In this document: piece after piece, positions 1-64,000 of the stretch
Layout: every line of letters begins with the position of its first letter
How positions within the stretch are numbered: position 1 is the first letter of the stretch
NCBI RefSeq assembly: GCF_018228765.1
Contig: NZ_CP073695.1
Location: 2,046,001-2,110,000, forward strand
Source: Halorubrum ruber
Lineage (GTDB): Archaea > Halobacteriota > Halobacteria > Halobacteriales > Haloferacaceae
Direction: 5' to 3'
DNA length: 64,000 bases
The notes under the pieces: generated by a model
Databases searched by the model: none
Seen by the model: only the letters and a program-made list of their open reading frames with translations
Told to the model about the DNA's origin: nothing
Made by a program: the position numbers and the translations under genes

Positions 1-794
1 CGACCGACGAGGAGACGGCCGAGGACGCCGAGATCGACACCGACGAGTACGACTTCGAACCCCGCATCATCGCGCTCGGCGCCGGGCACGTGTTCCCCAC
101 CGTCGAGGAGGCGTTCGTCGGCGGCGCCGTCGGCGACGAGGGCACGATCGACGTCCCCGCCGAGGACGCCTTCGGCGAGTACGACCCCGACGAGGTCGAG
201 ACGGTCAAGGCCGACAAGATCCCCGAGGACGACCGCTACCCCGGCGCGCAGGTCCAGATCGACAACCAGCAGGGCCACCTCGAGACGATCATCGGCGGCC
301 GCGCCCGCGTCGACTTCAACCACCCGCTGGCCGGCGAGGACCTCGAGTACGAGTACGAGATCCTCGAAGCGATCGACGACCGCGAAGAGCAGGCCGCCGG
401 CATGCTCGGGATGTACCTCCAGGAGGCCCCCGAGGTCCGTATCGAGACGGAGACCGAGGAGGAGGAGACCGTCACCGAGGACGACGACGGCGAGGAGACC
501 GTCGAGACCGAGGAGGTCGAGAAGGACGTCCTCTACGTCACGGCGACGCAGGCGATGCAGATGAACCAGCAGTGGATGTTCCAGAAACAGCAGATCGCGC
601 AGGACCTCATGGACCGCCTCGACCTCGACCGCGTGGTCATCGAGGAGGTCATCGAGGGCGGCGGCATGGGCGGTCTCGGCGGCATGATGGGCGGCATGGG
701 CGGCGCCGGCGGCGGCGACGTCGACATCGAGGAGGCGCTCGAAGACGTCGACGTCGACGCCGACGAGATCGTCGACGAGATCGACGAAGAGTAG
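1..794 (+). CDS. FKBP-type peptidyl-prolyl isomerase, SlyD-like (5' end outside window)
   Basis: Open from the window edge in frame 3 to a TAG stop; 264 residues are visible. The segment LGAGHVFPTVEEAFVGGAVG followed by a DAFGEYDP motif is the second half of a SlyD-type FKBP core with its inserted-flap region. After it come a Glu-rich linker, a helical segment (VLYVTATQAMQMNQQWMFQK), a Gly/Met-rich stretch and a highly acidic tail, the layout of long archaeal FKBPs. Known role of the family: cytoplasmic prolyl isomerase and chaperone. The start lies upstream of the window, so the true length is unknown. A T-run follows the stop. Confidence 0.85.
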   Translation, partial: TDEETAEDAEIDTDEYDFEPRIIALGAGHVFPTVEEAFVGGAVGDEGTIDVPAEDAFGEYDPDEVETVKADKIPEDDRYPGAQVQIDNQQGHLETIIGGRARVDFNHPLAGEDLEYEYEILEAIDDREEQAAGMLGMYLQEAPEVRIETETEEEETVTEDDDGEETVETEEVEKDVLYVTATQAMQMNQQWMFQKQQIAQDLMDRLDLDRVVIEEVIEGGGMGGLGGMMGGMGGAGGGDVDIEEALEDVDVDADEIVDEIDEE

Positions 795-822
795 TCGACT
801 CCGCTTTCCTATCCACCCGAAT

Positions 823-835
823 TTCGCGTTTTTCC
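823..835 (+). terminator. possible T-run terminator
   Basis: Five consecutive Ts after a GC-rich stretch, about 30 nt after the FKBP stop. Archaeal termination often needs only a T-run; position is the main argument. Confidence 0.35.
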
Positions 836-927
836 TGCCCGGCGAGCGGCCGCCCTCGCTTCGCCGCGAGCGGCCGCTCCGACCGGCGAACGGAGCCCTT
901 TTGCCCGCCGACGCGTCCACACCGAGT

Positions 928-1188
928 ATGGAGATCGAACGGGCACGCGAGGACGCGCTCGTCGCCGGGGTCGCGGGCGCGGCGACGGTCGCGCTCGCGC
1001 TGCTGTCGAGTTTCACCGGCGTCGTCTCGGTCGCGACGCTCCCGACGCTGGCGCCGCTCGCCGTGTACGCGCTGTACCTCTTCTCGCGGAAGGGCGGGCC
1101 GTACGGGGCCGCCGACACCGCGCGCAACTGGGCGGTCGCGGCGGCCGTCGTCGGCGCGGTGGTGCTCCTCGCGTCCGCCGTACTGTAG
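928..1188 (+). CDS. small two- to three-segment membrane protein
   Basis: 86 residues, starting MEIERAREDALVAG. Three hydrophobic stretches (roughly residues 11-33, 36-48 and 67-86) separated by a basic KGGPYG loop suggest an integral membrane protein. The ATG at 928 is preferred over an upstream TTG because a CCCTTTTGC box lies about 28 nt upstream, giving a leaderless transcript. No family recognised; function unknown. Confidence 0.65.
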   Translation: MEIERAREDALVAGVAGAATVALALLSSFTGVVSVATLPTLAPLAVYALYLFSRKGGPYGAADTARNWAVAAAVVGAVVLLASAVL

Positions 1189-1214
1189 GCTCGGAACGCC
1201 GACGAACGGCCGCC

Positions 1215-1955
1215 TCAGGCGATGTCGCGGCTCGTGTCGACGGCGACCTCGTCGGTGAGCTTCAGCTTCAGCGGCTCTTCGAGGGCGGCGCCACCCCGGA
1301 ACTTGGGGACGACAAGGCGGTTCGCGATCTCGGTCCCGGTGACGGTGGTGCGGAGGTCGAACACCACGTCCGCGACCTGCTCCGTGACGCGTCGCGTCCG
1401 CGGGTCCTCGCCGCCGCGGAGCGCGTGGAGCAGCGCGACGCCGCCGGCGTCGACCACCCGCGACCGCACGTCGTCGAGGAACTCGGCGTACGCCGCCGGG
1501 GACGCGCTCTCTTCTACCGGCCCCACGGAGTCGACGATCAGCGTGCCCTCCTCGGGGAGATCGTCGGTCAGCGACGCCAACTCGTGGAGGTCGCCGGCGT
1601 CGTCCGTGGCCTCGACGCTCGTCTCCTCGTCGCCGTCGCGGCTGAGCGCCGCGGCCACCGCGTCGGCGGACCGGACGGTCGTCAGGTAGCGGCACTCCCG
1701 GACCCGGGCGAACCGGTTCAAGATGAGTTCGGACTGGCTGTCGGGGTTCGCCTTCAACACGACGACGCTACCGCTCGGGAGCCCTCCGCCGAACTGTCGG
1801 TCCAGCACCGAGATCCCAGTCGGAAGCGTCTCCATACGATCGCTGCCGCCTGTGGACGCTTGGGTCTGTCGATGGCGGCTCTCTCGGCCGCTCGTGACCC
1901 CGTCGTCCGCCGTTTCGGCGCCGCCGGTAGGGGCGATCCTCACGCGATCTGCCAC
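1215..1955 (-). CDS. RAD55/KaiC-like RecA-fold protein with degenerate P-loop
   Basis: 246 residues. From the internal METLPTGISVLDRQFGGGLP (about residue 41) onward the protein matches the start of RAD55/KaiC-like domains, where a Walker A loop should follow. Here the loop reads VLKANPDSQSELIL, without the GK[ST] signature, so nucleotide binding is probably lost. A Walker B-like TLIVDSVGP strand is kept. The upstream 40 residues are low-complexity; translation may start at 1835 instead. The start overlaps the end of the MinD-like gene by 16 nt, so the two are probably co-transcribed. Function unknown; haloarchaeal genomes carry many such RecA-fold signalling proteins. Confidence 0.6.
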   Translation of the reverse strand: MADRVRIAPTGGAETADDGVTSGRESRHRQTQASTGGSDRMETLPTGISVLDRQFGGGLPSGSVVVLKANPDSQSELILNRFARVRECRYLTTVRSADAVAAALSRDGDEETSVEATDDAGDLHELASLTDDLPEEGTLIVDSVGPVEESASPAAYAEFLDDVRSRVVDAGGVALLHALRGGEDPRTRRVTEQVADVVFDLRTTVTGTEIANRLVVPKFRGGAALEEPLKLKLTDEVAVDTSRDIA

Positions 1956-2662
1956 CCGCTCGCCGCCTCGATCTCGCCGAGCCGTGAAGCGAGGCCGTCG
2001 TACGCGCTCCGGACGCCCGGATCGGACAGCGGGGCGGCCCCGCCGTCCGGAATCGCGCCGAGGACGGGACAGCCGAGCAGCGTCCCCACCCGATCCGGCA
2101 CGTCCGTCTCGCCGATCACGACGGCTCCGACCGGCGGGCAGTCGAGCCGGCGGGCGATCGCCGCCGTCTTCGCGGCGTCGCGGAGCGCGGCGCGTCGGAG
2201 CGGCGTCGCGATCAGCGCGCGGTCTGCCGCCCGCAGCGGCGCGGCCACGTCCGGCGACGCGCCCGCTGGACTGTCGAGCAGGACCGGCGCACCCTCGGGC
2301 GTCGCGCCGTCGAGCGCGTCGAACGTCGCGTCCGCGTCGACCGACCGCGGCGCATCGGGAGCCGCGAGCACCGTCGGCGCCGAGCGGTCGGGACGGACCG
2401 GCTCCGTCCCGCGAACCGCTTCGAGGACGGTCCGCGCCTCAGTCCCGTCGGCGCGACGGCCGGCACTGATCGGCGGGCCCTCGGCTCCGGCCTCCGTTGG
2501 GCCCTCGGACCTCGTCTCCGCGGCCAGCCGCGCGAGGTTCGGGAGGTCCCAGTCGGCGTCGGCCGCGACGACCGGCGCGCCGCGCCGCGAGAGCGCGCGG
2601 GCGAGCCCGAGGGTGGTCGTCGTCTTTCCGCTTCCGCCCTTGCCGCCGGCGACGGCTATCAC
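1940..2662 (-). CDS. MinD/ParA-family P-loop ATPase
   Basis: 240 residues beginning MIAVAGGKGGSGKTTTT, the deviant Walker A of the MinD/ParA group with its signature lysine (GKGGSGKT). VVAADADWDLPNL is the conserved switch region and VLLDSPAG the Walker B-like strand. These ATPases usually position other proteins on membranes or DNA. No C-terminal membrane-targeting helix is obvious. It is first in a two-gene unit with the RAD55-like protein. Whether it acts in localisation, chemosensory positioning or metal-cluster assembly cannot be told from sequence; haloarchaea have several MinD paralogues. Confidence 0.85.
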   Translation of the reverse strand: MIAVAGGKGGSGKTTTTLGLARALSRRGAPVVAADADWDLPNLARLAAETRSEGPTEAGAEGPPISAGRRADGTEARTVLEAVRGTEPVRPDRSAPTVLAAPDAPRSVDADATFDALDGATPEGAPVLLDSPAGASPDVAAPLRAADRALIATPLRRAALRDAAKTAAIARRLDCPPVGAVVIGETDVPDRVGTLLGCPVLGAIPDGGAAPLSDPGVRSAYDGLASRLGEIEAASGWQIA

Positions 2663-2711
2663 GGCGGGCGTGGGTCGGTATCCGGTATAAAAAGTCGGCC
2701 GTGAACTGGCG

Positions 2712-3086
2712 TTAGTCCTGACAGCAGCCGCCGGCCTCGCCGCCGAAGTCGACCGCGAGGGGCTCGGAGATGGCCTCGTTGACCGCTTCGAGCGTGTCCT
2801 CGAGCTCGTCTTGCGCGTCGAGGTACTCGCTCATCACCGGCATCGAGTGGAGTTCATCCTGCGCCTCCTGAACGCGCTGGAGCCCGTCGTTCGTCGCCTG
2901 TCCGGTCTGCCGGGCCTGCATGAACTCCGCGCGCAGCTGCTCGAACTCGTCGATCCGCTCTTGGACTTCCTCGTCGCGCTGGACCGCGGCTCTCGCCTCC
3001 TCGAAGCGCTCGTACTCCGGGGTTTCGGCGATCCGCTCGCCGAGCTCTCGGCCGAGGTCCTCGATGGAGACCTGTTCGACGCTCAT
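2712..3086 (-). CDS. YlbF/YmcA-like helical protein
   Basis: 124 residues, ATG chosen at 3086 because the open frame upstream is only the shadow of the esterase gene. Almost entirely charged helix (residues 10-108) with the pattern of the YlbF/YmcA family (EYERFEEARAAVQRDEEVQERIDEFEQLR segment, then a second helix pair). Ends in GGEAGGCCQD, with a Cys pair that could bind metal or a cluster. In Bacillus, YlbF and YmcA join YaaT in a complex that affects RNase Y and carries Fe-S clusters; whether this applies in archaea is unknown. Confidence 0.7.
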   Translation of the reverse strand: MSVEQVSIEDLGRELGERIAETPEYERFEEARAAVQRDEEVQERIDEFEQLRAEFMQARQTGQATNDGLQRVQEAQDELHSMPVMSEYLDAQDELEDTLEAVNEAISEPLAVDFGGEAGGCCQD

Positions 3087-3157
3087 ATCCGGACATCGTG
3101 GCCGAGCGGTTTGAACCTGCCGGAGCCGGGGGTCGGCGGGGTCGACCTCGGTGCCCG

Positions 3158-3835
3158 CTACGCCGTCCGCGACGCGACGAACTCGACGACCGCCTCTAGC
3201 TCCTGCGGGCCGATGCCGTGGCCGCCCGGGAAGCTCCCGTGAGTGACGTCTGCGCCGACGGATTCGAGCTGGTCGACGGCCGCCGTCGTCCGCGACTCGG
3301 GGATCACGCGATCGCCCGCACCGGCGCCGACGAAGACGGGCTTGCCTTCGATCCCGTCCGGGTTCAGATCCGCGTGCGACTCCGCGAGGTAGCCGTGGAG
3401 CGCGACGACCCACGCGTAGCGGTCGGGGGCTTCGAGGAGGAGCGAGAGGCTGGTGATCGCGCCCTGGCTGAACCCGAGCAGCCCGATCCGGTCGGCGTCG
3501 AGCCCGTAGGCGTCGACCGCGGCCTCGACGCTCTCGACGATCAGGTCGAGGCTCCGGCGGAAGTCCTCGGCGTCGGGCTGGCTCGACTCCAGTCCCCCCG
3601 CCGAGAGGTCGAGTTCGTACCACGTGTACCCGCCCTGGAGCGGGTCGGGCGCGCGGAGGCTGACGACGTGGTGGTCGTCCGGCAGTTCGGCGGCGACCGG
3701 GAGCAGGTCCTCTTCGTCGGCGCCGCGGCCGTGGAGGACGAAGACGGCGGGCGCGGGCTCGTCGTCGGTCCCGTCGTCGGGCGCGACGTGGACGTGTTCG
3801 AGGGGGAGGTCGGCGTCGGGCGCGGTGTCTGGCAT
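3158..3835 (-). CDS. phospholipase/carboxylesterase family alpha/beta hydrolase
   Basis: 225 residues from MPDTAPDADLPL; an 18-residue upstream extension is possible but less likely. Family marks: FVLHGRGADEEDL (oxyanion loop), LGFSQGA (nucleophile elbow, catalytic Ser), GAGDRVIP (catalytic Asp) and FPGGHGI (catalytic His). Size and motifs fit the YpfH/LYPLA group that cleaves carboxyl esters or thioesters of small substrates in the cytoplasm. Substrate not predictable. Confidence 0.85.
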   Translation of the reverse strand: MPDTAPDADLPLEHVHVAPDDGTDDEPAPAVFVLHGRGADEEDLLPVAAELPDDHHVVSLRAPDPLQGGYTWYELDLSAGGLESSQPDAEDFRRSLDLIVESVEAAVDAYGLDADRIGLLGFSQGAITSLSLLLEAPDRYAWVVALHGYLAESHADLNPDGIEGKPVFVGAGAGDRVIPESRTTAAVDQLESVGADVTHGSFPGGHGIGPQELEAVVEFVASRTA

Positions 3836-4014
3836 GGGTGCCGACTTGTCGAGGACGGCGGTTAGGTCCGTCGGCCGCGGCAGGCACACGAGGACGCTCG
3901 GCGAGAGTGAACACCGGCCGACGCCGTCGGCCCCGGAATCTGGTAACCGGGAGGGGTTACACCATCCGTCGCCGAACGCGCCGTTTAACCGTCCTGCCGC
4001 ACAATTCGCTCGAT

Positions 4015-5058
4015 ATGAGCGGCTCCACGGAGGGCGACCTCACGAAGACCGGGATGGCCCTGAAACACGACCGCGAGTGGGACTACGAACTCGACCGGAT
4101 CTTAGAGGCCATCGAGGAGCGCGACGCCTCGAAGGTCGGGCTCCAGTTCCCCGAGGGGCTCAAGCGCCGCGGTCCGAAGGTCGCCGACGACCTCCGCGAG
4201 GTCGCGCCCGACGACGTCACCTTCATGCTCTCCGGGCAGCCCTGCTACGGCGCCTGCGACCTCGACACGTACCTGATGCGCCGCACGGACGTGTTCGTCC
4301 ACTTCGGCCACACGCCGATGAAGGAGTCCGACAGCATCGTCTACGTCCCCCTGTTCTCGAACGTCGACCCCTTCCCGATCATGGAGGACGCGCTCGACGA
4401 GGAGCTGACCGCTCCGGAGGAGGACGCCGACGTGGGCCTCGTCACCACGGCCCAGCACATGAACCGGTTCGAGGAGATGACCGACTGGCTCGAAGAGCGC
4501 GGCTACGAGGTCCACACCCGCCGGGGCGACGACCGCCTCACGAAGGAGGGGCAGGTGCTCGGCTGTAACTACGCCTCCGCTGACATCGACGCCGAGCAGG
4601 TGCTGTACGTCGGCGGCGGGAAGTTCCACCCGGTCGGGCTCGCGATGGAGCACCCCGACAAGCGCGTCGTCATCGCCGACCCCGTCAACAACGCCGTCTC
4701 GGTCGCGGAACACGACCAGTTCCTCAAGCAGCGCTACGCCGCGGTCCACAAGGCGATGGACGCCGAGAAGTGGGGCGTCATCTTCTGTACGAAGATCGGC
4801 CAGGGCCGCTGGGAGAAGGCCCAGGAGATCGTCGACAACAACGACAACGCCTACCTGATCACCATGGACGAGGTGACGCCGGACCGCCTGCGCAACTTCG
4901 ACATGGACGCGTTCGTCAACACCGGCTGCCCCCGGATCACGACCGACGACGGCCCGCGGTTCCACAAGCCGATGCTGACGCCCGGCGAGTACGAGGCCGC
5001 CATCGGCGAGAAGCCGCTCGACTCGATCGAGTTCGACACGTTCCACGACACCTGGTAG
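4015..5058 (+). CDS. dph2: diphthamide biosynthesis enzyme Dph2 (2-(3-amino-3-carboxypropyl)histidine synthase)
   Basis: 347 residues. Archaeal Dph2 is a noncanonical radical-SAM enzyme that moves the 3-amino-3-carboxypropyl group of SAM to a histidine of elongation factor aEF2, the first step of diphthamide synthesis. The three cluster cysteines are visible in GQPCYGACD, LGCNYA and NTGCPRI, one per subdomain. VGLQFPEGLKRRG is the family's N-terminal signature. A GTTTAACC box about 27 nt before the ATG suggests a leaderless mRNA. Immediately after the stop lies a fragment of the repeat element described at 5061. Confidence 0.92.
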   Translation: MSGSTEGDLTKTGMALKHDREWDYELDRILEAIEERDASKVGLQFPEGLKRRGPKVADDLREVAPDDVTFMLSGQPCYGACDLDTYLMRRTDVFVHFGHTPMKESDSIVYVPLFSNVDPFPIMEDALDEELTAPEEDADVGLVTTAQHMNRFEEMTDWLEERGYEVHTRRGDDRLTKEGQVLGCNYASADIDAEQVLYVGGGKFHPVGLAMEHPDKRVVIADPVNNAVSVAEHDQFLKQRYAAVHKAMDAEKWGVIFCTKIGQGRWEKAQEIVDNNDNAYLITMDEVTPDRLRNFDMDAFVNTGCPRITTDDGPRFHKPMLTPGEYEAAIGEKPLDSIEFDTFHDTW

Positions 5059-5060
5059 AG

Positions 5061-5124
5061 CGGCGCGAAGCGCCTTTCGAACGACAGCGAGCGTGCGCTG
5101 TCCTCGCGGCTGGGGCTTTGGGGG
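5061..5124 (+). repeat. 3' fragment of the structured-RNA element
   Basis: Starts 3 nt after the dph2 stop. It matches the 3' end of copy 1: GCGCCTTTCGAACGACAG, then AGCGAGCG, a short divergent stretch, and the invariant CGGCTGGGGCTTTGG. The 5' half (P1, P2 and the 5' strand of P3) is absent, so it cannot form the RNA fold; a decayed or truncated copy. Confidence 0.8.
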
Positions 5125-5214
5125 AGTTCTTCGGGGTATCTGACTCCGTTTCCGTTCTCCGGACACGCTGTTTCTCCGCCATCGATCGCTCAGTACGGGT
5201 GACTGATATGTCGG

Positions 5215-5421
5215 CTACGTTTCCGCATACAGGAGGGTTCGTCGACACTCAGGGCAAACGTACGGAACTGGCGTCAGAATCTCGTCCGCTCGGATACTAC
5301 TGAGAAATCCGTCGTCCGTCGATGGTGAAACGATGGATAGTTCGCCAACGGCGTCGGTTCCTTGTAGTTCCATCCGTTCCAGTGGTTCCTCGCAATCGGG
5401 ACACGTCTTCTCGGAGGGCAT
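5215..5421 (-). CDS. small zinc-ribbon protein
   Basis: 68 residues: MPSEKTCPDCEEPLERME near the N-terminus and VPYVCPECRRTLLY near the C-terminus form a CxxC...CxxC zinc ribbon. An AT-rich box (ATTAATTTT, 5448-5456) sits about 30 nt upstream of the ATG, fitting a leaderless gene. Base composition is lower in GC than the neighbours. No specific function; similar stand-alone ribbons are common in haloarchaea. Confidence 0.75.
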   Translation of the reverse strand: MPSEKTCPDCEEPLERMELQGTDAVGELSIVSPSTDDGFLSSIRADEILTPVPYVCPECRRTLLYAET

Positions 5422-5564
5422 ACCTGTCGAAAGTATGGTTGCCCCTCCGGAAAATTAATTCGATGTGGTCTCTGGTTCGGACAGAACTGTATTCGTTCTA
5501 ACAGAGATCGAGACGCAGCATCCATCTACCGGCCGTTTCACTTGAGATAGTACTTATAAATTAG

Positions 5565-5572
5565 AATTTCAT
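5565..5572. repeat. 8-bp target-site duplication, left
   Basis: AATTTCAT directly before the left terminal inverted repeat; the same 8 bp recur at 6217-6224 directly after the right one. 8-bp duplications are typical of IS6-family transposition. Confidence 0.85.
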
Positions 5573-5749
5573 GGCTCTGTTGAAATCCTTAGGAAGTGAC
5601 ACACTTTGACCAGGGCGTGGTCAGTATAGCGGTAGCGGTGAGCGATAGCGGGAGTACGTGTAGTACGTCGTGAGTGAGGTCATTTATAAACCAGAGTGCG
5701 GTGTTGCTGTCGGCTGTTTATAAGTGACTGACGCCACCGCGGCGAGTGT

Positions 5750-6070
5750 CTCCAAAGCCCCAGCCGGGAGGGCGTCGTACGCTCGCTGTCGTTCGAAAGG
5801 CGCGAAGCGCCTTTCGTGATGACGAGAGAGCTTTGCTCTCTCGAACCACGCTCCTCGGTCGCTCACTCCGTTCGCTCCCTGCGGTGCTTACGTCGCCTAC
5901 GACGCCCTCACGGCTGCCCCTTTGAGTCCCGCCCCACACAGCGACCGCACCTCACGCCTCCCCAACCTCGCCGCTCACGCCCTGCGGGCGTTCGCGGCGT
6001 CCCTCGCGCGTGCGACTCGCGCCCTCCGGGCGCTCGTCGGCACGCGCCACCGCACTCCTTTTATAAGCGC
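5750..6070 (-). ncRNA. putative structured RNA, copy 1
   Basis: RNA sense is minus. P1 is 6006-6047: GCGCGTG/CACGCGC, CGAC/GTCG, a GA/GA loop, GCGCCC/GGGCGC, GGA triloop. P2 is 5970-5998: GCCGC/GCGGC, GA/GA, ACGCCC/GGGCGT, GCA triloop. P3 joins 5898-5926 with 5750-5779: CTC/GAG, AAAG/CTTT, GGG/GGG internal loop, CAGCCG/CGGCTG, then 12 further pairs (GAGGGCGTCGTA/TACGACGCCCTC). Inside P3 are extra hairpins, GAGAGAG/CTCTCTC and GAAAGGCGC/GCGCCTTTC. The likely start is near 6070, ~26 nt after the AATTTAAATA box (6091-6100); a closer CTTTTATAAG box (6058-6067) would start inside P1. Start and end are inferred. Confidence 0.7.
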
Positions 6071-6100
6071 TCGTCGCCGTGGCTCACGGCAATTTAAATA
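6058..6100 (-). promoter_or_regulatory. tandem TATA boxes of RNA copy 1
   Basis: AATTTAAATA at 6091-6100 and CTTTTATAAG at 6058-6067 (minus-strand promoter). The same pair at 24-26 nt spacing precedes the RNA core in all four copies, which argues that it is functional. Confidence 0.6.
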
Positions 6101-6216
6101 CTGAATCGCTGCTACCGATCTGCGATACTCACTCCCGAAACCGATCGAAAAGCACCATTCAGCGACCGGGTGTTTCATCCTAATTTATATTTGAAGAATA
6201 GGGTTTCAACAGAGCC

Positions 6217-6224
6217 AATTTCAT
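6217..6224. repeat. 8-bp target-site duplication, right
   Basis: AATTTCAT, identical to 5565-5572. Confidence 0.85.
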
Positions 6225-6263
6225 CAAATCCCCTTTCCGATTTGATTCCGTCCCAATCGGTCG

Positions 6264-6479
6264 TCACGCCTCGTCCGGCGGGTTCAGGAAGAGCCCGTCG
6301 ACGACGAGGGCGCCGGCCGCGAGCGACCCGCCGGCGACGGGGAGCGTGTACCCACGGACGACGAGCGACGTCGCCGCGTATGCGGCGCAGAACGCGAGGG
6401 GGATCGCGAGCAGAACGAGGTCGGCGCGGTCGACCCCGCCGAGGTCCGGCGACCGGGCCTCCCGGTGCCGCCCGCTCAT
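6264..6479 (-). CDS. small two-TM membrane protein
   Basis: 71 residues with two hydrophobic helices (about residues 21-40 and 47-64). Its ATG overlaps the stop of the upstream ribbon-helix-helix gene (ATGA), so the two are translationally coupled. No family recognised; may be a partner of the coupled regulator. Confidence 0.65.
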   Translation of the reverse strand: MSGRHREARSPDLGGVDRADLVLLAIPLAFCAAYAATSLVVRGYTLPVAGGSLAAGALVVDGLFLNPPDEA

Positions 6480-6676
6480 TCCATGTACCCTAAGTCCCGG
6501 AGCTTCTGGGCGATCTGTTTCGCCTCCGCCTCGGAGACCCCCTCGTCGGACTCCATCTCTTGGACGACGACGTGTTTCACGAACTCCTTCACCGAACCGA
6601 ACGGCTCGTCTTCGATGTACGCCTCGACGTCCGCAACGAACTCCTTCCGCAGCGAGATCGTGGTGTAGTCGCTCAT
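6476..6676 (-). CDS. ribbon-helix-helix (CopG/MetJ-like) protein
   Basis: 66 residues. MSDYTTISLRKEFVADVEAYI has the short beta strand plus helix pattern of ribbon-helix-helix DNA-binding proteins, followed by SVKEFVKHVVVQEME as the second helix. A C-terminal helical tail resembles an antitoxin tail, but the coupled downstream gene encodes a membrane protein, not a known toxin. Probably a transcription regulator; target unknown. Confidence 0.7.
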   Translation of the reverse strand: MSDYTTISLRKEFVADVEAYIEDEPFGSVKEFVKHVVVQEMESDEGVSEAEAKQIAQKLRDLGYME

Positions 6677-6859
6677 TGCCGGACCCCTCTCGCCGCGATC
6701 TGATAAATCTTAATTACATCTAATTACTTGCCGTCGCGCTCCGGAAACCCCTGTCCGTCGACGGACGACGAGGCAAGGAAGCTCCCGTACCGCGGCGCGA
6801 ACCTGTCGATTCCGCCGGATCCTCGGCCCTTTTGAGGAAGCGACCCGTGGTTGTAATCG

Positions 6860-8014
6860 ATGACGACGAACGACGGCCATATCTCCACCACACACATCGG
6901 TAGCCTGCCGCGACCCCCGGAACTACTCGACCTGCTCACCCGCCGTCAGGACGGCGAGTCGGTCGACCCCGACGAGTGGGACGAGACGGTCGCGGACGCG
7001 ACCCGCGACGTCGTCGACCGGCAGGTCGAGACCGGCCTCGACTCGATCAACAACGGCGAGCAGTCCCGCGTCTCGTTCAACTGGTACGTCGCCGACCGGC
7101 TGAGTGGCATCGACGGAAAGCGGGAGACCGAGCTGTGGGCCGACCTCCAGGAGTTCCCCTCCTACGCCGAGGAGACGTTCAAGACCGACGTGATCGACCT
7201 CTCGATGCACCCGGTCGTCGCCGAGGCGGTCGAGTACACCGGCCGCGAGGAAGCCGAAGCGGAGATCGACGAGTTCACCGACGCGCTCGCGGCCGCAGAC
7301 CGCGACGTCGACGACGCGTTCATGACCGCCGCGTCGCCGAGCGTCGTCACCGCCACCCACGTCGACGAGCACTACGGCGACTACGAGGAGTTCCTCTTCG
7401 CGGTCGCCGAGGCGATGAAGACGGAGTACGAGCTCGTCGCCGACGCGGGCCTCACGCTCCAGATCGACGCCCCGGAGCTGCTGACGGTCGGCCACACCGC
7501 GGCGTACGCGGACGAGCCGCTGGAGGCCGCGAAGGACGCGACGCGACTCCACGTTCAGGCGCTCAACGAGGCGCTCACGAACGTGCCCGCCGAGCAGGTC
7601 CGCCTCCACACCTGTTGGGGGAGCTACGAGGGGCCGCACCACCTCGACACGGACCTCGCGGAGATGCTGCCGCTGATCTACGAGGCTGACATCACCGGAC
7701 TCAGCGTCGAGCAGGCGAACCCGCGCCACCAGCACGAGTACCGCGCGTTCGCCGAGCACCCGGTGCCCGACGGCTGGACGCTGATTCCGGGCGTCGTCGA
7801 CGTGAAGACGAACATCATCGACCACCCGGAGACGATCGCCGACCGCTTAGAGCGCGTCGCGGACGCGGTCGACGACGGGACGCCGCTGGTCGCCGCGCCC
7901 GACTGCGGCTTCGGCACGCAGGCCGGCCTCGGCATGGTCGACCCCGAGATCGCGTGGGCGAAGCTCGAAGCGCTCGTCGAGGGCGCCGAGATCGCCAGCG
8001 GGCGGCTCGCCTAA
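6860..8014 (+). CDS. cobalamin-independent methionine synthase family protein (MetE C-terminal-like)
   Basis: 384 residues, a stand-alone version of the MetE catalytic barrel. THIGSLPRP near the N-terminus is the family opening motif. Zinc ligands are visible in RLHTCWG (His and Cys, about residues 249-251) and APDCGFG (Cys, about 347). The enzyme moves a methyl group to homocysteine, or in relatives acts on other thiols; the folate domain of long MetE is missing, so the donor may be a methanopterin- or corrinoid-type carrier (inference). Leaderless: a CCTTTTGA box lies 28 nt before the ATG. It has no adjacent partner gene, unlike many haloarchaeal metE pairs. Confidence 0.8.
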   Translation: MTTNDGHISTTHIGSLPRPPELLDLLTRRQDGESVDPDEWDETVADATRDVVDRQVETGLDSINNGEQSRVSFNWYVADRLSGIDGKRETELWADLQEFPSYAEETFKTDVIDLSMHPVVAEAVEYTGREEAEAEIDEFTDALAAADRDVDDAFMTAASPSVVTATHVDEHYGDYEEFLFAVAEAMKTEYELVADAGLTLQIDAPELLTVGHTAAYADEPLEAAKDATRLHVQALNEALTNVPAEQVRLHTCWGSYEGPHHLDTDLAEMLPLIYEADITGLSVEQANPRHQHEYRAFAEHPVPDGWTLIPGVVDVKTNIIDHPETIADRLERVADAVDDGTPLVAAPDCGFGTQAGLGMVDPEIAWAKLEALVEGAEIASGRLA

Positions 8015-8121
8015 ACGGTCCGCGAGCGGCGCTGTGCGCCGCGAAACGGTTCTCCAGTTGACAGAACTCTTGCTAACGTTTATCACACGAGCGGACGGCC
8101 GTTCAGGGAAGGCTCTCCGCG

Positions 8122-9198
8122 ATGTCCACAGTCAGGGATTCGATCGCCGCCGTCCTCGTCGCGAGCACGTCCGACCGAGCGGCGGCGCTGCGGACGTCGC
8201 TGGAGCGCGCCGACGACCGCCTCGCCGTCGAACCGGTCGCGACGGTCGACGCGGCGCTGGAGATCCTCCGGGACTCGCCGGTGGACTGCCTGGTCGCGGT
8301 CGGTCGACCCGCGGAACCGACCGGCCTCCCCGCCGTCGAGGCTGTCCGGGACCAGCACCCGGCACTGCCGATCGTGTTCTGTCCCGACGAGGCGCTCGAC
8401 GCGTCGGGCGTGGCCGAGGCGTTCGACGCGGGCGCCACGGACGTCGCGAGGGCGTCGGCCGATTCGGACCGAGCGCCCGTTATCGCTCGCCGCATCTCGA
8501 ACGCCGTCGCGTCCGCCCGCGCGGTGGCGGAGGCCGAGCGACAGCGCGACCGCCTCGAAGGGTTCGTTCACGGCGTCTCGCACGACCTGCGAAACCCGCT
8601 TAACGTCGCACAGGGACGGCTCGAGATGGCGCAAAGCGAAGGGGACCTCGAACACGTCGACACCGCGGCGTCGGCGGTCGACCGGACGCTCGAACTGATC
8701 GCGGACCTGTTGACGCTCGCGAAGCAGGGCGAGCAGCCGGGGGAGCTCGAAGCGGTCGACCTGTCCGCCCTCGCCGACGAGTGCTGGGCGAACGTCGCGA
8801 CCGGCGACGCGACGCTCGTCGTCGACACCGATCGGCGGATCCTCGCGGAGCGCGGGCGCCTGAAGCGGCTGTTGGAGAACCTGTTCCGGAACGCGGTCGA
8901 CCACGGCGGCGACGACGCCACCGTCATCGTCGGCGACATCTCGCCGATGTACACGACGACGCGCGCCGGCGCCGTCCTCCCGTCGGGGTTCTTCGTCGAG
9001 GACGACGGCCCGGGAATCCCCGAAGACGAGCGCGACCGCGTGTTCGAGGTCGGGTACACGACCGACCGAGACGGGACCGGGTTCGGCCTCAACATCGTCT
9101 CGGAGGTCGCCAGCGCCCACGGCTGGGAGGTCGCCGTCTCGGACGGGTCTCGCGGCGGCGCGAGGTTCGAGATAACCGGTGTCGAGCGGGACGACTGA
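8122..9198 (+). CDS. sensor histidine kinase with degenerate receiver-like N-terminus
   Basis: 358 residues, soluble. Residues 10-125 resemble a response-regulator receiver, but the strand that should carry the phospho-acceptor Asp reads DCLVAVGRPAEP, so it probably cannot be phosphorylated. A short coiled coil leads into HisKA (GVSHDLRNPLN, phospho-His about 153) and an HATPase_c domain with N box (ENLFRNAVDHG, ~251), G1 (DDGPGIP, ~293) and G2 (GTGFGLNI, ~317). No PAS, GAF or membrane segment and no regulator next to it. Likely input is through protein contact at the pseudo-receiver. Confidence 0.88.
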   Translation: MSTVRDSIAAVLVASTSDRAAALRTSLERADDRLAVEPVATVDAALEILRDSPVDCLVAVGRPAEPTGLPAVEAVRDQHPALPIVFCPDEALDASGVAEAFDAGATDVARASADSDRAPVIARRISNAVASARAVAEAERQRDRLEGFVHGVSHDLRNPLNVAQGRLEMAQSEGDLEHVDTAASAVDRTLELIADLLTLAKQGEQPGELEAVDLSALADECWANVATGDATLVVDTDRRILAERGRLKRLLENLFRNAVDHGGDDATVIVGDISPMYTTTRAGAVLPSGFFVEDDGPGIPEDERDRVFEVGYTTDRDGTGFGLNIVSEVASAHGWEVAVSDGSRGGARFEITGVERDD

Positions 9199-9207
9199 CG
9201 CCGCGGG

Positions 9208-9675
9208 TCAGTCCCTCTCCGAACCGCTCGGGCGCCCGACGCTCCGCTCCACGTACTCGACCGCCGCCGCGGGCGAGTCGACGGCCTCGACGCCGTCGAC
9301 GTCGTGGGTATCGAGGCCAGCCACGGGGCGGCCCTGTGCGAGCGCAAGCCCGATCTCCGAGAGCGTGCCGCTCGTGCCGTCGACCGCGACCGCGGCGTCG
9401 CCGTTCATGACGACGAGCGCGTTGCGCGCGTGACCCATCCCGGTCGCGATCGGCGTCGTGACGTGCGGGTTCGCGTCCCCGCGGTCGTCCGTCGGGAGGA
9501 TTCCGATCGTCTCGCCGCCGGCCGCGCGGGCGCCGCGGCAGACGGCCTCCATGACGCCGCCGAGGCCGCCGCAGACGACGACGTGGCCGCGCTCCGCGAG
9601 CCGCTCGCCGAGGGCCTCCGCGACCGCCGCCGTCTCCCCGTCGATCGAACTGCCGCCGATGACGCTGACGCGCAT
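9208..9675 (-). CDS. SLOG/LOG-like Rossmann protein (TIGR00725 type)
   Basis: 155 residues from MRVSVIGGSS; an earlier GTG/ATG four codons upstream is possible. VCGGLGGVMEAVCRGA and DGTSGTLSEIGLAL are the two glycine-rich nucleotide-binding motifs of the SLOG superfamily that includes cytokinin-activating LOG enzymes and DprA. Short single-domain length fits the TIGR00725 group. It probably binds or cleaves a nucleotide derivative; the substrate is unknown. Confidence 0.8.
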   Translation of the reverse strand: MRVSVIGGSSIDGETAAVAEALGERLAERGHVVVCGGLGGVMEAVCRGARAAGGETIGILPTDDRGDANPHVTTPIATGMGHARNALVVMNGDAAVAVDGTSGTLSEIGLALAQGRPVAGLDTHDVDGVEAVDSPAAAVEYVERSVGRPSGSERD

Positions 9676-9814
9676 GGCCCGCACCACGGCCGACCGGCAA
9701 GTAAAACCGACCGATAGGGAACCGATTATCGGCGGAAAAAGGCCGCAGCGGGCCGATTCTCGCCGCTGAAACCGCCACTGAAACCCTTATCCCCCCTCGC
9801 CGTGAATAGGGGCT

Positions 9815-10471
9815 ATGACGTACGATACCGTCGTGTTCGACAACGACGGTGTCCTCGTGGGCCGCACGCGCTTCGACGTGCTCCGGGAGGCGACCCGGGA
9901 CGCGTTCGAGGAGTGCGGCGTCGAGGAGCCCGATCCGGACGACGTAGAGCAGATGACCATCGGTGCGACACCCGGCAGCGTCGGCACGGTCTGTCAGACG
10001 TACGACCTCGATCCGGGGTCGTTCTGGCGGACGCGCGACGACGTGGTGTCGCGGGCCCAACAGCAGGAGGCGCGCGAGGGACGCAAGACCCCCTACGACG
10101 ACCTCGACGAGCTCCAGGACCTCGACGTCCAGATGGGGATCGTCTCGTCGAACCAGCAGGCGACCGTCGACTTCCTCGTCGACCACTTCGACGGCTTCGA
10201 CCGCATGGGCGCCGCCTACGGCCGCGAGCCGACGATCCACTCGCTCCAGCTCCGCAAGCCGAACCCCCACTACATCGAGCAGGCGCTCGGCGACCTCGAC
10301 GCGGGCAACGCCCTGTTCGTCGGCGACAACGAGTCCGACGTTCGCGCGGCCGAGAACGCCGGGATCGACTCGGCGTTCATCCGCCGCCCGCACCGCCGCG
10401 ACTGGGAGCTGAACGTCTGGCCGACCTGGGAGATAGACCGGCTCTCCGACCTCCACGACATCGTGGAGTGA
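9815..10471 (+). CDS. HAD-superfamily hydrolase
   Basis: 218 residues. Motif I is VFDNDGVL with both aspartates (residues 9 and 11), motif II VSSNQQ (~111), motif III RKPNPHYI (Lys ~149) and motif IV VGDNESDVRAA (~170). The helical cap follows motif I, as in phosphoglycolate phosphatase-like subfamily IA. Likely a small-metabolite phosphatase. The C-terminal DWELNVWPTWEIDRLSDL tail is typical of haloarchaeal members. Confidence 0.85.
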   Translation: MTYDTVVFDNDGVLVGRTRFDVLREATRDAFEECGVEEPDPDDVEQMTIGATPGSVGTVCQTYDLDPGSFWRTRDDVVSRAQQQEAREGRKTPYDDLDELQDLDVQMGIVSSNQQATVDFLVDHFDGFDRMGAAYGREPTIHSLQLRKPNPHYIEQALGDLDAGNALFVGDNESDVRAAENAGIDSAFIRRPHRRDWELNVWPTWEIDRLSDLHDIVE

Positions 10472-10586
10472 GGCCGCACTGCTCCCGCGTACTCCGCGTC
10501 CCGGCAGCGACGCGTCGACCTCGTCGGCAGCGACCCGGCGTGCCGCCGATGAAGCGTTTAAATCGGATGGGGCGTAACTCGCGCTC

Positions 10587-12992
10587 GTGACCGACTCGCC
10601 CCCGTGGGCCGACCTCTTCGGCCATCCCGAACCCTACCCCGAGCAGGCCGACGGCATCGACGCCGCCGTCGACGCCGCCGAGGACGGCGGCTTCCTCGCG
10701 CTGGAGGGCGCCTGCGGGACGGGGAAGACGATGCTCGCGCTCACCGCCGGGCTCGACCGCGTCCGCGACCCGGACTCCGACTTCGAGCGCGTCTTCGTCC
10801 TCACCAGCGTCAAACAGCAGCTGCGTCAGTTCGAGACGGACCTGCGGACGATAAACGACGACCTCCCCGAGGAGTACGACCCGGTCTCGGGGCTCACCCT
10901 GGTCGGCAAGGCGGACGTCTGCCCGTACGCGCGGGAGAACCGCGGCGGGATCGACCGCGAGAACGTGTACGAGCGCTGTGAAGGGCTCCGCGAGCGCACC
11001 CGGAACCTCGTCGGCGACGGCGGCGCGACGACGACCTCGAACCTCGTGAGCGAGGCGCGAAGTCAGCAGGTGGGGCTGATGGACTCGGGATCGGCGGGAA
11101 CCGCCGGAGCCGCCGCGAGCGACGGATCCGGGCCGGGCGACGCGTCCGACGAGGGCGGCGCGCCGGCCGCCGACTACCTCTCCGTCGACGGCGAGCCGAC
11201 CCCGTACCGCCCCGACACCGAGGAGTACGACGACGTCGAGTTCTGTCCGTTCTACGCCGGCTTCCTCGACGACCTCCCGGACGACGGGGACCCCGCGGAG
11301 GCGGTCCCGTTCGACGTCACCGAGCTCGGTCACGTCGACGCCGACGAGCTCGTCCGGCTCGCGGCGGGCCACGGCTCGTGTCCCCACTCGATCATGGGCG
11401 CGCTCGTCCCCGAGGTTGAGGTCGTCATCGGCAACTACTACCACGCGTTCGATCCCGTGACGACCGGGACGTTCACCGGCGCGTTGCTGGACGATTCGAC
11501 GTTCGTCGTCTGCGACGAGGCGCACATGCTCGAACCGCGCGTCCGGGACCTCGTGAGCGACGCGGTCGCGGACGCCAGCCTCCGCGACGCCGAGAACGAG
11601 CTCACCCGCGTCGTACAGCCGCTATCCTTCGAGTCGGCGGGCGCGGAGTCCGACGACGCCGCCTTGGTCCGCGGCGAGCTGGAAGACGCGGACGTGACGA
11701 TCGAGGAGATCGAGGCGGTCCGGGAGTTCTACGCCGACCTCCGCGCGGAGCTCGACCGCCGCGTGACCGCGCACCTCGACCGCGAGCGCCCCGACTGGCG
11801 GGCGTCGATGCGCAACCTCGACGACGAGGAGATCCCGCTCCGCGACCCCGAGGAGCCGGGCGAAGACGAGATCACGGCGTGGGCGGACGGCGAGGGGTAC
11901 GGCGAGCGCGTCTGGGCGCGCGCCGAGCAGGTCGGCGCGGTCGTCAAGCGCGTCCTCGACTCGCTCGAAGACGAGGACAAGCAGCGCGCGGCGCCCGGCG
12001 TCGGCCGCACGCTTAACGCCTGGTACCGGGAGGGCCACACCGACTTCTTCCGGGCGATCGAGCTCGAACGCACCTTCGACGAGACGGAGCCCCCGGACTC
12101 GTGGCGCCGGGCGTACAACGGGCGCTTAGCGCTTCACAACTGCCTCCCCAGCGAGCCGATCGGCGACCGCCTCGCAGAGTTCGGCGGCGGCGTGCTCATG
12201 AGCGCGACGCTGGAGCCGATGGACCTGTTCCGGGAGGTGACCGGGCTCGACCACCTCGCGGAGCGCGGCCGCCCGGTCGTCGAGCGGACGTACGGCCTCT
12301 CCTTCCCGGAGGAGAACCGGGCGAGCCTCGCGGTCGACGCGCCGAAGTTCACCCACCAGAACCGCGGCGCGCCGGGCGAGGAGAACCCGACGCGGCTCGC
12401 GCATCTCGACGCGACGGCCGCGGTCGCGCGCCGCGAGGGAAACGTCCTCGTGGGCACCCCGAGCTACGCGGAGGCAACGTGGATGGCAGAAGAGCTCTCC
12501 GAGCGCCTCCAGAAACCGGTCCTCTTAGACGAGTCCTCCGGTGACCGCGAGACGGAGTCGCTGAAGGACGACTTCTTCGCGGGCGACGGGAAGGTGCTGG
12601 TGACGAGCCTCCGCGGCACGCTCACCGAGGGCGTCGACTACCGCGGTGATCGCCTCGCGGCCGCGGTCGTCTGCGGCGTCCCGATCATCAACACGGCGCG
12701 ACCGCAGACCCGCGCGGTGATCACCGCCTACGACCGGCGGTTCGAGTCGGGGTTCGAGACGGCGCTCACCGTCCCCGCCGTGCGCAAGGCCCGGCAGGCG
12801 GTCGGCCGCGTCATCCGCGGGCCGGACGAGCGCGGCGTCCGCGTCCTGCTCGACGCCCGCTACGCGCGCGACTCGTGGAACGGTGTCAGAGAGTACCTGC
12901 CCGAACACGAGCGCGAGGAGTACCAGCCCGTCAGCCCGGACATGCTGGATGTCGCGCTCGACCGGTTCGCGTCGCGCCGGTCCACCGAGTGA
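10587..12992 (+). CDS. XPD/Rad3-like superfamily 2 DNA helicase with Fe-S cysteines
   Basis: 801 residues, GTG start. Walker A GACGTGKT (~42-49), DEAH box VCDEAHML (~308) and motif VI QAVGRVIRGPDERG (~736). Between motifs I and II four cysteines (VCPYAREN ~112, YERCEG ~131, FCPFYAG ~218, SCPHSIMG ~264) match the 4Fe-4S cluster of XPD/DinG helicases. The family unwinds DNA 5' to 3' in repair. A long acidic/Gly-Ala insertion (about residues 160-215) sits between Cys 2 and Cys 3 and is not part of the core fold. Stand-alone gene. Confidence 0.88.
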   Translation: MTDSPPWADLFGHPEPYPEQADGIDAAVDAAEDGGFLALEGACGTGKTMLALTAGLDRVRDPDSDFERVFVLTSVKQQLRQFETDLRTINDDLPEEYDPVSGLTLVGKADVCPYARENRGGIDRENVYERCEGLRERTRNLVGDGGATTTSNLVSEARSQQVGLMDSGSAGTAGAAASDGSGPGDASDEGGAPAADYLSVDGEPTPYRPDTEEYDDVEFCPFYAGFLDDLPDDGDPAEAVPFDVTELGHVDADELVRLAAGHGSCPHSIMGALVPEVEVVIGNYYHAFDPVTTGTFTGALLDDSTFVVCDEAHMLEPRVRDLVSDAVADASLRDAENELTRVVQPLSFESAGAESDDAALVRGELEDADVTIEEIEAVREFYADLRAELDRRVTAHLDRERPDWRASMRNLDDEEIPLRDPEEPGEDEITAWADGEGYGERVWARAEQVGAVVKRVLDSLEDEDKQRAAPGVGRTLNAWYREGHTDFFRAIELERTFDETEPPDSWRRAYNGRLALHNCLPSEPIGDRLAEFGGGVLMSATLEPMDLFREVTGLDHLAERGRPVVERTYGLSFPEENRASLAVDAPKFTHQNRGAPGEENPTRLAHLDATAAVARREGNVLVGTPSYAEATWMAEELSERLQKPVLLDESSGDRETESLKDDFFAGDGKVLVTSLRGTLTEGVDYRGDRLAAAVVCGVPIINTARPQTRAVITAYDRRFESGFETALTVPAVRKARQAVGRVIRGPDERGVRVLLDARYARDSWNGVREYLPEHEREEYQPVSPDMLDVALDRFASRRSTE

Positions 12993-13070
12993 ACCCTACC
13001 CGCCGGTTAACGGGTCGTTATCCGACGGTAATCGGGTCGTAACTATGCCGTTAGGAACGGTGTCGAGGAT

Positions 13071-13223
13071 ATGGACGCCGCAGCCCGAAGCGAACGGTAC
13101 CACGTCGTTTGTCGCGAGTGTCAGCTGGAACGCCTGTGCGACACGCCGGACGAGGCGGACGGGATCGGTCGGGAACACATCGACGAGACCGGACACCGCG
13201 TCGCCGTCGAACGGGTCGAGTAA
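13071..13223 (+). CDS. small haloarchaeal protein with CxxC
   Basis: 50 residues, too short for many gene finders. It reads MDAAARSERYHVVCRECQLE, then CDTPDEADG and a His-rich acidic end (GREHIDETGHRVAVERVE). The CREC pair plus later Cys and His could form one zinc site. The composition is typical coding sequence for this genome, whereas the overlapping antisense frame is not. Function unknown. Confidence 0.7.
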   Translation: MDAAARSERYHVVCRECQLERLCDTPDEADGIGREHIDETGHRVAVERVE

Positions 13224-13265
13224 CCGAGAGCGGGACCGACGACGTGCTCCGGTATCGGCCCGCAC

Positions 13266-14441
13266 TCAGACCACGTTCGAGTCGATGTCGCGCGGGAAGT
13301 TCGTGAGCCGCTCCGTCCCCGACTCGGTGATCGCGACCGTGTCGGAGTGGCGGTAGCCGTACTCGTCGGTGTAGATTCCGGGCTCGATGGTGTACACGTG
13401 GCCGGGCGCCATCACGGCGTCGTCGCCGTCGTAGCGCTCGCCCCAGCCGCGGTCGATGTACGGCGGCTCGTGGGCGCCGAGCCCGATGTTGTGGCCGACG
13501 TGGTGTTGCGCGAGGTCGGTCACGCCCTGCTCCTCGAAGTACTCCCAGACGACCTCGTCGACTTCGGCGACCGGGACGCCCGGGCCCAGGGCGTCGATGG
13601 CGAGCGTCTGCGCCTCCAGCATGAGCTCGAAGTAGTGCGCCTGCTCGTCGGAGTAGTCGCCGACGAACATCGTCCGCTCTAACTCCGAGCGGTAGCCGTC
13701 GACGTTCGCCGTCGCGCCGGTGACCAGCACGTCGCCCTCGGAGAGCCGCTCGTTCGGCGTGTGGCCGTGCGGGAGCGCAGTCTCCTCGCCGGAGATGTAG
13801 CCGGCGTGGACCGGGCCGTCGCCGCGGACGCGGACGCTGTACGCCTCGCCGAGCGCGTCGAGCATGGCGCGGGAGGCGTCGGCGGACGCGCGCTGCGAGA
13901 CGGTCGCGGGATGCGCGCCCGGCTCGGAGTAGTCGGCGAGGTAGCGGTGGCCGAGGTTCGCCCACTTCGCGGACTCGCGGATCAGGTCGACCTCGGCGTC
14001 GGACTTCGCCCAGCGCATCCGGTCGACCCACGACTGCGTCTCGACGTCGAGGAACTCGGAGAACGCGGGGCCCTCGTACCCCATCACGCCCGGCGGGCCG
14101 TCCGCGTCGGCGGCGATCGCGTCGGCGCCGAGCCCGTTCAGCATCTCGACCGCGACCGAGACCGGCTCGCCGCCGGGGTAGTCGAAGTAGTCGTGGACGG
14201 CGTCGATCCGCGGGTTCGGCTCGACGCGCTCGACCTCCAGTCTCGGGACGGTGATCTCGACGCGGTCGTCGGTGACCGCGAGGACCACCGGGCGCTCCGT
14301 CTGGATGTGGTGGAAGCCGGTGAGGTACTCTATCGCTGTCGCGCCGACCCACGTCGCGGCGTCGGCGTCGGTGTCGGCGAGTTGGTCCCGCACGGCTGCG
14401 AGCCGGTCTGCGAAGGCCGACTCGGGGAGTCGCGTGGCCAT
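13266..14441 (-). CDS. M24-family (Xaa-Pro peptidase-like) protein lacking most metal ligands
   Basis: 391 residues: creatinase-type N-terminal domain (1-135) and pita-bread C-terminal domain. In active M24 metallopeptidases five ligands are needed (Asp, Asp, His, Glu, Glu). Here the first motif reads VTGATANVDGYRSELERT, so the first Asp aligns with Gly and the second with Glu; His (HHVGHNIGL, ~314) and one Glu (IEPGIY, ~353) are kept; the last Glu aligns with Ser (RHSDTVAITE, ~365). That is close to the metal-free creatinase situation. It may be a non-metal hydrolase or an inactive binding protein rather than a proline peptidase. Confidence 0.8.
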   Translation of the reverse strand: MATRLPESAFADRLAAVRDQLADTDADAATWVGATAIEYLTGFHHIQTERPVVLAVTDDRVEITVPRLEVERVEPNPRIDAVHDYFDYPGGEPVSVAVEMLNGLGADAIAADADGPPGVMGYEGPAFSEFLDVETQSWVDRMRWAKSDAEVDLIRESAKWANLGHRYLADYSEPGAHPATVSQRASADASRAMLDALGEAYSVRVRGDGPVHAGYISGEETALPHGHTPNERLSEGDVLVTGATANVDGYRSELERTMFVGDYSDEQAHYFELMLEAQTLAIDALGPGVPVAEVDEVVWEYFEEQGVTDLAQHHVGHNIGLGAHEPPYIDRGWGERYDGDDAVMAPGHVYTIEPGIYTDEYGYRHSDTVAITESGTERLTNFPRDIDSNVV

Positions 14442-14514
14442 GGCTCAGGATACGAGAACGCGCGGATAAACGGTCGGGTAGCGGAACGGCGGGGACGGGC
14501 TCTTCCGGCTCTGC

Positions 14515-15126
14515 TCAGTTCTCTCGGCGGGCGAACGCGAGGTTGCCGGAGACGTTCTTGATGTAGGCGGTCACGGTCTCGCCCTCCTGCGCGCCGGGGA
14601 CGAAGATGGTGTACTCGCCGCGCTCGGCGACGCCGTCGCCCTTGCGGCCCGTGCCGACGATCTCGAGCTCGTACGTGTTGCCCGACTCGACGGCGTCCTC
14701 CTGCCGCTGGGTGTTGGAGGTGTTCTGTTTCGCCACCGGCCGGAACGCCCCGCAGGCCTCACAGCGGAGCATCGGCGTCCGGTTCTCGGTCTCTAATCGC
14801 GTGTCGGGGAGGCCGCACTCCGAGCAGGTGACGAACGACTCGATGTACGAGTCGATCGCGGCCTGGAAGTCGCGCTCGCGGAAGTTCCCGCTGTAGCGCG
14901 CGCGGCCGTCCTCGTACTGGCCGGCCGTGCCGAGCTCCTGCTGGATCTTCGAGTGGACGTGTTCGGGGTCGCGGCTCAGGGCGTCGGCGATCGCCGAGAG
15001 ATTCGTCAGGCGGGTGAACGCCCCGTCCTTCTGCCATTCCGGGTCCGGGACCGACAGCCGCTCGTCGGAGCCGCCCAGATCTGGTACCTCATCCATCGCG
15101 CGGTCGAGGCTCGATTCGTAATCCAT
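14515..15126 (-). CDS. translation initiation factor aIF2 subunit beta with C-terminal TRAM domain
   Basis: 203 residues. Residues 1-130 are aIF2-beta: helix-rich core (FTRLTNLSAIADALSRDPEH), then the zinc ribbon CSECGLPDT ... CEACGAFRP. Residues ~145-203 are a TRAM RNA-binding domain (YELEIVGTGRKGDGVAERGE, ending VSGNLAFARRE), a fusion usual in haloarchaea. As part of the aIF2 heterotrimer it helps deliver initiator tRNA; the initiator tRNA-Met gene itself lies about 250 bp upstream on the same strand. Confidence 0.92.
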   Translation of the reverse strand: MDYESSLDRAMDEVPDLGGSDERLSVPDPEWQKDGAFTRLTNLSAIADALSRDPEHVHSKIQQELGTAGQYEDGRARYSGNFRERDFQAAIDSYIESFVTCSECGLPDTRLETENRTPMLRCEACGAFRPVAKQNTSNTQRQEDAVESGNTYELEIVGTGRKGDGVAERGEYTIFVPGAQEGETVTAYIKNVSGNLAFARREN

Positions 15127-15246
15127 ACGCGAGGAAACGACAGCGCGACGGAAATCGCTTCCGGGTTCGGTGGCGGCGGCTCCGGAAGGTGGAAACGACG
15201 TTGGTGTGTAATGACCGGTCAGGAGTCAGTCGGCTTCGAAAGAAAG

Positions 15247-15267
15247 TAGCGGGAGGTAGATTTGAAC
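15247..15267 (-). repeat. duplicated 3' end of tRNA-iMet
   Basis: A 21-bp perfect copy of 15380-15400, the 3' end of the tRNA gene (discriminator, acceptor strand and part of the T arm), 133 bp downstream in tRNA orientation. It looks like an attachment-site duplication. Confidence 0.8.
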
Positions 15268-15379
15268 CACGGTCACTCCGCTTCGCGCCGTTCCCTGGTT
15301 CAAACTGCTCCGGGGCTATCTCGTCGACGACGCCGTTCACGCCTCGCTGTGCTCGGCGTTCACTGTCGTCGACAAAAGA
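15268..15379. other. spacer between the two tRNA-iMet 3' ends
   Basis: 112 bp without a gene. It begins CACGGTCACTCCGCTTCGC and contains GGTTCAAA, which is complementary to the GAACC ending the duplicated T arm, so the stretch can fold back on it. A second inverted pair, CGTCGACGAC and GTCGTCGAC, lies further in. The tRNA-Trp spacer at 30354-30449 starts in the same way. Confidence 0.5.
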
Positions 15380-15454
15380 TAGCGGGAGGTAGATTTGAAC
15401 TACCGATCTCCGGGTTATGAGCCCGGCGGAATCTCCTGGCTATCCCATCCCGCT
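15380..15454 (-). tRNA. initiator tRNA-Met (CAU)
   Basis: 75 nt, no intron, CCA not encoded. The anticodon loop is CTCATAA (anticodon CAU), closed by a stem with three G-C pairs (GGG/CCC), the mark of initiator tRNAs, and an A1-U72 end pair. The T arm and acceptor strand (CCTCCCGCT plus A73) pair completely. Confidence 0.95.
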
Positions 15455-15612
15455 ATCGTAGCACAATCGGGTGCGACTGTTAAGGGTTCTGATCCCGACG
15501 CCGGTGTGCGATTCGTCCACGCGTCCGCGGCGGTCGCGAACCCTCGCGTGGGCGCCCGAATCGGAGCCGCAGATCGCACCGAGCGGCCGCTTCGCGGACC
15601 GCCTTTCCGTCG

Positions 15613-15852
15613 TCACTCCCCGCCTGCGCCCTCGTCGTCGCTTGTCTGCGCCGCGACGGCCTTCATGCGGATCCGGAGCGCGAGGACCGCCACAAAGGCG
15701 AGGCCGACGGTCACGGCGACATCGGCCGGGTCGCCGGAAAGCGCCCGCTGCGCGGTGAGCCCCGCCATCAGCGCGAACATGAACGACAGCAGTCCCGCGA
15801 TCGGAATCACGTACCCCTCGCCGAACGCCGACCCTTCGGACTCGTCGCTCAT
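15613..15852 (-). CDS. small two-TM membrane protein
   Basis: 79 residues with two hydrophobic helices (about 13-36 and 43-61) and acidic ends. It lies between the initiator tRNA and the divergent acyl-CoA ligase gene. No family recognised; typical of the many small haloarchaeal membrane proteins. Confidence 0.6.
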   Translation of the reverse strand: MSDESEGSAFGEGYVIPIAGLLSFMFALMAGLTAQRALSGDPADVAVTVGLAFVAVLALRIRMKAVAAQTSDDEGAGGE

Positions 15853-15951
15853 TTCTCACCCCTCTGCCGCCGACCGTGAAAAGGCTCCCGCGACCGTCCG
15901 TCCCTTGCGTCGGCCGCAAACGATTTCACGCATCATCGATAGTGATAGACG

Positions 15952-17568
15952 ATGCACAAGCCGCTGTTGACGACGGACTTTCTGGACCGAGCGCGGCGCC
16001 ACTACGCCGACGAGGAGGCCGTCCTCGCGGTCGACGGGACGCGATACACGTATGCGGAGCTCGGCGAGCGCGCCGACCGCTTCTCCGCCGCGCTTCAGGC
16101 GCGCGGGATCGAGAAGGGCGACCGGGTGGCGGTGTTGGACCCGAACACGCACTACCATCTGGAGGCCGCCTACGGCGCGATGCAGGTCGGCGCGGTTCAC
16201 ACGCCGCTGAACTACCGGCTCACGCCGGACGACTTCTCGTACATGCTCTCGGACGCCGGCGTCGACGCCATCTACGCCGACGCCGAGTACGCCGCGAACG
16301 TCGAGGCGATCCGCGACGAGGTGCCCACGGAGACGTTCCTCACGAACGATGCGGACGCGGTCGAGGGCGACTGGGAGTCGTTCGACGCCGCGCTCGACGA
16401 CGCGGACCCCGACGCCTACGAGCGCCCGGAGATGGACGAGGACGAGGTGATAACGATCAACTACACCTCCGGGACCACCGGCGACCCGAAGGGGGTCTGC
16501 CGGACTCACCGCGCGGAGACGCTCCACGCGTACCTGATCTCGATCCATCAGGAGATCACCGACGACGACGTGTACCTCTGGACGCTGCCGATGTTCCACG
16601 TCAACGGCTGGGGCCACATCTACGCGATCACGGGGGCGGGCGCCCGGCACGTCTGTACCCGCGGGGTCGACGTCGCGGAGACGTTCGACCGGATCCGCGG
16701 CGAGGACATCTCGTACTTCTGTGCGGCGCCGACCGTCCTCAACATGCTCGGCGACCACCACGCCGAACACGGGGGCGCGACGACGGGCGACAACGACGTG
16801 CGGGTCGCCACGGCGGGCGCGGCGCCGCCGGAGGCGACGATCCGCACCGTCGAGGAGGAGTTCGGCTGGGAGCTCAAACACGTGTACGGTGCGACCGAGA
16901 CGGGCCCGCTGATCACCACCTCAGACGCGAAGCGGCACTTCGACGAGGGCGCCGACGACCGGTTCGCCGTCAAGAAGACTCAGGGGATCGGCTACCTCGG
17001 CACGGAGGTGCGCGTCGTCGACGAGGACGGCGAGGACGTGGCCGCCGACGGCGAGACGATCGGCGAGATCGTCGTCCGCGGCAACCAGGTGATGGACCGC
17101 TACTGGAACAAGCCCGAGGCCACCGAGGAGGCGTTCTCGGAGCGGTTAGAGGGGTACTACCACATGGGCGACCTTGCGGTCGTCGACGAGGACGGCTTCG
17201 TCTCGATCCAAGACCGCAAGAAGGACATCATCATCTCCGGCGGGGAGAACATCTCCTCGATCGAGTTAGAGGACACCCTCTTCGAACACGACGTCGTCTC
17301 CGACGTCGCCGTCATCCCCGCGCCCGACGAGCGCTGGGGAGAGACGCCGAAGGCGTTCGTCGTCCCGGAGAGCGGCGATCCCGACGACGCGGGCGCGACG
17401 CCCGAGGAACTGAAGGCGTTCGTCCGCGACCGCGTCGCCGACTACAAGACGCCCGGCGAGGTGGAGTTCGTCGCGGAGCTTCCCACCACCGCGACCGGGA
17501 AGATCCAGAAGTACGAGCTGCGCGAGCGCGAGTGGGACGAGGAGGACCGGATGGTCGGAGAAGGGTAG
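15952..17568 (+). CDS. fatty-acyl-CoA synthetase (AMP-binding enzyme)
   Basis: 538 residues. Adenylate-forming motifs: YTSGTTGDPKGV (~169-180), YGATETGP, GEIVVRGNQVMDRYW, and the C-terminal hinge/lysine region DRKKDIIISGGENISS with TATGKIQKYELR. The order and spacing fit medium- to long-chain acyl-CoA ligases that activate fatty acids with ATP and CoA. Chain length cannot be read from sequence. It probably feeds beta-oxidation together with the acyl-CoA dehydrogenase at 39266. Confidence 0.88.
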   Translation: MHKPLLTTDFLDRARRHYADEEAVLAVDGTRYTYAELGERADRFSAALQARGIEKGDRVAVLDPNTHYHLEAAYGAMQVGAVHTPLNYRLTPDDFSYMLSDAGVDAIYADAEYAANVEAIRDEVPTETFLTNDADAVEGDWESFDAALDDADPDAYERPEMDEDEVITINYTSGTTGDPKGVCRTHRAETLHAYLISIHQEITDDDVYLWTLPMFHVNGWGHIYAITGAGARHVCTRGVDVAETFDRIRGEDISYFCAAPTVLNMLGDHHAEHGGATTGDNDVRVATAGAAPPEATIRTVEEEFGWELKHVYGATETGPLITTSDAKRHFDEGADDRFAVKKTQGIGYLGTEVRVVDEDGEDVAADGETIGEIVVRGNQVMDRYWNKPEATEEAFSERLEGYYHMGDLAVVDEDGFVSIQDRKKDIIISGGENISSIELEDTLFEHDVVSDVAVIPAPDERWGETPKAFVVPESGDPDDAGATPEELKAFVRDRVADYKTPGEVEFVAELPTTATGKIQKYELREREWDEEDRMVGEG

Positions 17569-17610
17569 CGCACCCCGGCCGAGTTCGCGAGGCGCCCCGG
17601 ACGGTCAACG

Positions 17611-17624
17611 GCTCCGTTTTTCGG
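17611..17624 (+). terminator. possible T-run terminator
   Basis: A TTTTT run about 50 nt after the acyl-CoA ligase stop and just before the convergent gene's end. Confidence 0.35.
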
Positions 17625-17632
17625 CAAACCGC

Positions 17633-18028
17633 TCAGTTCTGGTCGGCATCCGCGCCGCTCCGGTCCGCGCCGGTATCCTCCCCGTCTGCGTCGCTGGCAC
17701 CGTCGTCCCGGACGTCGTCGTCATCGCCGCCGGAGTCGCTCAGCCGGTCGGCCTCGATGCTCACGCCCGGTGGAGTGACCACGAGGAAGCCGCGGAAGTG
17801 CATCAGCTCGCCGTCCATCTCCTTCACGTCGCGCGCGAAGGGGGCGGCGAGCTCGTTGAGGTCGCCCTCGATCGACAGCACCAGCGTGTTCCCGTAATCA
17901 ACGCTGCGGACCCACTCCTCCGGGTCGGTCGTGCCGTCCAAGACGCCGAGGACGACGTCGCCCGCCGCCGCGAACGCCTCGTCCATCTTCGCTTCGGCGT
18001 CCCGCAGGTCGAGGTCCCAGTCGCTCAT
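17633..18028 (-). CDS. conserved haloarchaeal hypothetical protein with acidic tail
   Basis: 131 residues from MSDWDLDLRDAEAKMDEAF; the frame is open further upstream but that part reads as non-coding Ser/Pro/Arg sequence. A compact N-terminal domain (1-95) contains VVLGVLDGTTDPEEWV and LMHFRGFLVVTPPGV; the last 30 residues are almost all Asp, Gly and Ala. It looks like a haloarchaea-only family (possibly DUF5779, from memory). Function unknown. It is divergent from the DsbA-like lipoprotein gene, with about 100 bp between. Confidence 0.7.
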   Translation of the reverse strand: MSDWDLDLRDAEAKMDEAFAAAGDVVLGVLDGTTDPEEWVRSVDYGNTLVLSIEGDLNELAAPFARDVKEMDGELMHFRGFLVVTPPGVSIEADRLSDSGGDDDDVRDDGASDADGEDTGADRSGADADQN

Positions 18029-18134
18029 ACGTGGGAGTCGACAGGTGGCGGCAAAAGCGTTCGGGAGCCGGTCTGCCATCCGGACGCCGCCCGGTCGCGG
18101 AGTCGTTAAGTACGCGCCGACCCCAGCAGCGGAC

Positions 18135-18815
18135 ATGGAACGCACGCGGCGATCCCTGCTCGCGAGTGCGGCGTCGGTGGGCGTCGTCGGCGCGGCGGGG
18201 TGTCTCGGCGGTGGCAGTGGAACCAGCCTCGACCTCAGCGGCGTCGAACTCGACACGGGCGAGTACGACTGCGACCTGACGGAGCCGTCGGACCCGAACC
18301 TCGACTACCGGCCGACCCTCGGCGACCCCGACGCCGACGTGGTCGTTCAGGCGTTCGAGGACTTCACCTGCGGACACTGCGCGAGCTACAAGCTCGACCA
18401 CTTCCCGACGATCCGCGACGAGTACATCGAACCCGGCGAGATACGGTACGAACACTGGGACTGGCCGATCCCGGTCGACGAGACGTGGGCGGTCCCCGTC
18501 GCGAGCGCGGCCCGCGGCGTCGGCGCGCGCAACGGCGACGAGGCGTTCTTCGAGTTCGCCTCGGCGGCCTACGAGACGCAGGGGAGCTACAGCGGGGAGA
18601 CGCTCGGCGCCGCCGCGGAGGCCGCCGGCGCGGACCCCTGCGCGGTGCTGTCCGACGCGCGGTTCGCGGCGTACGGGGAGGCGTCGGCGGACGATAGGTC
18701 GGAGGGCGCGTCGATGGGCGTCGAGGGGACGCCGACCATCTTCGTGAACGGGAGCCCCGTCGAGGAGGGGTACGGCGCCCAGTCGATCGCGGTGGCGATC
18801 GACGCCGAACTCTGA
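18135..18815 (+). CDS. DsbA-family thioredoxin-fold lipoprotein
   Basis: 226 residues. The N-terminus has a Tat signal (RTRRSLLASAA) ending in a lipobox (GAAGC), so the protein should be exported folded and lipid-anchored outside. The thioredoxin fold carries FTCGHCASYK (CxxC active site, ~79-82) and the cis-Pro loop GTPTIFVNG. A helical insertion between the two fits DsbA/DsbG-like oxidoreductases. It likely makes or repairs disulfides in secreted proteins. Confidence 0.88.
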   Translation: MERTRRSLLASAASVGVVGAAGCLGGGSGTSLDLSGVELDTGEYDCDLTEPSDPNLDYRPTLGDPDADVVVQAFEDFTCGHCASYKLDHFPTIRDEYIEPGEIRYEHWDWPIPVDETWAVPVASAARGVGARNGDEAFFEFASAAYETQGSYSGETLGAAAEAAGADPCAVLSDARFAAYGEASADDRSEGASMGVEGTPTIFVNGSPVEEGYGAQSIAVAIDAEL

Positions 18816-18908
18816 GACCGACGGCGTCTCGTCGCGGCCGTGGAAATATCAGGAAGCCACTTTTACGGAGCGTCGATCTTTTGACTGTTCGACCCGTTTT
18901 ATAAGTAG

Positions 18909-20252
18909 ATGAGCGACGCCGACTCCCCCGCCGCGGTCGAGCCCTCCGCCGACGGCCGCTCGGTCGACGCCGCCGGCCCGGCCGACGGCAGCGCGTTCGA
19001 CGCGGGCGAGGCTGACGCCGCCGATCGCCGTCGCCTCGGCGCGGTCGTCCTCGCGGTGCTGATCTCGCAGGTCCTCCTCTACCCCGGCGTGCCCGACCTC
19101 GTCGTCGCGCTCGGCGCGCCCGCCGGTATCGACGCGGGGATGTGGTTCCTCGTCGCCGAGTTCGGCGCGTTCGTGACGTTCGCGGTCGTCTGGGGGGCGC
19201 TCTCGGACGCGCTCGGGCGGCGGACCCCCCTGATCGTCGCCGGCGCGCTCGGCGGCACGGCCTCGTACGTCGCGCTCGCGTCGCTGCCGGGGCTCGGACT
19301 CGGCTTCGAGGCCGCGCTCCTCGTCAGGGTCGTCGGGGGCGCGCTCACCATCGGCGCGTTCTCGCTCTCGATCACGCTGCTGATGGATCTGCGCGGCGGC
19401 AACGGCCGCAACATGGGGACCGCGGGGCTCGCGATCGGGCTCGGGGCGGCGGTCGGCTCGGTCGTCGGCGGGGCGCTCGCCGACCTCGGCGCGCTGTACC
19501 CGGTGTACGCGGGTGGGGCCGTGCTGGCCGCGGCGGGCCTGCTCGCGGCGACCGTCGACGACCGGGCGGGGGCTGGCTCCACGGACCCGGAAGTCGACTC
19601 CGAGGCAGTTGAGATCGACGACGTCGGCTTCGGCGCCGTGATCGCTCGCGCCCGGACGACGCCCGGCCTCCTCGTACCCCTAGCGTTCGGCTTCGTCGAC
19701 CGGCTGACGGCGGGCTTTTTCGCCTTGGTCGGCGTCTACTACTTCCAGGACCCGGCGACGTTCGGGCTCTCGGCGGCCGGCGCGGGCGCGACGCTCGCGC
19801 TCTTTTTCGTTCCGTTCGCGCTGCTCCAGTCGCCGTTCGGGGCGCTCTCGGACCGGATCGGTCGCTTCCTCCCCGTGGTCGCCGGCTCGCTCGCGTACGG
19901 TGTCGTCACCATCGGCGTGGGCGTCGCGCCGGCGTACCCGATCGCCGCGGGGCTGATGGTGCTGGTCGGGGTCTGCGGCGCGCTGATGGCGCCGGCGACG
20001 ATGGCGCTCGTCACCGACCTCGTCGAGCCGGAGGTCCGCGGCGCGGCGATGGGACTGTTCAACGTGTTCGGCTCGCTCGGCTTCCTCACGGGCTTTCTCA
20101 TCGGCGGGAGCGCCACGGACGCGTTCGGCTACACGCCCGCGTTCCTCGCGGTCGGCGGGCTGGAGCTGGCCATCGCGATCGCGCTCCTCCCGGCGGTTCG
20201 CTCGATCTCGCCCGGCGCGGGCGTGATCGGCCGGCTCGGCGCCGAGGGGTGA
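18909..20252 (+). CDS. MFS transporter
   Basis: 447 residues with about 12 hydrophobic helices after an acidic 42-residue N-terminal tail. The MFS loop motif appears as GALSDALGRRTPLI between helices 2 and 3 and again as GALSDRIGRFLPVV in the second half. The substrate is not predictable; drug/H+ antiporter-like. A TTTTATAAG box ends only 4 nt before the ATG, too close to serve a transcript that includes this start, so the real promoter is probably the weaker box near 18858 or the start is misjudged. Confidence 0.88.
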   Translation: MSDADSPAAVEPSADGRSVDAAGPADGSAFDAGEADAADRRRLGAVVLAVLISQVLLYPGVPDLVVALGAPAGIDAGMWFLVAEFGAFVTFAVVWGALSDALGRRTPLIVAGALGGTASYVALASLPGLGLGFEAALLVRVVGGALTIGAFSLSITLLMDLRGGNGRNMGTAGLAIGLGAAVGSVVGGALADLGALYPVYAGGAVLAAAGLLAATVDDRAGAGSTDPEVDSEAVEIDDVGFGAVIARARTTPGLLVPLAFGFVDRLTAGFFALVGVYYFQDPATFGLSAAGAGATLALFFVPFALLQSPFGALSDRIGRFLPVVAGSLAYGVVTIGVGVAPAYPIAAGLMVLVGVCGALMAPATMALVTDLVEPEVRGAAMGLFNVFGSLGFLTGFLIGGSATDAFGYTPAFLAVGGLELAIAIALLPAVRSISPGAGVIGRLGAEG

Positions 20253-20322
20253 GGTCGCTTCGACCGGCCCGAGAAAGGGGTCGACGCGCCGTCGCCGTCG
20301 CGTGCCTCCTCGCGGGCCGGGA

Positions 20323-21378
20323 TCAGCTCGGCGCGTACCCCTCGCCGTCCTCGGTGTCGAGGAAGGCGGTGAGGAGGTCGACTGCGGCCTCAACGTCGCG
20401 CGCGTCGGCCGTCTCGACGGCGGAGTGGTGGTACCGGACGGGGACGGAGAGGGCGCCGACCGGTCGCGCGCCCCCGGCGTTCTGGAGCGCGCCGGCGTCG
20501 GTCCCGATGTTCCGAGCCACCTCGCGCTGGAAGTCGATTCCGCGCTCCTCCGCGAGGGACTCGAGCCGTTCGACGACCGCGGGCGTCGGGACGACGCTCG
20601 CGTCCTTCCGCTTCACGCCCACGCCGTCGCCGAGCTTCGACATTGCGTCCGCCGGGTCGACGCCGGGGTACGACTGTTCGAGCGTCCCGTCGATCGCGAC
20701 GGCGAGGTCCGGGTCGACGTCCACACCTAAGGCGGCCGCGCCCCGCAGGCCGACCTCCTCCTGGACGGTCGCGGCGTAGTGAACCGTCACGTCGGGGTCC
20801 GCGCGCCGCGCGGCCTCTACGAGCACGTACACGCCCGCGCGGTCGTCGAGCGAGGAGCCGGCGACGCACCGCCCGATCTCTCGGAGGTCGGCGTCGAACG
20901 TGACGACGTCGCCGACGCGGAACGTCTCGGCGGCCGCCGCGGAGTCGAGCCCGGTGAACACGTGCGCGTCGTCGAGCGTCCACTCGTCCGGCGCCGCCTC
21001 GGCGGCCGTGTGCGCGGCCGTGACGCCGACCACCGCGTCGTACTCCCCGTCGTCGGCGTGGACGGTGACCGGATGGCCGCGGAGCGCGTCCGGGTTCCAG
21101 CCGCCGAGCGGCTCCACGGAGAGGAAGCCCTCGTCGTCGACGTCGCTCACGACGAGCCCGATCTCGTCCATGTGCGCGGCGACGAGCACCTCGTAGCCGG
21201 GAGTTGCGTCTCCCTCGGCGGTCGCGACGACGTTGCCCATCGCGTCCGTCCGCACGGCGTCGACCGGGGGAAGTTCGTCTCGCACGACGTCCCGGATGCC
21301 GTCCTCGCGACCGACCGGCCCGGGGGCGTCCGCCAGTCGCGCGAGCAGGTCGAAGTCGAGCGTGGCGTTCGCGGTCAC
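20323..21378 (-). CDS. M42-family aminopeptidase
   Basis: 351 residues from a GTG (VTANATLDFDLLARLADAPG); the frame runs on upstream without coding character. Metal and catalytic residues of the M42 dodecameric aminopeptidases are present: VAAHMDEIG (His, Asp), SLDDRAGVY (Asp), VQEEVGLRG (Glu pair), AIDG (Asp) and the final YHHSAVE (His). These cobalt/zinc enzymes trim peptides left by the proteasome in the cytoplasm. Divergent from the prephenate dehydrogenase gene. Confidence 0.9.
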   Translation of the reverse strand: MTANATLDFDLLARLADAPGPVGREDGIRDVVRDELPPVDAVRTDAMGNVVATAEGDATPGYEVLVAAHMDEIGLVVSDVDDEGFLSVEPLGGWNPDALRGHPVTVHADDGEYDAVVGVTAAHTAAEAAPDEWTLDDAHVFTGLDSAAAAETFRVGDVVTFDADLREIGRCVAGSSLDDRAGVYVLVEAARRADPDVTVHYAATVQEEVGLRGAAALGVDVDPDLAVAIDGTLEQSYPGVDPADAMSKLGDGVGVKRKDASVVPTPAVVERLESLAEERGIDFQREVARNIGTDAGALQNAGGARPVGALSVPVRYHHSAVETADARDVEAAVDLLTAFLDTEDGEGYAPS

Positions 21379-21529
21379 GTCCCGACCTTGGCGGGTCGCG
21401 CGTGAAAGTCCGGGGGTCGCGGCAGAACCGGCGCCCCCGCGATCGGCTCGGCGGGACGCAGCGCCGATCGCCCGCTCCGCCCCGAGGCGAGTCCTTTTAA
21501 CCGTCGCGTCGCCTCGGATCCCGTAACCG

Positions 21530-22303
21530 ATGGACCTCCTCGTCGTCGGCGCCGGTGAGATCGGGCGCTGGGTCGCCGACACGGTCTCGGCCGACGCCGC
21601 ACCCGTCGACGCCAGCGTCGCGTTCACCGACCGCGACCCCTCAGTCGCGGCCGACGCCGCGGCGGGTCGCGACGCCCGGACAGTCGATGTCGACGGGGAC
21701 ACCGTCCACGACGCCGTCTGCCTCGCGGTGCCGATGTCGGCGGTACCCGCGGCGGTCGAGGCGTACGCGCCCCGCGCGGAGGAGGCGATCGTCGACGTCT
21801 CGGGCGAGATGACCGACGCGCTCGCCGCGATGCGCGAACACGCTCCCGGCCTCGAACGGGCGAGCTACCACCCGCTGTTCGCCCCGCCCCGAGTCCCGGG
21901 CAACGTCGCGGTCGTCATCGACGAGGGCGGGCCGGCCGTCGAGGGGCTCACCGCGTCGATCGAGGCCGGCGGCAACGACGCCTTCGAGACGACCGCGGAC
22001 GAACACGACGAGGCGATGGAGACCGTTCAGGCGGGCGCGCACGCGGCGGTCCTCGCGTGGCGGCTCGCCGCGGAGCCGGTCCGCGAGGAGTTCCACACCC
22101 CCGTGTCGGCCGCGCTCGACGAAGTCGCCGACACCGTCACGGAGGGGTCGCCCGCGGTGTACGCCGAGATCCAACGCGCCTTCGACGGCGCCGAGGACGT
22201 GGCCGACGCCGCGGCGGCGATCGCCGACGCGGACGACGAGGCGTTCGCCGCCCTCTACGAGCGCGCCCGCGGCGACCGCGAGGGGCGGGACCGGCTGGAG
22301 TGA
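21530..22303 (+). CDS. tyrA: prephenate dehydrogenase
   Basis: 257 residues. An N-terminal Rossmann domain begins MDLLVVGAGEIGRWVAD; the catalytic-domain stretch YHPLFAPP corresponds to the conserved HPMFGP motif with the active His, and helices after it match TyrA. The enzyme oxidatively decarboxylates prephenate to 4-hydroxyphenylpyruvate for tyrosine synthesis. A CTTTTAAC box is 30-38 nt upstream. The downstream methyltransferase gene begins 52 bp later and may share the transcript. Confidence 0.85.
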   Translation: MDLLVVGAGEIGRWVADTVSADAAPVDASVAFTDRDPSVAADAAAGRDARTVDVDGDTVHDAVCLAVPMSAVPAAVEAYAPRAEEAIVDVSGEMTDALAAMREHAPGLERASYHPLFAPPRVPGNVAVVIDEGGPAVEGLTASIEAGGNDAFETTADEHDEAMETVQAGAHAAVLAWRLAAEPVREEFHTPVSAALDEVADTVTEGSPAVYAEIQRAFDGAEDVADAAAAIADADDEAFAALYERARGDREGRDRLE

Positions 22304-22355
22304 GACGACGCGAAGCGGACGGGACACACCAACACGCGAGACAGACGAGACACCA

Positions 22356-23819
22356 ATGATCGACAGAACCGCGGTCCGGAACAACGCGAACTACCTGCGC
22401 AACGTCAGACCGATCGACCCCGAGGAGATCGCCGAGTACATCGAGGGGACCCCGCATCCGGCGGTCGTCCGCGAGACGCTCCGCGAGGAGGCGTTCGACC
22501 TCCGACTCCGCGAGCGCGAGGACGGGGCGTTCGTCCCCGTCGAGGAGTCGCCCGTCGACCCGCCGGGCTGGGCGCCCGAGGCGCTCCCGGAGACGTACGC
22601 GTTCGCGGTCGAGGACCTGCTGGTCCGCGAGTACGGCGCCAACTGGCACCGCGGCGAGTCCGGCGACGAGCTCCGCGAGCGGGTCCGCCGGCTGAAGACC
22701 GACTACCTCTACGAGAACGAGGTCGAGTACGACCGCGTCGCGGCGCTCGGCTACGCGATATACCACCTGCCGGCGTACTACGCGACGGTCGGCTACGTCC
22801 TCGACGACCTGACCGAGAACGGCCTGCTCGACCGGACGCTCCGCGTCCTCGACGTGGGCGCCGGCGTCGGCGGGCCCGCGCTCGGCCTCCACGACTACCT
22901 CCCCGACGACGCGGTCGTCGACTACCACGCCGTCGAACCGAGCGCCGCGACCGACGTGCTCGACCGGATGTTGGAGGAGACCGGCCGCAACTTCCGGACG
23001 ACGGTCCACGAGACGACCGCGGAGACGTTCCTCGGCCTCGACGAGGGAGAAGAGCCCGCCGGCGCGACGAACGACCCCTTCGACCTCGTCCTCTTCGGGA
23101 ACGTCCTCTCTGAGCTTGCCGACCCGGTCGCGGTCGCGGACGCCGCGCTCGACGCGCTCGCGGCCGACGGGAGCCTCGTCGCGTTCGCGCCGGCCGACCG
23201 GAACACCGCAATCGGGCTCCGCCGGGTCGAGCGCGCGCTCGTCGCGGGCGACGACGGCGGCTACCCCGGTAACGACGCCGAAATCTACTCGCCGGCGCTG
23301 CGGCTGTGGCCCGACGCGGTTCCGACGGATCCCGGCTGGTCGTTCGACGTCGCCCCCGACCTCGCGGTGCCGCCGTTCCAGCGCCGGCTCGACGAGGCGA
23401 CGGCGCGCGGCGAGACCGACGAGCCCGGCGAGTTCGTCAACGTCGACGTCCAGTTCGCCTACTCGATCCTCCGCCGCGACGGGAAGCGCCGCGTCGACGT
23501 CGAGGCGAGCGCGGAGCGGTGCGCGCGGATGGCCGAGTCCGAGCGCCACGTCACCGACCGGGTGAACCTGCTCGCGGTGAAGCTGAGCCACGACTTGAGC
23601 GAGGGGGAAAACGCGCTCTACCGCGTCGGCGACGGCTCGCAGGCGACCGACCACTACCTCGTCTGTACGCGCGAGACGGCGCTGAACCGCGACCTCGGCG
23701 AGGCCGGCTACGGGTCGGTCGTCTTCGTCGAGAACGGGCTCGTCCTCTGGAACGAGGACGAGGGCGCGTACAACGTCGTCGTCGACGACGAGACGGTCGT
23801 CGACCTGGTCGCGCCCTGA
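22356..23819 (+). CDS. SAM-dependent methyltransferase, Rsm22-like
   Basis: 487 residues. A helical N-terminal part (1-160) precedes a class I SAM domain with motif I RVLDVGAGVGGPALGL (~165) and LVLFGNVLSELADP (motif IV region). The long arrangement with a C-terminal beta-rich domain (after ~340) resembles the Rsm22 family tied to small ribosomal subunits. The Cys cluster of typical Rsm22 proteins is not evident, so the family call is tentative. Substrate unknown. Confidence 0.6.
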   Translation: MIDRTAVRNNANYLRNVRPIDPEEIAEYIEGTPHPAVVRETLREEAFDLRLREREDGAFVPVEESPVDPPGWAPEALPETYAFAVEDLLVREYGANWHRGESGDELRERVRRLKTDYLYENEVEYDRVAALGYAIYHLPAYYATVGYVLDDLTENGLLDRTLRVLDVGAGVGGPALGLHDYLPDDAVVDYHAVEPSAATDVLDRMLEETGRNFRTTVHETTAETFLGLDEGEEPAGATNDPFDLVLFGNVLSELADPVAVADAALDALAADGSLVAFAPADRNTAIGLRRVERALVAGDDGGYPGNDAEIYSPALRLWPDAVPTDPGWSFDVAPDLAVPPFQRRLDEATARGETDEPGEFVNVDVQFAYSILRRDGKRRVDVEASAERCARMAESERHVTDRVNLLAVKLSHDLSEGENALYRVGDGSQATDHYLVCTRETALNRDLGEAGYGSVVFVENGLVLWNEDEGAYNVVVDDETVVDLVAP

Positions 23820-23850
23820 CAGGGCCGCTTTTCGGCGTCGGACCGCCCAG

Positions 23851-24582
23851 TCAGTCGCCCGCGACGGGCTCGATCAGGTCCGGCGCGTCGACGCTCGGCG
23901 AGTTCACCCGCGTCGACACCGGGTGCGCGGTCAGCTCGTCGCTCGGGTACGGGTCGAGCAGCGCGGCGGCCTCGTCCGCGTCCCCCCGGAGCCACGTCTT
24001 CTCCTCGCCGGCGTTGGGGTCCAAGATCACCGCCATCCGGTGGTGGAGGTCTTCGACGAGGTCGTTCGGCTCGGTGGTGACGACCGCGAACGTCTCGACC
24101 ACGTCCGGGTCGTCGGCTCCGGCGGCGCCGTCCCCGTTCCCGCCACCGAACGTGCCGAGCCCGGTCTGGGTCGTCTCCGGCTCGGGCGGCTCCCAGCGCT
24201 CGTAGATGCCCGCCATCGCGAACGGCCGGTCGTCTTCGAATGCGACGCGGTAGGGGGTCTTTCCGGAGCCGCGGTCGCCGCCGACCCACTCGTAGAACCC
24301 GTCGGCGGGGACGAGACAGCGCCGGCGCTCGAACGCGTCGGCGAAGCTCCGCTTCTCGCGGACGGTCTCCGCCCGGGCGTTGATGAGGTCGAACGACTCG
24401 TCGGCCCACGAGGGCGTCAGCCCCCACTCCATCCGGGTCGACACCGTCGGGTCCTCGTCCGCGATCACCGGGAGCGACTGCCCGGGCGCGCAGTTGTAGC
24501 TTGGCTCGTGGTCGCCGAAGTCGGCGCCGAACCGGGCTTCGAGGTCGGCGGTCGGCGTGAACAGCGTGTAGCGGCCGCACAT
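23851..24582 (-). CDS. HMCES/YedK (SRAP) abasic-site shield protein
   Basis: 243 residues starting MCGRYTLF, where Cys2 (exposed after Met removal) forms a thiazolidine crosslink to abasic sites in single-stranded DNA. Other active-site parts: NARAETV (Asn), DGFYEW (Glu) and LHHRMAVIL (His). The family normally has HxRMP; here Ala replaces Pro. A Gly/Asp-rich insertion (about residues 140-158) is specific to this protein. It protects DNA during replication. Confidence 0.92.
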   Translation of the reverse strand: MCGRYTLFTPTADLEARFGADFGDHEPSYNCAPGQSLPVIADEDPTVSTRMEWGLTPSWADESFDLINARAETVREKRSFADAFERRRCLVPADGFYEWVGGDRGSGKTPYRVAFEDDRPFAMAGIYERWEPPEPETTQTGLGTFGGGNGDGAAGADDPDVVETFAVVTTEPNDLVEDLHHRMAVILDPNAGEEKTWLRGDADEAAALLDPYPSDELTAHPVSTRVNSPSVDAPDLIEPVAGD

Positions 24583-24607
24583 GTCGCGGGCTAGGGCCGG
24601 AGGCCAC

Positions 24608-25365
24608 TTAATCTCGCGACGTTCCGCGTATCCCCGGCAGCAGGTCCCACCGGTCGGCGATCACCCCGTCGACGCCGGCCGCGAGGAGCCGCTCGGCGTC
24701 CTCGCGGTCGCGCGCGGTCCACGCGTTCACCGCGAGCCCGGCCTCGCGCGCCGCGTCGACGAACCCCGACTCCGTCGCGAGGTCGATCGGGAGATGGACC
24801 GCGATACAGCCCAGCTCGGTCGCCCGCTCGACCGCGCGCTCGGGGCCGCGTCCGCGACGAGCAGCGCACGGTCCGTCTCGGGATCGCGGTCCCGGAGCGT
24901 TGCCAGCGCCTCCGAGTGAAACGACGAGAACAGCACCTCGTTGTCGGCCCGCCGAGCGACGCCGAGCGCGTCGCTCGCGACGCCCGGCTCCTTGAGTTCG
25001 ACGTTGACGAGGAGGTCGTCGGGCGCCGCGTCGAACACCGCTTCGAGCCGCGGGATCGGCTCGCCCGAGTCGAGGACCGTCAGATCGCGCAGCGCCTCCC
25101 AGTCGGCGTCCGCGACGCGCCCGAACGCGTCGGTCAGTCGGTCGAGCTCCGCGTCGTGGAAGACGACGAGCTCGCCGCTCGCGCACCGACGCACGTCGAC
25201 CTCGACGGCGTCGACGTGCGGGGCCGCGCGCTCGACGGCCCCGACCGTGTTCTCCGGGTACTGGCCGGCGCAGCCGCGGTGGGCGATCAGAGTGACGTCG
25301 GAAGGCTCCGCCCGGTCGGCCTCGGCGTTCGCGTCTGCTCCCCATCGGCTCGCGCGGTCGCTCAC
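24608..25365 (-). pseudogene. glycerophosphodiester phosphodiesterase, single frameshift
   Basis: The N-terminal part starts at 25365 and carries LIAHRGCAGQYPENT, VDVRRCASGELVVFHD and LLVNVELKEPG, the GDPD signature with metal ligands. The frame is lost near 24846, and the C-terminal part continues in another frame with VNAWTARDREDAERLLAAGV and GVIADRWDLLPG. Adding one C to the CC at 24846-24847 (minus-strand GGCCCC to GGGCCCC) joins the two into a normal ~245-residue enzyme that hydrolyses glycerophosphodiesters. A one-base loss in a short run suggests sequence error as much as real inactivation. Confidence 0.85.
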
Positions 25366-25463
25366 GCGTTCACCTCGGGGTCGAACCGTGTTATCCCTTC
25401 CCCCGGCTTCGCCGCGCGACCGCTCCCGTCGGGTTTTTGCCCGCGCGCCGCTCCGGGACGGAT

Positions 25464-26230
25464 ATGCGCATCGAGAACAGCTTCATCCCCGTCGAGGGGT
25501 GGGCGAGACGACCGAACGGCGCCTCTGGGGGCGAGGGGTCACCACGTGGGAGGAGTTCGACCCCGCGGTCGACGTGGCGGGCGTGGGCCCGACGACCGCC
25601 GACCGGATCGAGTCGTTCATCGCGGAGGCGCTCGCGCGCCTCGACGACGGCGACTCGGCCTACTTCGACCGGGAGTTCCCCTCCGGCGAGCGCTGGCGGC
25701 TCTACGAGAACTTCCGCGAGGAGACCTGCTTCTTCGACATCGAGACGACGGGGCTCGACGAGCGGCGCGACCGCGTGACGACCGTCAGCTTCCATCAGGG
25801 CGGCGAAACGACGACGCTCGTCGCCGGCGACGACCTCACCGCGCGGCGCCTCCGCGAGCAGTTCGCGGACGCGAGCCTGCTCGCGACGTTCAACGGCGCG
25901 CGCTTCGACGTCCCCTTCCTGGAGACCTCCTTCGACGTCGAAATCGACACGCCGCACCTCGATTTGATGTACCCCGCGAAGCGGATCGGTCTTTCTGGGG
26001 GACTGAAACCGATCGAGAAGCAGTTGGGGATCGAGCGCGACCGCCCGGACATCTCCGGGCGCGACGCGGTCCGTCTCTGGCGCGAGTACGAGCGCGGCGA
26101 CGAGGACGCGCTGGAGACGCTCGTCTCGTACAACCGCGAGGACACCGTGAACCTGCGGACGCTCGCCGACGCGGTCTGCGACCGGCTCGACGACGAGGTG
26201 TTCGTCGCTCCTGACGGAGACGGCGACTGA
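25464..26230 (+). pseudogene. RNase H-like (YprB-type) 3'-5' exonuclease, frameshift near start
   Basis: It starts MRIENSFIPVEG, then the frame breaks at GGGG (25496-25499); with one more G it continues VGETTERRLWGRGVTTWEEF. After a helix-hairpin-helix-like segment (VDVAGVGPTTADRIESF) comes the exonuclease core: CFFDIETTGLD, LATFNGARFDVPFL and SYNREDTVNLRTL, i.e. the DEDD acids. With the base restored the product is ~255 residues and complete. The YprB domain family is thought to act as a DNA/RNA 3'-5' exonuclease. Second of three run-length breaks in the window. Confidence 0.8.
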
Positions 26231-26339
26231 GAGGGGTCCGATAGGTCGCGGACGGGAGGTATGAACCGTTGCGACGGATCGTCGAGGTCGTTACCTCGCA
26301 GGAGAATTTCGCAAAACTCGACGCCCGATCCGTCCGCGC

Positions 26340-27548
26340 TCAGGACTCGTCGTCGGCTGTCGGCGCGTCGGCGGTCACCGGCGCGGCCTCCTCGGCGGTC
26401 TCGTCGTCGGTGGTCTCGTCGTCGGCGGTCTCGTCGTCGGCGTTTTCGGCCTCGTTCGCGTCGGCTTCGGTGACCGCTTCGCCGTCGACGGTCTCGTCGT
26501 CGTCGGCCTCCAGTCCATCTGCGCCGTCGGACGCCGACGGTTCGTCCTCGACCGGCTTGTCGTCCGTCTCGGATTCGTCGCCGTTGGTATCGGCGTCGGC
26601 GTCGTCGGCAGCCACTTCGTCCGAATCGTCGAGGTCGGTCTCGCTCGCGTCGTCGGCCGCTTCGTCTGCGTCGGCGGGGTCGGTCTCGTCCGCATCGTCG
26701 TCCGCTTCTTCCGTCTCCTGGATCAGCTTCATCTCGCCGCGCGCCCGGAGGGTGCCCTGTATCTCCGCGCCGTCGTACACGACCAGGTCGCCCGCGGAGA
26801 CATCGCCGAGGACGCGCGCGCCGCTCTCGACGGTCACGGTTCCTCCGCGGGTCGTCACGTCGCCGTGGATGACCGTGTCGGCGCCGACGGTGACGTCGTC
26901 GCGGGCGCGCAGCGAGCCGAACACCTCGTTGCGCTCGCCGACGCGGATCGACTCGGCGCGGAGGTTGCCGTGGAGGCGGCAGTCGTCGCCGACGGTCGCC
27001 GGCGTCGACACGCGCCACGCGTCGTCGGAGATCTCGGCGCTCCGCGGGACTAACAGGGGATCCCGGACGTCGTCGCCGTCGGCGAGCGCCTCGGCTAACT
27101 CGTCCGCGGCGTCGGTCTCGCCGACGCGCAGCAGCTGCGAGAGGACGATGAAGTAGAAGACGATCGTCGGCACCGGGTTGCGGATGACGATCCAGCCGTT
27201 GGCCTCGAACCCCTCCTCGATCGTCACGTCGTCGCCGATGTCGAGGTCGCCGGAGACCATCAGGCGGCCGGTGACGGTCACCCGCTCGCCGAGGTACGCG
27301 TCCTCGCCGACCAGCACGTTACCGTCGACGGAACACCACGTGTCGAGCCGGCAGTCGCCCTCGGCCTCGATATCGTCGCCGACCCTGACGCGCTCGCCGA
27401 TCGCGACGTTGCGGCCGCGGACGCCGAGCTCGACGGTCGACTGTCCGCCCACGAGCACGTCGCCGTCGACGACCACGTCGTGCTCCTCGACGGTCGTCCC
27501 GGACGGGATCGAGAGCTCCTCTATCGGACCGTCTCCTCGCAGCGACAC
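26340..27548 (-). CDS. bactofilin-like polymer-forming protein with long acidic tail
   Basis: 402 residues. Residues 1-130 and 185-285 are right-handed beta-helix-type repeats rich in VxxGD, VxxGxx (e.g. VDGNVLVGEDAYLGERVTV). Between them is a hydrophobic segment (VPTIVFYFIVLSQLL) that could be a membrane anchor or buried helix. Residues 290-402 are nearly all Asp, Glu, Ala, Thr with DDETADDE repeats. The layout fits polymer-forming cytoskeletal proteins; halofilins shape haloarchaeal cells, but which type this is I cannot tell. Likely self-assembles at the membrane. Confidence 0.75.
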   Translation of the reverse strand: MSLRGDGPIEELSIPSGTTVEEHDVVVDGDVLVGGQSTVELGVRGRNVAIGERVRVGDDIEAEGDCRLDTWCSVDGNVLVGEDAYLGERVTVTGRLMVSGDLDIGDDVTIEEGFEANGWIVIRNPVPTIVFYFIVLSQLLRVGETDAADELAEALADGDDVRDPLLVPRSAEISDDAWRVSTPATVGDDCRLHGNLRAESIRVGERNEVFGSLRARDDVTVGADTVIHGDVTTRGGTVTVESGARVLGDVSAGDLVVYDGAEIQGTLRARGEMKLIQETEEADDDADETDPADADEAADDASETDLDDSDEVAADDADADTNGDESETDDKPVEDEPSASDGADGLEADDDETVDGEAVTEADANEAENADDETADDETTDDETAEEAAPVTADAPTADDES

Positions 27549-27717
27549 ACCGGGAGCAGTCGCCCCGCGCTTATAAACGGTGCGGGGCGTCGGACGGGCG
27601 TCGGACGCACGCGCGCAGCGTCAGGTCCGGAGAACTCCCTCTCGGACCGAGACGTGAATCCCTACCGCGGCGGATCACGGTCGCTGCGCTTTTCAGTGCG
27701 CCGCCGAAGAGACACCC

Positions 27718-27900
27718 ATGGGATTCGGATCGTACGACGAGAGCGAACAGAAGGACCAGGACGTCGACACCGACGAGGACGACGCGGTGAACGTCCACGA
27801 GAACGACCACGACGGCGACGTCACCATCGAGGGCGACGCCGACACCGACGACCTCGTCGGTCGCCTCTCGGAGATGCGCGACGACGAAGCCGAGGACTGA
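27718..27900 (+). CDS. small acidic haloarchaeal protein (MGFGSYDESEQ family)
   Basis: 60 residues, MGFGSYDESEQKDQDVDTDE..., about 40% Asp+Glu. The N-terminal sequence is one I recognise from many haloarchaea (probably DUF5786, from memory). A C-terminal helix (TDDLVGRLSEMRDD) follows VNVHENDHDGDVTIEGD. No function known. Confidence 0.8.
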   Translation: MGFGSYDESEQKDQDVDTDEDDAVNVHENDHDGDVTIEGDADTDDLVGRLSEMRDDEAED

Positions 27901-28040
27901 GTCGCCGCCCGCCGCCGAGACGCTCTGTAGCCCGAGACGCTCTGTAGCCCGAGACGCGGACGGCGTGGACCGACCGTGGGTGTGCGTGTCGTTCACACTC
28001 CCGATTTGGATTTATTTTCTACCGCTCCCGTTGGTACTGT

Positions 28041-28289
28041 ATGGCACGGAGACGTAACCGAGCCCCTCGATTCGGCCGACGAGCGCGCTCCCGTCGTCGG
28101 GGGCACGGGCGCTCTAGCGGTCGATCGGACGAGACCGACGACGCCGGAGGAGACGGCCACGGCGACGAGGCCTCTGCTGCGACGGTTGCGCTCGCGCGCC
28201 GGCTCTGCGCGGGCGGAAACGGACAGGCCTGTGAGATGCTCGAACGGCTCTGCGAGTCGGGCTACGACGCCGCCTGCGACGCGACCTGA
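28041..28289 (+). CDS. small protein with basic head and Cys-rich tail
   Basis: 82 residues. An Arg-rich start (MARRRNRAPRFGRRARSRRR) is followed by a Gly/Asp linker and LARRLCAGGNGQACEMLERL with four cysteines in total. The tail resembles a helix pair held by disulfides or metal. A GATTTATTTT box is about 28 nt upstream of the ATG, so the message is likely leaderless. The basic start is unusual in an acidic proteome and hints at nucleic-acid binding (inference). Confidence 0.6.
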   Translation: MARRRNRAPRFGRRARSRRRGHGRSSGRSDETDDAGGDGHGDEASAATVALARRLCAGGNGQACEMLERLCESGYDAACDAT

Positions 28290-28404
28290 GGTCGCCTGCG
28301 GTCGCGGTCCGCGCGAGCGAGACCGGCGCCGCTGGTTCGCACGCGCGACGGTCGTCTCCCGGCAGTGCGTGTTCCTTATCACCTCGAACGGAGTACTCGG
28401 AACC

Positions 28405-28602
28405 ATGAGCACGGACCTGACGTTCACTGACCGCGGCGTCGACGTCGTCTACGAGGGCACGGAGTTCGAGTTAGAGAAGACGCTGATCGAGGAGGCGACC
28501 GGGAAGTCGTACCGCGACGTCACCGACCACGAGGTCCTGACGATCGTCGCCGAGGACCCGAATCTGGACGGCGAGCCGGTCCGAATCGGCGACGTGCTGT
28601 AG
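28405..28602 (+). CDS. small conserved haloarchaeal protein (possibly DUF5800)
   Basis: 65 residues from MSTDLTFTDRGVDVVYEGTE. Contains EFELEKTLIEEATGKSYRDV and ends GEPVRIGDVL, a pattern I associate with a haloarchaea-only family. Compact alpha/beta, no catalytic motif. Function unknown. Confidence 0.75.
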   Translation: MSTDLTFTDRGVDVVYEGTEFELEKTLIEEATGKSYRDVTDHEVLTIVAEDPNLDGEPVRIGDVL

Positions 28603-28704
28603 CGTCCCGGGACGGCGCTGTCCCGCTCACTCGACCGCGGCGCTGCCGCTGCGGTCCCGCGTTCCGACCGGACGACTTTTTCCCACGCCCACCGAAGCGA
28701 GGGT

Positions 28705-28905
28705 ATGGAGATCGGATTCGACCTCGGCGCGAACGTCCCGTCCGGCGTGCTCGCGCTCCACGCCGTCATCGCCGTCGTGTTCCTGGGTCTCGCGGGCGTG
28801 AACGGCTCGAACGGCGAACTGATCGGGTTAGGGATCTACCTCGCGATGGCGGGCATGATCGGGCTCGTCGGCGTCATGGCCGCGCGGATCGTGGCTCGTC
28901 GGTAG
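28705..28905 (+). CDS. small two-TM membrane protein
   Basis: 66 residues with two hydrophobic helices (about 13-33 and 39-61) and a basic C-terminus (RIVARR). No family recognised. Ends about 30 bp before element copy 2. Confidence 0.6.
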   Translation: MEIGFDLGANVPSGVLALHAVIAVVFLGLAGVNGSNGELIGLGIYLAMAGMIGLVGVMAARIVARR

Positions 28906-29033
28906 TTGGAAGCCAAATCGAATTTTCGACGACGCCGATCGGTAAGTGATACATTCTGACCGGGGCGTGGTCAGTACAGCGGTAGCGGCGAGCGACAGCG
29001 GGAGTAGGTATCGCAGCTCGGTGGCGACGAGCG

Positions 29034-29075
29034 TATTTAAATAGCCGCGAGCGACGGCGACAAGTGCTTATAAAA
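29034..29075 (+). promoter_or_regulatory. tandem TATA boxes of RNA copy 2
   Basis: TATTTAAAT at 29034-29042 and CTTATAAAAG starting at 29067, spaced as in the other copies. Confidence 0.6.
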
Positions 29076-29376
29076 GGAGTGCGGTGGCGCGCCTCCGAGC
29101 GGCCGGAGCAAAGCGGAGGCCGCGAGCCAGCCCGCGAGGGACGCCGCGAGCGGAGCGAGCGGCGAGGCTGGGGAGGTGTGAGGCTGCGGTGCTGTGCGGA
29201 GTGGGTGGGACTCAAAGGGGCAGCCGTCGAGGCGGGCGGAGGCGATGTAAGTAGCGTGGCGCTACGCGCCACTGAAAGCCGGCGGCGAAGCCGCCGGCGA
29301 CACCGCAGGAACGAGCGAAGCGAGTGACGAGGAGCACAGCGAGCGTCCGCCCGCCTCGACGGCTGGGGCTTTGGAG
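29064..29376 (+). ncRNA. putative structured RNA, copy 2
   Basis: P1 at 29099-29123 is GCGGCC/GGCCGC with GA on both sides. P2 at 29143-29163 is GCCGC/GCGGC, GA/GA, GC/GC, GGA triloop, a shorter version of copy 1. P3 joins 29211-29240 and 29346-29376: CTC/GAG, AAAG/CTTT, GGG/GGG loop, then 20 uninterrupted pairs (CAGCCGTCGAGGCGGGCGGA on the 5' side). Copy-specific hairpins inside P3 are GTGGCGC/GCGCCAC and GCCGGCGGC/GCCGCCGGC. Ends are inferred from the shared sequence. Confidence 0.7.
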
Positions 29377-29556
29377 GCACTCACCGCAGTAGCGTCAGTC
29401 ACTTATAAACAGCCGACAGCAACACAGCTATTCTCCTTATAAATGGCCTCACTCACAACCTACGACACCTACTCCCGAAACCGATAAACAAGCACCATTC
29501 AGCGACCAGGTGTTTCATCCCAAGTTATATTTGAAGAATAGGGTTTCAACAGAGTC

Positions 29557-29805
29557 GCTCGAAGTCGTTCCTGTTGAGACCGATGAAGAACGCCAGACCG
29601 CGCTCAAGGCTGTGAATTATCTCGATGACCGAATGATCGCGTTCGATTCGTTCCATGCCGCTACTGCCAAAAATCGTGGCATCTCATCTCAAGCTCTGAC
29701 AAACCATACGAGGATGTCGATCCCGAGCGTCTTCCGCTGGAACCGACTGCGAGGAGTGAGCCATGCCTCAGACGGACTGAGCACACCGAACCTATCCGTT
29801 TCTAA
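29557..29805 (+). pseudogene. PIN-domain (VapC-like) toxin remnant
   Basis: Starts directly at the end of element copy 2. The frame reads TALKAVNYLDDRMIAFDSFH then AATAKNRGI, the third and fourth PIN helices with acidic site residues; the frame then shifts near 29683 and continues LISSSDKPYEDVDPERLPLE to a TAA. The N-terminal half, with the first catalytic Asp, is missing. No antitoxin gene is nearby. Lower GC than the core genome. A dead toxin gene cut by the element insertion or a later deletion. Confidence 0.75.
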
Positions 29806-29832
29806 GCGTCCCAACGACGTCCAAGCTGAATG

Positions 29833-30048
29833 TCACCGCTCTCTAAATTTGACCGTGTAGCCGTTATTGCGGAGTGCTTCAACGAGTTCGTCTCCACGCT
29901 CGATTGTGAACTCGTGGAACGAGTTAGTGGGGCTATCTGCCGAATACAGCTCTGAGTCGATATTCTCCGGAATTTCGTTTTGATGGGTATCCTCTTGGAC
30001 AACAACGGGCTGGCTGGGTACGTGGGTAGAACTGCTATCTTCTGACAT
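29833..30048 (-). CDS. hypothetical protein of the accessory patch
   Basis: 71 residues from MSEDSSSTHVPSQPVVVQED; an upstream ATG at 30072 would add 8. Polar, Ser/Gln-rich first half, then FTIERGDELVEALRNNGYTV KFRER. AT-richer and less acidic than neighbours, so probably acquired. No family recognised and coding status is uncertain. Confidence 0.4.
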   Translation of the reverse strand: MSEDSSSTHVPSQPVVVQEDTHQNEIPENIDSELYSADSPTNSFHEFTIERGDELVEALRNNGYTVKFRER

Positions 30049-30072
30049 TCGGACGTCCCATGTTACAACCAC

Positions 30073-30337
30073 TCGGTCATTTGAATTCCGATTCTGATTT
30101 CTGTTGAGAGAGCTATCTGTTTTCTATACCTCTCACGGCGTTTTTGCCAGAATAGGGTGGAGAGCTTCGGCGCATTGAGGACGCTCAAGATAGTCTACTT
30201 CGCTTTACATCATCTTTCCAAATTGTATCATGTCGCGTGTCATCATTCCCTGATCGAATAAAATACAATTATCCTTGGGGCAGAGAACTTAACGGACAGA
30301 GCCTCTGCTGCCAATTACGGAGTGTTTCGGAGTAATA
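30073..30337. other. AT-rich intergenic stretch
   Basis: 265 bp with clearly lower GC than the rest of the window. It holds short T-runs (CGTTTTTGCC near 30140) and an AATAAAATACAATTATCC stretch near 30255. I see no gene, repeat or tRNA. It fits the remains of integrated DNA next to tRNA-Trp. Confidence 0.5.
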
Positions 30338-30353
30338 TGGGGCCGGAGGGATT
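30338..30353 (-). repeat. duplicated 3' end of tRNA-Trp
   Basis: TGGGGCCGGAGGGATT, a perfect 16-bp copy of 30450-30465, 112 bp downstream in tRNA orientation; the match continues with one extra base into GTGAACC versus TGAACC. Looks like an attachment-site duplication. Confidence 0.75.
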
Positions 30354-30449
30354 GTGAACCACGCGGACTTCGCTCCGCTCGTCCGCTGGGTTCAAATCCC
30401 TCCTCAGCACGTCGCCGTCGCTCGCGAGTTTGCTCGCGACGGCAGAAAG
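30354..30449. other. fold-back spacer between the tRNA-Trp 3' ends
   Basis: Together with the duplicated end it forms a long hairpin: GGAGGGATT pairs with AATCCCTCC (30402-30410 region), GAACC with GGTTC, GCGGAC with GTCCGC, around TTCGCTCCGCTC. Nearer the tRNA is a second palindrome, CGTCGCTCGCGAG facing CTCGCGACG. Same plan as the tRNA-iMet spacer at 15268. Confidence 0.55.
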
Positions 30450-30624
30450 TGGGGCCGGAGGGATTTGAACCCCCGATCGACTGATATCTCCGGTGCGCCT
30501 CGGAACTCCAGAGGGTCGTCAACACGACCGATGATCAGTCGGCCGCTCGGTATATCAGTCTGGAGTGTCGTCCCGGGCGCAAGCCTCTGGAGTCAGTCGC
30601 CATGCCTGGCTTGGCCACAGCCCC
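30450..30624 (-). tRNA. tRNA-Trp (CCA) with ~100-nt intron
   Basis: The 5' exon runs from GGGGCTGTGGCCAAGCC to the anticodon loop CTCCAGA; the 3' exon ends GGGGGTTCAAATCCCTC and CGGCCCC plus A73. All seven acceptor pairs form. The insertion after the anticodon is about 100 nt, typical for haloarchaeal tRNA-Trp, whose intron is known to carry a C/D-box guide for methylation of the tRNA itself; I did not confirm the boxes one by one. Exact splice sites depend on the bulge-helix-bulge and are not marked. Confidence 0.93.
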
Positions 30625-30713
30625 GCGTGATCTCGCATCAGAGCGTTACCGAAACGCGGATAAAGGGGTTTCGATCGCGTTCATCGGCGGACGGCGGGGC
30701 CTCCGCCCGGCCG

Positions 30714-31694
30714 TCAGGAGAGCCGCCCTGAGACCGTCCGGTACCCGCGGTAACACAGGTGTTTCGCCGCCGCCGCGGTGAAGGAGACCGGGTTCTCCTT
30801 GAACCGCGAGACGTACCGCTCCGTCGTCCGATACGCCCGCTTCGCCCGTCCGGGCTGGATCATCTCCATCGTCTCGTAACAGAGGACCGGCCTGTCGGTC
30901 CGGCGGCCGATCTCCGCCGCCTGCCGCGGGTCGCTCTCGATGAAAAGGGACGCGTCGGTCGCGTCGTAGACGTCCGCCTTGTACTCGGCGTCGTTCCCCC
31001 GTCGCTGGCGCGCCGCCTTGCTCGACAGGTCCATCATCATCAGTTCATCGTACCGCACCCCGTGTTCGTCCAGCCACGCCTCGGTCTCCGGCCGGTACTT
31101 CTCGAGGCGACTCGTGACGAGGCGTCCGATCCGCTGGTCCGGGACGACGCCCGGCGCCACCGTCGACAGGAACTCTCGATAGCGCTCTCCGTCGTCGTTC
31201 TCGGCCGGCGTGGGGTCGCGACAGAGCACCCCGTCGATCTCCACGCAGGCGTCGTTCAACACCGGGTGGTGGATCGCGTTCCACTCGAACACCCGCGGCA
31301 TCGACACGACCTCCGCCCAGCGGTCGACGTACTCGGGCCCACGCGGCGAGACGTACACCGCCCCGTACGTGAGGTCGAACGGGAACTCGTGCCCGTCGAG
31401 CCTGTTCCGAGTCTCGGTCATCTGGCTCCCGGACCGCACCGAGTCGTCCAAGACCAGCACGGAGTCGAGGTCGCCGAACGACCGCCCCTCCACGCACCGC
31501 TCTCCCGAGTCCATTCGACGCCCCTCGCAGAGCCCGTCGACGTCCGTCATCGGGACGTTGAGATGGAGACAGACGAGGTTCGCAGCCAACAGCCCGCTCC
31601 TCGGGATGCCGACCACCAGGTCGACGTCGGAGAGGTCGTCCCGCGCCAGCCGGCGGGTGTCGGCGGCGAGGTCAGCGACACTCTTGTAGTTCAT
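30714..31694 (-). CDS. phosphoribosyltransferase-like protein fused to HAD-like domain
   Basis: 326 residues from MNYKSVADLAADTRRLA. Residues 20-140 are a type I PRTase fold: DLVVGIPRSGLLAANL and the PRPP loop VLVLDDSVRSGSQM. The second half has a HAD-like pattern: VEIDGVLCRDPTP (short DxDG motif), then VTSRLEKYRPETEAWLDEHG and DASLFIESDPRQAAEIG. Such PRTase-HAD proteins occur beside glycan or surface-polymer genes, but here the neighbours are unrelated. May act on a sugar- or nucleotide-phosphate. Confidence 0.75.
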   Translation of the reverse strand: MNYKSVADLAADTRRLARDDLSDVDLVVGIPRSGLLAANLVCLHLNVPMTDVDGLCEGRRMDSGERCVEGRSFGDLDSVLVLDDSVRSGSQMTETRNRLDGHEFPFDLTYGAVYVSPRGPEYVDRWAEVVSMPRVFEWNAIHHPVLNDACVEIDGVLCRDPTPAENDDGERYREFLSTVAPGVVPDQRIGRLVTSRLEKYRPETEAWLDEHGVRYDELMMMDLSSKAARQRRGNDAEYKADVYDATDASLFIESDPRQAAEIGRRTDRPVLCYETMEMIQPGRAKRAYRTTERYVSRFKENPVSFTAAAAKHLCYRGYRTVSGRLS

Positions 31695-31799
31695 TACCGA
31701 CGACGGACGGCCGTGAGCCACAAAGTTATGGTATCCCTAGGCCCGTAGCCGGCCCCTACCTGGGTGCGCGCGGCGCCCTCCCCGGCGTCGGCCGCTGGC

Positions 31800-32027
31800 C
31801 TACTCCCCCCTGTCGTCGTCGCTCCAGTCGCAGTCCTGACACTTGTACCCGGTGACGAACTCGGTCACGCTCGGCATGTACCCGACGGAGATGACGTCGC
31901 CGCCGCACTCCGGGCAGTCGCGGTCGGCGTCCGTGATCGACTCGGCCTCCAGTACCGACTCTCCTTCGACCAGCTCTGCGAGCTTCTCGGGTGTCACCAT
32001 CCGTCCCTGAACGACGCGGTTCGACAT
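31800..32027 (-). CDS. zinc-ribbon protein (possibly DUF5795)
   Basis: 75 residues, MSNRVVQGRMVTPEKLAELV, then DCPECGGDVISVGY and YKCQDCDWSDDD forming a CxxC...CxxC ribbon. I recognise the start as a haloarchaeal family. Function unknown. Confidence 0.8.
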   Translation of the reverse strand: MSNRVVQGRMVTPEKLAELVEGESVLEAESITDADRDCPECGGDVISVGYMPSVTEFVTGYKCQDCDWSDDDRGE

Positions 32028-32132
32028 ACCTGCCGTTCGGGGTCGAGTACCTAAACCCCGGCGACACGCGCGAGACCCGGAGCGACGAACGAGGCAGTCG
32101 GACGTGCGCGTCCGCGGTCGATTACCGCCGGG

Positions 32133-33137
32133 TCACAGCCACGGCGCCCGGGAGTCGTCGTCCGTGAACGGGTCCGGGTCGTCGTCGGTCTCGCGCGCCT
32201 CGCCGCCGTTCGCGAGGACCGCGACGTCGTCGTCGACGATGGGGGCGGGCCCCTCGGGCGGCGCGTCGAGCGGCGGCTCGCTCGGCGCCTCCTCGGGTCC
32301 GTCGCCGGCGTCGGTGGAGTCCTCGCCCTCCTCGTCGGCAGGGGCGTCCGGCGCGTCGCCGTCGTGCGCGTCGCCATCGCCGGCGGCGCTCGCCACCCCG
32401 TCCGAGTTCGGGTCGTACGCGAACAAGGTCGTCACGGCGAGCACCGCGAGCGCGATCGGGGCGTCCGTCTGCATGAGGTCGAACGGGCCGAGCAGGATCG
32501 GTAACGCGAGCACGCCCAGCGCGACCGCGGAGCCGAACCGGAATCGGTCGATGTCGACGCGGCCGCGGAGGTGCGGCGACAGCAGCGCGATCGACAGGGC
32601 GAACCCGACGCCCACGGCGGCGGCCGCGGTGCCGTTGACCACGTACTCGGTCGAGGTCCGCAGGGCGAACCCCGACGGGTCGAAGCTCGCGACGAGGCCG
32701 AGCCCGATGATCACGCCCGGGCTCGGCAGGTACTCGCCGACCTCCGAGCTGGCGGTCTTGGCGGCGACGGTCAGGATGACGAGCCCGGCGAACCGCTCGA
32801 AGACGGGTAGGTTCAGCAGTCCCTGAAGCGTCGGCGCGAGTGCGGCCTCGACGGCGGCGACCGGGATGATCACCGCGCCGATCAGCAGGATCGAGGCCGC
32901 CATCTCCCGGCGGGAGCCGTCCATCTCCGCGAGGATCACCGCGGCGGTCGCGGAGCCGCCGAAGATGAGGATACCGGTCTCGACGACGCCCGTGGCCGAT
33001 CCGAGGACGCCGGCGACGACGAGAGCGGGGAAGATGCCGTCGACGAGCGGCAGGGCCATGACGGTCGCGAGCAGCTTCGTCGCGCTCCCGACCTGCTGTT
33101 CGAGCCGCAGGGCGACCGGGTGGCGTGACGTGCTCAT
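32133..33137 (-). CDS. polytopic membrane protein with acidic tail (possibly DUF5794)
   Basis: 334 residues. About seven hydrophobic helices in residues 20-240 (for example LLATVMALPLVDGIFPALVV and MAASILLIGAVIIPVAAVEA), then an acidic, Pro/Gly-rich tail of ~90 residues that should lie in the cytoplasm. Matches from memory a haloarchaea-only family of unknown function; transport is possible but no motif supports it. Confidence 0.7.
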   Translation of the reverse strand: MSTSRHPVALRLEQQVGSATKLLATVMALPLVDGIFPALVVAGVLGSATGVVETGILIFGGSATAAVILAEMDGSRREMAASILLIGAVIIPVAAVEAALAPTLQGLLNLPVFERFAGLVILTVAAKTASSEVGEYLPSPGVIIGLGLVASFDPSGFALRTSTEYVVNGTAAAAVGVGFALSIALLSPHLRGRVDIDRFRFGSAVALGVLALPILLGPFDLMQTDAPIALAVLAVTTLFAYDPNSDGVASAAGDGDAHDGDAPDAPADEEGEDSTDAGDGPEEAPSEPPLDAPPEGPAPIVDDDVAVLANGGEARETDDDPDPFTDDDSRAPWL

Positions 33138-33660
33138 TTAGGGACGATAGCCCTGACCGGCGGGGTGGCGGTGGGACGCGTGCGACTCGCGGTGGTCCGG
33201 GGACCGGCACGCGGAGTCCACGCCGCGGGGGGTCCGACGAGCCCATGTAAAGGGTTTGCGCGGATTGCCGGCTGTAAAGCGGACGCCGAGGTCGGCGTTC
33301 GGCTGGCCGGCGATGCGCGCGTTCACGGGACTGTCGGAGTCCATACCTAATATACGTGTTTCGGTCGCGTTAAAGGTTGTGTGAGACGTGTCCGCACGAC
33401 ACGAAGGATCGACGACGAGAATAGCTCCTCGATGACGATACATCGACATTCCCGGAACATCTCCGATCATCTCTCGGTTTCGAATCCTCGGACGTCGGGC
33501 GGGCCGGTCGATCGAGGCCGCCACGCACGCGCCGGCGGCAGCCGCGGCCTCGTCCGCCGAAATATCCATAATCGTGTATACAACACGGATTCGAATGTGA
33601 CCAACCACCACGTCCGTGCCGTCTCGCAACGCTTTTCATCGGCCGTTCATGACGCATTAT
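33138..33660. other. intergenic region upstream of the IMP dehydrogenase gene
   Basis: About 520 bp. A minus-strand frame is open through most of it but has poor codon usage and no recognisable domain, so I do not call it. AT-rich stretches occur near 33342-33372 (CCTAATATACGTG) and 33570-33600 (TATCCATAATCGTGTATAC). CTTTTCAT at 33631-33638 lies ~27 nt before the next ATG and is the likely TATA box of the dehydrogenase gene. Confidence 0.45.
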
Positions 33661-35148
33661 ATGGCGACAGATTCTGGCCGATTCTCGGCGAAGCTCGAGG
33701 TTCCGGAAGCGCTGACGTTCGACGATGTACTGCTCCGACCCAAGGAGAGCCGGGTCGAGCCCGACGACGCCGACCTGAGTACGCGGGTGTCGAAGCACGT
33801 CGAGCTCACCGTGCCCGTGCTGTCGGCGGCGATGGACACCGTCACCGAGAGCGACCTCGCGATCGCGATGGCCCGCGAGGGCGGGCTCGGCGTCCTCCAC
33901 CGCAACATGACCGTCGAAGAGACGGCCGCCGAGGTCGAGCGCGTCAAGCGCGCGCACGAGCTCGTCATCCGCCGCGAGAACGTCGTCACCGTCTCGCCGG
34001 ACGACACCGTCAGCGAGGCGGACGCCGTGATGGAGCGACAGGGCGTCTCCGGGGCCCCCGTCGTCGACGAGGACGACGCCGTCCTCGGGATCATCTCCGG
34101 CACCGACATCCGCCCGTACCTCGAGGTCGGCGAGGAAGACGCCGTCCGCGAGGCGATGACCGACGAGGTCATCACCGCGCCTGAGGACGTCGAGGCCCGC
34201 GAGGCGCTGGAGCTGATGTACGACCACAAGATCGAGCGCGTCCCGGTCGTCGACGGCGACGACCGGCTCGTCGGCCTCGTCACGATGCAGGGCATCCTCC
34301 AGCGCCGCGAGCACGAGGAGGCCGCCCGCGACGAGACGGGGCGCCTGCTCGCTGGCGTCGCCGTCGGGCCCTTCGAGGAGGAGCGCGCCGTCGCGGCCGA
34401 CGAGGCCGGCGTTGACGTCATCTTCATCGACTGCGCCCACGCCCACAACCTCAACGTCCTCGACTCCGCGGAGGCAATCAAGGCGACCGTCGACGCCGAC
34501 GTCGTCGTCGGCAACGTCGGGACGCGCGAGGCCGCCGAGGCCGCAGTCGACTTCGCAGACGGGCTGAAGGTGGGCATCGGGCCGGGCTCGATCTGTACCA
34601 CGCGCGTGGTCAGCGGCGCGGGGATGCCCCAGATGACTGCGGTCGCTGAGGTCGCGGACGTCGCCGCCGACCACGGCGTGCCCGTTATCGCCGACGGCGG
34701 CATCCGCTACTCCGGCGACGCGATCAAGGCGCTCGCGGCTGGCGCCGACGCGGTGATGCTCGGCTCCTACTTCGCCGGTACCGACGAGGCCCCCGGCCGC
34801 GTCATCACGATGCAGGGCAAGAAGTACAAGCAGTACCGCGGGATGGGCTCCGTCGGCGCGATGAAGTCCGGTGGCGGCGACCGCTACCTCAAGGAGGAGG
34901 ACGAAGACGAGGAGTTCGTCCCCGAGGGCGTCGAGGCGGCGACCCCGTACAAGGGGAGCCTCGCCTCCGAGCTCCACCAGCTCACCGGCGGGATCCGCTC
35001 CGGGATGGGGTACGTCGGCGCCGAGACCGTCCCCGACCTCCACGAGCGCGCGGAGTTCGTCCGCGTCTCCACCGCGGGCCAGAGCGAGAGCCACCCGCAC
35101 GACGTGATGATCACGGACGAGGCGCCCAACTACAGCCCGGACGAGTAG
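33661..35148 (+). CDS. guaB: IMP dehydrogenase
   Basis: 495 residues. The barrel starts [16 protein letters not shown]; two CBS domains are inserted (~95-215); the catalytic loop is [15 protein letters not shown] with the nucleophilic Cys; the flap region [10 protein letters not shown] and KYKQYRGMG follow. The enzyme oxidises IMP to XMP with NAD+, the committed step to GMP. Leaderless promoter as noted for the upstream region. A long helical tail with [20 protein letters not shown] is normal. Confidence 0.95.
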
Positions 35149-35262
35149 CTCGAACGAGTAGCTCGGAGGAGTATCCCGGGTAACCCGGACGGCCGGCTCG
35201 GGCGCACGCGACCGGACCCGAGCCGGACGCCGGGACCGATCCCGCGGAGCGTCGAAGAGGTA

Positions 35263-35275
35263 TTTTAATATAGCC
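35263..35275 (+). promoter_or_regulatory. TATA box of the HalX regulator gene
   Basis: TATTTTAATATAG, predicted start near 35290, leaving a ~35-nt 5' UTR before the ATG at 35325. Confidence 0.5.
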
Positions 35276-35324
35276 AGCGGCGAGATGAAACGTGTGAGCG
35301 AACACCCCCTCGCTCCCGTCATCC

Positions 35325-35909
35325 ATGAGTGAGCAACCGCCGCTGGTCCTCGTGGTCGAGGACGAACCCGACTTAGCCGACCTGTACGCCGCATGGCTCG
35401 GTGACGAGTATCGCGTCCGAACCGCGTACGGCGGTCGTGAGGCCCTCGACGAACTCGACGAGGCCGACGACGAGGTCGACGCGATCCTCCTCGACCGCCG
35501 GATGCCCGGCCTCTCCGGCGACGAGGTCCTCACCGCCGTCCGCGACCGCGGCATCGACTGCCGGGTCGCGATGGTCACCGCAGTCGAGCCCGACTTCGAC
35601 ATCTTAGAGATGGGGTTCGACGACTACCTCGTCAAGCCTGTCACGAGCGACACGCTTCGTGAGACGGTGGAGGGACTACTGCGCCGCGGCGAGTACGACA
35701 CGGAGGTCCAAGAGCTGTTCTCGCTGACCTCGAAGAAGGCGATGCTGGAGTCGGAGAAGAGCGCGAGCGACCTCGCCGACAACGAGGAGTACCAGCGGCT
35801 CACCGACCGGATCGAGGAGCTCCGCGAGCAGGCCGACGAGTCGCGCGACGCGGTCGCGACCGACGACGAGGACTACGAGAAGCTCTTCCAGGACTTCGAC
35901 ACCGAATAA
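35325..35909 (+). CDS. response regulator with HalX domain
   Basis: 194 residues. The receiver has VVEDEPDLADLY (acidic pocket), AILLDRRMPG (phospho-Asp ~51) and YLVKPVT (Lys ~105). Residues 125-190 are the HalX helix (EEYQRLTDRIEELREQADES), a haloarchaeal output module of unknown mechanism with no DNA-binding fold. The partner kinase is not adjacent. Confidence 0.9.
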   Translation: MSEQPPLVLVVEDEPDLADLYAAWLGDEYRVRTAYGGREALDELDEADDEVDAILLDRRMPGLSGDEVLTAVRDRGIDCRVAMVTAVEPDFDILEMGFDDYLVKPVTSDTLRETVEGLLRRGEYDTEVQELFSLTSKKAMLESEKSASDLADNEEYQRLTDRIEELREQADESRDAVATDDEDYEKLFQDFDTE

Positions 35910-35979
35910 CCCGCGCCGACGCCGACCGAGGGGGTATCCCGCCGACTCTTTATGACCGGTCCCGCCGAACGAGCGGTAT

Positions 35980-37974
35980 ATGCGCGTCCGGGACCTGCCG
36001 CTGTCTCAGCCCGTCGTCGACCACTTCGCCGAGCGCGGCGTGCGCGAGCTGTACCCGCCGCAGCGCGCGGCGGTCGAGGCGGGCGTCTGCGAGGGCGCCG
36101 ACGTCGTCGCGGCGGTGCCGACCGCGTCGGGCAAGACGTTCATCGCCCAGCTCGCGCTGCTAACCGCGGACGGGCCCGGGCTGTACGTCTGCCCGCTCCG
36201 CGCGCTCGCCCGCGAGAAGTACGAGACGTTCGCGGCGCTCCCCGGCGTCGACGTGGGCATCTCCACCGGCGACTTCGACGCCACGGGCGAGGCGCTCGCG
36301 GGCAACGACGTGGTGGTCGCCACGAGCGAGAAGGTGGACTCCGCGATCCGCAACGGCGCCTCGTGGGTCGACGAGCTGGCCTGCGTCGTCGTCGACGAGG
36401 TCCACCTCCTCGGCGCGAAGCGGCGCGGGCCGACGCTCGAAGTGACGCTGGCGACGCTGCGGCGGCGGAACCCGGAGCTCCAGACCGTGGCGCTGTCGGC
36501 GACCGTCAACAACCCTGACGCGATCGCGGACTGGCTCGACGCCACCCTCGTCGAGTCCGAGTGGCGCCCGGTCGAGCTTCGGACCGGCGTCGCCGTCGGC
36601 GGCGAGGTCGCGTTCGACGATGGGACGGGCCTGTCGGTCGATGTCGACTCCGGTGAGACGGAGGCCGACGGCGAGCGCAACGGCGACGACGCCGGCGAGC
36701 GCGGCGACGAGGACGAGAGCGATCCCACCGAGGTCACGGCCGCCCTGGTCGCGGACGCCGTCGCCGACGGCGGCCAGTGTCTCGCGTTCGTCCGCTCGCG
36801 GCGCGAGGCGGTCGACCTCGCTGAGCGGCTCGCGGACGACGGCCTCGCCGCAGAGTTAGGAGTCGAGGAGGCGGCCGCGGCGGCGGCCGAGGAGGCGACC
36901 GACGTGGACGGCACCCTCACCGGCCGACAGCTCGCGGACTGCCTGCGCGCGGGCGTCGCGTTCCATCACGCGGGGCTCCGGTCGGGCCACCGCGCGGTCG
37001 TCGAGTCGGCGTTCCGCGAGCGCGACGTGGCCTGTATCTGCGCCACGCCCACGCTGGCGGCCGGCGTCAACGTCCCCGCCCGCCGCGTCGTCGTCCGCGA
37101 CCAGCGTCGGTACGGTGAGGGAGGTATGGCGTGGATCCCAACGCTGGAGGTTCACCAGATGTGCGGCCGCGCGGGGCGCCCGGGGCTCGACCCGCACGGC
37201 GAGGCGGTGCTCGTCGCGGACGCCGACACGCGCGAGGAGGTTCACGAGCGGTACGTCGAGGGCGAGCCCGAGGCGGTCGAGTCGCAGCTCGCCGACCCGG
37301 CCGCGCTCCGGACCCACGTCCTCGCGGCGATAGCGACGGAGTTCGCCGCGACCGAGACGGAGATCCTCGACGTGTTCGAGGGGACGTTCTACGCACGAGA
37401 AGCGGGCGCGGGCGGCCTCGCGGATGCCGTCGCCGTCGCGGTCGACGACCTCGTCGCGGCCGGGATGATCGCCCGGGAGACGGGCGGCGTCGAGGACTAC
37501 AGACTCGTCGCGACCGCGGTCGGCGAGACGACCTCGAAGCAGTACGTCCGACCCGAGACGGGCGAGCGGATCGTCGCCGGGCTCCGGGCGGCGGTCGACC
37601 TGGCGGACGCGACGACGCTCACCGCGTTCGAGGTTATCTGCGACACGCCGGACATGCAGGACACCTATCTCGGGAACGCCGAGCGCGCGGACGTCTACCA
37701 GTTCGCGCGGACGAACGCCGCGCACCTCACGACGGACATGACCGAACCGGACGACTTCGAGGGGTGGCTGGAGTCGGTGAAGACGGCGCGCATCCTCGAC
37801 GAGTGGATCGGCGGGGCGACCGTCGAGGAGCTCGTCGAGCGCTACCGGATCGGCCCCGGCGACCTCGACTCGCGGGTCGAGCGCGCGGAGTGGCTGCTGA
37901 GCGCGGCCGAGGCGCTGGGGGAGACGATCGGCGTCAGCGTCCCCGCGGTGTCGCGGGCGCGGTCGCGGCTGTGA
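35980..37974 (+). CDS. Ski2/Hel308-like superfamily 2 helicase
   Basis: 664 residues. Motifs: AVPTASGKTFIA (I), PLRALAREKYE (Ia), VVDEVHLLG (II, DEVH), ALSATVNNPD (III), FHHAGLRSG, ATPTLAAGVNVPARRVV and QMCGRAGRPG (VI). A winged-helix and ratchet-like C-terminal part follows to about 640. An acidic insert (about residues 210-250) is specific. Shorter than full Hel308 (~750 or more), so it is probably a paralogue; role in DNA or RNA remodelling cannot be fixed. Confidence 0.85.
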   Translation: MRVRDLPLSQPVVDHFAERGVRELYPPQRAAVEAGVCEGADVVAAVPTASGKTFIAQLALLTADGPGLYVCPLRALAREKYETFAALPGVDVGISTGDFDATGEALAGNDVVVATSEKVDSAIRNGASWVDELACVVVDEVHLLGAKRRGPTLEVTLATLRRRNPELQTVALSATVNNPDAIADWLDATLVESEWRPVELRTGVAVGGEVAFDDGTGLSVDVDSGETEADGERNGDDAGERGDEDESDPTEVTAALVADAVADGGQCLAFVRSRREAVDLAERLADDGLAAELGVEEAAAAAAEEATDVDGTLTGRQLADCLRAGVAFHHAGLRSGHRAVVESAFRERDVACICATPTLAAGVNVPARRVVVRDQRRYGEGGMAWIPTLEVHQMCGRAGRPGLDPHGEAVLVADADTREEVHERYVEGEPEAVESQLADPAALRTHVLAAIATEFAATETEILDVFEGTFYAREAGAGGLADAVAVAVDDLVAAGMIARETGGVEDYRLVATAVGETTSKQYVRPETGERIVAGLRAAVDLADATTLTAFEVICDTPDMQDTYLGNAERADVYQFARTNAAHLTTDMTEPDDFEGWLESVKTARILDEWIGGATVEELVERYRIGPGDLDSRVERAEWLLSAAEALGETIGVSVPAVSRARSRL

Positions 37975-38026
37975 GGGACGGGAAGAAGCACGGACGAGAA
38001 GAAACGATGGCCACGGCGTCGGCGCT

Positions 38027-39088
38027 TCAGTCGGCCGAGCCGACGGCGCGGTGGAACGGGGTCCGGGCGATGGTCTGGCGGAGCTCCGCGAGCGAGTCGC
38101 GGCCCACGTCGCTCGCGGCGGACATCACCGCGAACACCTCCTGTCTGGACACCTTCACGCCGGTCTCGGTGAGCGCGTCCTCCGGGCGGCTCCCGAGCTC
38201 GCGGAGGGTGCCGACCGCGAGCAGGTACGGCACGGTCCACGCCTCCATCGTGTTCCCGTTCGAGAGCGGCATCGTCTCCAAGTACGCCTGCGCGTCGTCG
38301 AGGAACGAGCGGGCGTAGTCGGCGGTGCGGTCGACGACGCGCGCGGACGACTCGCGGTTCTCGGGGTGGACGACGCGCTCCTGGTCGACGCCCTCGGCCT
38401 CTAGCCACTCGGCGGGGAGGTAGACGTTGTTCTCCTCGGTGTAGTCGTCGTAGACGTCCTTCGAGACGTTGACGAGCTGGAGGAGGAGTCCGAACTCCTC
38501 GGCGGTCTCCCGCAGGCGCTCCGCGCGCTCCTCGCCGATGTCCTCGCGGGTGAGCAGGTTCGTGATGAGGTTGCCGACGGTGCCGGCCGCGTAGTAGCAG
38601 TACTGCTCTAACTCGTCGCGGTCGTCGATGCGGAGCCCGCCCTCGGTGGCGTGGCGGTCGACGAACATCGCCATCCCGTCGACCATCTCTAACACGGGCG
38701 GGACGATGGCCGCCTGAGCCTCCGGGTCGAGCTCCTCGAACGTCGCGGCGATGGTGGGCGCTTCGGCGACGACGGTCCAGTCGTCGTCGCGCTCGGCGGG
38801 CAGCCACTCGTCGACCGCCTCGCGGAACGCGCCGATGTCGGTCTCGTCGTCCGGGTCGATCGCTCGTCGGTAGGTCCGCAACACGTCGCTCTGGGCGTCC
38901 GGCGGGATGTGGCCGGCGTCTTCCACCGTGTCGGCGACGCGACAGAGGAGGTAGCCGACGCAGATCTGCGAGGCCATCGGCTCCTCTAGCACGTCGACTG
39001 TCAGCGCGAAGGTCCGCGAGACCCCCTGGACCGCCTCGTGACACCACGCAAGGTCGGCCTCCGCGGGGCCGTGTTCTCGTCCGCTCAT
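38027..39088 (-). CDS. squalene/phytoene synthase
   Basis: 353 residues. First Asp-rich motif RVADTVED (~50-57), second VNVSKDVYDDYTEE (~213-226), both binding Mg-diphosphate; SRTFALTV and EQYCYYAAGTVGNLIT are the other conserved helices. Head-to-head condensation of two farnesyl- or geranylgeranyl-diphosphates gives squalene or phytoene, precursors of haloarchaeal membrane isoprenoids and bacterioruberin. I cannot decide which from sequence. No other carotenoid gene is adjacent. Confidence 0.88.
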   Translation of the reverse strand: MSGREHGPAEADLAWCHEAVQGVSRTFALTVDVLEEPMASQICVGYLLCRVADTVEDAGHIPPDAQSDVLRTYRRAIDPDDETDIGAFREAVDEWLPAERDDDWTVVAEAPTIAATFEELDPEAQAAIVPPVLEMVDGMAMFVDRHATEGGLRIDDRDELEQYCYYAAGTVGNLITNLLTREDIGEERAERLRETAEEFGLLLQLVNVSKDVYDDYTEENNVYLPAEWLEAEGVDQERVVHPENRESSARVVDRTADYARSFLDDAQAYLETMPLSNGNTMEAWTVPYLLAVGTLRELGSRPEDALTETGVKVSRQEVFAVMSAASDVGRDSLAELRQTIARTPFHRAVGSAD

Positions 39089-39265
39089 TCAGTTGCCAGC
39101 CTTTACGGCACAACGCATAAAAACCCTCGTGGAACGTCCGTCGGGCGTCGCCCGCGAGACGACCGGACGAAACCACACGACCCGGTCCCCGCCCGCACCG
39201 ACGAACCGCCGGCCCGTGTACAACCGTGTGAAAACGGCTAAGTCCGCCCGGCCGAACGCTCCGAT

Positions 39266-40410
39266 ATGGAGTTCACGCTCACCGAAGAGCAGCGTCAGAT
39301 CCGCGACACGGTCGCGGAGTTCGTCGACGAGGAGGTCGTCCCCCGCGCGGCCGAGATCGACAAAAAAGATGAGTTCCCCGCAGACCTGATCGAGGAGATG
39401 GCCGACCTCGGCCTGATGGGCATGCCGTTCCCGGTCGAGTACGAGGGCGCCGGCCTCGACTACCACAGCTACGCGATCGGGCTCGAGGAGATCTCCCGCG
39501 GCTCGGGCGGGCTCGGCACCGTCGTCGCGGCCCACACGTCCTTGGCCGGTAACATGCTGTACGAGTTCGGCGACGAGGCGCAGAAGGAGGAGTACCTCAC
39601 CGCCCTGAACACCGCCGAGGACATCGGCGCGTTCGCGCTCTCGGAGGCGGAGGCCGGCTCCGACGTGCCCGCCATGTCGACCACGGCCGAGCGCGACGGC
39701 GACGGCTACACAGTCAACGGCGGGAAGCTCTGGATCTCGAACGGCTCCGTCGCGGACACGGTCACGCTGTTCGCCAAGACCGACCCCGACGCGGGACGGA
39801 AGGGCATCTCGTCGTTCGTCGTCCGTCCCGAGGAGGACGACGGGTTCATTGTGGAGGGGACGGAGGACAAGCTCGGCGACAAGGGGTGTCCGACCGCCGA
39901 ACTCCGGTTCGACGACATGTGGATCCCGAGGAGCGACGGCTCGGCGAGGAGGGCGAGGGGTTCGTCCACGCCCTGAAGACGCTCAACGGCGGCCGGATCA
40001 CGATCGCGGCACGGTCGGTCGGTATCGCGCGCGCCGCGCTCGACGAGGCGAAGGGGTACGCGCAGGAGCGCGAGCAGTTCGACCGCCCCATCTCCGACTT
40101 TCAGGCCATCCAGCACAAGCTCGCGGATATGGACACGAAGGCGCGCGCCGCGGAGCTGCTAATGCACGAGGCGGCCGACCTGAAGATGCGCGACGAGGAG
40201 TACATCAAGGAGGCCGCGCAGGCGAAGCTGTACGCCTCCGAGATCGCCCGCGAAGTCGCCAACGAGGGGATCCAGATCCACGGCGGCTACGGCTACACGA
40301 AGGACTTCCCCGCCGAGCGCTTCTACCGCGACGCGAAGCTCTCGGAGATCTACGAAGGCACGAGCGAGGTCCTGCGCAACACGATCGCTCAGCAGCTGCT
40401 CGAAGAGTAG
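39266..40410 (+). pseudogene. acyl-CoA dehydrogenase, single frameshift
   Basis: Starts MEFTLTEEQRQIRDTVAEFV; FALSEAEAGSDVPAMSTTAE and KLWISNGSVADT are FAD/substrate motifs. The frame breaks at CCC (39925-39927); adding one C restores WIPEERRLGEEGEGF, after which the second frame continues to the end: ARSVGIARAALDEAKGYAQE, QIHGGYGYTKDFPAERFYRD and the catalytic-base region LSEIYEGTSEVLRNTIA. Restored length is ~381 residues, normal for the family, which oxidises acyl-CoA to enoyl-CoA. Probably a sequence error. Confidence 0.85.
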
Positions 40411-40428
40411 CGTCGCCCGCTGCGCCGC

Positions 40429-42444
40429 TCAGGGCCGCGAGTCGGAGTCGCCGTTCTCGGGGCCTTCGTCGCCGTTCTCGGGATAGTCGTCAGCGTCGTC
40501 GGCGTCCGCCCGTTCGTCATCGTTGCGGTCGCCGTTCGTCTCGTCTCCGTCCCGGTCGTCCTCGGTCTCGCTTCCGTCCCGCTCATCGTCCGCGTTCGGG
40601 CCGTGCGCGACGTCGGCGTCTGAGGGGTTCTGGTCGACCGCGTAGCCGCCCGTGTCGATCCGCTCCGCGGGCTCCGAGTAGTCGCGGTCGCTCGGCGAGA
40701 AATCCGGACGGACGACGCCGTCGTCGGGTATCTCTGGCTCGTCGTCCGCAGGCGCCTCGGTCGTCGCGTCGTCCGCTTCCGCGTCGACGACCGCGTCCTC
40801 GGCGGGACCGTCGCTGCCGGTCTGGTCGCCTTCGGGCTCCTCGTCGCCTTCGACGCTCTCCGTCGCTCCGGTCCGTTCGTCGCCTTCGACGGCCTCGTCC
40901 GCTCCGACGCTGCCGTCTCCCTCCGCGCCGTCGTCGATCCACTCGAAGGAGTCGGTCCCCTCGCTCCGGCGCTCCGCGACGGCGGTCGCGAGGCGCTCTG
41001 TGATCGTCTCCTTCAGCGTCTCGGCCTCGTCGACCTCGAAGTCGACGGCCGCGGCGTCGCTGCCGGTCAGCGAACTGGTCCCCGCCGTGTCGGCGACGAT
41101 CGTCGCGACGCCCCACCGCCGCTGGAACACGGTGCGGCTGTCGATCACGTTCTGGATCCGGTAGTACGGGACGACGGCGACGGTCCGGCTCCAGAACCCG
41201 TTCCGCGTGAGGAGGTGGTCCTCGCCGACCCAGTAGCCGCGGTGCTTCCACTTCAGGTGCGCCGCGGGCGGAACGACGACGAGGATCCCGGCGACGCCGT
41301 ACCACGGGAGCGACGGCGAGACGTACCAGTTCACGCCGTACGCGACGGCCGTGAGTACCCCGACGATCATCGCGTACCGGATGACGTACCGCCACCGGAT
41401 CCGCTTGGGCGGCCGGTTGAAATCCGGCGTTCCGAACGACTCGATCTCGTGTGCGAGCCGGTAGACGCGCTCCGTCGCGGCGATCGGCACGGCGGACTGG
41501 TTCCCGGAATTCGCGTCCTGTCCGGGCGCGTACCCCGCGGTCTCGATGGAGAGGCTCGCGTAGCCGAGCGCGCGCTTGGCGGGGTTGTCCGTGATCCGCA
41601 GCGTCTGGACCTTCTCGGTGGGGATAGACCCGCTGTACCGGCGGAACAGCCCGCGCTCGTAGCGGAGCTCGTCGCCGGCGCGTGAGAGCCGGAACCCGTA
41701 GTAGTTCGAGAAGGCGACGCCCGCGCCGATCAGCCACGACGCGATGAAAAGCGCCGCGACGCCAACGAACGCCGTCGCGGTGAGCGCGGCGGCCGACGTC
41801 TCCGGGAGGAAGCTCGATAACACCGGGAACGACCCGGAGCTCAGGAAGGCGAGGAGGCCGATCAGGCGCCCGTCGAACGACAGCGCCCCGACCAAGGCCA
41901 GCTCGCTCGGCGAGATGGCGAACAGCTCCTCCTCGTCGGGCGCGAACGCGTCGTCGCGGCCGCCCCCGACCGCGTCCGGGTCCGTCGCCGCCCCGTCGCC
42001 AGCGTCCTCGGCCCGCGAGTTCGCCGACTTCCGGCGCTGAACCTCGCGCTGGAGCCGCGTCGCCTCCGCGGGCGTGACGAAGCGGATCGACCCCTCCGTG
42101 CTGGAGCCGCCGGCGGTCTCTAAGTCGACCGCGGCGACGCCGATCGCGCGCTGGAGCACGCCGCGGCTCACGTCGACGTTCTGGATCCGCCGGTAGGGGA
42201 TCTCCCGCTCGCGCCGGGAGATGACGCCGGAGGAGATGTCGAGCGTGTCCTCCGTGAGGACGTACTCGAACCGGCGGTAGTACGCCACCTCGTAGGCGAG
42301 CATCACGAGGAGGATCGCGGCCCCGCCGCCGACCGCGAGCGGGAGGCCGAACCCGCCGCTGTTCACGATCACGAACAGCGCGACGGCGGTCCCGGCCGCC
42401 TTCTGGAGCGCGCGGTACGGGACCGACTGCGGCGCTAACTTCAC
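40429..42444 (-). CDS. bacterial PH (bPH2/YdbT-like) membrane protein with acidic tail
   Basis: 671 residues, GTG start overlapping the stop of the upstream gene (GTGA). Three bPH2 domains alternate with paired TM helices; each has the pattern GVISRREREIPYRRIQNVDV, RRYSGSIPTEKVQTLRITDN and YYRIQNVIDSRTVFQRRWGV. The last ~150 residues are Asp/Glu/Gly-rich. This matches YdbT in bacterial YdbS-YdbT pairs, implicated in Bacillus in resistance to antimicrobials. It probably forms a membrane complex with the coupled protein. Confidence 0.82.
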   Translation of the reverse strand: MKLAPQSVPYRALQKAAGTAVALFVIVNSGGFGLPLAVGGGAAILLVMLAYEVAYYRRFEYVLTEDTLDISSGVISRREREIPYRRIQNVDVSRGVLQRAIGVAAVDLETAGGSSTEGSIRFVTPAEATRLQREVQRRKSANSRAEDAGDGAATDPDAVGGGRDDAFAPDEEELFAISPSELALVGALSFDGRLIGLLAFLSSGSFPVLSSFLPETSAAALTATAFVGVAALFIASWLIGAGVAFSNYYGFRLSRAGDELRYERGLFRRYSGSIPTEKVQTLRITDNPAKRALGYASLSIETAGYAPGQDANSGNQSAVPIAATERVYRLAHEIESFGTPDFNRPPKRIRWRYVIRYAMIVGVLTAVAYGVNWYVSPSLPWYGVAGILVVVPPAAHLKWKHRGYWVGEDHLLTRNGFWSRTVAVVPYYRIQNVIDSRTVFQRRWGVATIVADTAGTSSLTGSDAAAVDFEVDEAETLKETITERLATAVAERRSEGTDSFEWIDDGAEGDGSVGADEAVEGDERTGATESVEGDEEPEGDQTGSDGPAEDAVVDAEADDATTEAPADDEPEIPDDGVVRPDFSPSDRDYSEPAERIDTGGYAVDQNPSDADVAHGPNADDERDGSETEDDRDGDETNGDRNDDERADADDADDYPENGDEGPENGDSDSRP

Positions 42445-42905
42445 ACCGCGTCCTCCCCGTCGGCGCGGATCGCCAGCCGCTTCAGCTCCTCGCGGAGGTC
42501 GCTCGCGCCGTCCGGCGTCAGCCCGGGGATCCGCACGTCCGCGCCGCGCGATCCCGCGGTGTACACCACGCAGGAGGCGAGCCCGACCGTCCGCTCGATC
42601 GGGCCGCGGCGGGAGTCGACGTGCTGGATCCGGACCAGCGGCACCGTCGTCCGCACCTGCGTGATCACGCCGCGGTCGAGGTAGATCGCGTCCTCGCGGA
42701 TCTCGTAGCTCCAGCGGCGGTAGCGGAGCAGCGCGTGCGCGACGGTGAGCGTCAGGACGACGGCCCCGACGGCGACCGGGGCCCACCGCGGGAGGTATTC
42801 GAGGTACGCGCCGCCGGCGAACGGCGCGGTGACGAGCGCCGAGAGCAGCACCGCGCGGAGGACCCACACGACTTGGACTCGGGGGTGAAGCGTCTGTGCC
42901 GTCAT
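42441..42905 (-). CDS. bacterial PH (bPH2/YdbS-like) membrane protein
   Basis: 154 residues: two N-terminal TM helices (about 15-60), then one bPH2 domain with LDRGVITQVRTTVPLVRIQH and GPIERTVGLASCVVYTAGS. First gene of the YdbS-YdbT-type pair; its stop overlaps the start of the next gene by 4 nt. Confidence 0.85.
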   Translation of the reverse strand: MTAQTLHPRVQVVWVLRAVLLSALVTAPFAGGAYLEYLPRWAPVAVGAVVLTLTVAHALLRYRRWSYEIREDAIYLDRGVITQVRTTVPLVRIQHVDSRRGPIERTVGLASCVVYTAGSRGADVRIPGLTPDGASDLREELKRLAIRADGEDAV

Positions 42906-43086
42906 CGACGGTCCCCCGTCGCGTGTCCGTGTGTCATGACCGGCGATTGACGGTCCCGACGTATAAGTCCGGTCGGAAGCGGCCGAGAAGAACGGCCGGC
43001 AAATTGTGTGTTCGAATGCGTGTTATTCTCTCTCGAAGGCGATACTTGCCGAAACCGATATGCCGGGCGACGGAGTCGTGCCGGCC

Positions 43087-44376
43087 ATGGCCGACGATCC
43101 GTTCGAGAACATGCTCGCCCAGATGGACCGCGCCGAGGAGTACGCAGACGTGGATCACGGGGTGTTCGAGCGGCTCAAACACCCGGAGCGCACGCTGAAG
43201 GTGACGCTCCCGGTCAGGTTAGAGTCCGGCGAGGTCGAGGTGTTCGAGGGGTACCGCTGCCAGTTCGACAGCGCCCGCGGCCCGTTCAAGGGCGGCGTCC
43301 GGTTCCACCCCTCGGTCACCCAGCGCGAGGTCGAGGCGCTCGCCGGGTGGATGACCTGGAAGACGGCGCTGGTCGATCTCCCCTACGGCGGCGCGAAGGG
43401 CGGCGTGATCTGCGAGCCGAAGGAGCTCACCGACCAGGACCTCGAACGGCTCACGCGGCGGTACACCGAGGGGATCCGCCGGATGATCGGCCCCGAGACC
43501 GACGTGCCGGCCCCGGACATGAACACGAACCCGCAGACGATGGCGTGGATGATGGACACCTACTCGATGTACGAGGGCCACTCCATCCCGCAGGTCGTCA
43601 CGGGGAAACCGCTGGAGATCGGCGGGACGCCGGGCCGCGTGGAGGCGACCGGCCGCGGCGTCTCGCTCGTCACCGAGCGGCTCTTCGAGTACCTCGACCG
43701 CGACCTCTCCGACGCCTCCGTCGCGATCCAGGGGTTCGGGAACGTGGGGTCGAACGCGGCCCGGCTCCTCGACGACTCCGGCGCCAACGTGGTCGCCACC
43801 TCCGACGTGTCGGGGGCGGCGTACGACCCGGACGGCCTCGACGTGGCGGCGCTCGGCGCGCACGTCGACGCCGGCGGGCTGATCGAGGAGTACGTCGCGG
43901 GCGAGTACCGGGGGAACGCGGACGGCTCCAGCTGGGACGATCCGGACGCGATCACCAACGCGGAGCTGCTCACCCTCGACGTCGACGTACTCATCCCCGC
44001 CGCCGTCGAGGGCGTGATCACCGCCGACAACGTCGACGACCTCCGCGCGTCGGCTATCGTTGAGGCCGCGAACGGACCGACGACGGTCGCCGCCGACGAG
44101 GTCCTCACCGAGCGCGACGTCCAGGTCGTGCCCGACATCCTCGCGAACGCGGGCGGCGTCATCGTCTCGTACCTCGAGTGGGTCCAGAACGCCCAGGAGT
44201 TCTCGTGGCCGCTGGAGACGGTCAACGCCGAGCTGGAGCGCCGCATCGGCACCGCGTTCGACGAGACGATCGAGCAGTACGACACGAAGGACCTCCCCGA
44301 CCTGCGGACCGCCGCGTACACCCTCGCCTTGGAGCGCACCGCGACGGCCCACGAGTACCGCGGGCTCTTCCCGTAG
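43087..44376 (+). CDS. glutamate dehydrogenase (Glu/Leu/Phe/Val family)
   Basis: 429 residues from MADDPFENMLAQMDRAEE; ATGs at 43060 and 43006 are alternatives. GPFKGGVRFHPSV and LPYGGAKGGVIC (catalytic Lys ~105) are the substrate motifs; IQGFGNVGSNAARLL binds NAD(P). Interconverts glutamate and 2-oxoglutarate plus ammonia. Cofactor preference not clear. The repeat element copy 3 begins immediately after the stop. Confidence 0.92.
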   Translation: MADDPFENMLAQMDRAEEYADVDHGVFERLKHPERTLKVTLPVRLESGEVEVFEGYRCQFDSARGPFKGGVRFHPSVTQREVEALAGWMTWKTALVDLPYGGAKGGVICEPKELTDQDLERLTRRYTEGIRRMIGPETDVPAPDMNTNPQTMAWMMDTYSMYEGHSIPQVVTGKPLEIGGTPGRVEATGRGVSLVTERLFEYLDRDLSDASVAIQGFGNVGSNAARLLDDSGANVVATSDVSGAAYDPDGLDVAALGAHVDAGGLIEEYVAGEYRGNADGSSWDDPDAITNAELLTLDVDVLIPAAVEGVITADNVDDLRASAIVEAANGPTTVAADEVLTERDVQVVPDILANAGGVIVSYLEWVQNAQEFSWPLETVNAELERRIGTAFDETIEQYDTKDLPDLRTAAYTLALERTATAHEYRGLFP

Positions 44377-44494
44377 ACCGCGAGCGACAAGCGATAGTGG
44401 GAGTTGTCGAATTGGAGTAATTGCGTGGTTGTTTATAAGTGGATTTTCGGTTCCGTTGCCGGCCTTTTATAAGCGATAGACGAAGCGGTGAACG

Positions 44495-44630
44495 CCTCTG
44501 AAGGCCCGGCCACTCGTTTATAAATGAGTTGCCTCAGATCGGCAACGAACGCCTCCAAAGCCCCAGCCGCTCGCTTATAAATCGTTGATTCCGAGTCGAC
44601 GCCGAACACTTCCAAAGCCCCAGCCGCGAG
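44495..44630 (-). repeat. 57-bp tandem array of the RNA 3' end
   Basis: Three units with period 57. In RNA sense each begins GCGGCTGGGGCTTTGGAGG (third unit diverged to GTGGCCGGGCCTTCAGAGG) and includes GTTCG... and a TTTATAA box. The unit at 44609 on is the one paired in P3; the other two lie downstream and lack a 5' partner strand. Confidence 0.75.
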
Positions 44631-44869
44631 GCGGCCGCACGCTCGCTGCGCGCTTCGGTCGCTCGCGCTGCTCGCTCCCTCCAGTGCTTGCGTCGCCTGC
44701 GCCCGCCTCGCGGCTGCCCCTTTGAGTCCCACCCCGCACCGCTCCGCACAGCACCTCACACCTCCCCAACCTCGTCGGCCTCCCTGCGGTCGGCCGACTC
44801 CCTCGCGCGTGCTGCTCGGCCGCGAGACGGCCTCGCAGGCACGCGCCGCCGCACCGCTCTTTATAAGTA
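44610..44869 (-). ncRNA. putative structured RNA, copy 3
   Basis: P1 at 44805-44846: GCGCGTG/CACGCGC as in copy 1, but CTGC/GCAG instead of CGAC/GTCG and GGCCG/CGGCC instead of GCGCCC/GGGCGC; GA/GA kept. P2 at 44774-44798: GTCGGCC/GGCCGAC, GA/GA, CC/GG, GCA triloop. P3 joins 44698-44726 and 44610-44639 with CTC/GAG, AAAG/CTTT, GGG/GGG, CAGCCG/CGGCTG and 12 of 13 further pairs. These replacements keep pairing at every step. Box TATTTAAA at 44891-44898 sets the start near 44869. Confidence 0.72.
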
Positions 44870-44898
44870 ATCATCGTACTCGCTCGCAATTATTTAAA
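44861..44898 (-). promoter_or_regulatory. tandem TATA boxes of RNA copy 3
   Basis: TATTTAAA at 44891-44898 and TTTATAAG near 44860-44867 on the minus-strand side, same spacing as the other copies. Confidence 0.55.
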
Positions 44899-44907
44899 CA
44901 CCGTTCG

Positions 44908-45618
44908 TCAGACCGACCGAATTCGGTCCGCGCCCACCTCGATCGGCTCCGCGTAGCGGACGATCGGGTCGCCGTCGGGCCGGTCGAACCCGTTCGCCTC
45001 GAACAGGCTGTTCGCCCGGATGTCGACGGTCGCCTCCCGGAGCCGCCACGGGTCGTGAGCGATCTCCCCGCGGTATAGCCGGTTCCCGGCGGCGTAGAAC
45101 CGGTAGTTCTCCGCGAGGAACTCGTCGAGCGACCCCGGCTCGGCGGCGAACGCCTCACCCGTCGGCTCGTAGGTCGCGTCGAACCGCACGTGGGGAACGC
45201 CGGGGTATGTCCGGCGGCTGGTGAACCGAACGGGGCCGCTGGCATCTTTCGAGCGATCGGCGGCTTCGGGGCGAGACACGTCCATCGCCGCGCGGTAGTA
45301 CGGGAGCGCGAACAGTCGCCGCGCGGCCGCGACGCCGATCCGGTCGTCCGCGTCGAGGTTGTAGAAGTAGACGCCCGGACCGTCGGGACCCTCAACGTAG
45401 GTCCGGAGGTTGAGCTCCGGGAACGAGAGCCCGACTGGCGCCCCGCGCGGACGGATGTCGTCCATCACGAAGGCGACGACGCTCAGGTACGCGTCGCCTC
45501 CGTGGGTGGCGACCGAGAGCCCGTCAGGGAGCGTGCCGGAGACGACCTCGGGATCGACGGGCCAGTGACAGAACAGCGCGTCGCGCCACGTCATCTCCAG
45601 CAGGCGGCGACCGAGCAT
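44908..45618 (-). CDS. YqjF-like (DUF2071) protein
   Basis: 236 residues from MLGRRLLEMTWRDALFCHWP. The opening WRDALFCHWPVDP and SFPELNLRTYVEGPDGPGVYF are hallmarks of the DUF2071/YqjF family, with an acetoacetate-decarboxylase-like fold. Length is normal. Function unproven; ligand binding or small-molecule decarboxylation are possibilities. Its stop touches element copy 3. Confidence 0.85.
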   Translation of the reverse strand: MLGRRLLEMTWRDALFCHWPVDPEVVSGTLPDGLSVATHGGDAYLSVVAFVMDDIRPRGAPVGLSFPELNLRTYVEGPDGPGVYFYNLDADDRIGVAAARRLFALPYYRAAMDVSRPEAADRSKDASGPVRFTSRRTYPGVPHVRFDATYEPTGEAFAAEPGSLDEFLAENYRFYAAGNRLYRGEIAHDPWRLREATVDIRANSLFEANGFDRPDGDPIVRYAEPIEVGADRIRSV

Positions 45619-45687
45619 GTCGGACCGTAGGGACCGAAGGGGCAAAACCCGCACGCCATCGGCGGTTTCAGGTCGGTTCGCGCGGTC

Positions 45688-46623
45688 TCACTCCGCGACG
45701 TCCGACCCCTCCGGCGCGTCCTTCCACTCGCCCAGTCCCGAGGGGTCGAGGTGGACGTGGACGTCGCCGACGTCCTCCATCGCGCGGAGGGTCGTGACGA
45801 GCTCCGTCTCCACGTCGTGGGCCTCGCGGAGCGTCATCTCCCCGTCGACCTCGACGTGCACCTCGACCTCCAGGTCGGTCCCGTCGTAGTACACCGTGAG
45901 GTCGTGGACCCCCTCGACGGCGGGGTACTCGCGGAGCGCGGCGACGACGCGCTCGCGGTCGCCCGGCGGCGGGGCGGCGCCCACGAGGTAGGTGACGTTC
46001 TCGCGGCCGATCTCGATCCCCTGGTAGACGACGAGGACGCTGACGAGCGCGCCGGCGACCGGGTCGAGGATCGGGACATTCAGGAACACGCCGAACACGC
46101 CGACGAGGGCGGCGATCGTGGTGTAGATGTCGTTGAGGCAGTCGACCGCGAGCGCGGCGAGCGCCGTCGAGCCGAGGTCGGCGTTCACGCGCTCGGTGTA
46201 CCAGTACAGCAGGTACATGTCCGCCATCGCGAACAGCAGCGCGGCGACGAGGAGGAGGCTCTTCCGGGGCGGAGTGTGCGCGCCGAGCAGCCCGAGGGCC
46301 GACTCGCGCAACAGGAGGAGCCCGAGAACGACGATGGTCGCGCCGACGAGCAGCGCCGTCAGCGGCTCGATCCGCTGGTGGCCGTGCGGGTGCGTCTCGT
46401 CGGCGCTCTCGTACCGCGAGCCCCCCCAGACGAACACGACCGCGCTCGCGACGAGGTCGGCGACGGAGTGGGCGGCGTCGGCCACCAGCGCGACGCTGCC
46501 GAACGTGAGCCCCACCGCCCCTTCGACGACGATCTTCACCGCGTTGCCGGCGACGTTCACCGCCGCCGCCCGCTGGAACCGAGCGCGGTCGCCGCCGCCG
46601 AAGGGGCTCGACATAGACGCCAT
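45688..46623 (-). CDS. cation diffusion facilitator (CDF) transporter
   Basis: 311 residues: six TM helices then a cytoplasmic metal-binding domain. Transport site: LVADAAHSVADLV (TM2, Asp/His/Asp) and AVDCLNDIYT (TM5, DxxxD). The C-terminal domain has VEGVHDLTVYYDGTDLEVEV and GDVHVHLDP with ligand histidines. Such pumps export Zn2+, Fe2+ or Mn2+ against protons. Asp in place of His in TM5 may favour Fe or Mn, but this is only suggestive. Confidence 0.88.
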   Translation of the reverse strand: MASMSSPFGGGDRARFQRAAAVNVAGNAVKIVVEGAVGLTFGSVALVADAAHSVADLVASAVVFVWGGSRYESADETHPHGHQRIEPLTALLVGATIVVLGLLLLRESALGLLGAHTPPRKSLLLVAALLFAMADMYLLYWYTERVNADLGSTALAALAVDCLNDIYTTIAALVGVFGVFLNVPILDPVAGALVSVLVVYQGIEIGRENVTYLVGAAPPPGDRERVVAALREYPAVEGVHDLTVYYDGTDLEVEVHVEVDGEMTLREAHDVETELVTTLRAMEDVGDVHVHLDPSGLGEWKDAPEGSDVAE

Positions 46624-46807
46624 TGCGCTCGCGCCCCTGTTAAGCGTCCCGCGTCGCGACGACGCCCGTCCCTCCCCTCGCGAGCGGGCCGCTCGCGCCG
46701 GCGATGTCCGCCGCCGAGTCGGCTGGAGGCTCCGTCGTAACGCCTAAGACCGAAACGCTCCTCGGTGACGGTAATGAATCACGATCTTTTCGTCCGAGGT
46801 GGTCCCG

Positions 46808-47500
46808 GTGGGCGTCGAAATTAAGGAAACGGAGGTGAGCGACGAGGATTTCGAGGAGATGAAGGGGTTCGTCCGCGACTACCTCGCAGCCAGCGTCGAG
46901 GGCGAGGACGACGGCGGACGGATGCGCTGGTACCCCTGGCACTCGGCGTCGTACCGATTCAACCACATCCTCAACGTCGTCGACCTCGCGACGGAGATCG
47001 CCGAGGCCGAGGGCGCCGACGTGGACGTCGTGCGGGTCGCGGCCGTCTTCCACGACGTCGCCAAGCTGGAGGCCGAACAAGACGTCCACGCGGAGGCCGG
47101 CGCCCGCGTCACCCGCGAGTACCTCCAGAGCCGCGGCAACTACCCCGAGTCGTTCATCGAGGAGGTGTGCGGGGCGGTCGTCGACCACTCCTACACCGGC
47201 GACCTCGACGACGTGCCCCTAGAGAGCCGGTGTCTCATCGAGGCCGACGTGCTCGACAAGGTGGGCGCCAACGGCGCCGTCCTCATGCTGTTACGGATGG
47301 GGTACGAGTCGCGCACGCACATGGACTCGGCGAAGATGGTCGACCGCGTGCTCCAGCGCGCCCACGACCACACCGAGCGCGTCGTTTCGGACACCGCCGA
47401 GGGCATCGCACACCAGCGGATCAAGCGCGTGAAGTGGCTCCGCGAGTGGCTCGAAGAGGAGGTCTCTCGGATGGACGCCGAGGGCGTCACCGACCGCTGA
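46808..47500 (+). CDS. HD-domain phosphohydrolase
   Basis: 230 residues from a GTG (then GVEIKETEVSDEDFEEM); another GTG three codons earlier is in frame. HD motif: HILNVVDLATEIAE (first His), VFHDVAKLE (HD pair), VVDHSYTG (His) and IEADVLDKVGANG (final Asp). Closest to uncharacterised HD phosphohydrolases that act on nucleotides or phosphomonoesters. Alone, with no partner gene. Confidence 0.82.
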   Translation: MGVEIKETEVSDEDFEEMKGFVRDYLAASVEGEDDGGRMRWYPWHSASYRFNHILNVVDLATEIAEAEGADVDVVRVAAVFHDVAKLEAEQDVHAEAGARVTREYLQSRGNYPESFIEEVCGAVVDHSYTGDLDDVPLESRCLIEADVLDKVGANGAVLMLLRMGYESRTHMDSAKMVDRVLQRAHDHTERVVSDTAEGIAHQRIKRVKWLREWLEEEVSRMDAEGVTDR

Positions 47501-47532
47501 GGACGCATCGGCCGCTGAGGACGTCCCCGCCC

Positions 47533-48288
47533 CTACTCCTCCGAACCGGTCGTGTCGACGAGCGGTAGCATCGCCTCCAAGTAGCGGTCGATCCCGGCTC
47601 GGGAGTCCCCGACCCACGCCCCGTCGTTCGTCGTCGCCCAGCGGAACATCCCGCCGGTCGCGAACGTCTGGAGCGTCGCGGCCACCTCCGACGCGGCGAC
47701 GGTCCGCTCGCCGTCCGACACTCCGTCGCCGCCGCCCGACACTTCGTCGCCGTCGCCGGCGACCTCGGCCGCCGCCTCGCGGACGAGCCGTTCCAGGTAC
47801 TCGCCGAAGACGCGGTCGCTGCGGTCGAAGTGGTCGCGGTACGCCTCGTCGCTCGCGGCTTGCGAGCGGAGCTCGGTCATCACCGTGACGAACCGCTCGT
47901 CGGGCGCGTACGCGTCGTCGAGCGACGCGGGGTCGACGGCGGCCGTGAGGTAGCCGTCGAGCTGCTCCCGCGCAGAGCGGTCGAAGGCCTCTTCGGGAGC
48001 CACCTCCGGCGCGTCCTCCCCCGCGGCATCCGCATCCTCGCCCGGCGGCTCCGTCACGGGGCCGTCGGCGACGGACGCTTCGAACTCGTCCAGCAGGAAG
48101 CCGAGAAGGTCGATCAGCAGGTCGTCTTTCCCGTCGTAGTGGTGGTAGACGAGCGACGGGCTCTTGTCGAACTCGTCGCCGATCCGCTGGATCGTGACGT
48201 TCGCGTACCCGTGTTCACAGAGCGCGCGGAACGCCGCGCCGAGGATTGCCTGTCGGGTGTCCGACGGCTCCGCGAACGGGTCGTTCAT
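47533..48288 (-). CDS. TetR/AcrR-family transcription regulator
   Basis: 251 residues from MNDPFAEPSDTRQAILGAAF. The helix-turn-helix is NVTIQRIGDEFDKSPSLVYH, followed by HYDGKDDLLIDLL. The larger, acidic C-terminal ligand domain is typical. A TATATA box at 48309-48318 places the start at the ATG (leaderless). The palindrome at 48326-48341 between this and the divergent exporter operon is the probable operator, so it most likely represses both (inference). Confidence 0.9.
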   Translation of the reverse strand: MNDPFAEPSDTRQAILGAAFRALCEHGYANVTIQRIGDEFDKSPSLVYHHYDGKDDLLIDLLGFLLDEFEASVADGPVTEPPGEDADAAGEDAPEVAPEEAFDRSAREQLDGYLTAAVDPASLDDAYAPDERFVTVMTELRSQAASDEAYRDHFDRSDRVFGEYLERLVREAAAEVAGDGDEVSGGGDGVSDGERTVAASEVAATLQTFATGGMFRWATTNDGAWVGDSRAGIDRYLEAMLPLVDTTGSEE

Positions 48289-48308
48289 ACGACGCATAGA
48301 GGGGTCCG

Positions 48309-48318
48309 GTATATATCG
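48309..48318 (-). promoter_or_regulatory. TATA box of the TetR gene
   Basis: GTATATATCG; centre about 25 nt from the TetR ATG at 48288, giving a leaderless mRNA. Confidence 0.65.
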
Positions 48319-48325
48319 GCCCTGA

Positions 48326-48341
48326 TTGAACGTTCATTCAA
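48326..48341. promoter_or_regulatory. TetR operator candidate
   Basis: TTGAACGTTCATTCAA. It contains the perfect palindrome TGAACGTTCA and outer TTGAA/TTCAA arms. It lies just upstream of both TATA boxes, where a bound dimer would block factor B on both promoters. Confidence 0.7.
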
Positions 48342-48343
48342 CA

Positions 48344-48352
48344 CGCTTATGC
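48344..48352 (+). promoter_or_regulatory. TATA box of the exporter operon
   Basis: CGCTTATGC, centre 27 nt before the ATG at 48375, which would make that small reading frame leaderless. Confidence 0.5.
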
Positions 48353-48374
48353 CGCGGGCCCCTGACAGCAACGT

Positions 48375-48494
48375 ATGACTCGACCCGACGCGCCACGGTA
48401 CGACCGGTCGCCGCGCGCGACCAGACCCTCCCACCGATCCGGCCCCTCCCACCGATCCGGCCCCTCCCACCGATCCGACGGAGGCGACCGATGA
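48375..48494 (+). CDS. possible 39-aa leader peptide
   Basis: ATG sits at the predicted transcription start. It reads MTRPDAPRYDRSPRATRPSH and then three PSHRSG-type units encoded by an 18-bp repeat, ending in a TGA that overlaps the next ATG (ATGA). The basic product is unlike the acidic proteome. It could translate-couple the secreted protein or simply be an untranslated region; coding status is open. Confidence 0.4.
   Translation: MTRPDAPRYDRSPRATRPSHRSGPSHRSGPSHRSDGGDR
48426..48479. repeat. 18-bp tandem repeat, 3 units
   Basis: Three copies of CCCTCCCACCGATCCGGC (last base pair changes in unit 3), directly before the ATG of the secreted protein. Confidence 0.85.
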
Positions 48495-50206
48495 GGCGGT
48501 CGATTCGGCTCGCGACCGCCGCGCTCGCCGTCGTCGCGGTGGGAGCGTTACTCGTCGGCGTCTCGCTCGCGGGCGCCGCGGCCCCGAGCGCGGGGACGGC
48601 GGACGGCGGCGCCGCGTCGCTCTCCGGAATCGGCGGCCCGGTCGCCGACGGCGCAGTCGCGCAGGCAGGTACCGAATCGGACCCGACTGACAGACAGGTC
48701 CGCGGCTCGCCCGTGTTGGAGCTGTTCGCCTCCCAGCGGTCGGTACCGGCGGGCGCGGAGTCCACCGTCAGGATCGACATCGTCAACACCGGCGAGATGG
48801 AGATCGGCAACCAGCTCAACTCCCGGGTCACCACCGCACGCGGGCTCACCCTCGAGATCGACGACAGTGACGTGCCGATCGACGTCGAGGACGGCGAGAT
48901 CCCGGTCGGCGACGTGCCGACGTCGGCGAGCCCGGTCCCCGTCGAGCTGGACGTGACCGTGCCCGACGACGTGCCCGACGGCAGGTACGAGGTGGAGGCG
49001 ACCGCCCGCTACCGCTACACCTTCGAGATCATCCCCGAGTTCAACGACCACAAGGACCGGCGCGGCATCGACGACTTCGACCTCACGATCGTCGTCGACG
49101 ACGGCGCGCGGTTCGCCGTCCTCGAGACGGACACCGACGCGCAGGTCGGCGGCAGCGGCGACGTGACCGCGACGCTCCGGAACGTCGGCGACGAGACCGC
49201 GCGCGACGCCGTCGTCTCCGGAACGACGACCAGCCCGGGGGTCCGGCTCGGGGCCGGCGAGGGCGGCGGCCAGTCGTTCGTCGGCGACTGGGCGCCCGGC
49301 GAGAACCGGACGGTGACGTTCGACTCGTCGGTCGGCGAGGCGTTCGGCGGCGGCGCGTACGCGCTCTCCTCGACCGTCGAGTACCGGGACCCGAACGGGA
49401 TCGACGAGACCGCGGCGCCCGCACGCGCCGGCGTCGTCCCGCTCCGTGAGCAGTCGTTCTCGCTGGAGGACATCTCCGGCACGCTCGAGGTCGGCTACTC
49501 CGGCACGGTCTCCGGGACGATCACGAACGAAGGGCCGCTCGACGTCGAGAACGCGGTCCTCGTCGCGGACTCCGGGAGCAACCGCGTGAGCCTCGGCGAG
49601 AGCCGGTACGCGCTCCCGACGATCCCCGCAGGCGAGTCGGCGAACTTCAGCTTCGACGCCGACGTGAGCGGGAGCGCCGACCCCGGCCCGCGGCAGTTCC
49701 GGTTCACGACCGAGTACGAGAGCGGCGACGCGACGCTCGCGACCGAGGAGAGCCGGCGCGTCGAGGTCGCTCCGAGACAGCCCGAGTTCGACCTCGCGGT
49801 CGACGGCGCCACGGTCTCCGCCGGCGAGACCACGCGGATCAACGCCACGATCACGAACCGCCGGCCGGAGACGCTCTCGTCGATCAACGCCGGGCTCTAC
49901 GCCGACAGCCCGCTGACGGCGGTCAACGACGAGGCGTTCGTCGACGAGCTCGAACCGGGCGAGTCCGAGGAGATCTGGTTCGAGGTGTCCGCGGCGTCGA
50001 GCGCGAGCGTCGAGGAGCACCCGATCGAGCTCGACTTCCGGTACGAGGACGAGCGCGGCAACGACCGCATCTCGGACATCACCCAGGTACCGGTGACGGT
50101 GACCGAGGCCGTCGACGACGGCGGGACGCCCGTGGGACTGATCGCCGTCGCCGCCCTGCTCGTCGTCGCCGCGATCGGCGGCGCGGTCTGGTACCGACGG
50201 CGGTGA
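48491..50206 (+). CDS. secreted/surface protein with CARDB-like repeats and C-terminal TM (COG1361-like)
   Basis: 571 residues from MRRSIRLATAALAVVAVGAL, a Sec signal peptide. The body (60-540) is beta-rich with repeated NTGEMEIGN, NVGDETARDAV, NEGPLDVENAVLV and NRRPETLSSINAGLY segments, i.e. about four CARDB/Ig-like domains facing outside. It ends in a TM helix (VGLIAVAALLVVAAIGGAVW) and YRRR. It precedes an RND-type transporter in the same orientation, a pairing common in haloarchaea; it may dock the exporter to the S-layer. Confidence 0.85.
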   Translation: MRRSIRLATAALAVVAVGALLVGVSLAGAAAPSAGTADGGAASLSGIGGPVADGAVAQAGTESDPTDRQVRGSPVLELFASQRSVPAGAESTVRIDIVNTGEMEIGNQLNSRVTTARGLTLEIDDSDVPIDVEDGEIPVGDVPTSASPVPVELDVTVPDDVPDGRYEVEATARYRYTFEIIPEFNDHKDRRGIDDFDLTIVVDDGARFAVLETDTDAQVGGSGDVTATLRNVGDETARDAVVSGTTTSPGVRLGAGEGGGQSFVGDWAPGENRTVTFDSSVGEAFGGGAYALSSTVEYRDPNGIDETAAPARAGVVPLREQSFSLEDISGTLEVGYSGTVSGTITNEGPLDVENAVLVADSGSNRVSLGESRYALPTIPAGESANFSFDADVSGSADPGPRQFRFTTEYESGDATLATEESRRVEVAPRQPEFDLAVDGATVSAGETTRINATITNRRPETLSSINAGLYADSPLTAVNDEAFVDELEPGESEEIWFEVSAASSASVEEHPIELDFRYEDERGNDRISDITQVPVTVTEAVDDGGTPVGLIAVAALLVVAAIGGAVWYRRR

Positions 50207-50210
50207 TCGG

Positions 50211-50270
50211 ATGAGGGGACACGTCACAGAACGCCGAGAGGGGACGCGCCCGACAGCGGGGCCTCCGTGA
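50211..50270 (+). CDS. possible 19-aa coupling frame before the RND gene
   Basis: MRGHVTERREGTRPTAGPP followed by TGA overlapping the GTG start of the RND gene (GTGA). Very short, so chance is likely, but it repeats the arrangement seen at 48375. Confidence 0.2.
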   Translation: MRGHVTERREGTRPTAGPP

Positions 50271-52765
50271 CCGCGGCCGACCGGCTGATCGAGGAGATCG
50301 ACCGCGTCGTCACGGAGCGGCCGCTGGCGGTCATCGCGGTGTTCCTCCTTGTCACCGCGGGCTTCGCCGGCGGGCTGACCGGGATCGAGACGAGCGCGGG
50401 CGCGGACCAGTTCACGCAGGACATCCCCGCCCAGCGGGCGCTCGACGAGATCGACGAGGAGTTCGAGACGTCGATCGGCGGCTCCGCGACGTCGGCGCAG
50501 GTGATCGTCTCGGACGACAACGTCCTCTCCCGCGACGCCTTGGTCCGGACGCTGGAGACCCAACACCGGCTGGAGTCTCGCTCCACCCTCCGGGTCGCGT
50601 CGACGTCGAGCCACGCGGACGCGGTCGCGCGGCAGCTGGACCCGAGCGCGGTGAACGCGGCCGAGCGGCGTGACGCCGTGGCCGAGGCGACGCCCGCCGA
50701 GCTGCGGACCGCCATCGCCGACGCCGACGCGGCGGGCGCGATCGCGGCGCAGGTGTCCGTCGACTACAACCCGACCGCGCAGGCGGCCGACACCGCGATC
50801 GTCGGGATCACCTACGACCTGCCCGAATCGGCGACGACGGCGCGGGTGACGGAGCTACAGACGCGCAGCGTCGAGGTCGTCGACTCCGTCCCGGGCAACG
50901 AGGCCGGCGAGAACGCGATCCTCTTCGGCGATGGCGTCCTCCAGTCGGAGATCACCGCGCTGCTGACCGACACCGCGATCATCGTCTTCCCGGCGGCGCT
51001 GATACTGATCGTCGGGTTCCTCATCTTCTCGTACCGCGACCCGTTCGACATGGCGATCGGAATCGCCGCGCTCCTCCTGTCGCTCCTGTGGACGTTCGGC
51101 TTCATGGGGTACGCCGGGATCCCGTTCTCCGACTCGCTCGTGACCGTCTTCCCGCTGCTGCTCGCGGTCGGGATCGACTTCGGGATCCACATCGTCAACC
51201 GCTACCGCGAGGAGCGGGCGACGGGGACCGGGATCGAGGCGTCGATGCGGACGACGACGGACCAGCTGCTCATCGCGTTCCTGCTCGTGACGATCACCAC
51301 GGTGTTCGGGCTCGTCTCCAACGTCGTGAGCCCGTTCGACCCGAACCGCGACTTCGGGATCGTCGCAGCCGCCGGGATCACGTTCACGCTGGTGATCTTC
51401 GGCGTCTTCCTCCCGGCCGCGAAGGTGCTGGCCGACCGCTGGCGCGAGCGGCTCCCGATACCCGAGTTCGGCACGAGCGCGCTCGGCGCCGGCGGCTCGC
51501 GGCTCGCCCGCGTCCTCCACGTCGGCGTCGACCTCTCGCGGATCGCCCCCGTCGCGGTCGTCGCCCTCCTCCTCGTCGGCGGCGCGGTCGGCGGCGCCTA
51601 CGGTACCGGCGTGAACACGGAGTTCTCGGAGGAGGCGTTCTTCCCGGACGAAGAGCGGCTGGAGACGTACTCGAACCTGCCGGAACCGTTCGCGCCGACG
51701 GAGTACACGTTCCTCGACGTGTTGACCCTCTTCGAGGAGGAGTTCGAGCAGGACTTCGTGGGGTCGGTGACGCTGTATATCGACCAGTCGGTGCGAGACG
51801 ACGACGCCTTAGAGCTGATCGATCGGACCACGCGGAACCCGCCGGACACCTTCGCGACGACCGACGAGCGCCGCGCGCAGGCGACGAGCGTCGTCACCGT
51901 GATCGAGGACCGGGCGGAGCGGGACCCCGAGTTCGCGGCGCTCGTCGAGCGCAACGATCGCCTCGGCAACGGCGTGCCCGACCGGAACGTCGACGAGGTG
52001 TACGACGCGCTGCTCGACTCCTCCGCCGAAGGCCAGGCGCGCGGCTACGTGGCCGCCGACCGCGGCAGCGCGCGGATCGACTACACGATCGAGCCGGGCG
52101 TCGACAACTCGGAGGCGGTCGCGGACGTGCGCGAGCTGGCCGAGCGCACCCCGCTCGAAGCCGTGCCGACCGGCTCCCTCGTCGTCAACGAGGCCGTGAT
52201 CGACCTACTGACCGAGTCGGCGATCCGCAGCCTCTTCGCCGCCTTCGGGCTCACGGCGCTGTTCTTAGCGCTGTCGTACGCCTACCTCGAAGGGAAGGCC
52301 GTCTACGGCCTCCTCAACCTCGTCCCCGTCCTCGTCACGGTCGGGCTGCTCGTCGGGTCGATGCGGCTGTTCGACATTCCGCTGACGCCCATCAACGCGC
52401 CGATCCTCTCGGTGTCGATCGGGCTCGGGGTCGACTACACCGTCCACTTCGTCCACCGGTTCGTCGACGAGTACCAGGCGGGACTCCCGATCGACGAGGC
52501 GCTCGACGTCACCATCGCCGGGACGGGCGGCGCGCTCACCGGCAGCATGCTCACCACGGTCTCCGGGCTCGGCGTCCTGTGGCTCGCGGTGATCCCCCTG
52601 CTCCGCGACTTCGGCGTCCTGCTCGCGCTGGGCGTGTTCTACGCGTACCTCTGTTCGATCCTGCTCGTCCCGTCCCTCGTCGTCGTGTGGGACCGGTACG
52701 GTGGGATAGTCGGTCTCGGTCTCGACGACGGGCTCCGCGGGTCCGGCGCCGAGGGCGGGCGCTGA
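50267..52765 (+). CDS. RND/MMPL-family exporter
   Basis: 832 residues, GTG start. Two repeated halves, each with one TM helix, a large exterior domain (residues ~45-225 and ~445-635) and a five-TM bundle with sterol-sensing-like pattern: VFPLLLAVGIDFGIHIVNRY and ILSVSIGLGVDYTVHFVHRF (Asp in the proton path, twin His). Exports lipids or hydrophobic compounds using the ion gradient. Under TetR control together with the surface protein upstream. Confidence 0.9.
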   Translation: MTAADRLIEEIDRVVTERPLAVIAVFLLVTAGFAGGLTGIETSAGADQFTQDIPAQRALDEIDEEFETSIGGSATSAQVIVSDDNVLSRDALVRTLETQHRLESRSTLRVASTSSHADAVARQLDPSAVNAAERRDAVAEATPAELRTAIADADAAGAIAAQVSVDYNPTAQAADTAIVGITYDLPESATTARVTELQTRSVEVVDSVPGNEAGENAILFGDGVLQSEITALLTDTAIIVFPAALILIVGFLIFSYRDPFDMAIGIAALLLSLLWTFGFMGYAGIPFSDSLVTVFPLLLAVGIDFGIHIVNRYREERATGTGIEASMRTTTDQLLIAFLLVTITTVFGLVSNVVSPFDPNRDFGIVAAAGITFTLVIFGVFLPAAKVLADRWRERLPIPEFGTSALGAGGSRLARVLHVGVDLSRIAPVAVVALLLVGGAVGGAYGTGVNTEFSEEAFFPDEERLETYSNLPEPFAPTEYTFLDVLTLFEEEFEQDFVGSVTLYIDQSVRDDDALELIDRTTRNPPDTFATTDERRAQATSVVTVIEDRAERDPEFAALVERNDRLGNGVPDRNVDEVYDALLDSSAEGQARGYVAADRGSARIDYTIEPGVDNSEAVADVRELAERTPLEAVPTGSLVVNEAVIDLLTESAIRSLFAAFGLTALFLALSYAYLEGKAVYGLLNLVPVLVTVGLLVGSMRLFDIPLTPINAPILSVSIGLGVDYTVHFVHRFVDEYQAGLPIDEALDVTIAGTGGALTGSMLTTVSGLGVLWLAVIPLLRDFGVLLALGVFYAYLCSILLVPSLVVVWDRYGGIVGLGLDDGLRGSGAEGGR

Positions 52766-52811
52766 CCGGAGAGCGACTTCGATCGGACTGCGGACGCGAA
52801 AACGAGGCGAG

Positions 52812-53267
52812 TCAGCCGACCACGCCGAAGACCAGCTGGACGGTGACGAGGACGAGGAACGCGGCGCCGGTCGCGAGGGATCCGGCGGCGACGCCGTGCG
52901 CGTTGCCGAGTCCGCGGCTCCGCGTCGCGAAGTAGGCGCCGAGGAAGACGAAGCCGACGAGGAGCAGCCCGACGATCAGGTACGCGACGCTCACCAGCGT
53001 TCCGGCGAGCCCCTCGGAAATCCCGAAGCTCCCGACGCCGAGGAGGATGCTCCCGCCGACGAGGACGGTGATGCCGACGAACGAGACCGCCCACACGACC
53101 GGCGTCCGGGCGATCTCGCCGAGCGTCTCGACGATCGCCTCGTAGCTGCCGCCGTCCCCGTCGCGGCCGGGAGCGACTCGCTTCCCGCCGATCTCGGCGA
53201 CCGCGACGAACGTGGCGACGACGAGGAGGCCCATCAGCCCCGTACTCAAGAGGGTGAGTGATGTCAT
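52812..53267 (-). CDS. four-TM membrane protein
   Basis: 151 residues with four hydrophobic helices (about 4-26, 55-77, 85-108, 125-150) joined by short loops. No motif. Convergent with the exporter and divergent from the oxidase operon. A membrane-assembly role for the oxidase is possible only from position. Confidence 0.7.
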   Translation of the reverse strand: MTSLTLLSTGLMGLLVVATFVAVAEIGGKRVAPGRDGDGGSYEAIVETLGEIARTPVVWAVSFVGITVLVGGSILLGVGSFGISEGLAGTLVSVAYLIVGLLLVGFVFLGAYFATRSRGLGNAHGVAAGSLATGAAFLVLVTVQLVFGVVG

Positions 53268-53486
53268 GGATGTCCGTTGTTAGGGGCTCCGTTCGCGCGT
53301 ACAAATACCCTTCGACGCGCGGGCTTCGGCACGCTCGACGGTCCTGCGCTCGACGCGCCGATCGACCGATCGGCGGGGTCGCGTCCGCGGCGGGAGATCG
53401 GCGCTCCGACCCTCCGATCCCCCGTCCCGCTACACAAGAGATAAGTGTGCCATCGCTAAGGGTGGTACAAGAGCAGACAGACGAAC

Positions 53487-54275
53487 ATGATAGATCCAGT
53501 TATCCTACAACAGGGGAGCGACTGGCGCGCACAGGCGGAGATCTTCGACGAGATCTTCTTCGTCTTCCTCGCGCTCGGTACCCTCGTCGGCACCATCGTC
53601 GTGTCGTACACGCTGTGGAACGTGTACAAGTACCGCGACGACGGAAACCGGTCGGACGAGGAGTTCGACGCGCCGGTGGTCGGCGAGCTCCCGACGGGAC
53701 AGGGCGGTCCGAAAGCGAAGAAGCTCTTCCTCTCGTTCGGGTTGAGCGCGATCGTCGTCATCAGCCTCGTCGTGTACGCGTACGGGCTCCTCCTCTACGT
53801 CGAGCAGGGACCGGACACCGGCGACGAAGGAGACATCGAGATCATGGTCGAAGGGTACCAGTACGGCTGGGCCTTCGAGTACCCGAACGGCCACACCGAA
53901 CGCGAGGAGCTGATCGTGCCGGCCGACCAGCGGATCGACCTCAACATCACGTCGAGAGACGTCTGGCACAACTTCGGCTCGTCGGACTTACGGATAAAGT
54001 CCGACGCCATCCCCGGAGACTACAGCGAGACGTGGTTCGCCGTGAGCTCCGAGGACGTCGAGGCACAAGGCGGGGAGGCGACCTACCGCGTCGAGTGCTT
54101 CGAGTTGTGCGGTGCGGGTCACTCCGCCATGAAGGGACAGATCACCGTCCTGCCGGAAGACGAGTGGGAAGAGTGGTACGCGAGTACGGGGAACAGCTCC
54201 GAGAGCGCCGGCAACAGCTCTAGCATCGCTGCGTCCGGCGTCGGAGCCGTCGCGCCCAGCGGGGTGAGCGCATGA
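53487..54275 (+). CDS. coxB: cytochrome c oxidase subunit II
   Basis: 262 residues. Two TM helices (about 22-45, 78-100), then a cupredoxin CuA domain outside: DVWHNFGSSDLR (His) and VECFELCGAGHSAMKGQITV (two Cys, His, Met). Transfers electrons, probably from halocyanin, to subunit I. Its stop overlaps the start of the next gene (ATGA), so they are one operon. Confidence 0.92.
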   Translation: MIDPVILQQGSDWRAQAEIFDEIFFVFLALGTLVGTIVVSYTLWNVYKYRDDGNRSDEEFDAPVVGELPTGQGGPKAKKLFLSFGLSAIVVISLVVYAYGLLLYVEQGPDTGDEGDIEIMVEGYQYGWAFEYPNGHTEREELIVPADQRIDLNITSRDVWHNFGSSDLRIKSDAIPGDYSETWFAVSSEDVEAQGGEATYRVECFELCGAGHSAMKGQITVLPEDEWEEWYASTGNSSESAGNSSSIAASGVGAVAPSGVSA

Positions 54276-56770
54276 GCGGACTCCCGCCGACGACCTCCGT
54301 CAAGCGCTGGTTCGTGACGACCAACCACAAGGACATCGGAATCCTCTACACGATCACCGCGCTGTTCTTCCTGCTGTTCGGCGGCGTGATGGCGCTGCTC
54401 ATCCGCCTGCAGCTGTGGGACCCGACGAGCCAGATACTCTCCGGCTTAGCGTACAACGAGGCCGTCACCGCCCACGGGCTGATAATGGTGTTCTGGTTCC
54501 TCTCGCCGTTCGCGTTCGGGTTCGCGAACTACTTCGTGCCGCTTCAGATCGGCGCGGACGACCTCGCGTTCCCGCGCCTTAACGCCTTATCGTACTGGCT
54601 GTACCTGGGCTCGGGCCTCCTGCTCGCGGTGAGCTTCTTCCAGGGCGGCACGCTCTCTGCGGGGTGGACGATATACGCCCCGCTCAACGTGCCGATGTAC
54701 ACGCCGAGCATCGGGTCGACCGGCGCGGTGCTCGCGCTCGCGATGTTCGTCACCGGCACCACGGCGTCGACGGTGAACTTCCTCACGTCCATCCACCACT
54801 CCCGCGCGGAAGGGATGGGGATCATGGACATGCCGATGTTCACCTGGTCGATGCTCGCGACCGTGTGGATGATGCTGTTCGCGTTCGCCGCCCTGCTCGC
54901 GGTGGGGCTCATCCTCGCAGCGGACCGCGTCCTCGGCAGCGTCTACTTCTCGGCGACCGAAGGCGGCTCCCTCCTGTGGGGCCATCTGTTCTGGTTCTTC
55001 GGGCACCCGGAGGTGTACATCGTCTTCTTCCCGGCGCTCGGCGTGATGCTGGAGCTGTTCCAGACGTTCTCCGGGCGGCGCCTCGTCGGCCGGAAGTGGG
55101 TGATCATCTCCATCTGTCTGATCTCCGTCCAGTCGTTCCTCGTGTGGATGCACCACATGTTCCTGACGACGATCAACCTGGAGATCAAGACGCTGATGAT
55201 GGCGACGACCATCGGTATCTCGTTACCGTTCGACCTCGTCGTCTTCGCGCTGATCTACACGCTGATCAAGGGGCGGATCCAGTTCACGACCCCGTTCCTG
55301 TTCGCGTTCGGCGCGCTCCTGCTCTTCATCCTCGGCGGGATCACGGGCGTCTTCCTCGGCGCCATCGTGCTCGACTACGAGTTCCGCGGCACCTACTGGG
55401 TGGTCGCGCACTTCCACTACGTGATGTTCGGCGGCGCAACGGCGCTGTTCGGCGGGGCCTACTACTGGTTCCCGAAGATCACGGGGAAGATGTACGACGA
55501 GTTCCTCGGGAAGCTCCACTTCGTGATCTTCTTCATCGGGTTCAACGCCGTCTACTTCTCGATGTTCCTCGGCTGGGAGACTCCCCGCCGGGTGTTCGAG
55601 TACAACCCCGAGTTCCAGATCTACCACCAGTTCGGGACGATCGGAGCCTTCGTGCTCGGATTCTCCTTCTTCATCATGTTCTACAACTTCGCGAAGTCCT
55701 ACGTCTCCGGCGAGCCCGCCGGCGACAACCCGTGGGACTACTCGCGGACCGCGGAGTGGGCGGTCTCCTCGCCCCCGCCGCTTGAGAACTGGCCCGACCG
55801 GCCCTCGTACGCGTCGGGCAAGCTGGAGTTCGTGAAAGACTACGTGCCGGACGGCGGGCCCGCGATGAAGACAGACGACAACGGCGACGTCGCCACCGAC
55901 GGCGGCGACAGCCACTCGGCGCACATCTCCGAGTACCCGTACTGGGACAAACACCCGAGCCACGCCAGCATCTGGCCGTTCGCGCTCTCCGTGGCGCTCG
56001 GCGTCACGCTGTTCGGCTTCTCCGGCTTCGCGGACGCGGTCACCGTCGAGTTGGGCGAGACGGCGATACAGAGCAGCGTCACCATCTCTAACGCGTTGTA
56101 CCCGACCGCGATCGTGGCCGGCCTCGTCGGGCTCCTCTACACCGGCGTGAAGTGGGGGCTTGAGGACTTCTACGCGCCGCCATCGGAGTTCGCCGAGCGG
56201 TGGCCGTTCAACGGCGTCGAGAAGGTGAAGCTGGGGATGTGGTTCTTCCTGGCCTCCGACGTGATCGTCTTCGGCGCGTTCCTCTCGGCGGCCATCTTCG
56301 TCCGCTACAACGCGGGCTGGATGACCTGGTCGCCGCTGACGGAGTCGCTGCCGGGGCTCATCAACACCTTCGTGCTGATCACGTCCTCGTTCACCGTGAT
56401 CCTCGCGCTGGTCGCGGCCCGCCGCGAGAGCCGACAGGGCCTCCTGGCGACGCTCGGCGCGACCATCCTGCTCGGGTTCACGTTCATGGCGATCAAGCTG
56501 TGGGAGTGGAACCACGAGATCTTCGACCGCGGCGTGACCATCTCCGCGAACGCCCACGGCGACCCGATCCAGGCGTCGATCTACTACGTCACGACCGGGC
56601 TCCACGGGATCCACGTGCTGCTCGGCTTAGTGATCGCCATCTTCCTGTTCGTCAGGGCGTACCAGGGTCACTACCTCGACGACGAGCGGCCGATCGAGTA
56701 CTTCGGCCTCTACTGGCACTTCGTGGACATCGTCTGGGTGTTCATCTTCCCGCTGTTCTACCTCTTCTGA
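54272..56770 (+). CDS. coxA: cytochrome c oxidase subunit I fused to subunit III
   Basis: 832 residues. Residues 1-540 are subunit I: HKDIGILY, AHGLIMVFW (heme a His), GHPEVYIV and MHHMF (CuB His), and HFHYVMFG (heme His pair). After a hydrophilic linker (TDDNGDVATDGGDSH region), residues ~600-832 are subunit III (VEKVKLGMWFFLASDVIVF to YWHFVDIVWVFIFPLFYL). Fusion of I and III is known from some archaea and bacteria. This is the proton-pumping terminal oxidase. Confidence 0.93.
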   Translation: MSGLPPTTSVKRWFVTTNHKDIGILYTITALFFLLFGGVMALLIRLQLWDPTSQILSGLAYNEAVTAHGLIMVFWFLSPFAFGFANYFVPLQIGADDLAFPRLNALSYWLYLGSGLLLAVSFFQGGTLSAGWTIYAPLNVPMYTPSIGSTGAVLALAMFVTGTTASTVNFLTSIHHSRAEGMGIMDMPMFTWSMLATVWMMLFAFAALLAVGLILAADRVLGSVYFSATEGGSLLWGHLFWFFGHPEVYIVFFPALGVMLELFQTFSGRRLVGRKWVIISICLISVQSFLVWMHHMFLTTINLEIKTLMMATTIGISLPFDLVVFALIYTLIKGRIQFTTPFLFAFGALLLFILGGITGVFLGAIVLDYEFRGTYWVVAHFHYVMFGGATALFGGAYYWFPKITGKMYDEFLGKLHFVIFFIGFNAVYFSMFLGWETPRRVFEYNPEFQIYHQFGTIGAFVLGFSFFIMFYNFAKSYVSGEPAGDNPWDYSRTAEWAVSSPPPLENWPDRPSYASGKLEFVKDYVPDGGPAMKTDDNGDVATDGGDSHSAHISEYPYWDKHPSHASIWPFALSVALGVTLFGFSGFADAVTVELGETAIQSSVTISNALYPTAIVAGLVGLLYTGVKWGLEDFYAPPSEFAERWPFNGVEKVKLGMWFFLASDVIVFGAFLSAAIFVRYNAGWMTWSPLTESLPGLINTFVLITSSFTVILALVAARRESRQGLLATLGATILLGFTFMAIKLWEWNHEIFDRGVTISANAHGDPIQASIYYVTTGLHGIHVLLGLVIAIFLFVRAYQGHYLDDERPIEYFGLYWHFVDIVWVFIFPLFYLF

Positions 56771-56785
56771 GGCGGTTCGCGGTTC

Positions 56786-56798
56786 GGTTTTCTTTTCG
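56786..56798 (+). terminator. T-rich terminator after the oxidase operon
   Basis: GGTTTTCTTTTCG, about 15 nt after the coxA stop, with two T4 runs; no convergent reading-through gene needs it. Confidence 0.45.
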
Positions 56799-56809
56799 GC
56801 TCTGTCGCC

Positions 56810-57349
56810 TCACTCGCTTTCCCCGATCGGCTCCGCGCACCACTGACAGAATTTGAACGTCGGGTCCGTCTCCTTCCCGCACTCCGGACAGCGCACGGTC
56901 CCGTCGCCGGCAGCCGCCCCCGCTGACGGCGCGTGCGGTTCCTCTGCCGTTCTCGCGGACGGCGCGTCTGGTTCCTCTGCCGTTCTCGCGGACGGCGCGT
57001 GCGGTTCCTCTGCCGTCCCGTGGTCGGCCGACTCCGTGCGGCCGGTCGCGCGCGCTGTCTCTCGCTCCCGCTCGTACGCTCGGTTGTTCCGGCGCGCGAC
57101 GACGTACGCGTCGATCACGCTGGCGCCGACGACCGCGGCGGCGGGGGCGACCTCTCGGACCGTCGGGGGGTCTCCGGCGAACGCGCCCGAGATCGCCGAC
57201 TCGGGAACGAACACGAACACCGCCGCGGTGACCGCCACGTACCAGCCGAGCGCCCGGGCCCATCGGCGGAGGTAGGCGTGACCGAGTCCGGAGACGACGA
57301 GCGCGAGCAGGGCGGCGAGCCAAGGCCGCCGGCGAGTGCGTTCAGCCAT
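56810..57349 (-). CDS. membrane protein with C-terminal zinc ribbon
   Basis: 179 residues from MAERTRRRPWLAALLALVVS. Two or three TM helices (14-25, 32-50, 70-90), a repeat-rich linker, then CPECGKETDPTFKFCQWCAE, a CxxC...CxxC zinc ribbon. The linker has three 11-residue units of the type AEEPHAPSART encoded by a 33-bp repeat. Zinc-ribbon membrane proteins of this type are common in haloarchaea, function unknown. Confidence 0.75.
   Translation of the reverse strand: MAERTRRRPWLAALLALVVSGLGHAYLRRWARALGWYVAVTAAVFVFVPESAISGAFAGDPPTVREVAPAAAVVGASVIDAYVVARRNNRAYERERETARATGRTESADHGTAEEPHAPSARTAEEPDAPSARTAEEPHAPSAGAAAGDGTVRCPECGKETDPTFKFCQWCAEPIGESE
56925..57023. repeat. 33-bp tandem repeat, 3 units
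   Basis: In-frame repeat in the linker of the zinc-ribbon membrane protein; units differ at one or two positions and the last diverges at its end. Confidence 0.85.
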
Positions 57350-57428
57350 GGGCGGCCGTAGGAGTTCCCGCCCCGATAAGCTACCCATCTCTCGGAGCGT
57401 TTATGTGCCGGACGCGCCGAACTGGGGT

Positions 57429-57572
57429 ATGTTCGGCGTTCCGCTCGGCGAGTTCCTCTACGGGGCCGCGTTCGCGGTGTTCGGCGTCGGGACCTGGGGG
57501 ATCGGGCTCGGCGTCGCGTACCTCCTATACCGGCGCTGGCGCGGCGACGGTCCGCGCGACAACGACGACTGA
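57429..57572 (+). CDS. single-TM small protein
   Basis: 47 residues, MFGVPLGEFLYGAAFAVFGV, one TM helix and a charged C-terminus RRWRGDGPRDNDD. A GCGTTTATG box (57397-57405) lies ~28 nt upstream, so leaderless. No family known; could be a small oxidase-associated subunit by position only. Confidence 0.6.
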   Translation: MFGVPLGEFLYGAAFAVFGVGTWGIGLGVAYLLYRRWRGDGPRDNDD

Positions 57573-57655
57573 GCGGCGACGCCCGGCGACGACTGAGCTG
57601 GCCCGTCGCGTTCCGGTTCGGCCACGCTTTTCACCTCGCTCGTCCGATCGCGAGT

Positions 57656-58648
57656 ATGACAGACACGGCGCTCGTCGTGGGCGGGACGCGATTCATCGGC
57701 CGCCACACCGTCGAGGAACTGCTGGCACACGACTACGAGGTCGCGATATTCAACCGCGGCAACCACGAGAACCCCTTCGCGGACGACGACCGCGTCACCC
57801 ACGTCGAGGGCGATCGGAAAGACGAGACCACGCTCCGCGCCGCGAAGCTGTCGGTCGAGCCCGACGTCGTGATCGACTGCGTCGCCTACCACCCGACCGA
57901 CGTGGAGACCGCGACCGAGATATTCGCCGACGTCGACGGCTACGTGTACATCTCGTCGGGCTCCAGCTACGCCGCCGAGGAGATCCCCAAGCGGGAGGGG
58001 GAGACGCCGCTGGAGCCGTGTACCGACGCGCAGGCGACCGACGACGCCCACGAGACGTACGGCAACCGGAAGGCCGAGGGCGACCGCGCGGTGTTCGCGG
58101 CCGCCGAGGAGGGCGTCACCGCGATGGCCGTCCGTCCGTGTATCGTCTACGGCCCGCACGACTACACGGAGCGGCTCGACTACTGGATCGACCGCGTGCT
58201 CACGCACGACCGCGTGGTCATCCCGGGCGACGGACAGAACCTCTGGCACCGGGCGTACGTCGAGGACGTCGCGAGCGCGCTGCGGGTCGTCGCCGAGCGA
58301 GGCGAGCCGGGCGCGGCGTACAACGTCGGCGACCGGCGCGCGCTCACGCTGCGGGAGACGCTGGAGACGATCGCCGACGTCGCGGGCGTCGACTGCGAGC
58401 TCGTCACGGCGAGCGACGACGCGCTCGCGGCCGGCGACCTCGAACCCGACGACTTCACCCTCTACCGGGAGTACCCGCACCTGCTCGACACGTGCGCGCT
58501 CGCCGACCTCGGCTGGGAGTCGACGCCGGTCGACGAGGCGATGGAACGGACCGTCGAGGAACACCGCGAGTCGGACCGCGACGGGAGCGAGTGGGACCCC
58601 GGCCGCGAGGCCGAGGAGCGCGTCATCGGCGTGAAAGAGACCCTCTGA
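57656..58648 (+). CDS. NAD-dependent epimerase/dehydratase (extended SDR)
   Basis: 330 residues. Rossmann start ALVVGGTRFIGRHTVEEL; YISSGSSYAAEE region and TYGNRKAEGDRA with Tyr-x-x-x-Lys catalytic pair; VRPCIVYGPHDYTERLDYW follows. Resembles the chloroplast-stem-loop-binding-protein/sugar-epimerase branch of SDRs. Substrate unknown; no sugar genes nearby. Confidence 0.85.
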   Translation: MTDTALVVGGTRFIGRHTVEELLAHDYEVAIFNRGNHENPFADDDRVTHVEGDRKDETTLRAAKLSVEPDVVIDCVAYHPTDVETATEIFADVDGYVYISSGSSYAAEEIPKREGETPLEPCTDAQATDDAHETYGNRKAEGDRAVFAAAEEGVTAMAVRPCIVYGPHDYTERLDYWIDRVLTHDRVVIPGDGQNLWHRAYVEDVASALRVVAERGEPGAAYNVGDRRALTLRETLETIADVAGVDCELVTASDDALAAGDLEPDDFTLYREYPHLLDTCALADLGWESTPVDEAMERTVEEHRESDRDGSEWDPGREAEERVIGVKETL

Positions 58649-58711
58649 GAGCGGAGACCGCGGCGACGACTGCGAGGAGGAGAGCCGCGGCGACGAGCGG
58701 ATCGAGCAGCG

Positions 58712-59461
58712 TCAGTACGCCGCGTCCCACCGCGTCGGCTTCCGGCGGTTCCCGCAGTCGCGACACTCCATCCGGTCCATCGTGTCGATCGCGACGTCCG
58801 TCCCCTCGCAGTTGCCACAGAGGTAGCCGTACCGGCGCTCGTGGTCCGGGTCGACGTACGCGACGTAGAACGGGGCCTGCGAGCCGCGGTCGCTCTCGTC
58901 GAACGCGACGTGGACCGTCTCGCCGTCCTCGGTCTGGTAGGTCGCCTCGGAGATGCCCCTCAGCCGGCCGACCTGTTTCCGGAACTCCCGCTCCGCGAAC
59001 GTCTCCCCGCCGATGTCGACGTCGCGCTCGCCGGCGAGTTCGTATCCCTCTCGCTCGTAGAACGCCGTGCCAGCCTCGTTGTCGGCGAGGACGCGCGCCT
59101 CGATGCGGTCGACGTCGGCGGAGCGCAGCGCGGACTCGACCCGTTCGAGGAGCGCGGAGCCGATCCCGGACCCCCTGTGGTCCGGGTGGACGTGGAGCCA
59201 GTCGATCTCGCCGACGCGCTCGCGACGCCCGACGACGTAGCTCTCCGCGAACCCGACGACGACCCCGTCCACGACGGCGACCGGGAACACCGCGTCGTCG
59301 TCCTCGACGTCGTCGCCAAGGTCGCCGGCGTCGTACCACTCCTCGACGGCCTCGTCCAACAGTTCCTCCTCGACCGCGTGTCCGTACGACGCCACGAGCG
59401 ATTCGCGGGCGACCGACCGGACCGCGTCGACGTCTGCGGCGGTTGCTTCGCGTAGGTCCAT
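58712..59461 (-). CDS. GNAT acetyltransferase fused to zinc-ribbon domain (possibly DUF5816)
   Basis: 249 residues from MDLREATAADVDAVRSVARE. Residues 1-165 are GNAT: DWLHVHPDHRGSGIGSALLE (acetyl-CoA loop RGSGIGSALL) and FYEREGYELAGERD. Residues 180-249 are a separate domain, QAPFYVAYVDPDHERRYGYL then CGNCEGTDVA and CRDCGNRRKPTRWD, with four Cys as a zinc ribbon. The second domain is known alone in haloarchaea (from memory DUF5816), so this is a fusion. Substrate unknown. Confidence 0.8.
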   Translation of the reverse strand: MDLREATAADVDAVRSVARESLVASYGHAVEEELLDEAVEEWYDAGDLGDDVEDDDAVFPVAVVDGVVVGFAESYVVGRRERVGEIDWLHVHPDHRGSGIGSALLERVESALRSADVDRIEARVLADNEAGTAFYEREGYELAGERDVDIGGETFAEREFRKQVGRLRGISEATYQTEDGETVHVAFDESDRGSQAPFYVAYVDPDHERRYGYLCGNCEGTDVAIDTMDRMECRDCGNRRKPTRWDAAY

Positions 59462-59657
59462 ACGTGCTGGTTTCGTCCCGAGTACAAAAAACTCGGCCGG
59501 GGGCCCGCCCCGTCGAGTCGCGTCGCTCCGCGTCGTCGAATTCGCGATACACGGCCGCGCGAACCGGTCACGGCTTCGGGGTCGACTCCGTGTCGAACCG
59601 GCGGAGGTCTCCGCTATCTCTCCCCTTTTCACCGCTTCTACCGTTTGGTAAAACGTA

Positions 59658-61145
59658 ATGAGCGACCTATCGATCGACGCGGCGTGGGACGAGCTCTACG
59701 TCGACGGCGAGTGGCGCGCGAGCGAGAGCGGCGAGACCATCGCCGTCGAGGACCCCTCGACGCGCGAGGCGGTGACCGAGGTGGCCTCGGGGACCGAGGC
59801 CGATGTGGACGCCGCCTACGAGGCCGCGGCCGAGGCGCAGGAGTCGTGGGGCGAGCAGCCGCCCGCCCGGAGGCAGGCGGTCGTCGAGCAGTTCCACGAG
59901 GCGCTCGACGCGCACAGCGAGGAGATAATCGAGCTGTTAGAGTACGAGGTCGGCGGCTCCGCCATCATGGGCGAGACGTCGATCCAGATCGCGTCCGATC
60001 ACGCGAGCGAGGCCGCGACGCTCCCGCGCCGGATGAAGGGCGAACACGCCGCCTCCAACATCCCCGGCAAGGAGAACCAGCTCCAGGTCGGGCCGAAGGG
60101 CGTCGTCACGGTGATCTCCCCGTGGAACTTCCCGCTGAACCTCTCGATGCGCGCCGTCGCGCCCGCCATCGCGGCCGGGAACTCGGTGGTGCTCAAGCCC
60201 TCGACGAACTCGCCGATCACCGGCGGGCTGCTGTTCGCGAAGCTGTTCGAGGAGACCGACCTCCCCGAGGGCGTCCTGAACGTCGTCACCGGCCGCGGCT
60301 CGGAGATCGGCGACCGCGTCGCGAGCCATCCCGAGAGCGACGTCGTCGCCTTCACGGGCTCGACGGAAGTGGGCAAGCACGTCGCGGGCCTCGCCGGCGA
60401 GAACCTCGCCGTCCCGGCGATGGAACTCGGCGGTAACAACGCGCACGTCGTCACCGCGGACGCCGACCTCGACCGCGCGCTCGACGCCGCCGCGTTCGGC
60501 TCCTTCGTCCACCAGGGGCAGGTGTGCATTTCGATCAACCGCCACGTCGTCCACGAGGACGTGTACGACGAGTACGTCGCCGGCCTCGTCGAGCGCGCCG
60601 AGTCGCTACCGACCGGGGGCGTCCACGACCCGGAGACGATCGTCGGGCCCATCATCGACGAGTCGCAGCGCGACGAGATGCTCGGCTACGTCGAGGAGAC
60701 GGTCGACGCGGGCGCGACGCTGGAGACCGGCGGCGAGACGGTCGCCGTCGACGGCGTCGACGACTCGCTCGTCGTCGCGCCGACCGTCCTCTCGGGCGTG
60801 ACGAACGATATGCCCGCCGCGGCGAACGAGCACTTCGGCCCGATCGCGCCCGTGATCCCGTTTTCCGACATCGACGAGGCGGTCGAGATCGCCAACGACA
60901 CCGAGTACGGGCTCTCCGGGGCGGTCCACTCCGGCGACCTCGCCACGGCGAAGGAGATCGCCGACCGCATGGAGACGGGCAACGTCCACATCAACGACCA
61001 GCCGATCAACGACGAGGCGCACGTCCCGTTCAGCGGGATCGGCGCCTCCGGCGTCGGCCACTACAACAGCGACGCGTTCCTCGACGAGATCACCGAGACC
61101 AAGTGGATCTCGATCCAGCACGAGCCGCGCGAGTACCCGTTCTGA
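59658..61145 (+). CDS. aldehyde dehydrogenase
   Basis: 495 residues. ISPWNFPLNLSMRAVAPAIA, FTGSTEVGKHVAGLAGENLA, the catalytic Glu in MELGGNNAHVV (~255) and catalytic Cys in HQGQVCISINR (~290). Full-length NAD(P)+-dependent enzyme; substrate specificity (benzaldehyde- or semialdehyde-like) not determinable. Followed by element copy 4. Confidence 0.92.
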   Translation: MSDLSIDAAWDELYVDGEWRASESGETIAVEDPSTREAVTEVASGTEADVDAAYEAAAEAQESWGEQPPARRQAVVEQFHEALDAHSEEIIELLEYEVGGSAIMGETSIQIASDHASEAATLPRRMKGEHAASNIPGKENQLQVGPKGVVTVISPWNFPLNLSMRAVAPAIAAGNSVVLKPSTNSPITGGLLFAKLFEETDLPEGVLNVVTGRGSEIGDRVASHPESDVVAFTGSTEVGKHVAGLAGENLAVPAMELGGNNAHVVTADADLDRALDAAAFGSFVHQGQVCISINRHVVHEDVYDEYVAGLVERAESLPTGGVHDPETIVGPIIDESQRDEMLGYVEETVDAGATLETGGETVAVDGVDDSLVVAPTVLSGVTNDMPAAANEHFGPIAPVIPFSDIDEAVEIANDTEYGLSGAVHSGDLATAKEIADRMETGNVHINDQPINDEAHVPFSGIGASGVGHYNSDAFLDEITETKWISIQHEPREYPF

Positions 61146-61373
61146 GCGGGTCGACGGGGTCGGAGTGAAGCGGTTTTGACGGCGAGGGCGGATCGAACCC
61201 CGCCGCCGGCGAAACGCGACCGAATCGGATGCCGACCGATCGTCGGAAGGCGACAGCGCGGATCTGTTGGAATGATTTGTCAGGGGTAGGTTCCCGCTGA
61301 AATGGCCGGCCGCTGAGCGCCGCTTCTTGACCGGTTGCGGGAGGAGTATCTCAGATCGGCTGCCGCGATGAAG

Positions 61374-61414
61374 TATTTAAATAGTCTTGAGCGACAGCGG
61401 CGATCGATTATAAA
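61374..61414 (+). promoter_or_regulatory. tandem TATA boxes of RNA copy 4
   Basis: TATTTAAAT at 61374-61382 and TTATAAA at 61408-61414. Confidence 0.6.
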
Positions 61415-61678
61415 TGCGGCTGCGGTCGGCGCGCCTGCGAGCGGCCGGAGCGAAGCGGAGGCCGCGAGCCAGTCCGCGAGGGACGCCGCGAACGCCCGAA
61501 GGGCGTGAGCGGCGAGGTTGGGGAGGCGTGAGGTGCGGTTGCCGTGCTGGGCGGGGCGGGACTCAAAGGGGCAGCCGCGAGGCCGACGTAGGCGACGCAA
61601 GCACTGGAAGGAGCGAACGAAGTGAGCGACTGAAGCGCGCAGCGAGCGTACGTCGGCCTCGCGGCTGGGGCTTTGGAG
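61404..61678 (+). ncRNA. putative structured RNA, copy 4
   Basis: P1 at 61441-61465 is GCGGCC/GGCCGC flanked by GA on both sides. P2 at 61485-61513 is GCCGC/GCGGC, GA/GA, ACGCCC/GGGCGT, GAA triloop. P3 joins 61562-61590 with 61649-61678: CTC/GAG, AAAG/CTTT, GGG/GGG loop, then 19 perfect pairs beginning CAGCCGCGAGGCCGACGTA. Compared with copy 1 the outer P3 pairs change from GGGCGTCG to GGCCGACG with matching changes on the other strand. No large extra hairpins inside P3; the simplest copy. Confidence 0.72.
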
Positions 61679-61960
61679 ACGTTCACCGCCGCAGCGTCGG
61701 TCACTTATAAATAGCCGACAGCAACACCGCGGTCCAGCTTATAAACAACCACGCCATCACACTGAGCGGCGTACTACACGTACTCCCGCGATCGCTCGCC
61801 GCTACCGCTCTACTGAGCGATTCGTGATCCACCCGCGTTGACCGGGACCTCGCTAGTTCGACTCGCTGTCTGCGGATCTCGACAGGACGAATAAAAGAGG
61901 CCGACGCGAAACGGAACGGAACGGAACGACGCGCTGCGACCGCGGAAGGGCAGTTCTCGA

Positions 61961-62236
61961 CTACGAGATGGAGTACGTCGCGGCCGCCATCAGTAGCATG
62001 GTGAGCGCGAGCGCGAGCCCCATCAGGTAGGTGAGCGAGCGATTCTCCCAGCGGAGGTGCTGGAAGTACGCGACGATGAGCAGCGTCTTGACCGACGCGA
62101 TCACCAGCGTTCCGACGATCGCCTGTGTGTACGTGAACTCGATGAACGACGTCTCGAAGAGCGCGAAGTTCAACGTCGCCGCGACGAGGAGGGCGACGTA
62201 GATCGCCGAATACAGTTTCACGGAGTCGTGCGCCAT
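61961..62236 (-). CDS. cytochrome c oxidase subunit IV (prokaryotic type)
   Basis: 91 residues from MAHDSVKLYSAIYVALLVAA. Three TM helices; FEFTYTQ-like segment FIEFTYTQAIVGTLVIASVK and AYFQHLRWENRSLTYLMGLA match the COX4_pro family. It probably completes the oxidase encoded 5-8 kb upstream. An upstream ATG/GTG four codons earlier is possible. Confidence 0.82.
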   Translation of the reverse strand: MAHDSVKLYSAIYVALLVAATLNFALFETSFIEFTYTQAIVGTLVIASVKTLLIVAYFQHLRWENRSLTYLMGLALALTMLLMAAATYSIS

Positions 62237-62416
62237 CTTACCTCCCACTTCGTCCCAGCGCTTAAAGAATTAACCATCGGGGGATCGCGCGCGCCGATGC
62301 CGATCGGGCCGCGCGCCGGCGCCGGGCGGGGCCGCGCCGACGTTTCGGATCCCGAAACGCCTATCCGCGCGACGGCCGGAACTGTGGCCGGTCGCAGTCC
62401 GCGATCGGGACCCCAC

Positions 62417-62935
62417 GTGACTCCGCTCGAACCGACAGACGACCTGCTCGAATCGCTGTACGTCGTCAACAAGGTCGCGAAGCAGTTCGCCGACGAGGCC
62501 ACCGCGGCCTACGAGCGCGGCGACGTCACCGAGAGCAACGTGCGCTCGGCGCGGAAGGACGCCCTCTACCGGCTCAAGACCGCGGTCCTCTCGCGGGTCG
62601 TCGCGTACGACGCCGACCGGGTCACCGGCGAGTACCACGCCATCAACGGCGACGTGTGGCTGTTCCTCACCGTCGGCGACTGGCACTTCCACCAGCCGCC
62701 GCACGCGATCGGCGGCGACCTCACCGACGCGATCGCGATATCGAACTCACGAGCGGACCCGATCGATGCCCCCTACGAGCGCGACTCCGCCGTGAAACGC
62801 TCCGACCGGACGCTCGAAGCGGCCCTGTCGCACCTCGCCGAGGTCGGCGCCAACGCCAACGACCACCTCGCGAGGCCGACGGTCACCAGCGAGCACGACC
62901 GGATCGTCGACGTCCGGTGGTCGTTCCTCTCCTGA
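62417..62935 (+). CDS. conserved haloarchaeal hypothetical protein
   Basis: 172 residues from a GTG (then TPLEPTDDLLESLYVVNKVA); an ATG at 62297 would add 40 residues with poor composition. A helical first part (YVVNKVAKQFADEATAAYER, SARKDALYRLKTAVLSRVV) is followed by a WLFLTVGDWHFHQPPHAIGG strand and a C-terminal DRIVDVRWSFLS. No family recognised. Cytoplasmic; position between oxidase subunit IV and halocyanin gives no firm clue. Confidence 0.65.
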   Translation: MTPLEPTDDLLESLYVVNKVAKQFADEATAAYERGDVTESNVRSARKDALYRLKTAVLSRVVAYDADRVTGEYHAINGDVWLFLTVGDWHFHQPPHAIGGDLTDAIAISNSRADPIDAPYERDSAVKRSDRTLEAALSHLAEVGANANDHLARPTVTSEHDRIVDVRWSFLS

Positions 62936-62994
62936 ACTCCGTCTCGTCGCTACAAAAAGCGATTTCGCGTCCGAACGGCCCGCCGAGAACCCCC

Positions 62995-63501
62995 CTAGGC
63001 TTCGACGACTTCGATCGCGCCGAGCATTCCGTTCGCTTGGTGAGGCGTACACTGGTACAGCTGGATGCCCGTGTTGTCGAACGACTGCTCGAAGGTGTAC
63101 CCCTCCTCGGCGATGGTCTCCCCGTTGTCGAAGTCGGACTCCGACCCCTCAACCGAGGCCACGTTGTGTCCCCCACCGGTCCCGGTCCACTCCCAGACGA
63201 CGGTCGTACTCGAGTCGATCCGGACCGCGGCGGGCGAGAAGGCGAACCCCACGTCGCCGGCGCCGACGTCGATGGTCACCTCGTCTTGGCCCGTGAGATC
63301 CGCCATGGTGCCGTCGTACATGCGGGCCTCCGAGAGGTAGTCGTCGATCTCGCTCGGGACATCTTCGATGACGTTCCCGCCGTCACCGCCGTCCCCACCG
63401 TCGCCGCCGTCCCCGCCGCCGGAACAGCCGGCGAGCGTTCCGATGGTCAGCGCGGCGCCGGTTCCGGCGAGATACCGCCGTCTGGACAGGTTATCAGACA
63501 T
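62995..63501 (-). CDS. halocyanin (blue copper protein), Tat lipoprotein
   Basis: 168 residues. Tat signal NLSRRRYLAGTGAAL with lipobox TLAGC (Cys ~26), then a flexible GGDGG-repeat linker. Type 1 copper ligands: GGGHNVAS (His), LYQCTPHQANGML (Cys, His, Met). Haloarchaeal halocyanins are membrane-attached electron carriers to terminal oxidase; here it is near subunit IV and within 7 kb of the oxidase core. Confidence 0.92.
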   Translation of the reverse strand: MSDNLSRRRYLAGTGAALTIGTLAGCSGGGDGGDGGDGGDGGNVIEDVPSEIDDYLSEARMYDGTMADLTGQDEVTIDVGAGDVGFAFSPAAVRIDSSTTVVWEWTGTGGGHNVASVEGSESDFDNGETIAEEGYTFEQSFDNTGIQLYQCTPHQANGMLGAIEVVEA

Positions 63502-63646
63502 CAGCTATTGTAGGGGCTGAAGATATACAAACCCCCGGATGGGTCTCGATCACCGGGAACATTTCGGCACCGCTCGACCCGTCCGGCGTCGGCGTCTCGC
63601 GGCGCGAGGGGCGGGTTTATCGCGCTCCGGACCCTCCCGCCGACAA

Positions 63647-64000
63647 ATGCGCGAAGACGCGCTGGCGACCCGGCTCGTCGAACACTACGAGGCGACGGTC
63701 GACGACCCGCAAATCCGGCTCGAAGAGCCGTACGACGCCGACGGCCGCGAGGGGGTCGTCGACCTGTTCGTCCGGACGCGGACGCCCGAGCCGGTCGACC
63801 GCGTGATCGAGCTCAAGGCGGACGCCGCGGTCCGCCGGGCCACCGGCGCGAACGAGGTCCTCCGGCAGTACCGCCGGATGGAGCGGTACTTCCACGCCGA
63901 CGAGCGCCACGCGCTCCGCCCCAAGCTCGGCCGCACCGAGCCGGGCGCCCGCTACCTGCTGTGTTTCGCGCCGACGCCGACCTGCGTCCACCACGTCGCG
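63647..64000 (+). CDS. PD-(D/E)xK nuclease-like protein (3' end outside window)
   Basis: 118 residues visible from MREDALATRLVEHYEATVDD. GVVDLFVR (Asp) and VIELKAD (Glu-x-Lys) have the spacing of the PD-(D/E)xK nuclease core, and the following QYRRMERYFHADERH helix fits. A GTTTATCG box lies ~28 nt upstream, giving a near-leaderless gene. The rest lies outside the window, so whether it is a repair or restriction nuclease is open. Confidence 0.65.
   Translation, partial: MREDALATRLVEHYEATVDDPQIRLEEPYDADGREGVVDLFVRTRTPEPVDRVIELKADAAVRRATGANEVLRQYRRMERYFHADERHALRPKLGRTEPGARYLLCFAPTPTCVHHVA

Follow-up and report, generated by a model that had tools for sequence, protein, structure and literature searches.

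Why the 3' end of an initiator tRNA gene should recur a short distance behind that gene is the question raised by a 64,000-nucleotide stretch of Halorubrum ruber DNA (NZ_CP073695.1, positions 2,046,001 to 2,110,000; hereafter the window). The only tRNA gene detected in it is that of the initiator tRNA-Met (CAT), on the minus strand (ARAGORN 15378-15455; Rfam tRNA model 15380-15454). As a first-pass annotation of the window had pointed out, 21 bp of its 3' end are repeated exactly 133 bp downstream: TAGCGGGAGGTAGATTTGAAC (plus strand) at 15380-15400 is a 21-nt match to 15247-15267 (start-to-start spacing 133), and the repeat extends to a 35-nt register with 86% identity. The spacer, which starts CACGGTCACTCCGCTTCGC, is self-complementary and can fold back on the copied T arm as had been described (arms 15261-15272 and 15293-15304, 92% complementary). 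It also contains, beyond that description, the tRNA 3' end once more in inverted and degenerate form. The predicted RNA fold of 15240-15379 on the tRNA-sense strand has an energy of -63.1 kcal/mol (z -4.87), and the DNA fold of 15240-15385 on the plus strand has a z of -3.62. The features of the locus are collected in Table 1. The earlier observation was correct yet far too modest, the iMet copy being one member of a widespread family with the same kind of anatomy at about half of the tRNA genes surveyed.

Table 1. The unit behind the initiator tRNA-Met gene (coordinates in the window)
Feature	Position	Strand	Basis or remark
Host gene of the unit, initiator tRNA-Met (CAT)	15380..15454	-	ARAGORN, Rfam
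S, duplicated segment = tRNA positions 54-73 (T-loop to discriminator)	15380..15399	-	Position profile for the boundaries
Whole inserted unit, 133 bp (trailer hairpin, antisense arm, core and S')	15247..15379	-	Empty sites in L066 and L070
Trailer hairpin (hp1), arms GTCGACGAC / GTCGTCGAC flanking a second palindrome	15323..15373	-	
AS, T-loop region of the tRNA in antisense	15297..15309	-	Degenerate match runs on to about 15320
Palindromic core, K3 type; sense strand AGGGAACGGCGCGAAGCGGAGTGACCG between GAACC and GG	15267..15296	-	
S', second copy of tRNA positions 54-73, attR-like	15247..15266	-	

When the H. ruber genome (3.02 Mb) was searched with the locus, a second match was found at the intron-bearing tRNA-Gln(TTG) gene, where the arrangement is as at iMet but the repeat is the 3' end of tRNA-Gln. 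An exact 16-nt piece of the core is confined to these two places in the genome, both behind a tRNA, and 8 further matches carry 2 mismatches.

The tRNA genes of H. ruber and of three complete relatives (G027 of the same genus, G037 and G058 of other families; the tRNAs of the relatives are incompletely sampled) were surveyed for copies of their own tails. The terminal 13 nt are found again without a mismatch no more than 1.1 kb downstream of their own tRNA in 18/46 cases in H. ruber, and in 16/37, 19/56 and 13/36 cases in the relatives. The corresponding counts for non-cognate tails are 1/1,894, 1/1,218, 62/2,752 and 0/1,106. The third of these (G037) is too high owing to a dense tRNA array, L148, which was left out of the looser-criteria counts and of the core, profile, AS and loop analyses. 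The cognate tail is found upstream instead of downstream for 1 of the 46 H. ruber tRNAs. Since cognate tails lie downstream in 18/46 cases, against 1/1,894 for non-cognate tails and 1/46 for cognate tails upstream, the iMet copy is not a chance match, and the survey across tRNA genes rules out a one-off duplication at iMet. With looser criteria (type A, up to 3 mismatches over 20 nt; type B, up to 1 over 13 nt; both within 1.1 kb downstream), at least one own-tail copy was found for 82 of the 160 tRNAs of the four genomes, which represent three families (21/46, 21/37, 22/41 and 18/36, without L148), compared with 25/5,194 for non-cognate tails (10/1,729, 3/1,027, 8/1,364 and 4/1,074). The 160 tRNAs are ARAGORN calls; among them are two genes called twice (L138, L162) and one or more doubtful cases (L139, Glu-TTC), all of them lacking a copy. 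The excluded array (G037:C1:2633800-2637900) holds 15 ARAGORN tRNA calls in 4.1 kb and resembles the tRNA arrays of viruses or plasmids, here on a haloarchaeal chromosome.

Along the tRNA strand, a unit consists of a trailer hairpin, AS, a palindromic core and S'. Aligned to their own tRNAs, the 77 type A copies are 0.95-1.0 identical at positions 54-73. Identity is at the non-cognate baseline from position 53 leftwards, and to the right of position 73 it drops first to 0.66 and further on to roughly 0.3-0.56; the duplicated segment therefore runs from the T-loop to the discriminator. In 72 units, AS pairs with positions ~52/53-64 of the own tRNA, the cognate specificity fading past 64: position 57, a variable one, is paired in 0.85 of cases with the cognate tRNA and in 0.50 with non-cognate tRNAs, and position 62 in 0.86 and 0.58, respectively. 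At position 57, a mismatch to the own tRNA is seen in 11 of the 72 AS arms; about half of the 11 are misplaced or gapped arms, and some five are clean mismatches (Leu-TAA in G000, Val-GAC twice in G027, Val-GAC in G037 and Thr-GGT in G058), which look as if the arm derived from another tRNA.

In type B copies, S' corresponds to tRNA positions 61-73. The left edge of this class is fixed by the search window in the 13-nt-window profile, and anchoring the copies on positions 66-73 is the fairer test. Among 33 non-A copies anchored in this way, identity against the non-cognate value is 0.73/0.59 at position 62, 0.70/0.26 at 64 and 0.79/0.32 at 65, with positions 58-60 at baseline, which places a step at 61; 12 of the 33 have no match at 61-65, some of them perhaps belonging to a shorter class with S' from about position 66, others being due to chance. 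Such a possible third class, with a left edge set by the 8-nt anchor, is seen behind TCTTCC-type hairpins, for instance at Leu-CAA in G000, G037 and G058 and at Gly-TCC in G037.

By eye, two kinds of core recur: K1, CTATCAGTCGCGCGCAGCG...GCACGTCTGATTTC, with the longer relatives AGTCGCAGCC...GGACCGTCT, and K3, AGGGAACGG...GTGACCGTGG. The pairing between AS and the sense arm was followed in 39 K1-type units, picked by a pattern in which the T-loop motif and the inner-stem flanks are set but the complementarity of the inner stem is left free (rows of 43 columns). In these, 91.2% of the cells are paired, and 50 cells have changed on both sides, as opposed to 15.6 +/- 3.0 in shuffled alignments (none of 500 shuffles reaches 50) and at most 16 in slid (offset) versions of the alignment. 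Pairs with a two-sided change number 9, compared with 5.8 in shuffles (5/500). One of the five covariation measures, that of further pair types, is not above the shuffles in the 39 units (18 vs 16.0; 74/500), and the others are inflated by the kinship of the rows. The inner stem is 99% paired, with compensatory changes at 4 of its 5 pairs and no G-U pair. Fold prediction and covariation thus both describe a folded imperfect hairpin with complementary terminal arms, which is what characterizes an attC site.

The apical loops of these hairpins differ between the two types. On the tRNA-sense strand, a simple test classes the loops of type A as GNA in 34/85 cases, TNC in 1/85 and other in 48/85, and those of type B as TNC in 12/25 and GNA in 4/25, i.e. 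the GNA loop of type B is mostly on the opposite strand; in mononucleotide-shuffled downstream sequence, the control gives 3.1% and 4.4%. In both types this GNA/TNC polarity speaks for one favoured folding strand, with 48 of the 85 type A units undecided. According to the description in PMC4686876, extraordinarily stable DNA minihairpins are formed when a GNA or GNNA loop is closed by two or more G-C pairs. When 66 cores are folded with RNA parameters, 31 GNA and 2 GNRA loops are found among 76, and with DNA parameters 15 GNA and 2 GNRA among 96; the mean fold energy differs little between the strands (-34.4 vs -32.7 with RNA and -18.5 vs -18.0 with DNA parameters). Because the DNA folds give GNA in 15/96 loops and the strand energies are close, the argument for single-stranded DNA comes from the type of loop and its polarity, which suggest that the structure matters in DNA, and not on energies, which do not decide the matter.

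Units of this kind are common in the genus. With at most 2 mismatches, the K1 core is found in 30 of 33 genus genomes, at 1-10 copies in each carrier, the reversed-pattern control giving 0. In the two genomes for which this was counted, every match (5/5 in H. ruber, 10/10 in G027) follows a tRNA of the same strand within ~400 bp. Twenty-nine of 30 K1 loci could be parsed, and 26 of these have an intact tRNA 37-211 bp upstream; the thirtieth, L192, is placed behind tRNA-Asp by array comparison. The three exceptions are L191, beyond an integrase-bearing island, L197, near a contig end and with an island-like repeat, and L184, 1.8 kb from tRNA-Ala. A strict T-loop palindrome is present in 20/45 genomes of the window's order and in 0/201 others of the phylum (backwards pattern, 0/246); the strictness of the pattern makes 20/45 a lower bound, and for this pattern the family is restricted, within the sample, to one order. 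The order is presumably Halobacteriales, and the named carriers are Haloferax gibbonsii plasmids, archaeon J07HX64 and a Haloferacaceae bin. A tRNA lies upstream at all 20 palindrome loci (one per genome), 37-504 bp away, and 11 nt of S' are exact against the tRNA tail in 18 of them, with 2 mismatches in L221 and L235. It should be kept in mind that core or palindrome patterns were used to fetch loci L184-L236 (three of which led on to L214-L216), a choice that favours loci with units. A scan of the genome contigs with one overly strict pattern gave two loci only. Four strict patterns had no match in IMG/VR and the iMet unit had none in phage records, and no autonomous carrier element was found.

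The comparison of relatives shows that the units come and go. Among 34 relatives of the same genus, the iMet unit is matched in full in 8 and only from the tRNA side in 26 (an unrelated unit in these would be missed). Among 24 more distant relatives, 4 match it over its length and G058 partly; at least six more of these (G041, G042, G050, G053, G056, G057) have a second part-match 30-250 bp from the tRNA, with the interior unaligned. With full-length matches in 8/34 and 4/24 relatives, the iMet unit is neither universal at this gene nor specific to this assembly, which are the two outcomes that the first-pass annotation had named as speaking against its idea of an element or its scar. Empty sites are clean: carrier sequence past S' resembles non-carrier sequence past the tRNA (L040 vs L066 and L070; L060 vs L071), so that direct repeats of the tRNA 3' end are combined with a clean empty site, as is the case for tyrosine-integrase elements in tRNA genes. 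At the plasmid iMet locus of Haloferax gibbonsii, strains LR2-5 and ARA6 carry different units within an identical order of neighbouring genes. Behind tRNA-Asp, units form arrays with six arrangements in nine genus genomes, including D1-K1-K3 (G000) and D1-K3-K1 (G027); core labels were given by eye, and 7 of the 9 loci were fetched by core or palindrome patterns. Four copies follow tRNA-Lys in G027 at a 111-bp period, three successive periods being identical. Arrays with alternating or repeated units are also seen in G037 at L144 (tRNA-Tyr) and at L151 (tRNA-Ser CGA, period 69), and these would be useful to date duplications within arrays. Clean empty sites together with the gain, loss and reordering of units give good support to the second of the two origins that had been offered for the iMet repeat, that of a very small element in its own right.

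These comparisons establish the anatomy, host-tRNA specificity, distribution and turnover of the units, from which the enzyme and the strand mechanism can be inferred. Taken together, we tentatively read the units as tiny non-autonomous elements behind haloarchaeal tRNA genes, similar to integron cassettes and recombined via a folded single strand that mimics the T-loop, a reading to which we give a little less than an even chance. With the tRNA-sense strand single-stranded, the pairing of AS with S' would give the hairpin a base in which the T-loop region (~53-64) is reproduced as a duplex. A tyrosine recombinase, probably acting in trans, could then join this folded site to the T-loop of an intact tRNA gene, with the 7-nt T-loop as overlap; one strand would be exchanged and replication would finish the insertion, as at the folded attC of integrons. 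After insertion, the full tRNA would be kept and the old 3' end (S') would be found at the far side. The starts of type A at 53|54 (5' edge of the T-loop) and of type B at 60|61 (3' edge) would be the two cut positions of one staggered 7-nt exchange. Several precedents fit such a scheme as far as they are described in the sources: the cleavage sites of the archaeal integrases IntpTN3 and IntpT26-2 border tRNA loops (PMC8371274), the 7-bp overlaps of tyrosine recombinases fit tRNA loops (PMC8371274), and integron cassettes recombine via only one attC strand (PMC2727003). Recombination of this kind would entail that AS tracks the tRNA only over the T-loop region and S' reaches the tRNA end (gene restoration), and also that the arms covary, the loops are polar and the copies start at T-loop edges. 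It does call for an extra step (duplication, conversion or correction), since a 53|54 crossover into another tRNA gives a chimeric acceptor stem and cores are shared. Further points count against it, among them that compensatory changes without G-U intermediates also fit quasi-palindrome correction instead of selection, and that half or more of the type A units are not centred on a GNA loop by the simple test.

The behaviour of S' could also be explained by transposition with a 20-bp target duplication, in which a DDE or a Cas1/casposase-like enzyme would cut the tRNA gene at 54 on one strand and after 73 on the other and insert a hairpin fragment, S' being the duplicated target. This would account for S' matching the host tRNA though cores are common to different tRNAs, for the constant length of type A copies and for the clean empty site. 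However, it explains neither the tracking of the host tRNA by AS nor the type B copies, whose edge is at the other T-loop border and whose loop polarity is mostly opposite, and inspection by eye shows the insert ends to lack visible terminal inverted repeats such as a MITE would carry, the only arms being the internal AS and S'. We therefore consider it unlikely, though not far-fetched.

The alternation in orientation of S, AS and S' around palindromic loops can be reconciled with the absence of any mobile element, if template switching at quasi-palindromes made the inverted tails and slippage between S repeats made and deleted tandem units. Palindrome correction would fit the compensatory changes without G-U pairs, and slippage the three identical 111-bp periods at tRNA-Lys. 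We nevertheless hold this to be decidedly unlikely: cores of conserved sequence recur behind many tRNAs in many genomes, copy edges are at fixed tRNA positions, the order of units differs between relatives, and among the 11/72 AS arms mismatching their own tRNA at position 57 are the five or so clean ones that look as if they came from another tRNA.

A role at the RNA level, the unit being co-transcribed with the tRNA and its hairpins acting in termination, 3' processing or tRNA control, appears quite improbable. The strong fold on the tRNA-sense strand (z -4.87), the GNA triloops (31/76 loops of the RNA folds) and the covarying inner stem would agree with it, but T-runs directly follow many tRNA 3' ends (by eye), about half of the tRNAs have no unit, and presence varies within the genus. 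In addition, only 2 of the 76 predicted loops (66 cores) are GNRA tetraloops and the polarity of type B is mostly opposite. No Rfam family except tRNA scored above the cut-off: the window stretch (E up to 1) gave tRNA and one sub-threshold match over the tRNA itself, and five array loci gave tRNA only.

The other origin offered by the first-pass annotation, a scar or deletion derivative of a classic tyrosine-integrase island, found no support and is very improbable, for although a tRNA 3' end is a usual attachment site in the account of PMC8371274 and islands do occur at tRNA-Gly(TCC) in G016 (with an integrase domain) and apparently in G011, their attachment repeats start in the anticodon arm and not at 54, the unit lies beyond the island, and a scar explains neither AS arms nor cores common to different tRNAs. 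In G016 (L214, G016:C1:112700-123000), the element is ~8.1 kb long and its attachment repeat, ~49 bp by eye, begins in the anticodon arm and extends as far as the 3' end; the hairpin unit is separate, past the distal repeat. Its ORF 1241-1735 has a phage integrase domain (PF00589) and overlaps the upstream ORF as if the gene were split. The element also encodes a 1132-aa Eco57I/N6-methylase-like protein. Three other candidates were rejected: a retroviral-type primer-binding site is excluded by AS pairing with ~53-64 and not with the tRNA 3' terminus, a PATE/IS605 derivative is contradicted by the 20-nt duplication on both sides, and a CRISPR-like array is excluded by the "spacers" containing AS and shared cores.

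As regards known systems, the units combine two kinds: the non-autonomous element integrated in a tRNA gene and the cassette array with folded sites. CIMEs are non-autonomous derivatives of tyrosine-integrase elements in tRNA genes. Like tyrosine-integrase elements, the units have direct repeats of the tRNA 3' end, restore the tRNA and have a plausible exchange point at the T-loop edge. They differ in being mostly ~55-260 bp long, in carrying an inverted T-loop copy and unit-specific tails and in using about half of the tRNA genes, and at 56-256 bp most units in the arrays compared are too short to encode an integrase. Downstream of the tRNA gene tyrT of E. coli, too, there are tandem repeats (rtT/Rtu) that each include the 3' end of the tRNA, at a single locus there, compared with many tRNAs across an order here, and we know of no AS arm or folding site in them. 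With integron attC sites, the units share an imperfect palindrome with complementary arms of varying sequence, perhaps the strand polarity of the hairpins, and gain, loss and reordering; integron gene cassettes and attC arrays (CALINs), archaeal integrons (PMC9668308) included, are likewise tandem cassettes bounded by a repeated recombination site. In contrast to integrons, most units are too short for a gene, the platform is a tRNA gene, and the arms of the site copy the host tRNA. The PATEs/SMRs of Haloquadratum, in the description given in PMC3119063, are likewise palindrome-rich, transposase-free mobile repeats of ~50-110 bp in haloarchaea, but that description has them make no target duplication and does not present them as tRNA-bound, whereas the units are flanked by tRNA positions 54-73. 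Open-access papers on repeats tied to tRNA genes, mobile elements of haloarchaea, integrases, integrons, folded sites and DNA minihairpins yielded, as far as titles and the opening lines of abstracts show, no description of such units.

Going one step further, it is conceivable, though we think it less than probable, that this is a new system, spanning a haloarchaeal order, in which cassettes enter tRNA genes as folded single-stranded DNA with a hairpin templated on the T-loop of the host, types A and B, as insertions of the sense and the antisense strand, reflect the two cut sites of a 7-bp exchange across the T-loop, and the tRNA genes serve as dozens of parallel integron-like platforms, some perhaps gene-bearing. 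If so, half the tRNA genes of the haloarchaea studied would be landing platforms and the unit nearly a pure recombination site, and folded single-strand recombination, best known from integrons, would extend to archaeal tRNA genes. A large class of tRNA-flanking repeats which can confuse the prediction of islands and att sites would be explained, and a natural set of T-loop-specific sites would be at hand for tracing the responsible recombinase. Even with the mechanism wrong, a widespread repeat family specific to the host tRNA calls for an explanation.

At one locus (L216, G009:C35), 1.8 kb lie between tRNA-Ala(GGC) and a K1 unit, with forward ORFs at 783-1448 and 1441-1929. A protein with a nucleotidyltransferase domain (PF01909) is encoded there, and the adjoining ORF, which has no Pfam match, resembles the HEPN partner in an MNT-HEPN pair. 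The locus is possibly a gene-bearing cassette; alternatively, the 1.8 kb may be a later insertion. Finally, a lone GCGAGCGGAGCGAGC minihairpin motif is found in the window at 29146-29160, with no tRNA near it; the motif has 2 matches (at most 1 mismatch), compared with 0.45 expected.

Follow-up and report, generated by a model that had tools for sequence, protein, structure and literature searches.

A repeated cassette with an RNA-like core lies in either orientation between the arms of a MITE-like element in a Halorubrum chromosome

The window analysed here is a stretch of 64,000 nucleotides (positions 2046001–2110000) from a Halorubrum-type chromosome, a single contig of 3.02 Mb. As listed in Table 1, it holds four copies of a composite element, in which outer arms (L and R) border an inner cassette of about 480 bp that runs from CGGGAGT to ACTCCCG. 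In the L arm of copy 2 the outer ~17 bases, including the terminal repeat, are eroded; the repeat is still recognisable in the ortholog of this copy in H. distributum. The window also contains a tRNA gene (Rfam match) at 30450–30624 on the minus strand, whose 175-base span suggests an intron.

Table 1. Positions of the element copies and of their parts within the window
Feature	Position	Strand	Evidence or detail
Copy 1, left 8-bp target duplication AATTTCAT	5565–5572	.	same 8-mer at 6217–6224
Copy 1, L arm, TIR GGCTCTGTTGAAATCC, ends in CGGGAGT (5649–5655)	5573–5655	+	profile match 5572–5655, 72.9 bits
Copy 1, cassette CGGGAGT..ACTCCCG, type B	5649–6137	-	ACTCCCG 6131–6137; profile scans
Copy 1, cassette parts	i3 5649–5753, core ~5750–6052, i5 6044–6137	-	profile scans
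Copy 1, R arm, ends in TIR ..TTTCAACAGAGCC	6132–6216	+	profile match, 75.8 bits
Copy 1, right 8-bp target duplication AATTTCAT	6217–6224	.	read
R-arm remnant left by an older element, immediately upstream of copy 1	5505–5571	+	profile match, 31.4 bits
Copy 2, L arm, ends in CGGGAGT (28999–29005)	28938–29005	+	profile match, 59.0 bits
Copy 2, cassette, type A	28999–29477	+	heptamers 28999–29005, 29471–29477
Copy 2, cassette ends	i5 28999–29090, i3 29373–29477	+	profile scans
Copy 2, RNA-like core	29082–29376	+	profile matches 29082–29256, 29287–29376; paired changes in free copies
Copy 2, R arm	29472–29555	+	profile match, 69.3 bits
Copy 3, degenerate type-B element without R arm	44383–44907	-	profile scans
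Copy 3, weak L-arm end with heptamer TGGGAGT	44383–44404		profile scans
Copy 3, cassette parts	i3 44422–44498, core 44611–44851, i5 44843–44907	-	profile scans
Copy 4, R arm	61264–61343	-	profile match, 31.0 bits
Copy 4, cassette i5/core/i3, type B relative to arms	61339–61788	+	ACTCCCG 61782–61788
Copy 4, L arm, inner part	61782–61830	-	profile match, 36.9 bits

The L arm extends from GGCTCTGTTGAAATCC to GAGCGAT(AG/TT) and the R arm from CTATCGATCAAGAAGC to GGATTTCAACAGAGCC, the terminal inverted repeats being GGCTCTGTTGAAATCC and GGATTTCAACAGAGCC. Several copies are bordered by 8-bp target duplications (in copy 1, AATTTCAT on both sides), and empty orthologous sites were found in relatives. 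Given these duplications and empty sites, the outer element is, to judge from its sequence, a non-autonomous, MITE-like unit without transposase. The haloarchaeal MITEs described, for example, in Haloquadratum (PMC3119063) offer the natural comparison: they share the terminal inverted repeats, the target duplications and the absence of a transposase, but the present element appears to enclose a cassette that can be inverted and exchanged and that has a structured RNA-like core.

Two candidates for the parent of the arms were not convincing, namely an ISH6-type transposase adjoined by a related L arm in Halobacterium sp. DL1 and an IS6 element that is surrounded by the arms, and has its own repeats, in Halorubrum sp. 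PV6. An IS6-family transposase is a doubtful owner of the arms, both because it has its own inner terminal repeats at locus L169 and because the element at L180 sits amid pieces of an IS6 gene. At another locus, in H. distributum (G017 L106:2073–2812), the same arms with an 8-bp duplication, AGAGAAGT, carry an ORF in place of the RNA cassette; judged by eye, its product is a putative membrane protein. On many haloarchaeal plasmids, related arms stand beside methyltransferase, TIR-domain and other varied genes. The arms may be a cargo carrier.

Within the cassette, the i5 end (GAGTATCGCAGATC) is followed by TATA-like boxes, a core of ~250 nt, more TATA-like boxes and the i3 end (AGGTGTAGTACGTC). 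The predicted structure of the core is conserved, with changes on both sides of 22 of 58 predicted pairs among 17 copies, and these paired changes argue for a structured, RNA-like core. With the gathering cut-offs of Rfam, the core in the window matched no family. Beside free cores (window 44434–44620, and the right side of L031, L048 and L057) there are tandem units of ~58 nt that contain TATTTATAA and a repeat of the 3' end of the core (CTGGGGCTTTGGAG), indicating that the promoter-like boxes beside the core exist in several copies. A variable arm of the core (window 5750–5860; L043, L051, L059) repeatedly holds small hairpin inserts, among them GTTCACGAGAGC..GCTCTCGTGAGCC and GGCGCGAAGCGCC, which resemble miniature insertions into the RNA.

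When copy 2 was used as a query, 74 matches were obtained in its own genome. The core motif CTGCCCCTTTGAGTCCC, with at most one mismatch, occurs 185 times in the genome (98 and 87 times on the two strands), and the motif written backwards, which served as a control, does not occur there at all. Thus there are ~185 copies of the core per 3 Mb, the majority without outer arms. Matches were present in 34 of 34 other Halorubrum species sampled; beyond the genus, a single weak match was found among 24 genomes. Relatives of the host genome include H. distributum JCM 10118 (G017; 97% identical at a 1.5-kb test region) and H. sodomense (G028). A search of a phage collection and of viral contigs for a possible viral origin yielded no match.

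The initial annotation had claimed that the core is inverted relative to the outer ends between copies 1 and 2, with exchange points at CGGGAGT on the left and ACTCCCG on the right. Profile scans bear this out: the arms have the same order in both copies, the cassette is on the minus strand in copy 1 and on the plus strand in copy 2, and the exchange points fall on the two heptamers (Table 1). Copy 4 was likewise correctly described as following copy 1, its order being R-, i5+, core+, i3+, L-. When orientation was tabulated over all armed copies of the genome, 13 were oriented like copy 2 (type A) and 10 like copy 1 (type B), n = 23; one further copy, L009, was excluded from the tally for its weak arm call (15 bits). 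In essentially all of the 23 the orientation switches at the heptamer, of which one base is altered or missing in L010, L017 and L023. At the switch point the cassette ends read CGGGAGTgaGTATCGCAGATC (i5) or CGGGAGTagGTGTAGTACGTC (i3), beside either arm, and the perfect inverted repeat, when copies were compared by eye, measures just 7–11 bp. The occurrence of both types among 23 armed copies, with the same heptamer, means that the pattern is not due to chance. In other words, a segment bounded by inverted repeats occurs both ways round with respect to fixed flanks. In the CSM-61/lipolyticum clade there is an apparent bias toward type A, which the search pattern may have caused, two copies being B by their arm profiles.

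Switching was seen between loci and also between species, each species being represented by one assembly. Five orthologous element loci have opposite orientations in related species: L012 (B, as in Atlit-26R) against L107 of H. distributum (A), L011 (B, as in G017 and G074) against L116 of G027 (A), L010 (A) against L218 of Atlit-26R (B), L016 (A) against L206 of Atlit-26R (B; the right flank is short) and, between two relatives, L207 of CSM-61 (B) against L209 of lipolyticum (A). A sixth locus, L047, is opposite in orientation to L102 of H. distributum. Two other opposite pairs, L029/L109 and L026/L068, were left uncounted, the copy in the host genome being truncated or having a different core. 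Orientation is the same across species at loci including L001, L003, L005, L007, L008, L009, L013 and L019. Wherever both flanks could be compared, the arms were never flipped relative to them, although the terminal repeats are longer than the heptamer.

For the L047 locus, 40 more genomes were read. In total, 16 species retain the cassette, whole or in part, nine with one orientation and seven with the other, a distribution for which the species tree needs 3–6 switches. Trees of the flank, of a distant conserved gene and of the two combined gave 6 switches each (shuffles, ~5.4), and starred branches force 2–3 of these. The outer sequence is common to both orientations and unchanged up to the heptamer; at the right edge, between-species identity is 0.93 for the heptamer and 0.61 for the next seven bases outside; no other part of the boundary is as well conserved as the heptamer. 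In the pair L011/L116 one side has no arm (the L arm is missing), and still the cassette flips at the heptamer, which implies that 7–8 bp suffice.

It had been proposed that the cassette is an invertible segment, or is recombined repeatedly across short inverted repeats, a view that would fall if the two orientations were separate, old lineages. A tree of 35 cassettes needs 11 changes of orientation under parsimony, and its starred branches alone force at least six; shuffled labels gave 12.0 changes, and 190 of 500 shuffles were as low as the observed tree. In Mantel tests orientation was unrelated to cassette distance (p = 0.12) and to L-arm distance (p = 0.93), with a weak trend for R-arm distance (p = 0.07). 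Together with the same-locus comparisons, the tree and these tests rule out types A and B as two old lineages, and the proposal held up. No significant relation was found between cassette distance and arm distance, whereas one half of the cassette agreed with the other (r = 0.65, p = 0.0001); the L and R arms agreed weakly (r = 0.24, p = 0.08), the test being limited by the shortness of the arms. Cassettes thus appear to be units that are reassorted among arms.

That the core is a module, as the initial annotation suggested, is apparent from copy 1 (L020) and L019 (at ~1.83 Mb, ~225 kb away), whose cassettes are 99.6% identical over 489 bp and whose arms are 67% identical: the identical block starts and stops exactly at the heptamers, between differing arms. 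For L016 and L025 the corresponding figures are 99.3% for the cassettes and 69% for the L arms. Cassettes are also replaced at fixed loci. The flanks of orthologous loci are mostly 89–97% identical and their cassettes often just 63–80%, in the same or in opposite orientation; in flipped orthologs the cassettes are mostly non-orthologous (63–77%). At L047, the cassette ends are mostly closer to cassettes from other loci than to the ortholog of another species. The exchange is exact at the heptamer in L047, L011/L116 and L019/L020. In L012/L107 and L010/L218 the exchanged tract extends ~25 bp into the arms, and L218 carries the L106/L007 type of sequence in its inner arm and at its end. Such tracts indicate that a donor of opposite orientation supplied the sequence, by gene conversion or by import, and in some flips, for instance L010/L218, a cassette that already faced the other way may have been brought in instead of one being inverted in place.

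Two processes are at work together: switching at the heptamer, across a shared stretch of just 7–11 bp, and the ectopic substitution of one copy's cassette by that of another. Site-specific recombination in trans combined with ectopic conversion fits the data best, and we give this explanation about an even chance of being right. According to it, the cassette would be a self-contained unit, its RNA-like core flanked on either side by TATA-like boxes, residing within non-autonomous transposon arms; recombination at the two heptamers would repeatedly turn it relative to the arms. The agent would most likely be a site-specific recombinase of the tyrosine/Xer type supplied in trans, for which the 7-bp heptamers, in inverted orientation, would form the crossover (overlap) region, and ectopic gene conversion or cassette exchange would replace cassettes at fixed loci and homogenise them within the genome. 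The outer sequence that is intact up to the heptamer at L047 and L011, and the missing arm at L011, indicate that the switch used 7–8 bp. This length is too short for ordinary homologous recombination and is typical of a tyrosine recombinase overlap, so that site-specific recombination is favoured. The overlap of the lambda tyrosine recombinase is 7 bp (PMC8371274), and a haloarchaeal virus integrase of the XerD type, that of phiCh1/phiH1, provides a precedent for inversion (PMC6210493).

No recombinase gene is encoded within the element. The host genome has six tyrosine recombinase-like genes (PF00589 matches), none of them tied to the heptamer sites, and no element arms were found at these six loci. 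In H. distributum, near the ortholog of copy 2, an ORF of 375 aa (G017:C49 L093:1856–2983, minus strand) reads like a phage-type tyrosine recombinase. Against the favoured explanation, the tracts that reach into the arms in L012/L107 and L010/L218 point to gene conversion, and a clean in-place inversion of one and the same cassette was not seen, the cassettes of flipped orthologs being mostly non-orthologous; that the switch is a reversible inversion in place is what we infer.

Next in rank after site-specific recombination comes an account that needs no dedicated enzyme: rare inversions, through template switching in replication or through microhomology repair, would arise between the short inverted repeats (7–11 bp perfect, ~20 bp imperfect), and conversion in a polyploid genome would spread the products. 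We regard this as possible but rather doubtful. Switching shows up only over the time that separates species, for which a rare process would be enough, and gene conversion is documented in polyploid haloarchaea (PMC8223754). However, a passive repeat leaves unexplained why the heptamer is so much better preserved than the bases around it, and the terminal repeats of these elements, though longer, did not turn whole elements around. It is less probable still, and on the whole unlikely, that one or a few ancient inversions created types A and B and that all later flips are ectopic conversions from donors of the opposite type, with tracts ending in the arms. This would account for the clustering of differences in L012/L107 and L010/L218 within the ~25 bp of each arm that lie nearest the cassette, for the L106/L007-type sequence of L218 and for the frequent replacement of cassettes at orthologous loci, but not for the locus-specific outer sequence of L047, intact to the heptamer in both orientations, or for the flip in L011/L116, where an L arm was not available as homology.

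We consider it very improbable that the cassette is mobile in its own right and inserts either way into a palindromic site of the outer element, even though it travels as a unit between unrelated arms, with ends exact at the heptamers, and the same outer arms occur without it. No target duplication stands beside the cassette, the bordering sequence being an inverted and not a direct repeat; no two arms were found that meet at the heptamer with nothing between them, and the arms that lack a cassette differ in their contents and inner ends. Insertion of the core into the outer element with a target duplication of its own was rejected, since the adjoining sequence is inverted and not directly repeated. 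Finally, repeats can be mis-joined during assembly, and several of the comparison genomes are drafts of 60–200 contigs, but such an artefact is hardly credible as the source of the pattern: both orientations are present in the host genome and in G027, which are single contigs, the identity at the switch points (7–11 bp) is far below assembly k-mers, and most cassettes differ by 10–30%, so that they are placed easily.

By analogy, the cassette may work like an inverton, without being a proven one. The bacterial invertons, such as fimS and the switches of C. difficile, likewise consist of a segment of a few hundred base pairs with promoter-like boxes and short inverted repeats that is found in both orientations. 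In the present case, by contrast, an archaeon has dozens of dispersed copies within a transposon-like repeat; the segment contains an RNA-like core, and there is ectopic exchange between the copies. In engineered Cre/Flp cassette exchange, too, two inverted sites border the cassette that is exchanged, and the incoming cassette may face either way; here, however, the system is natural, and the evidence includes copying and not strict exchange. The invertible region of phiCh1/phiH1 is a haloarchaeal case of inversion between inverted repeats, but it is a single viral locus that switches tail-fibre genes and encodes its own integrase, whereas there is no gene inside the cassette (PMC6210493). In the open-access literature, outside which most subscription journals lie, no description of this cassette family was found. 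As that literature gave only viral and bacterial cases, multi-copy invertible RNA cassettes in an archaeal chromosome appear to be undescribed.

A tentative extension of the favoured explanation, for which we hold out limited expectation, is that a trans-acting recombinase may keep flipping dozens of dispersed RNA-bearing cassettes, so that cells of the same culture would differ in the direction of RNA transcription near many genes. With the same-locus series across species, the question of flipping becomes a simple matter of PCR. As a natural model, the cassettes would allow site-specific inversion and the exchange of cassettes to be studied in haloarchaea; they would also provide a handle on an RNA-like family of ~185 copies.
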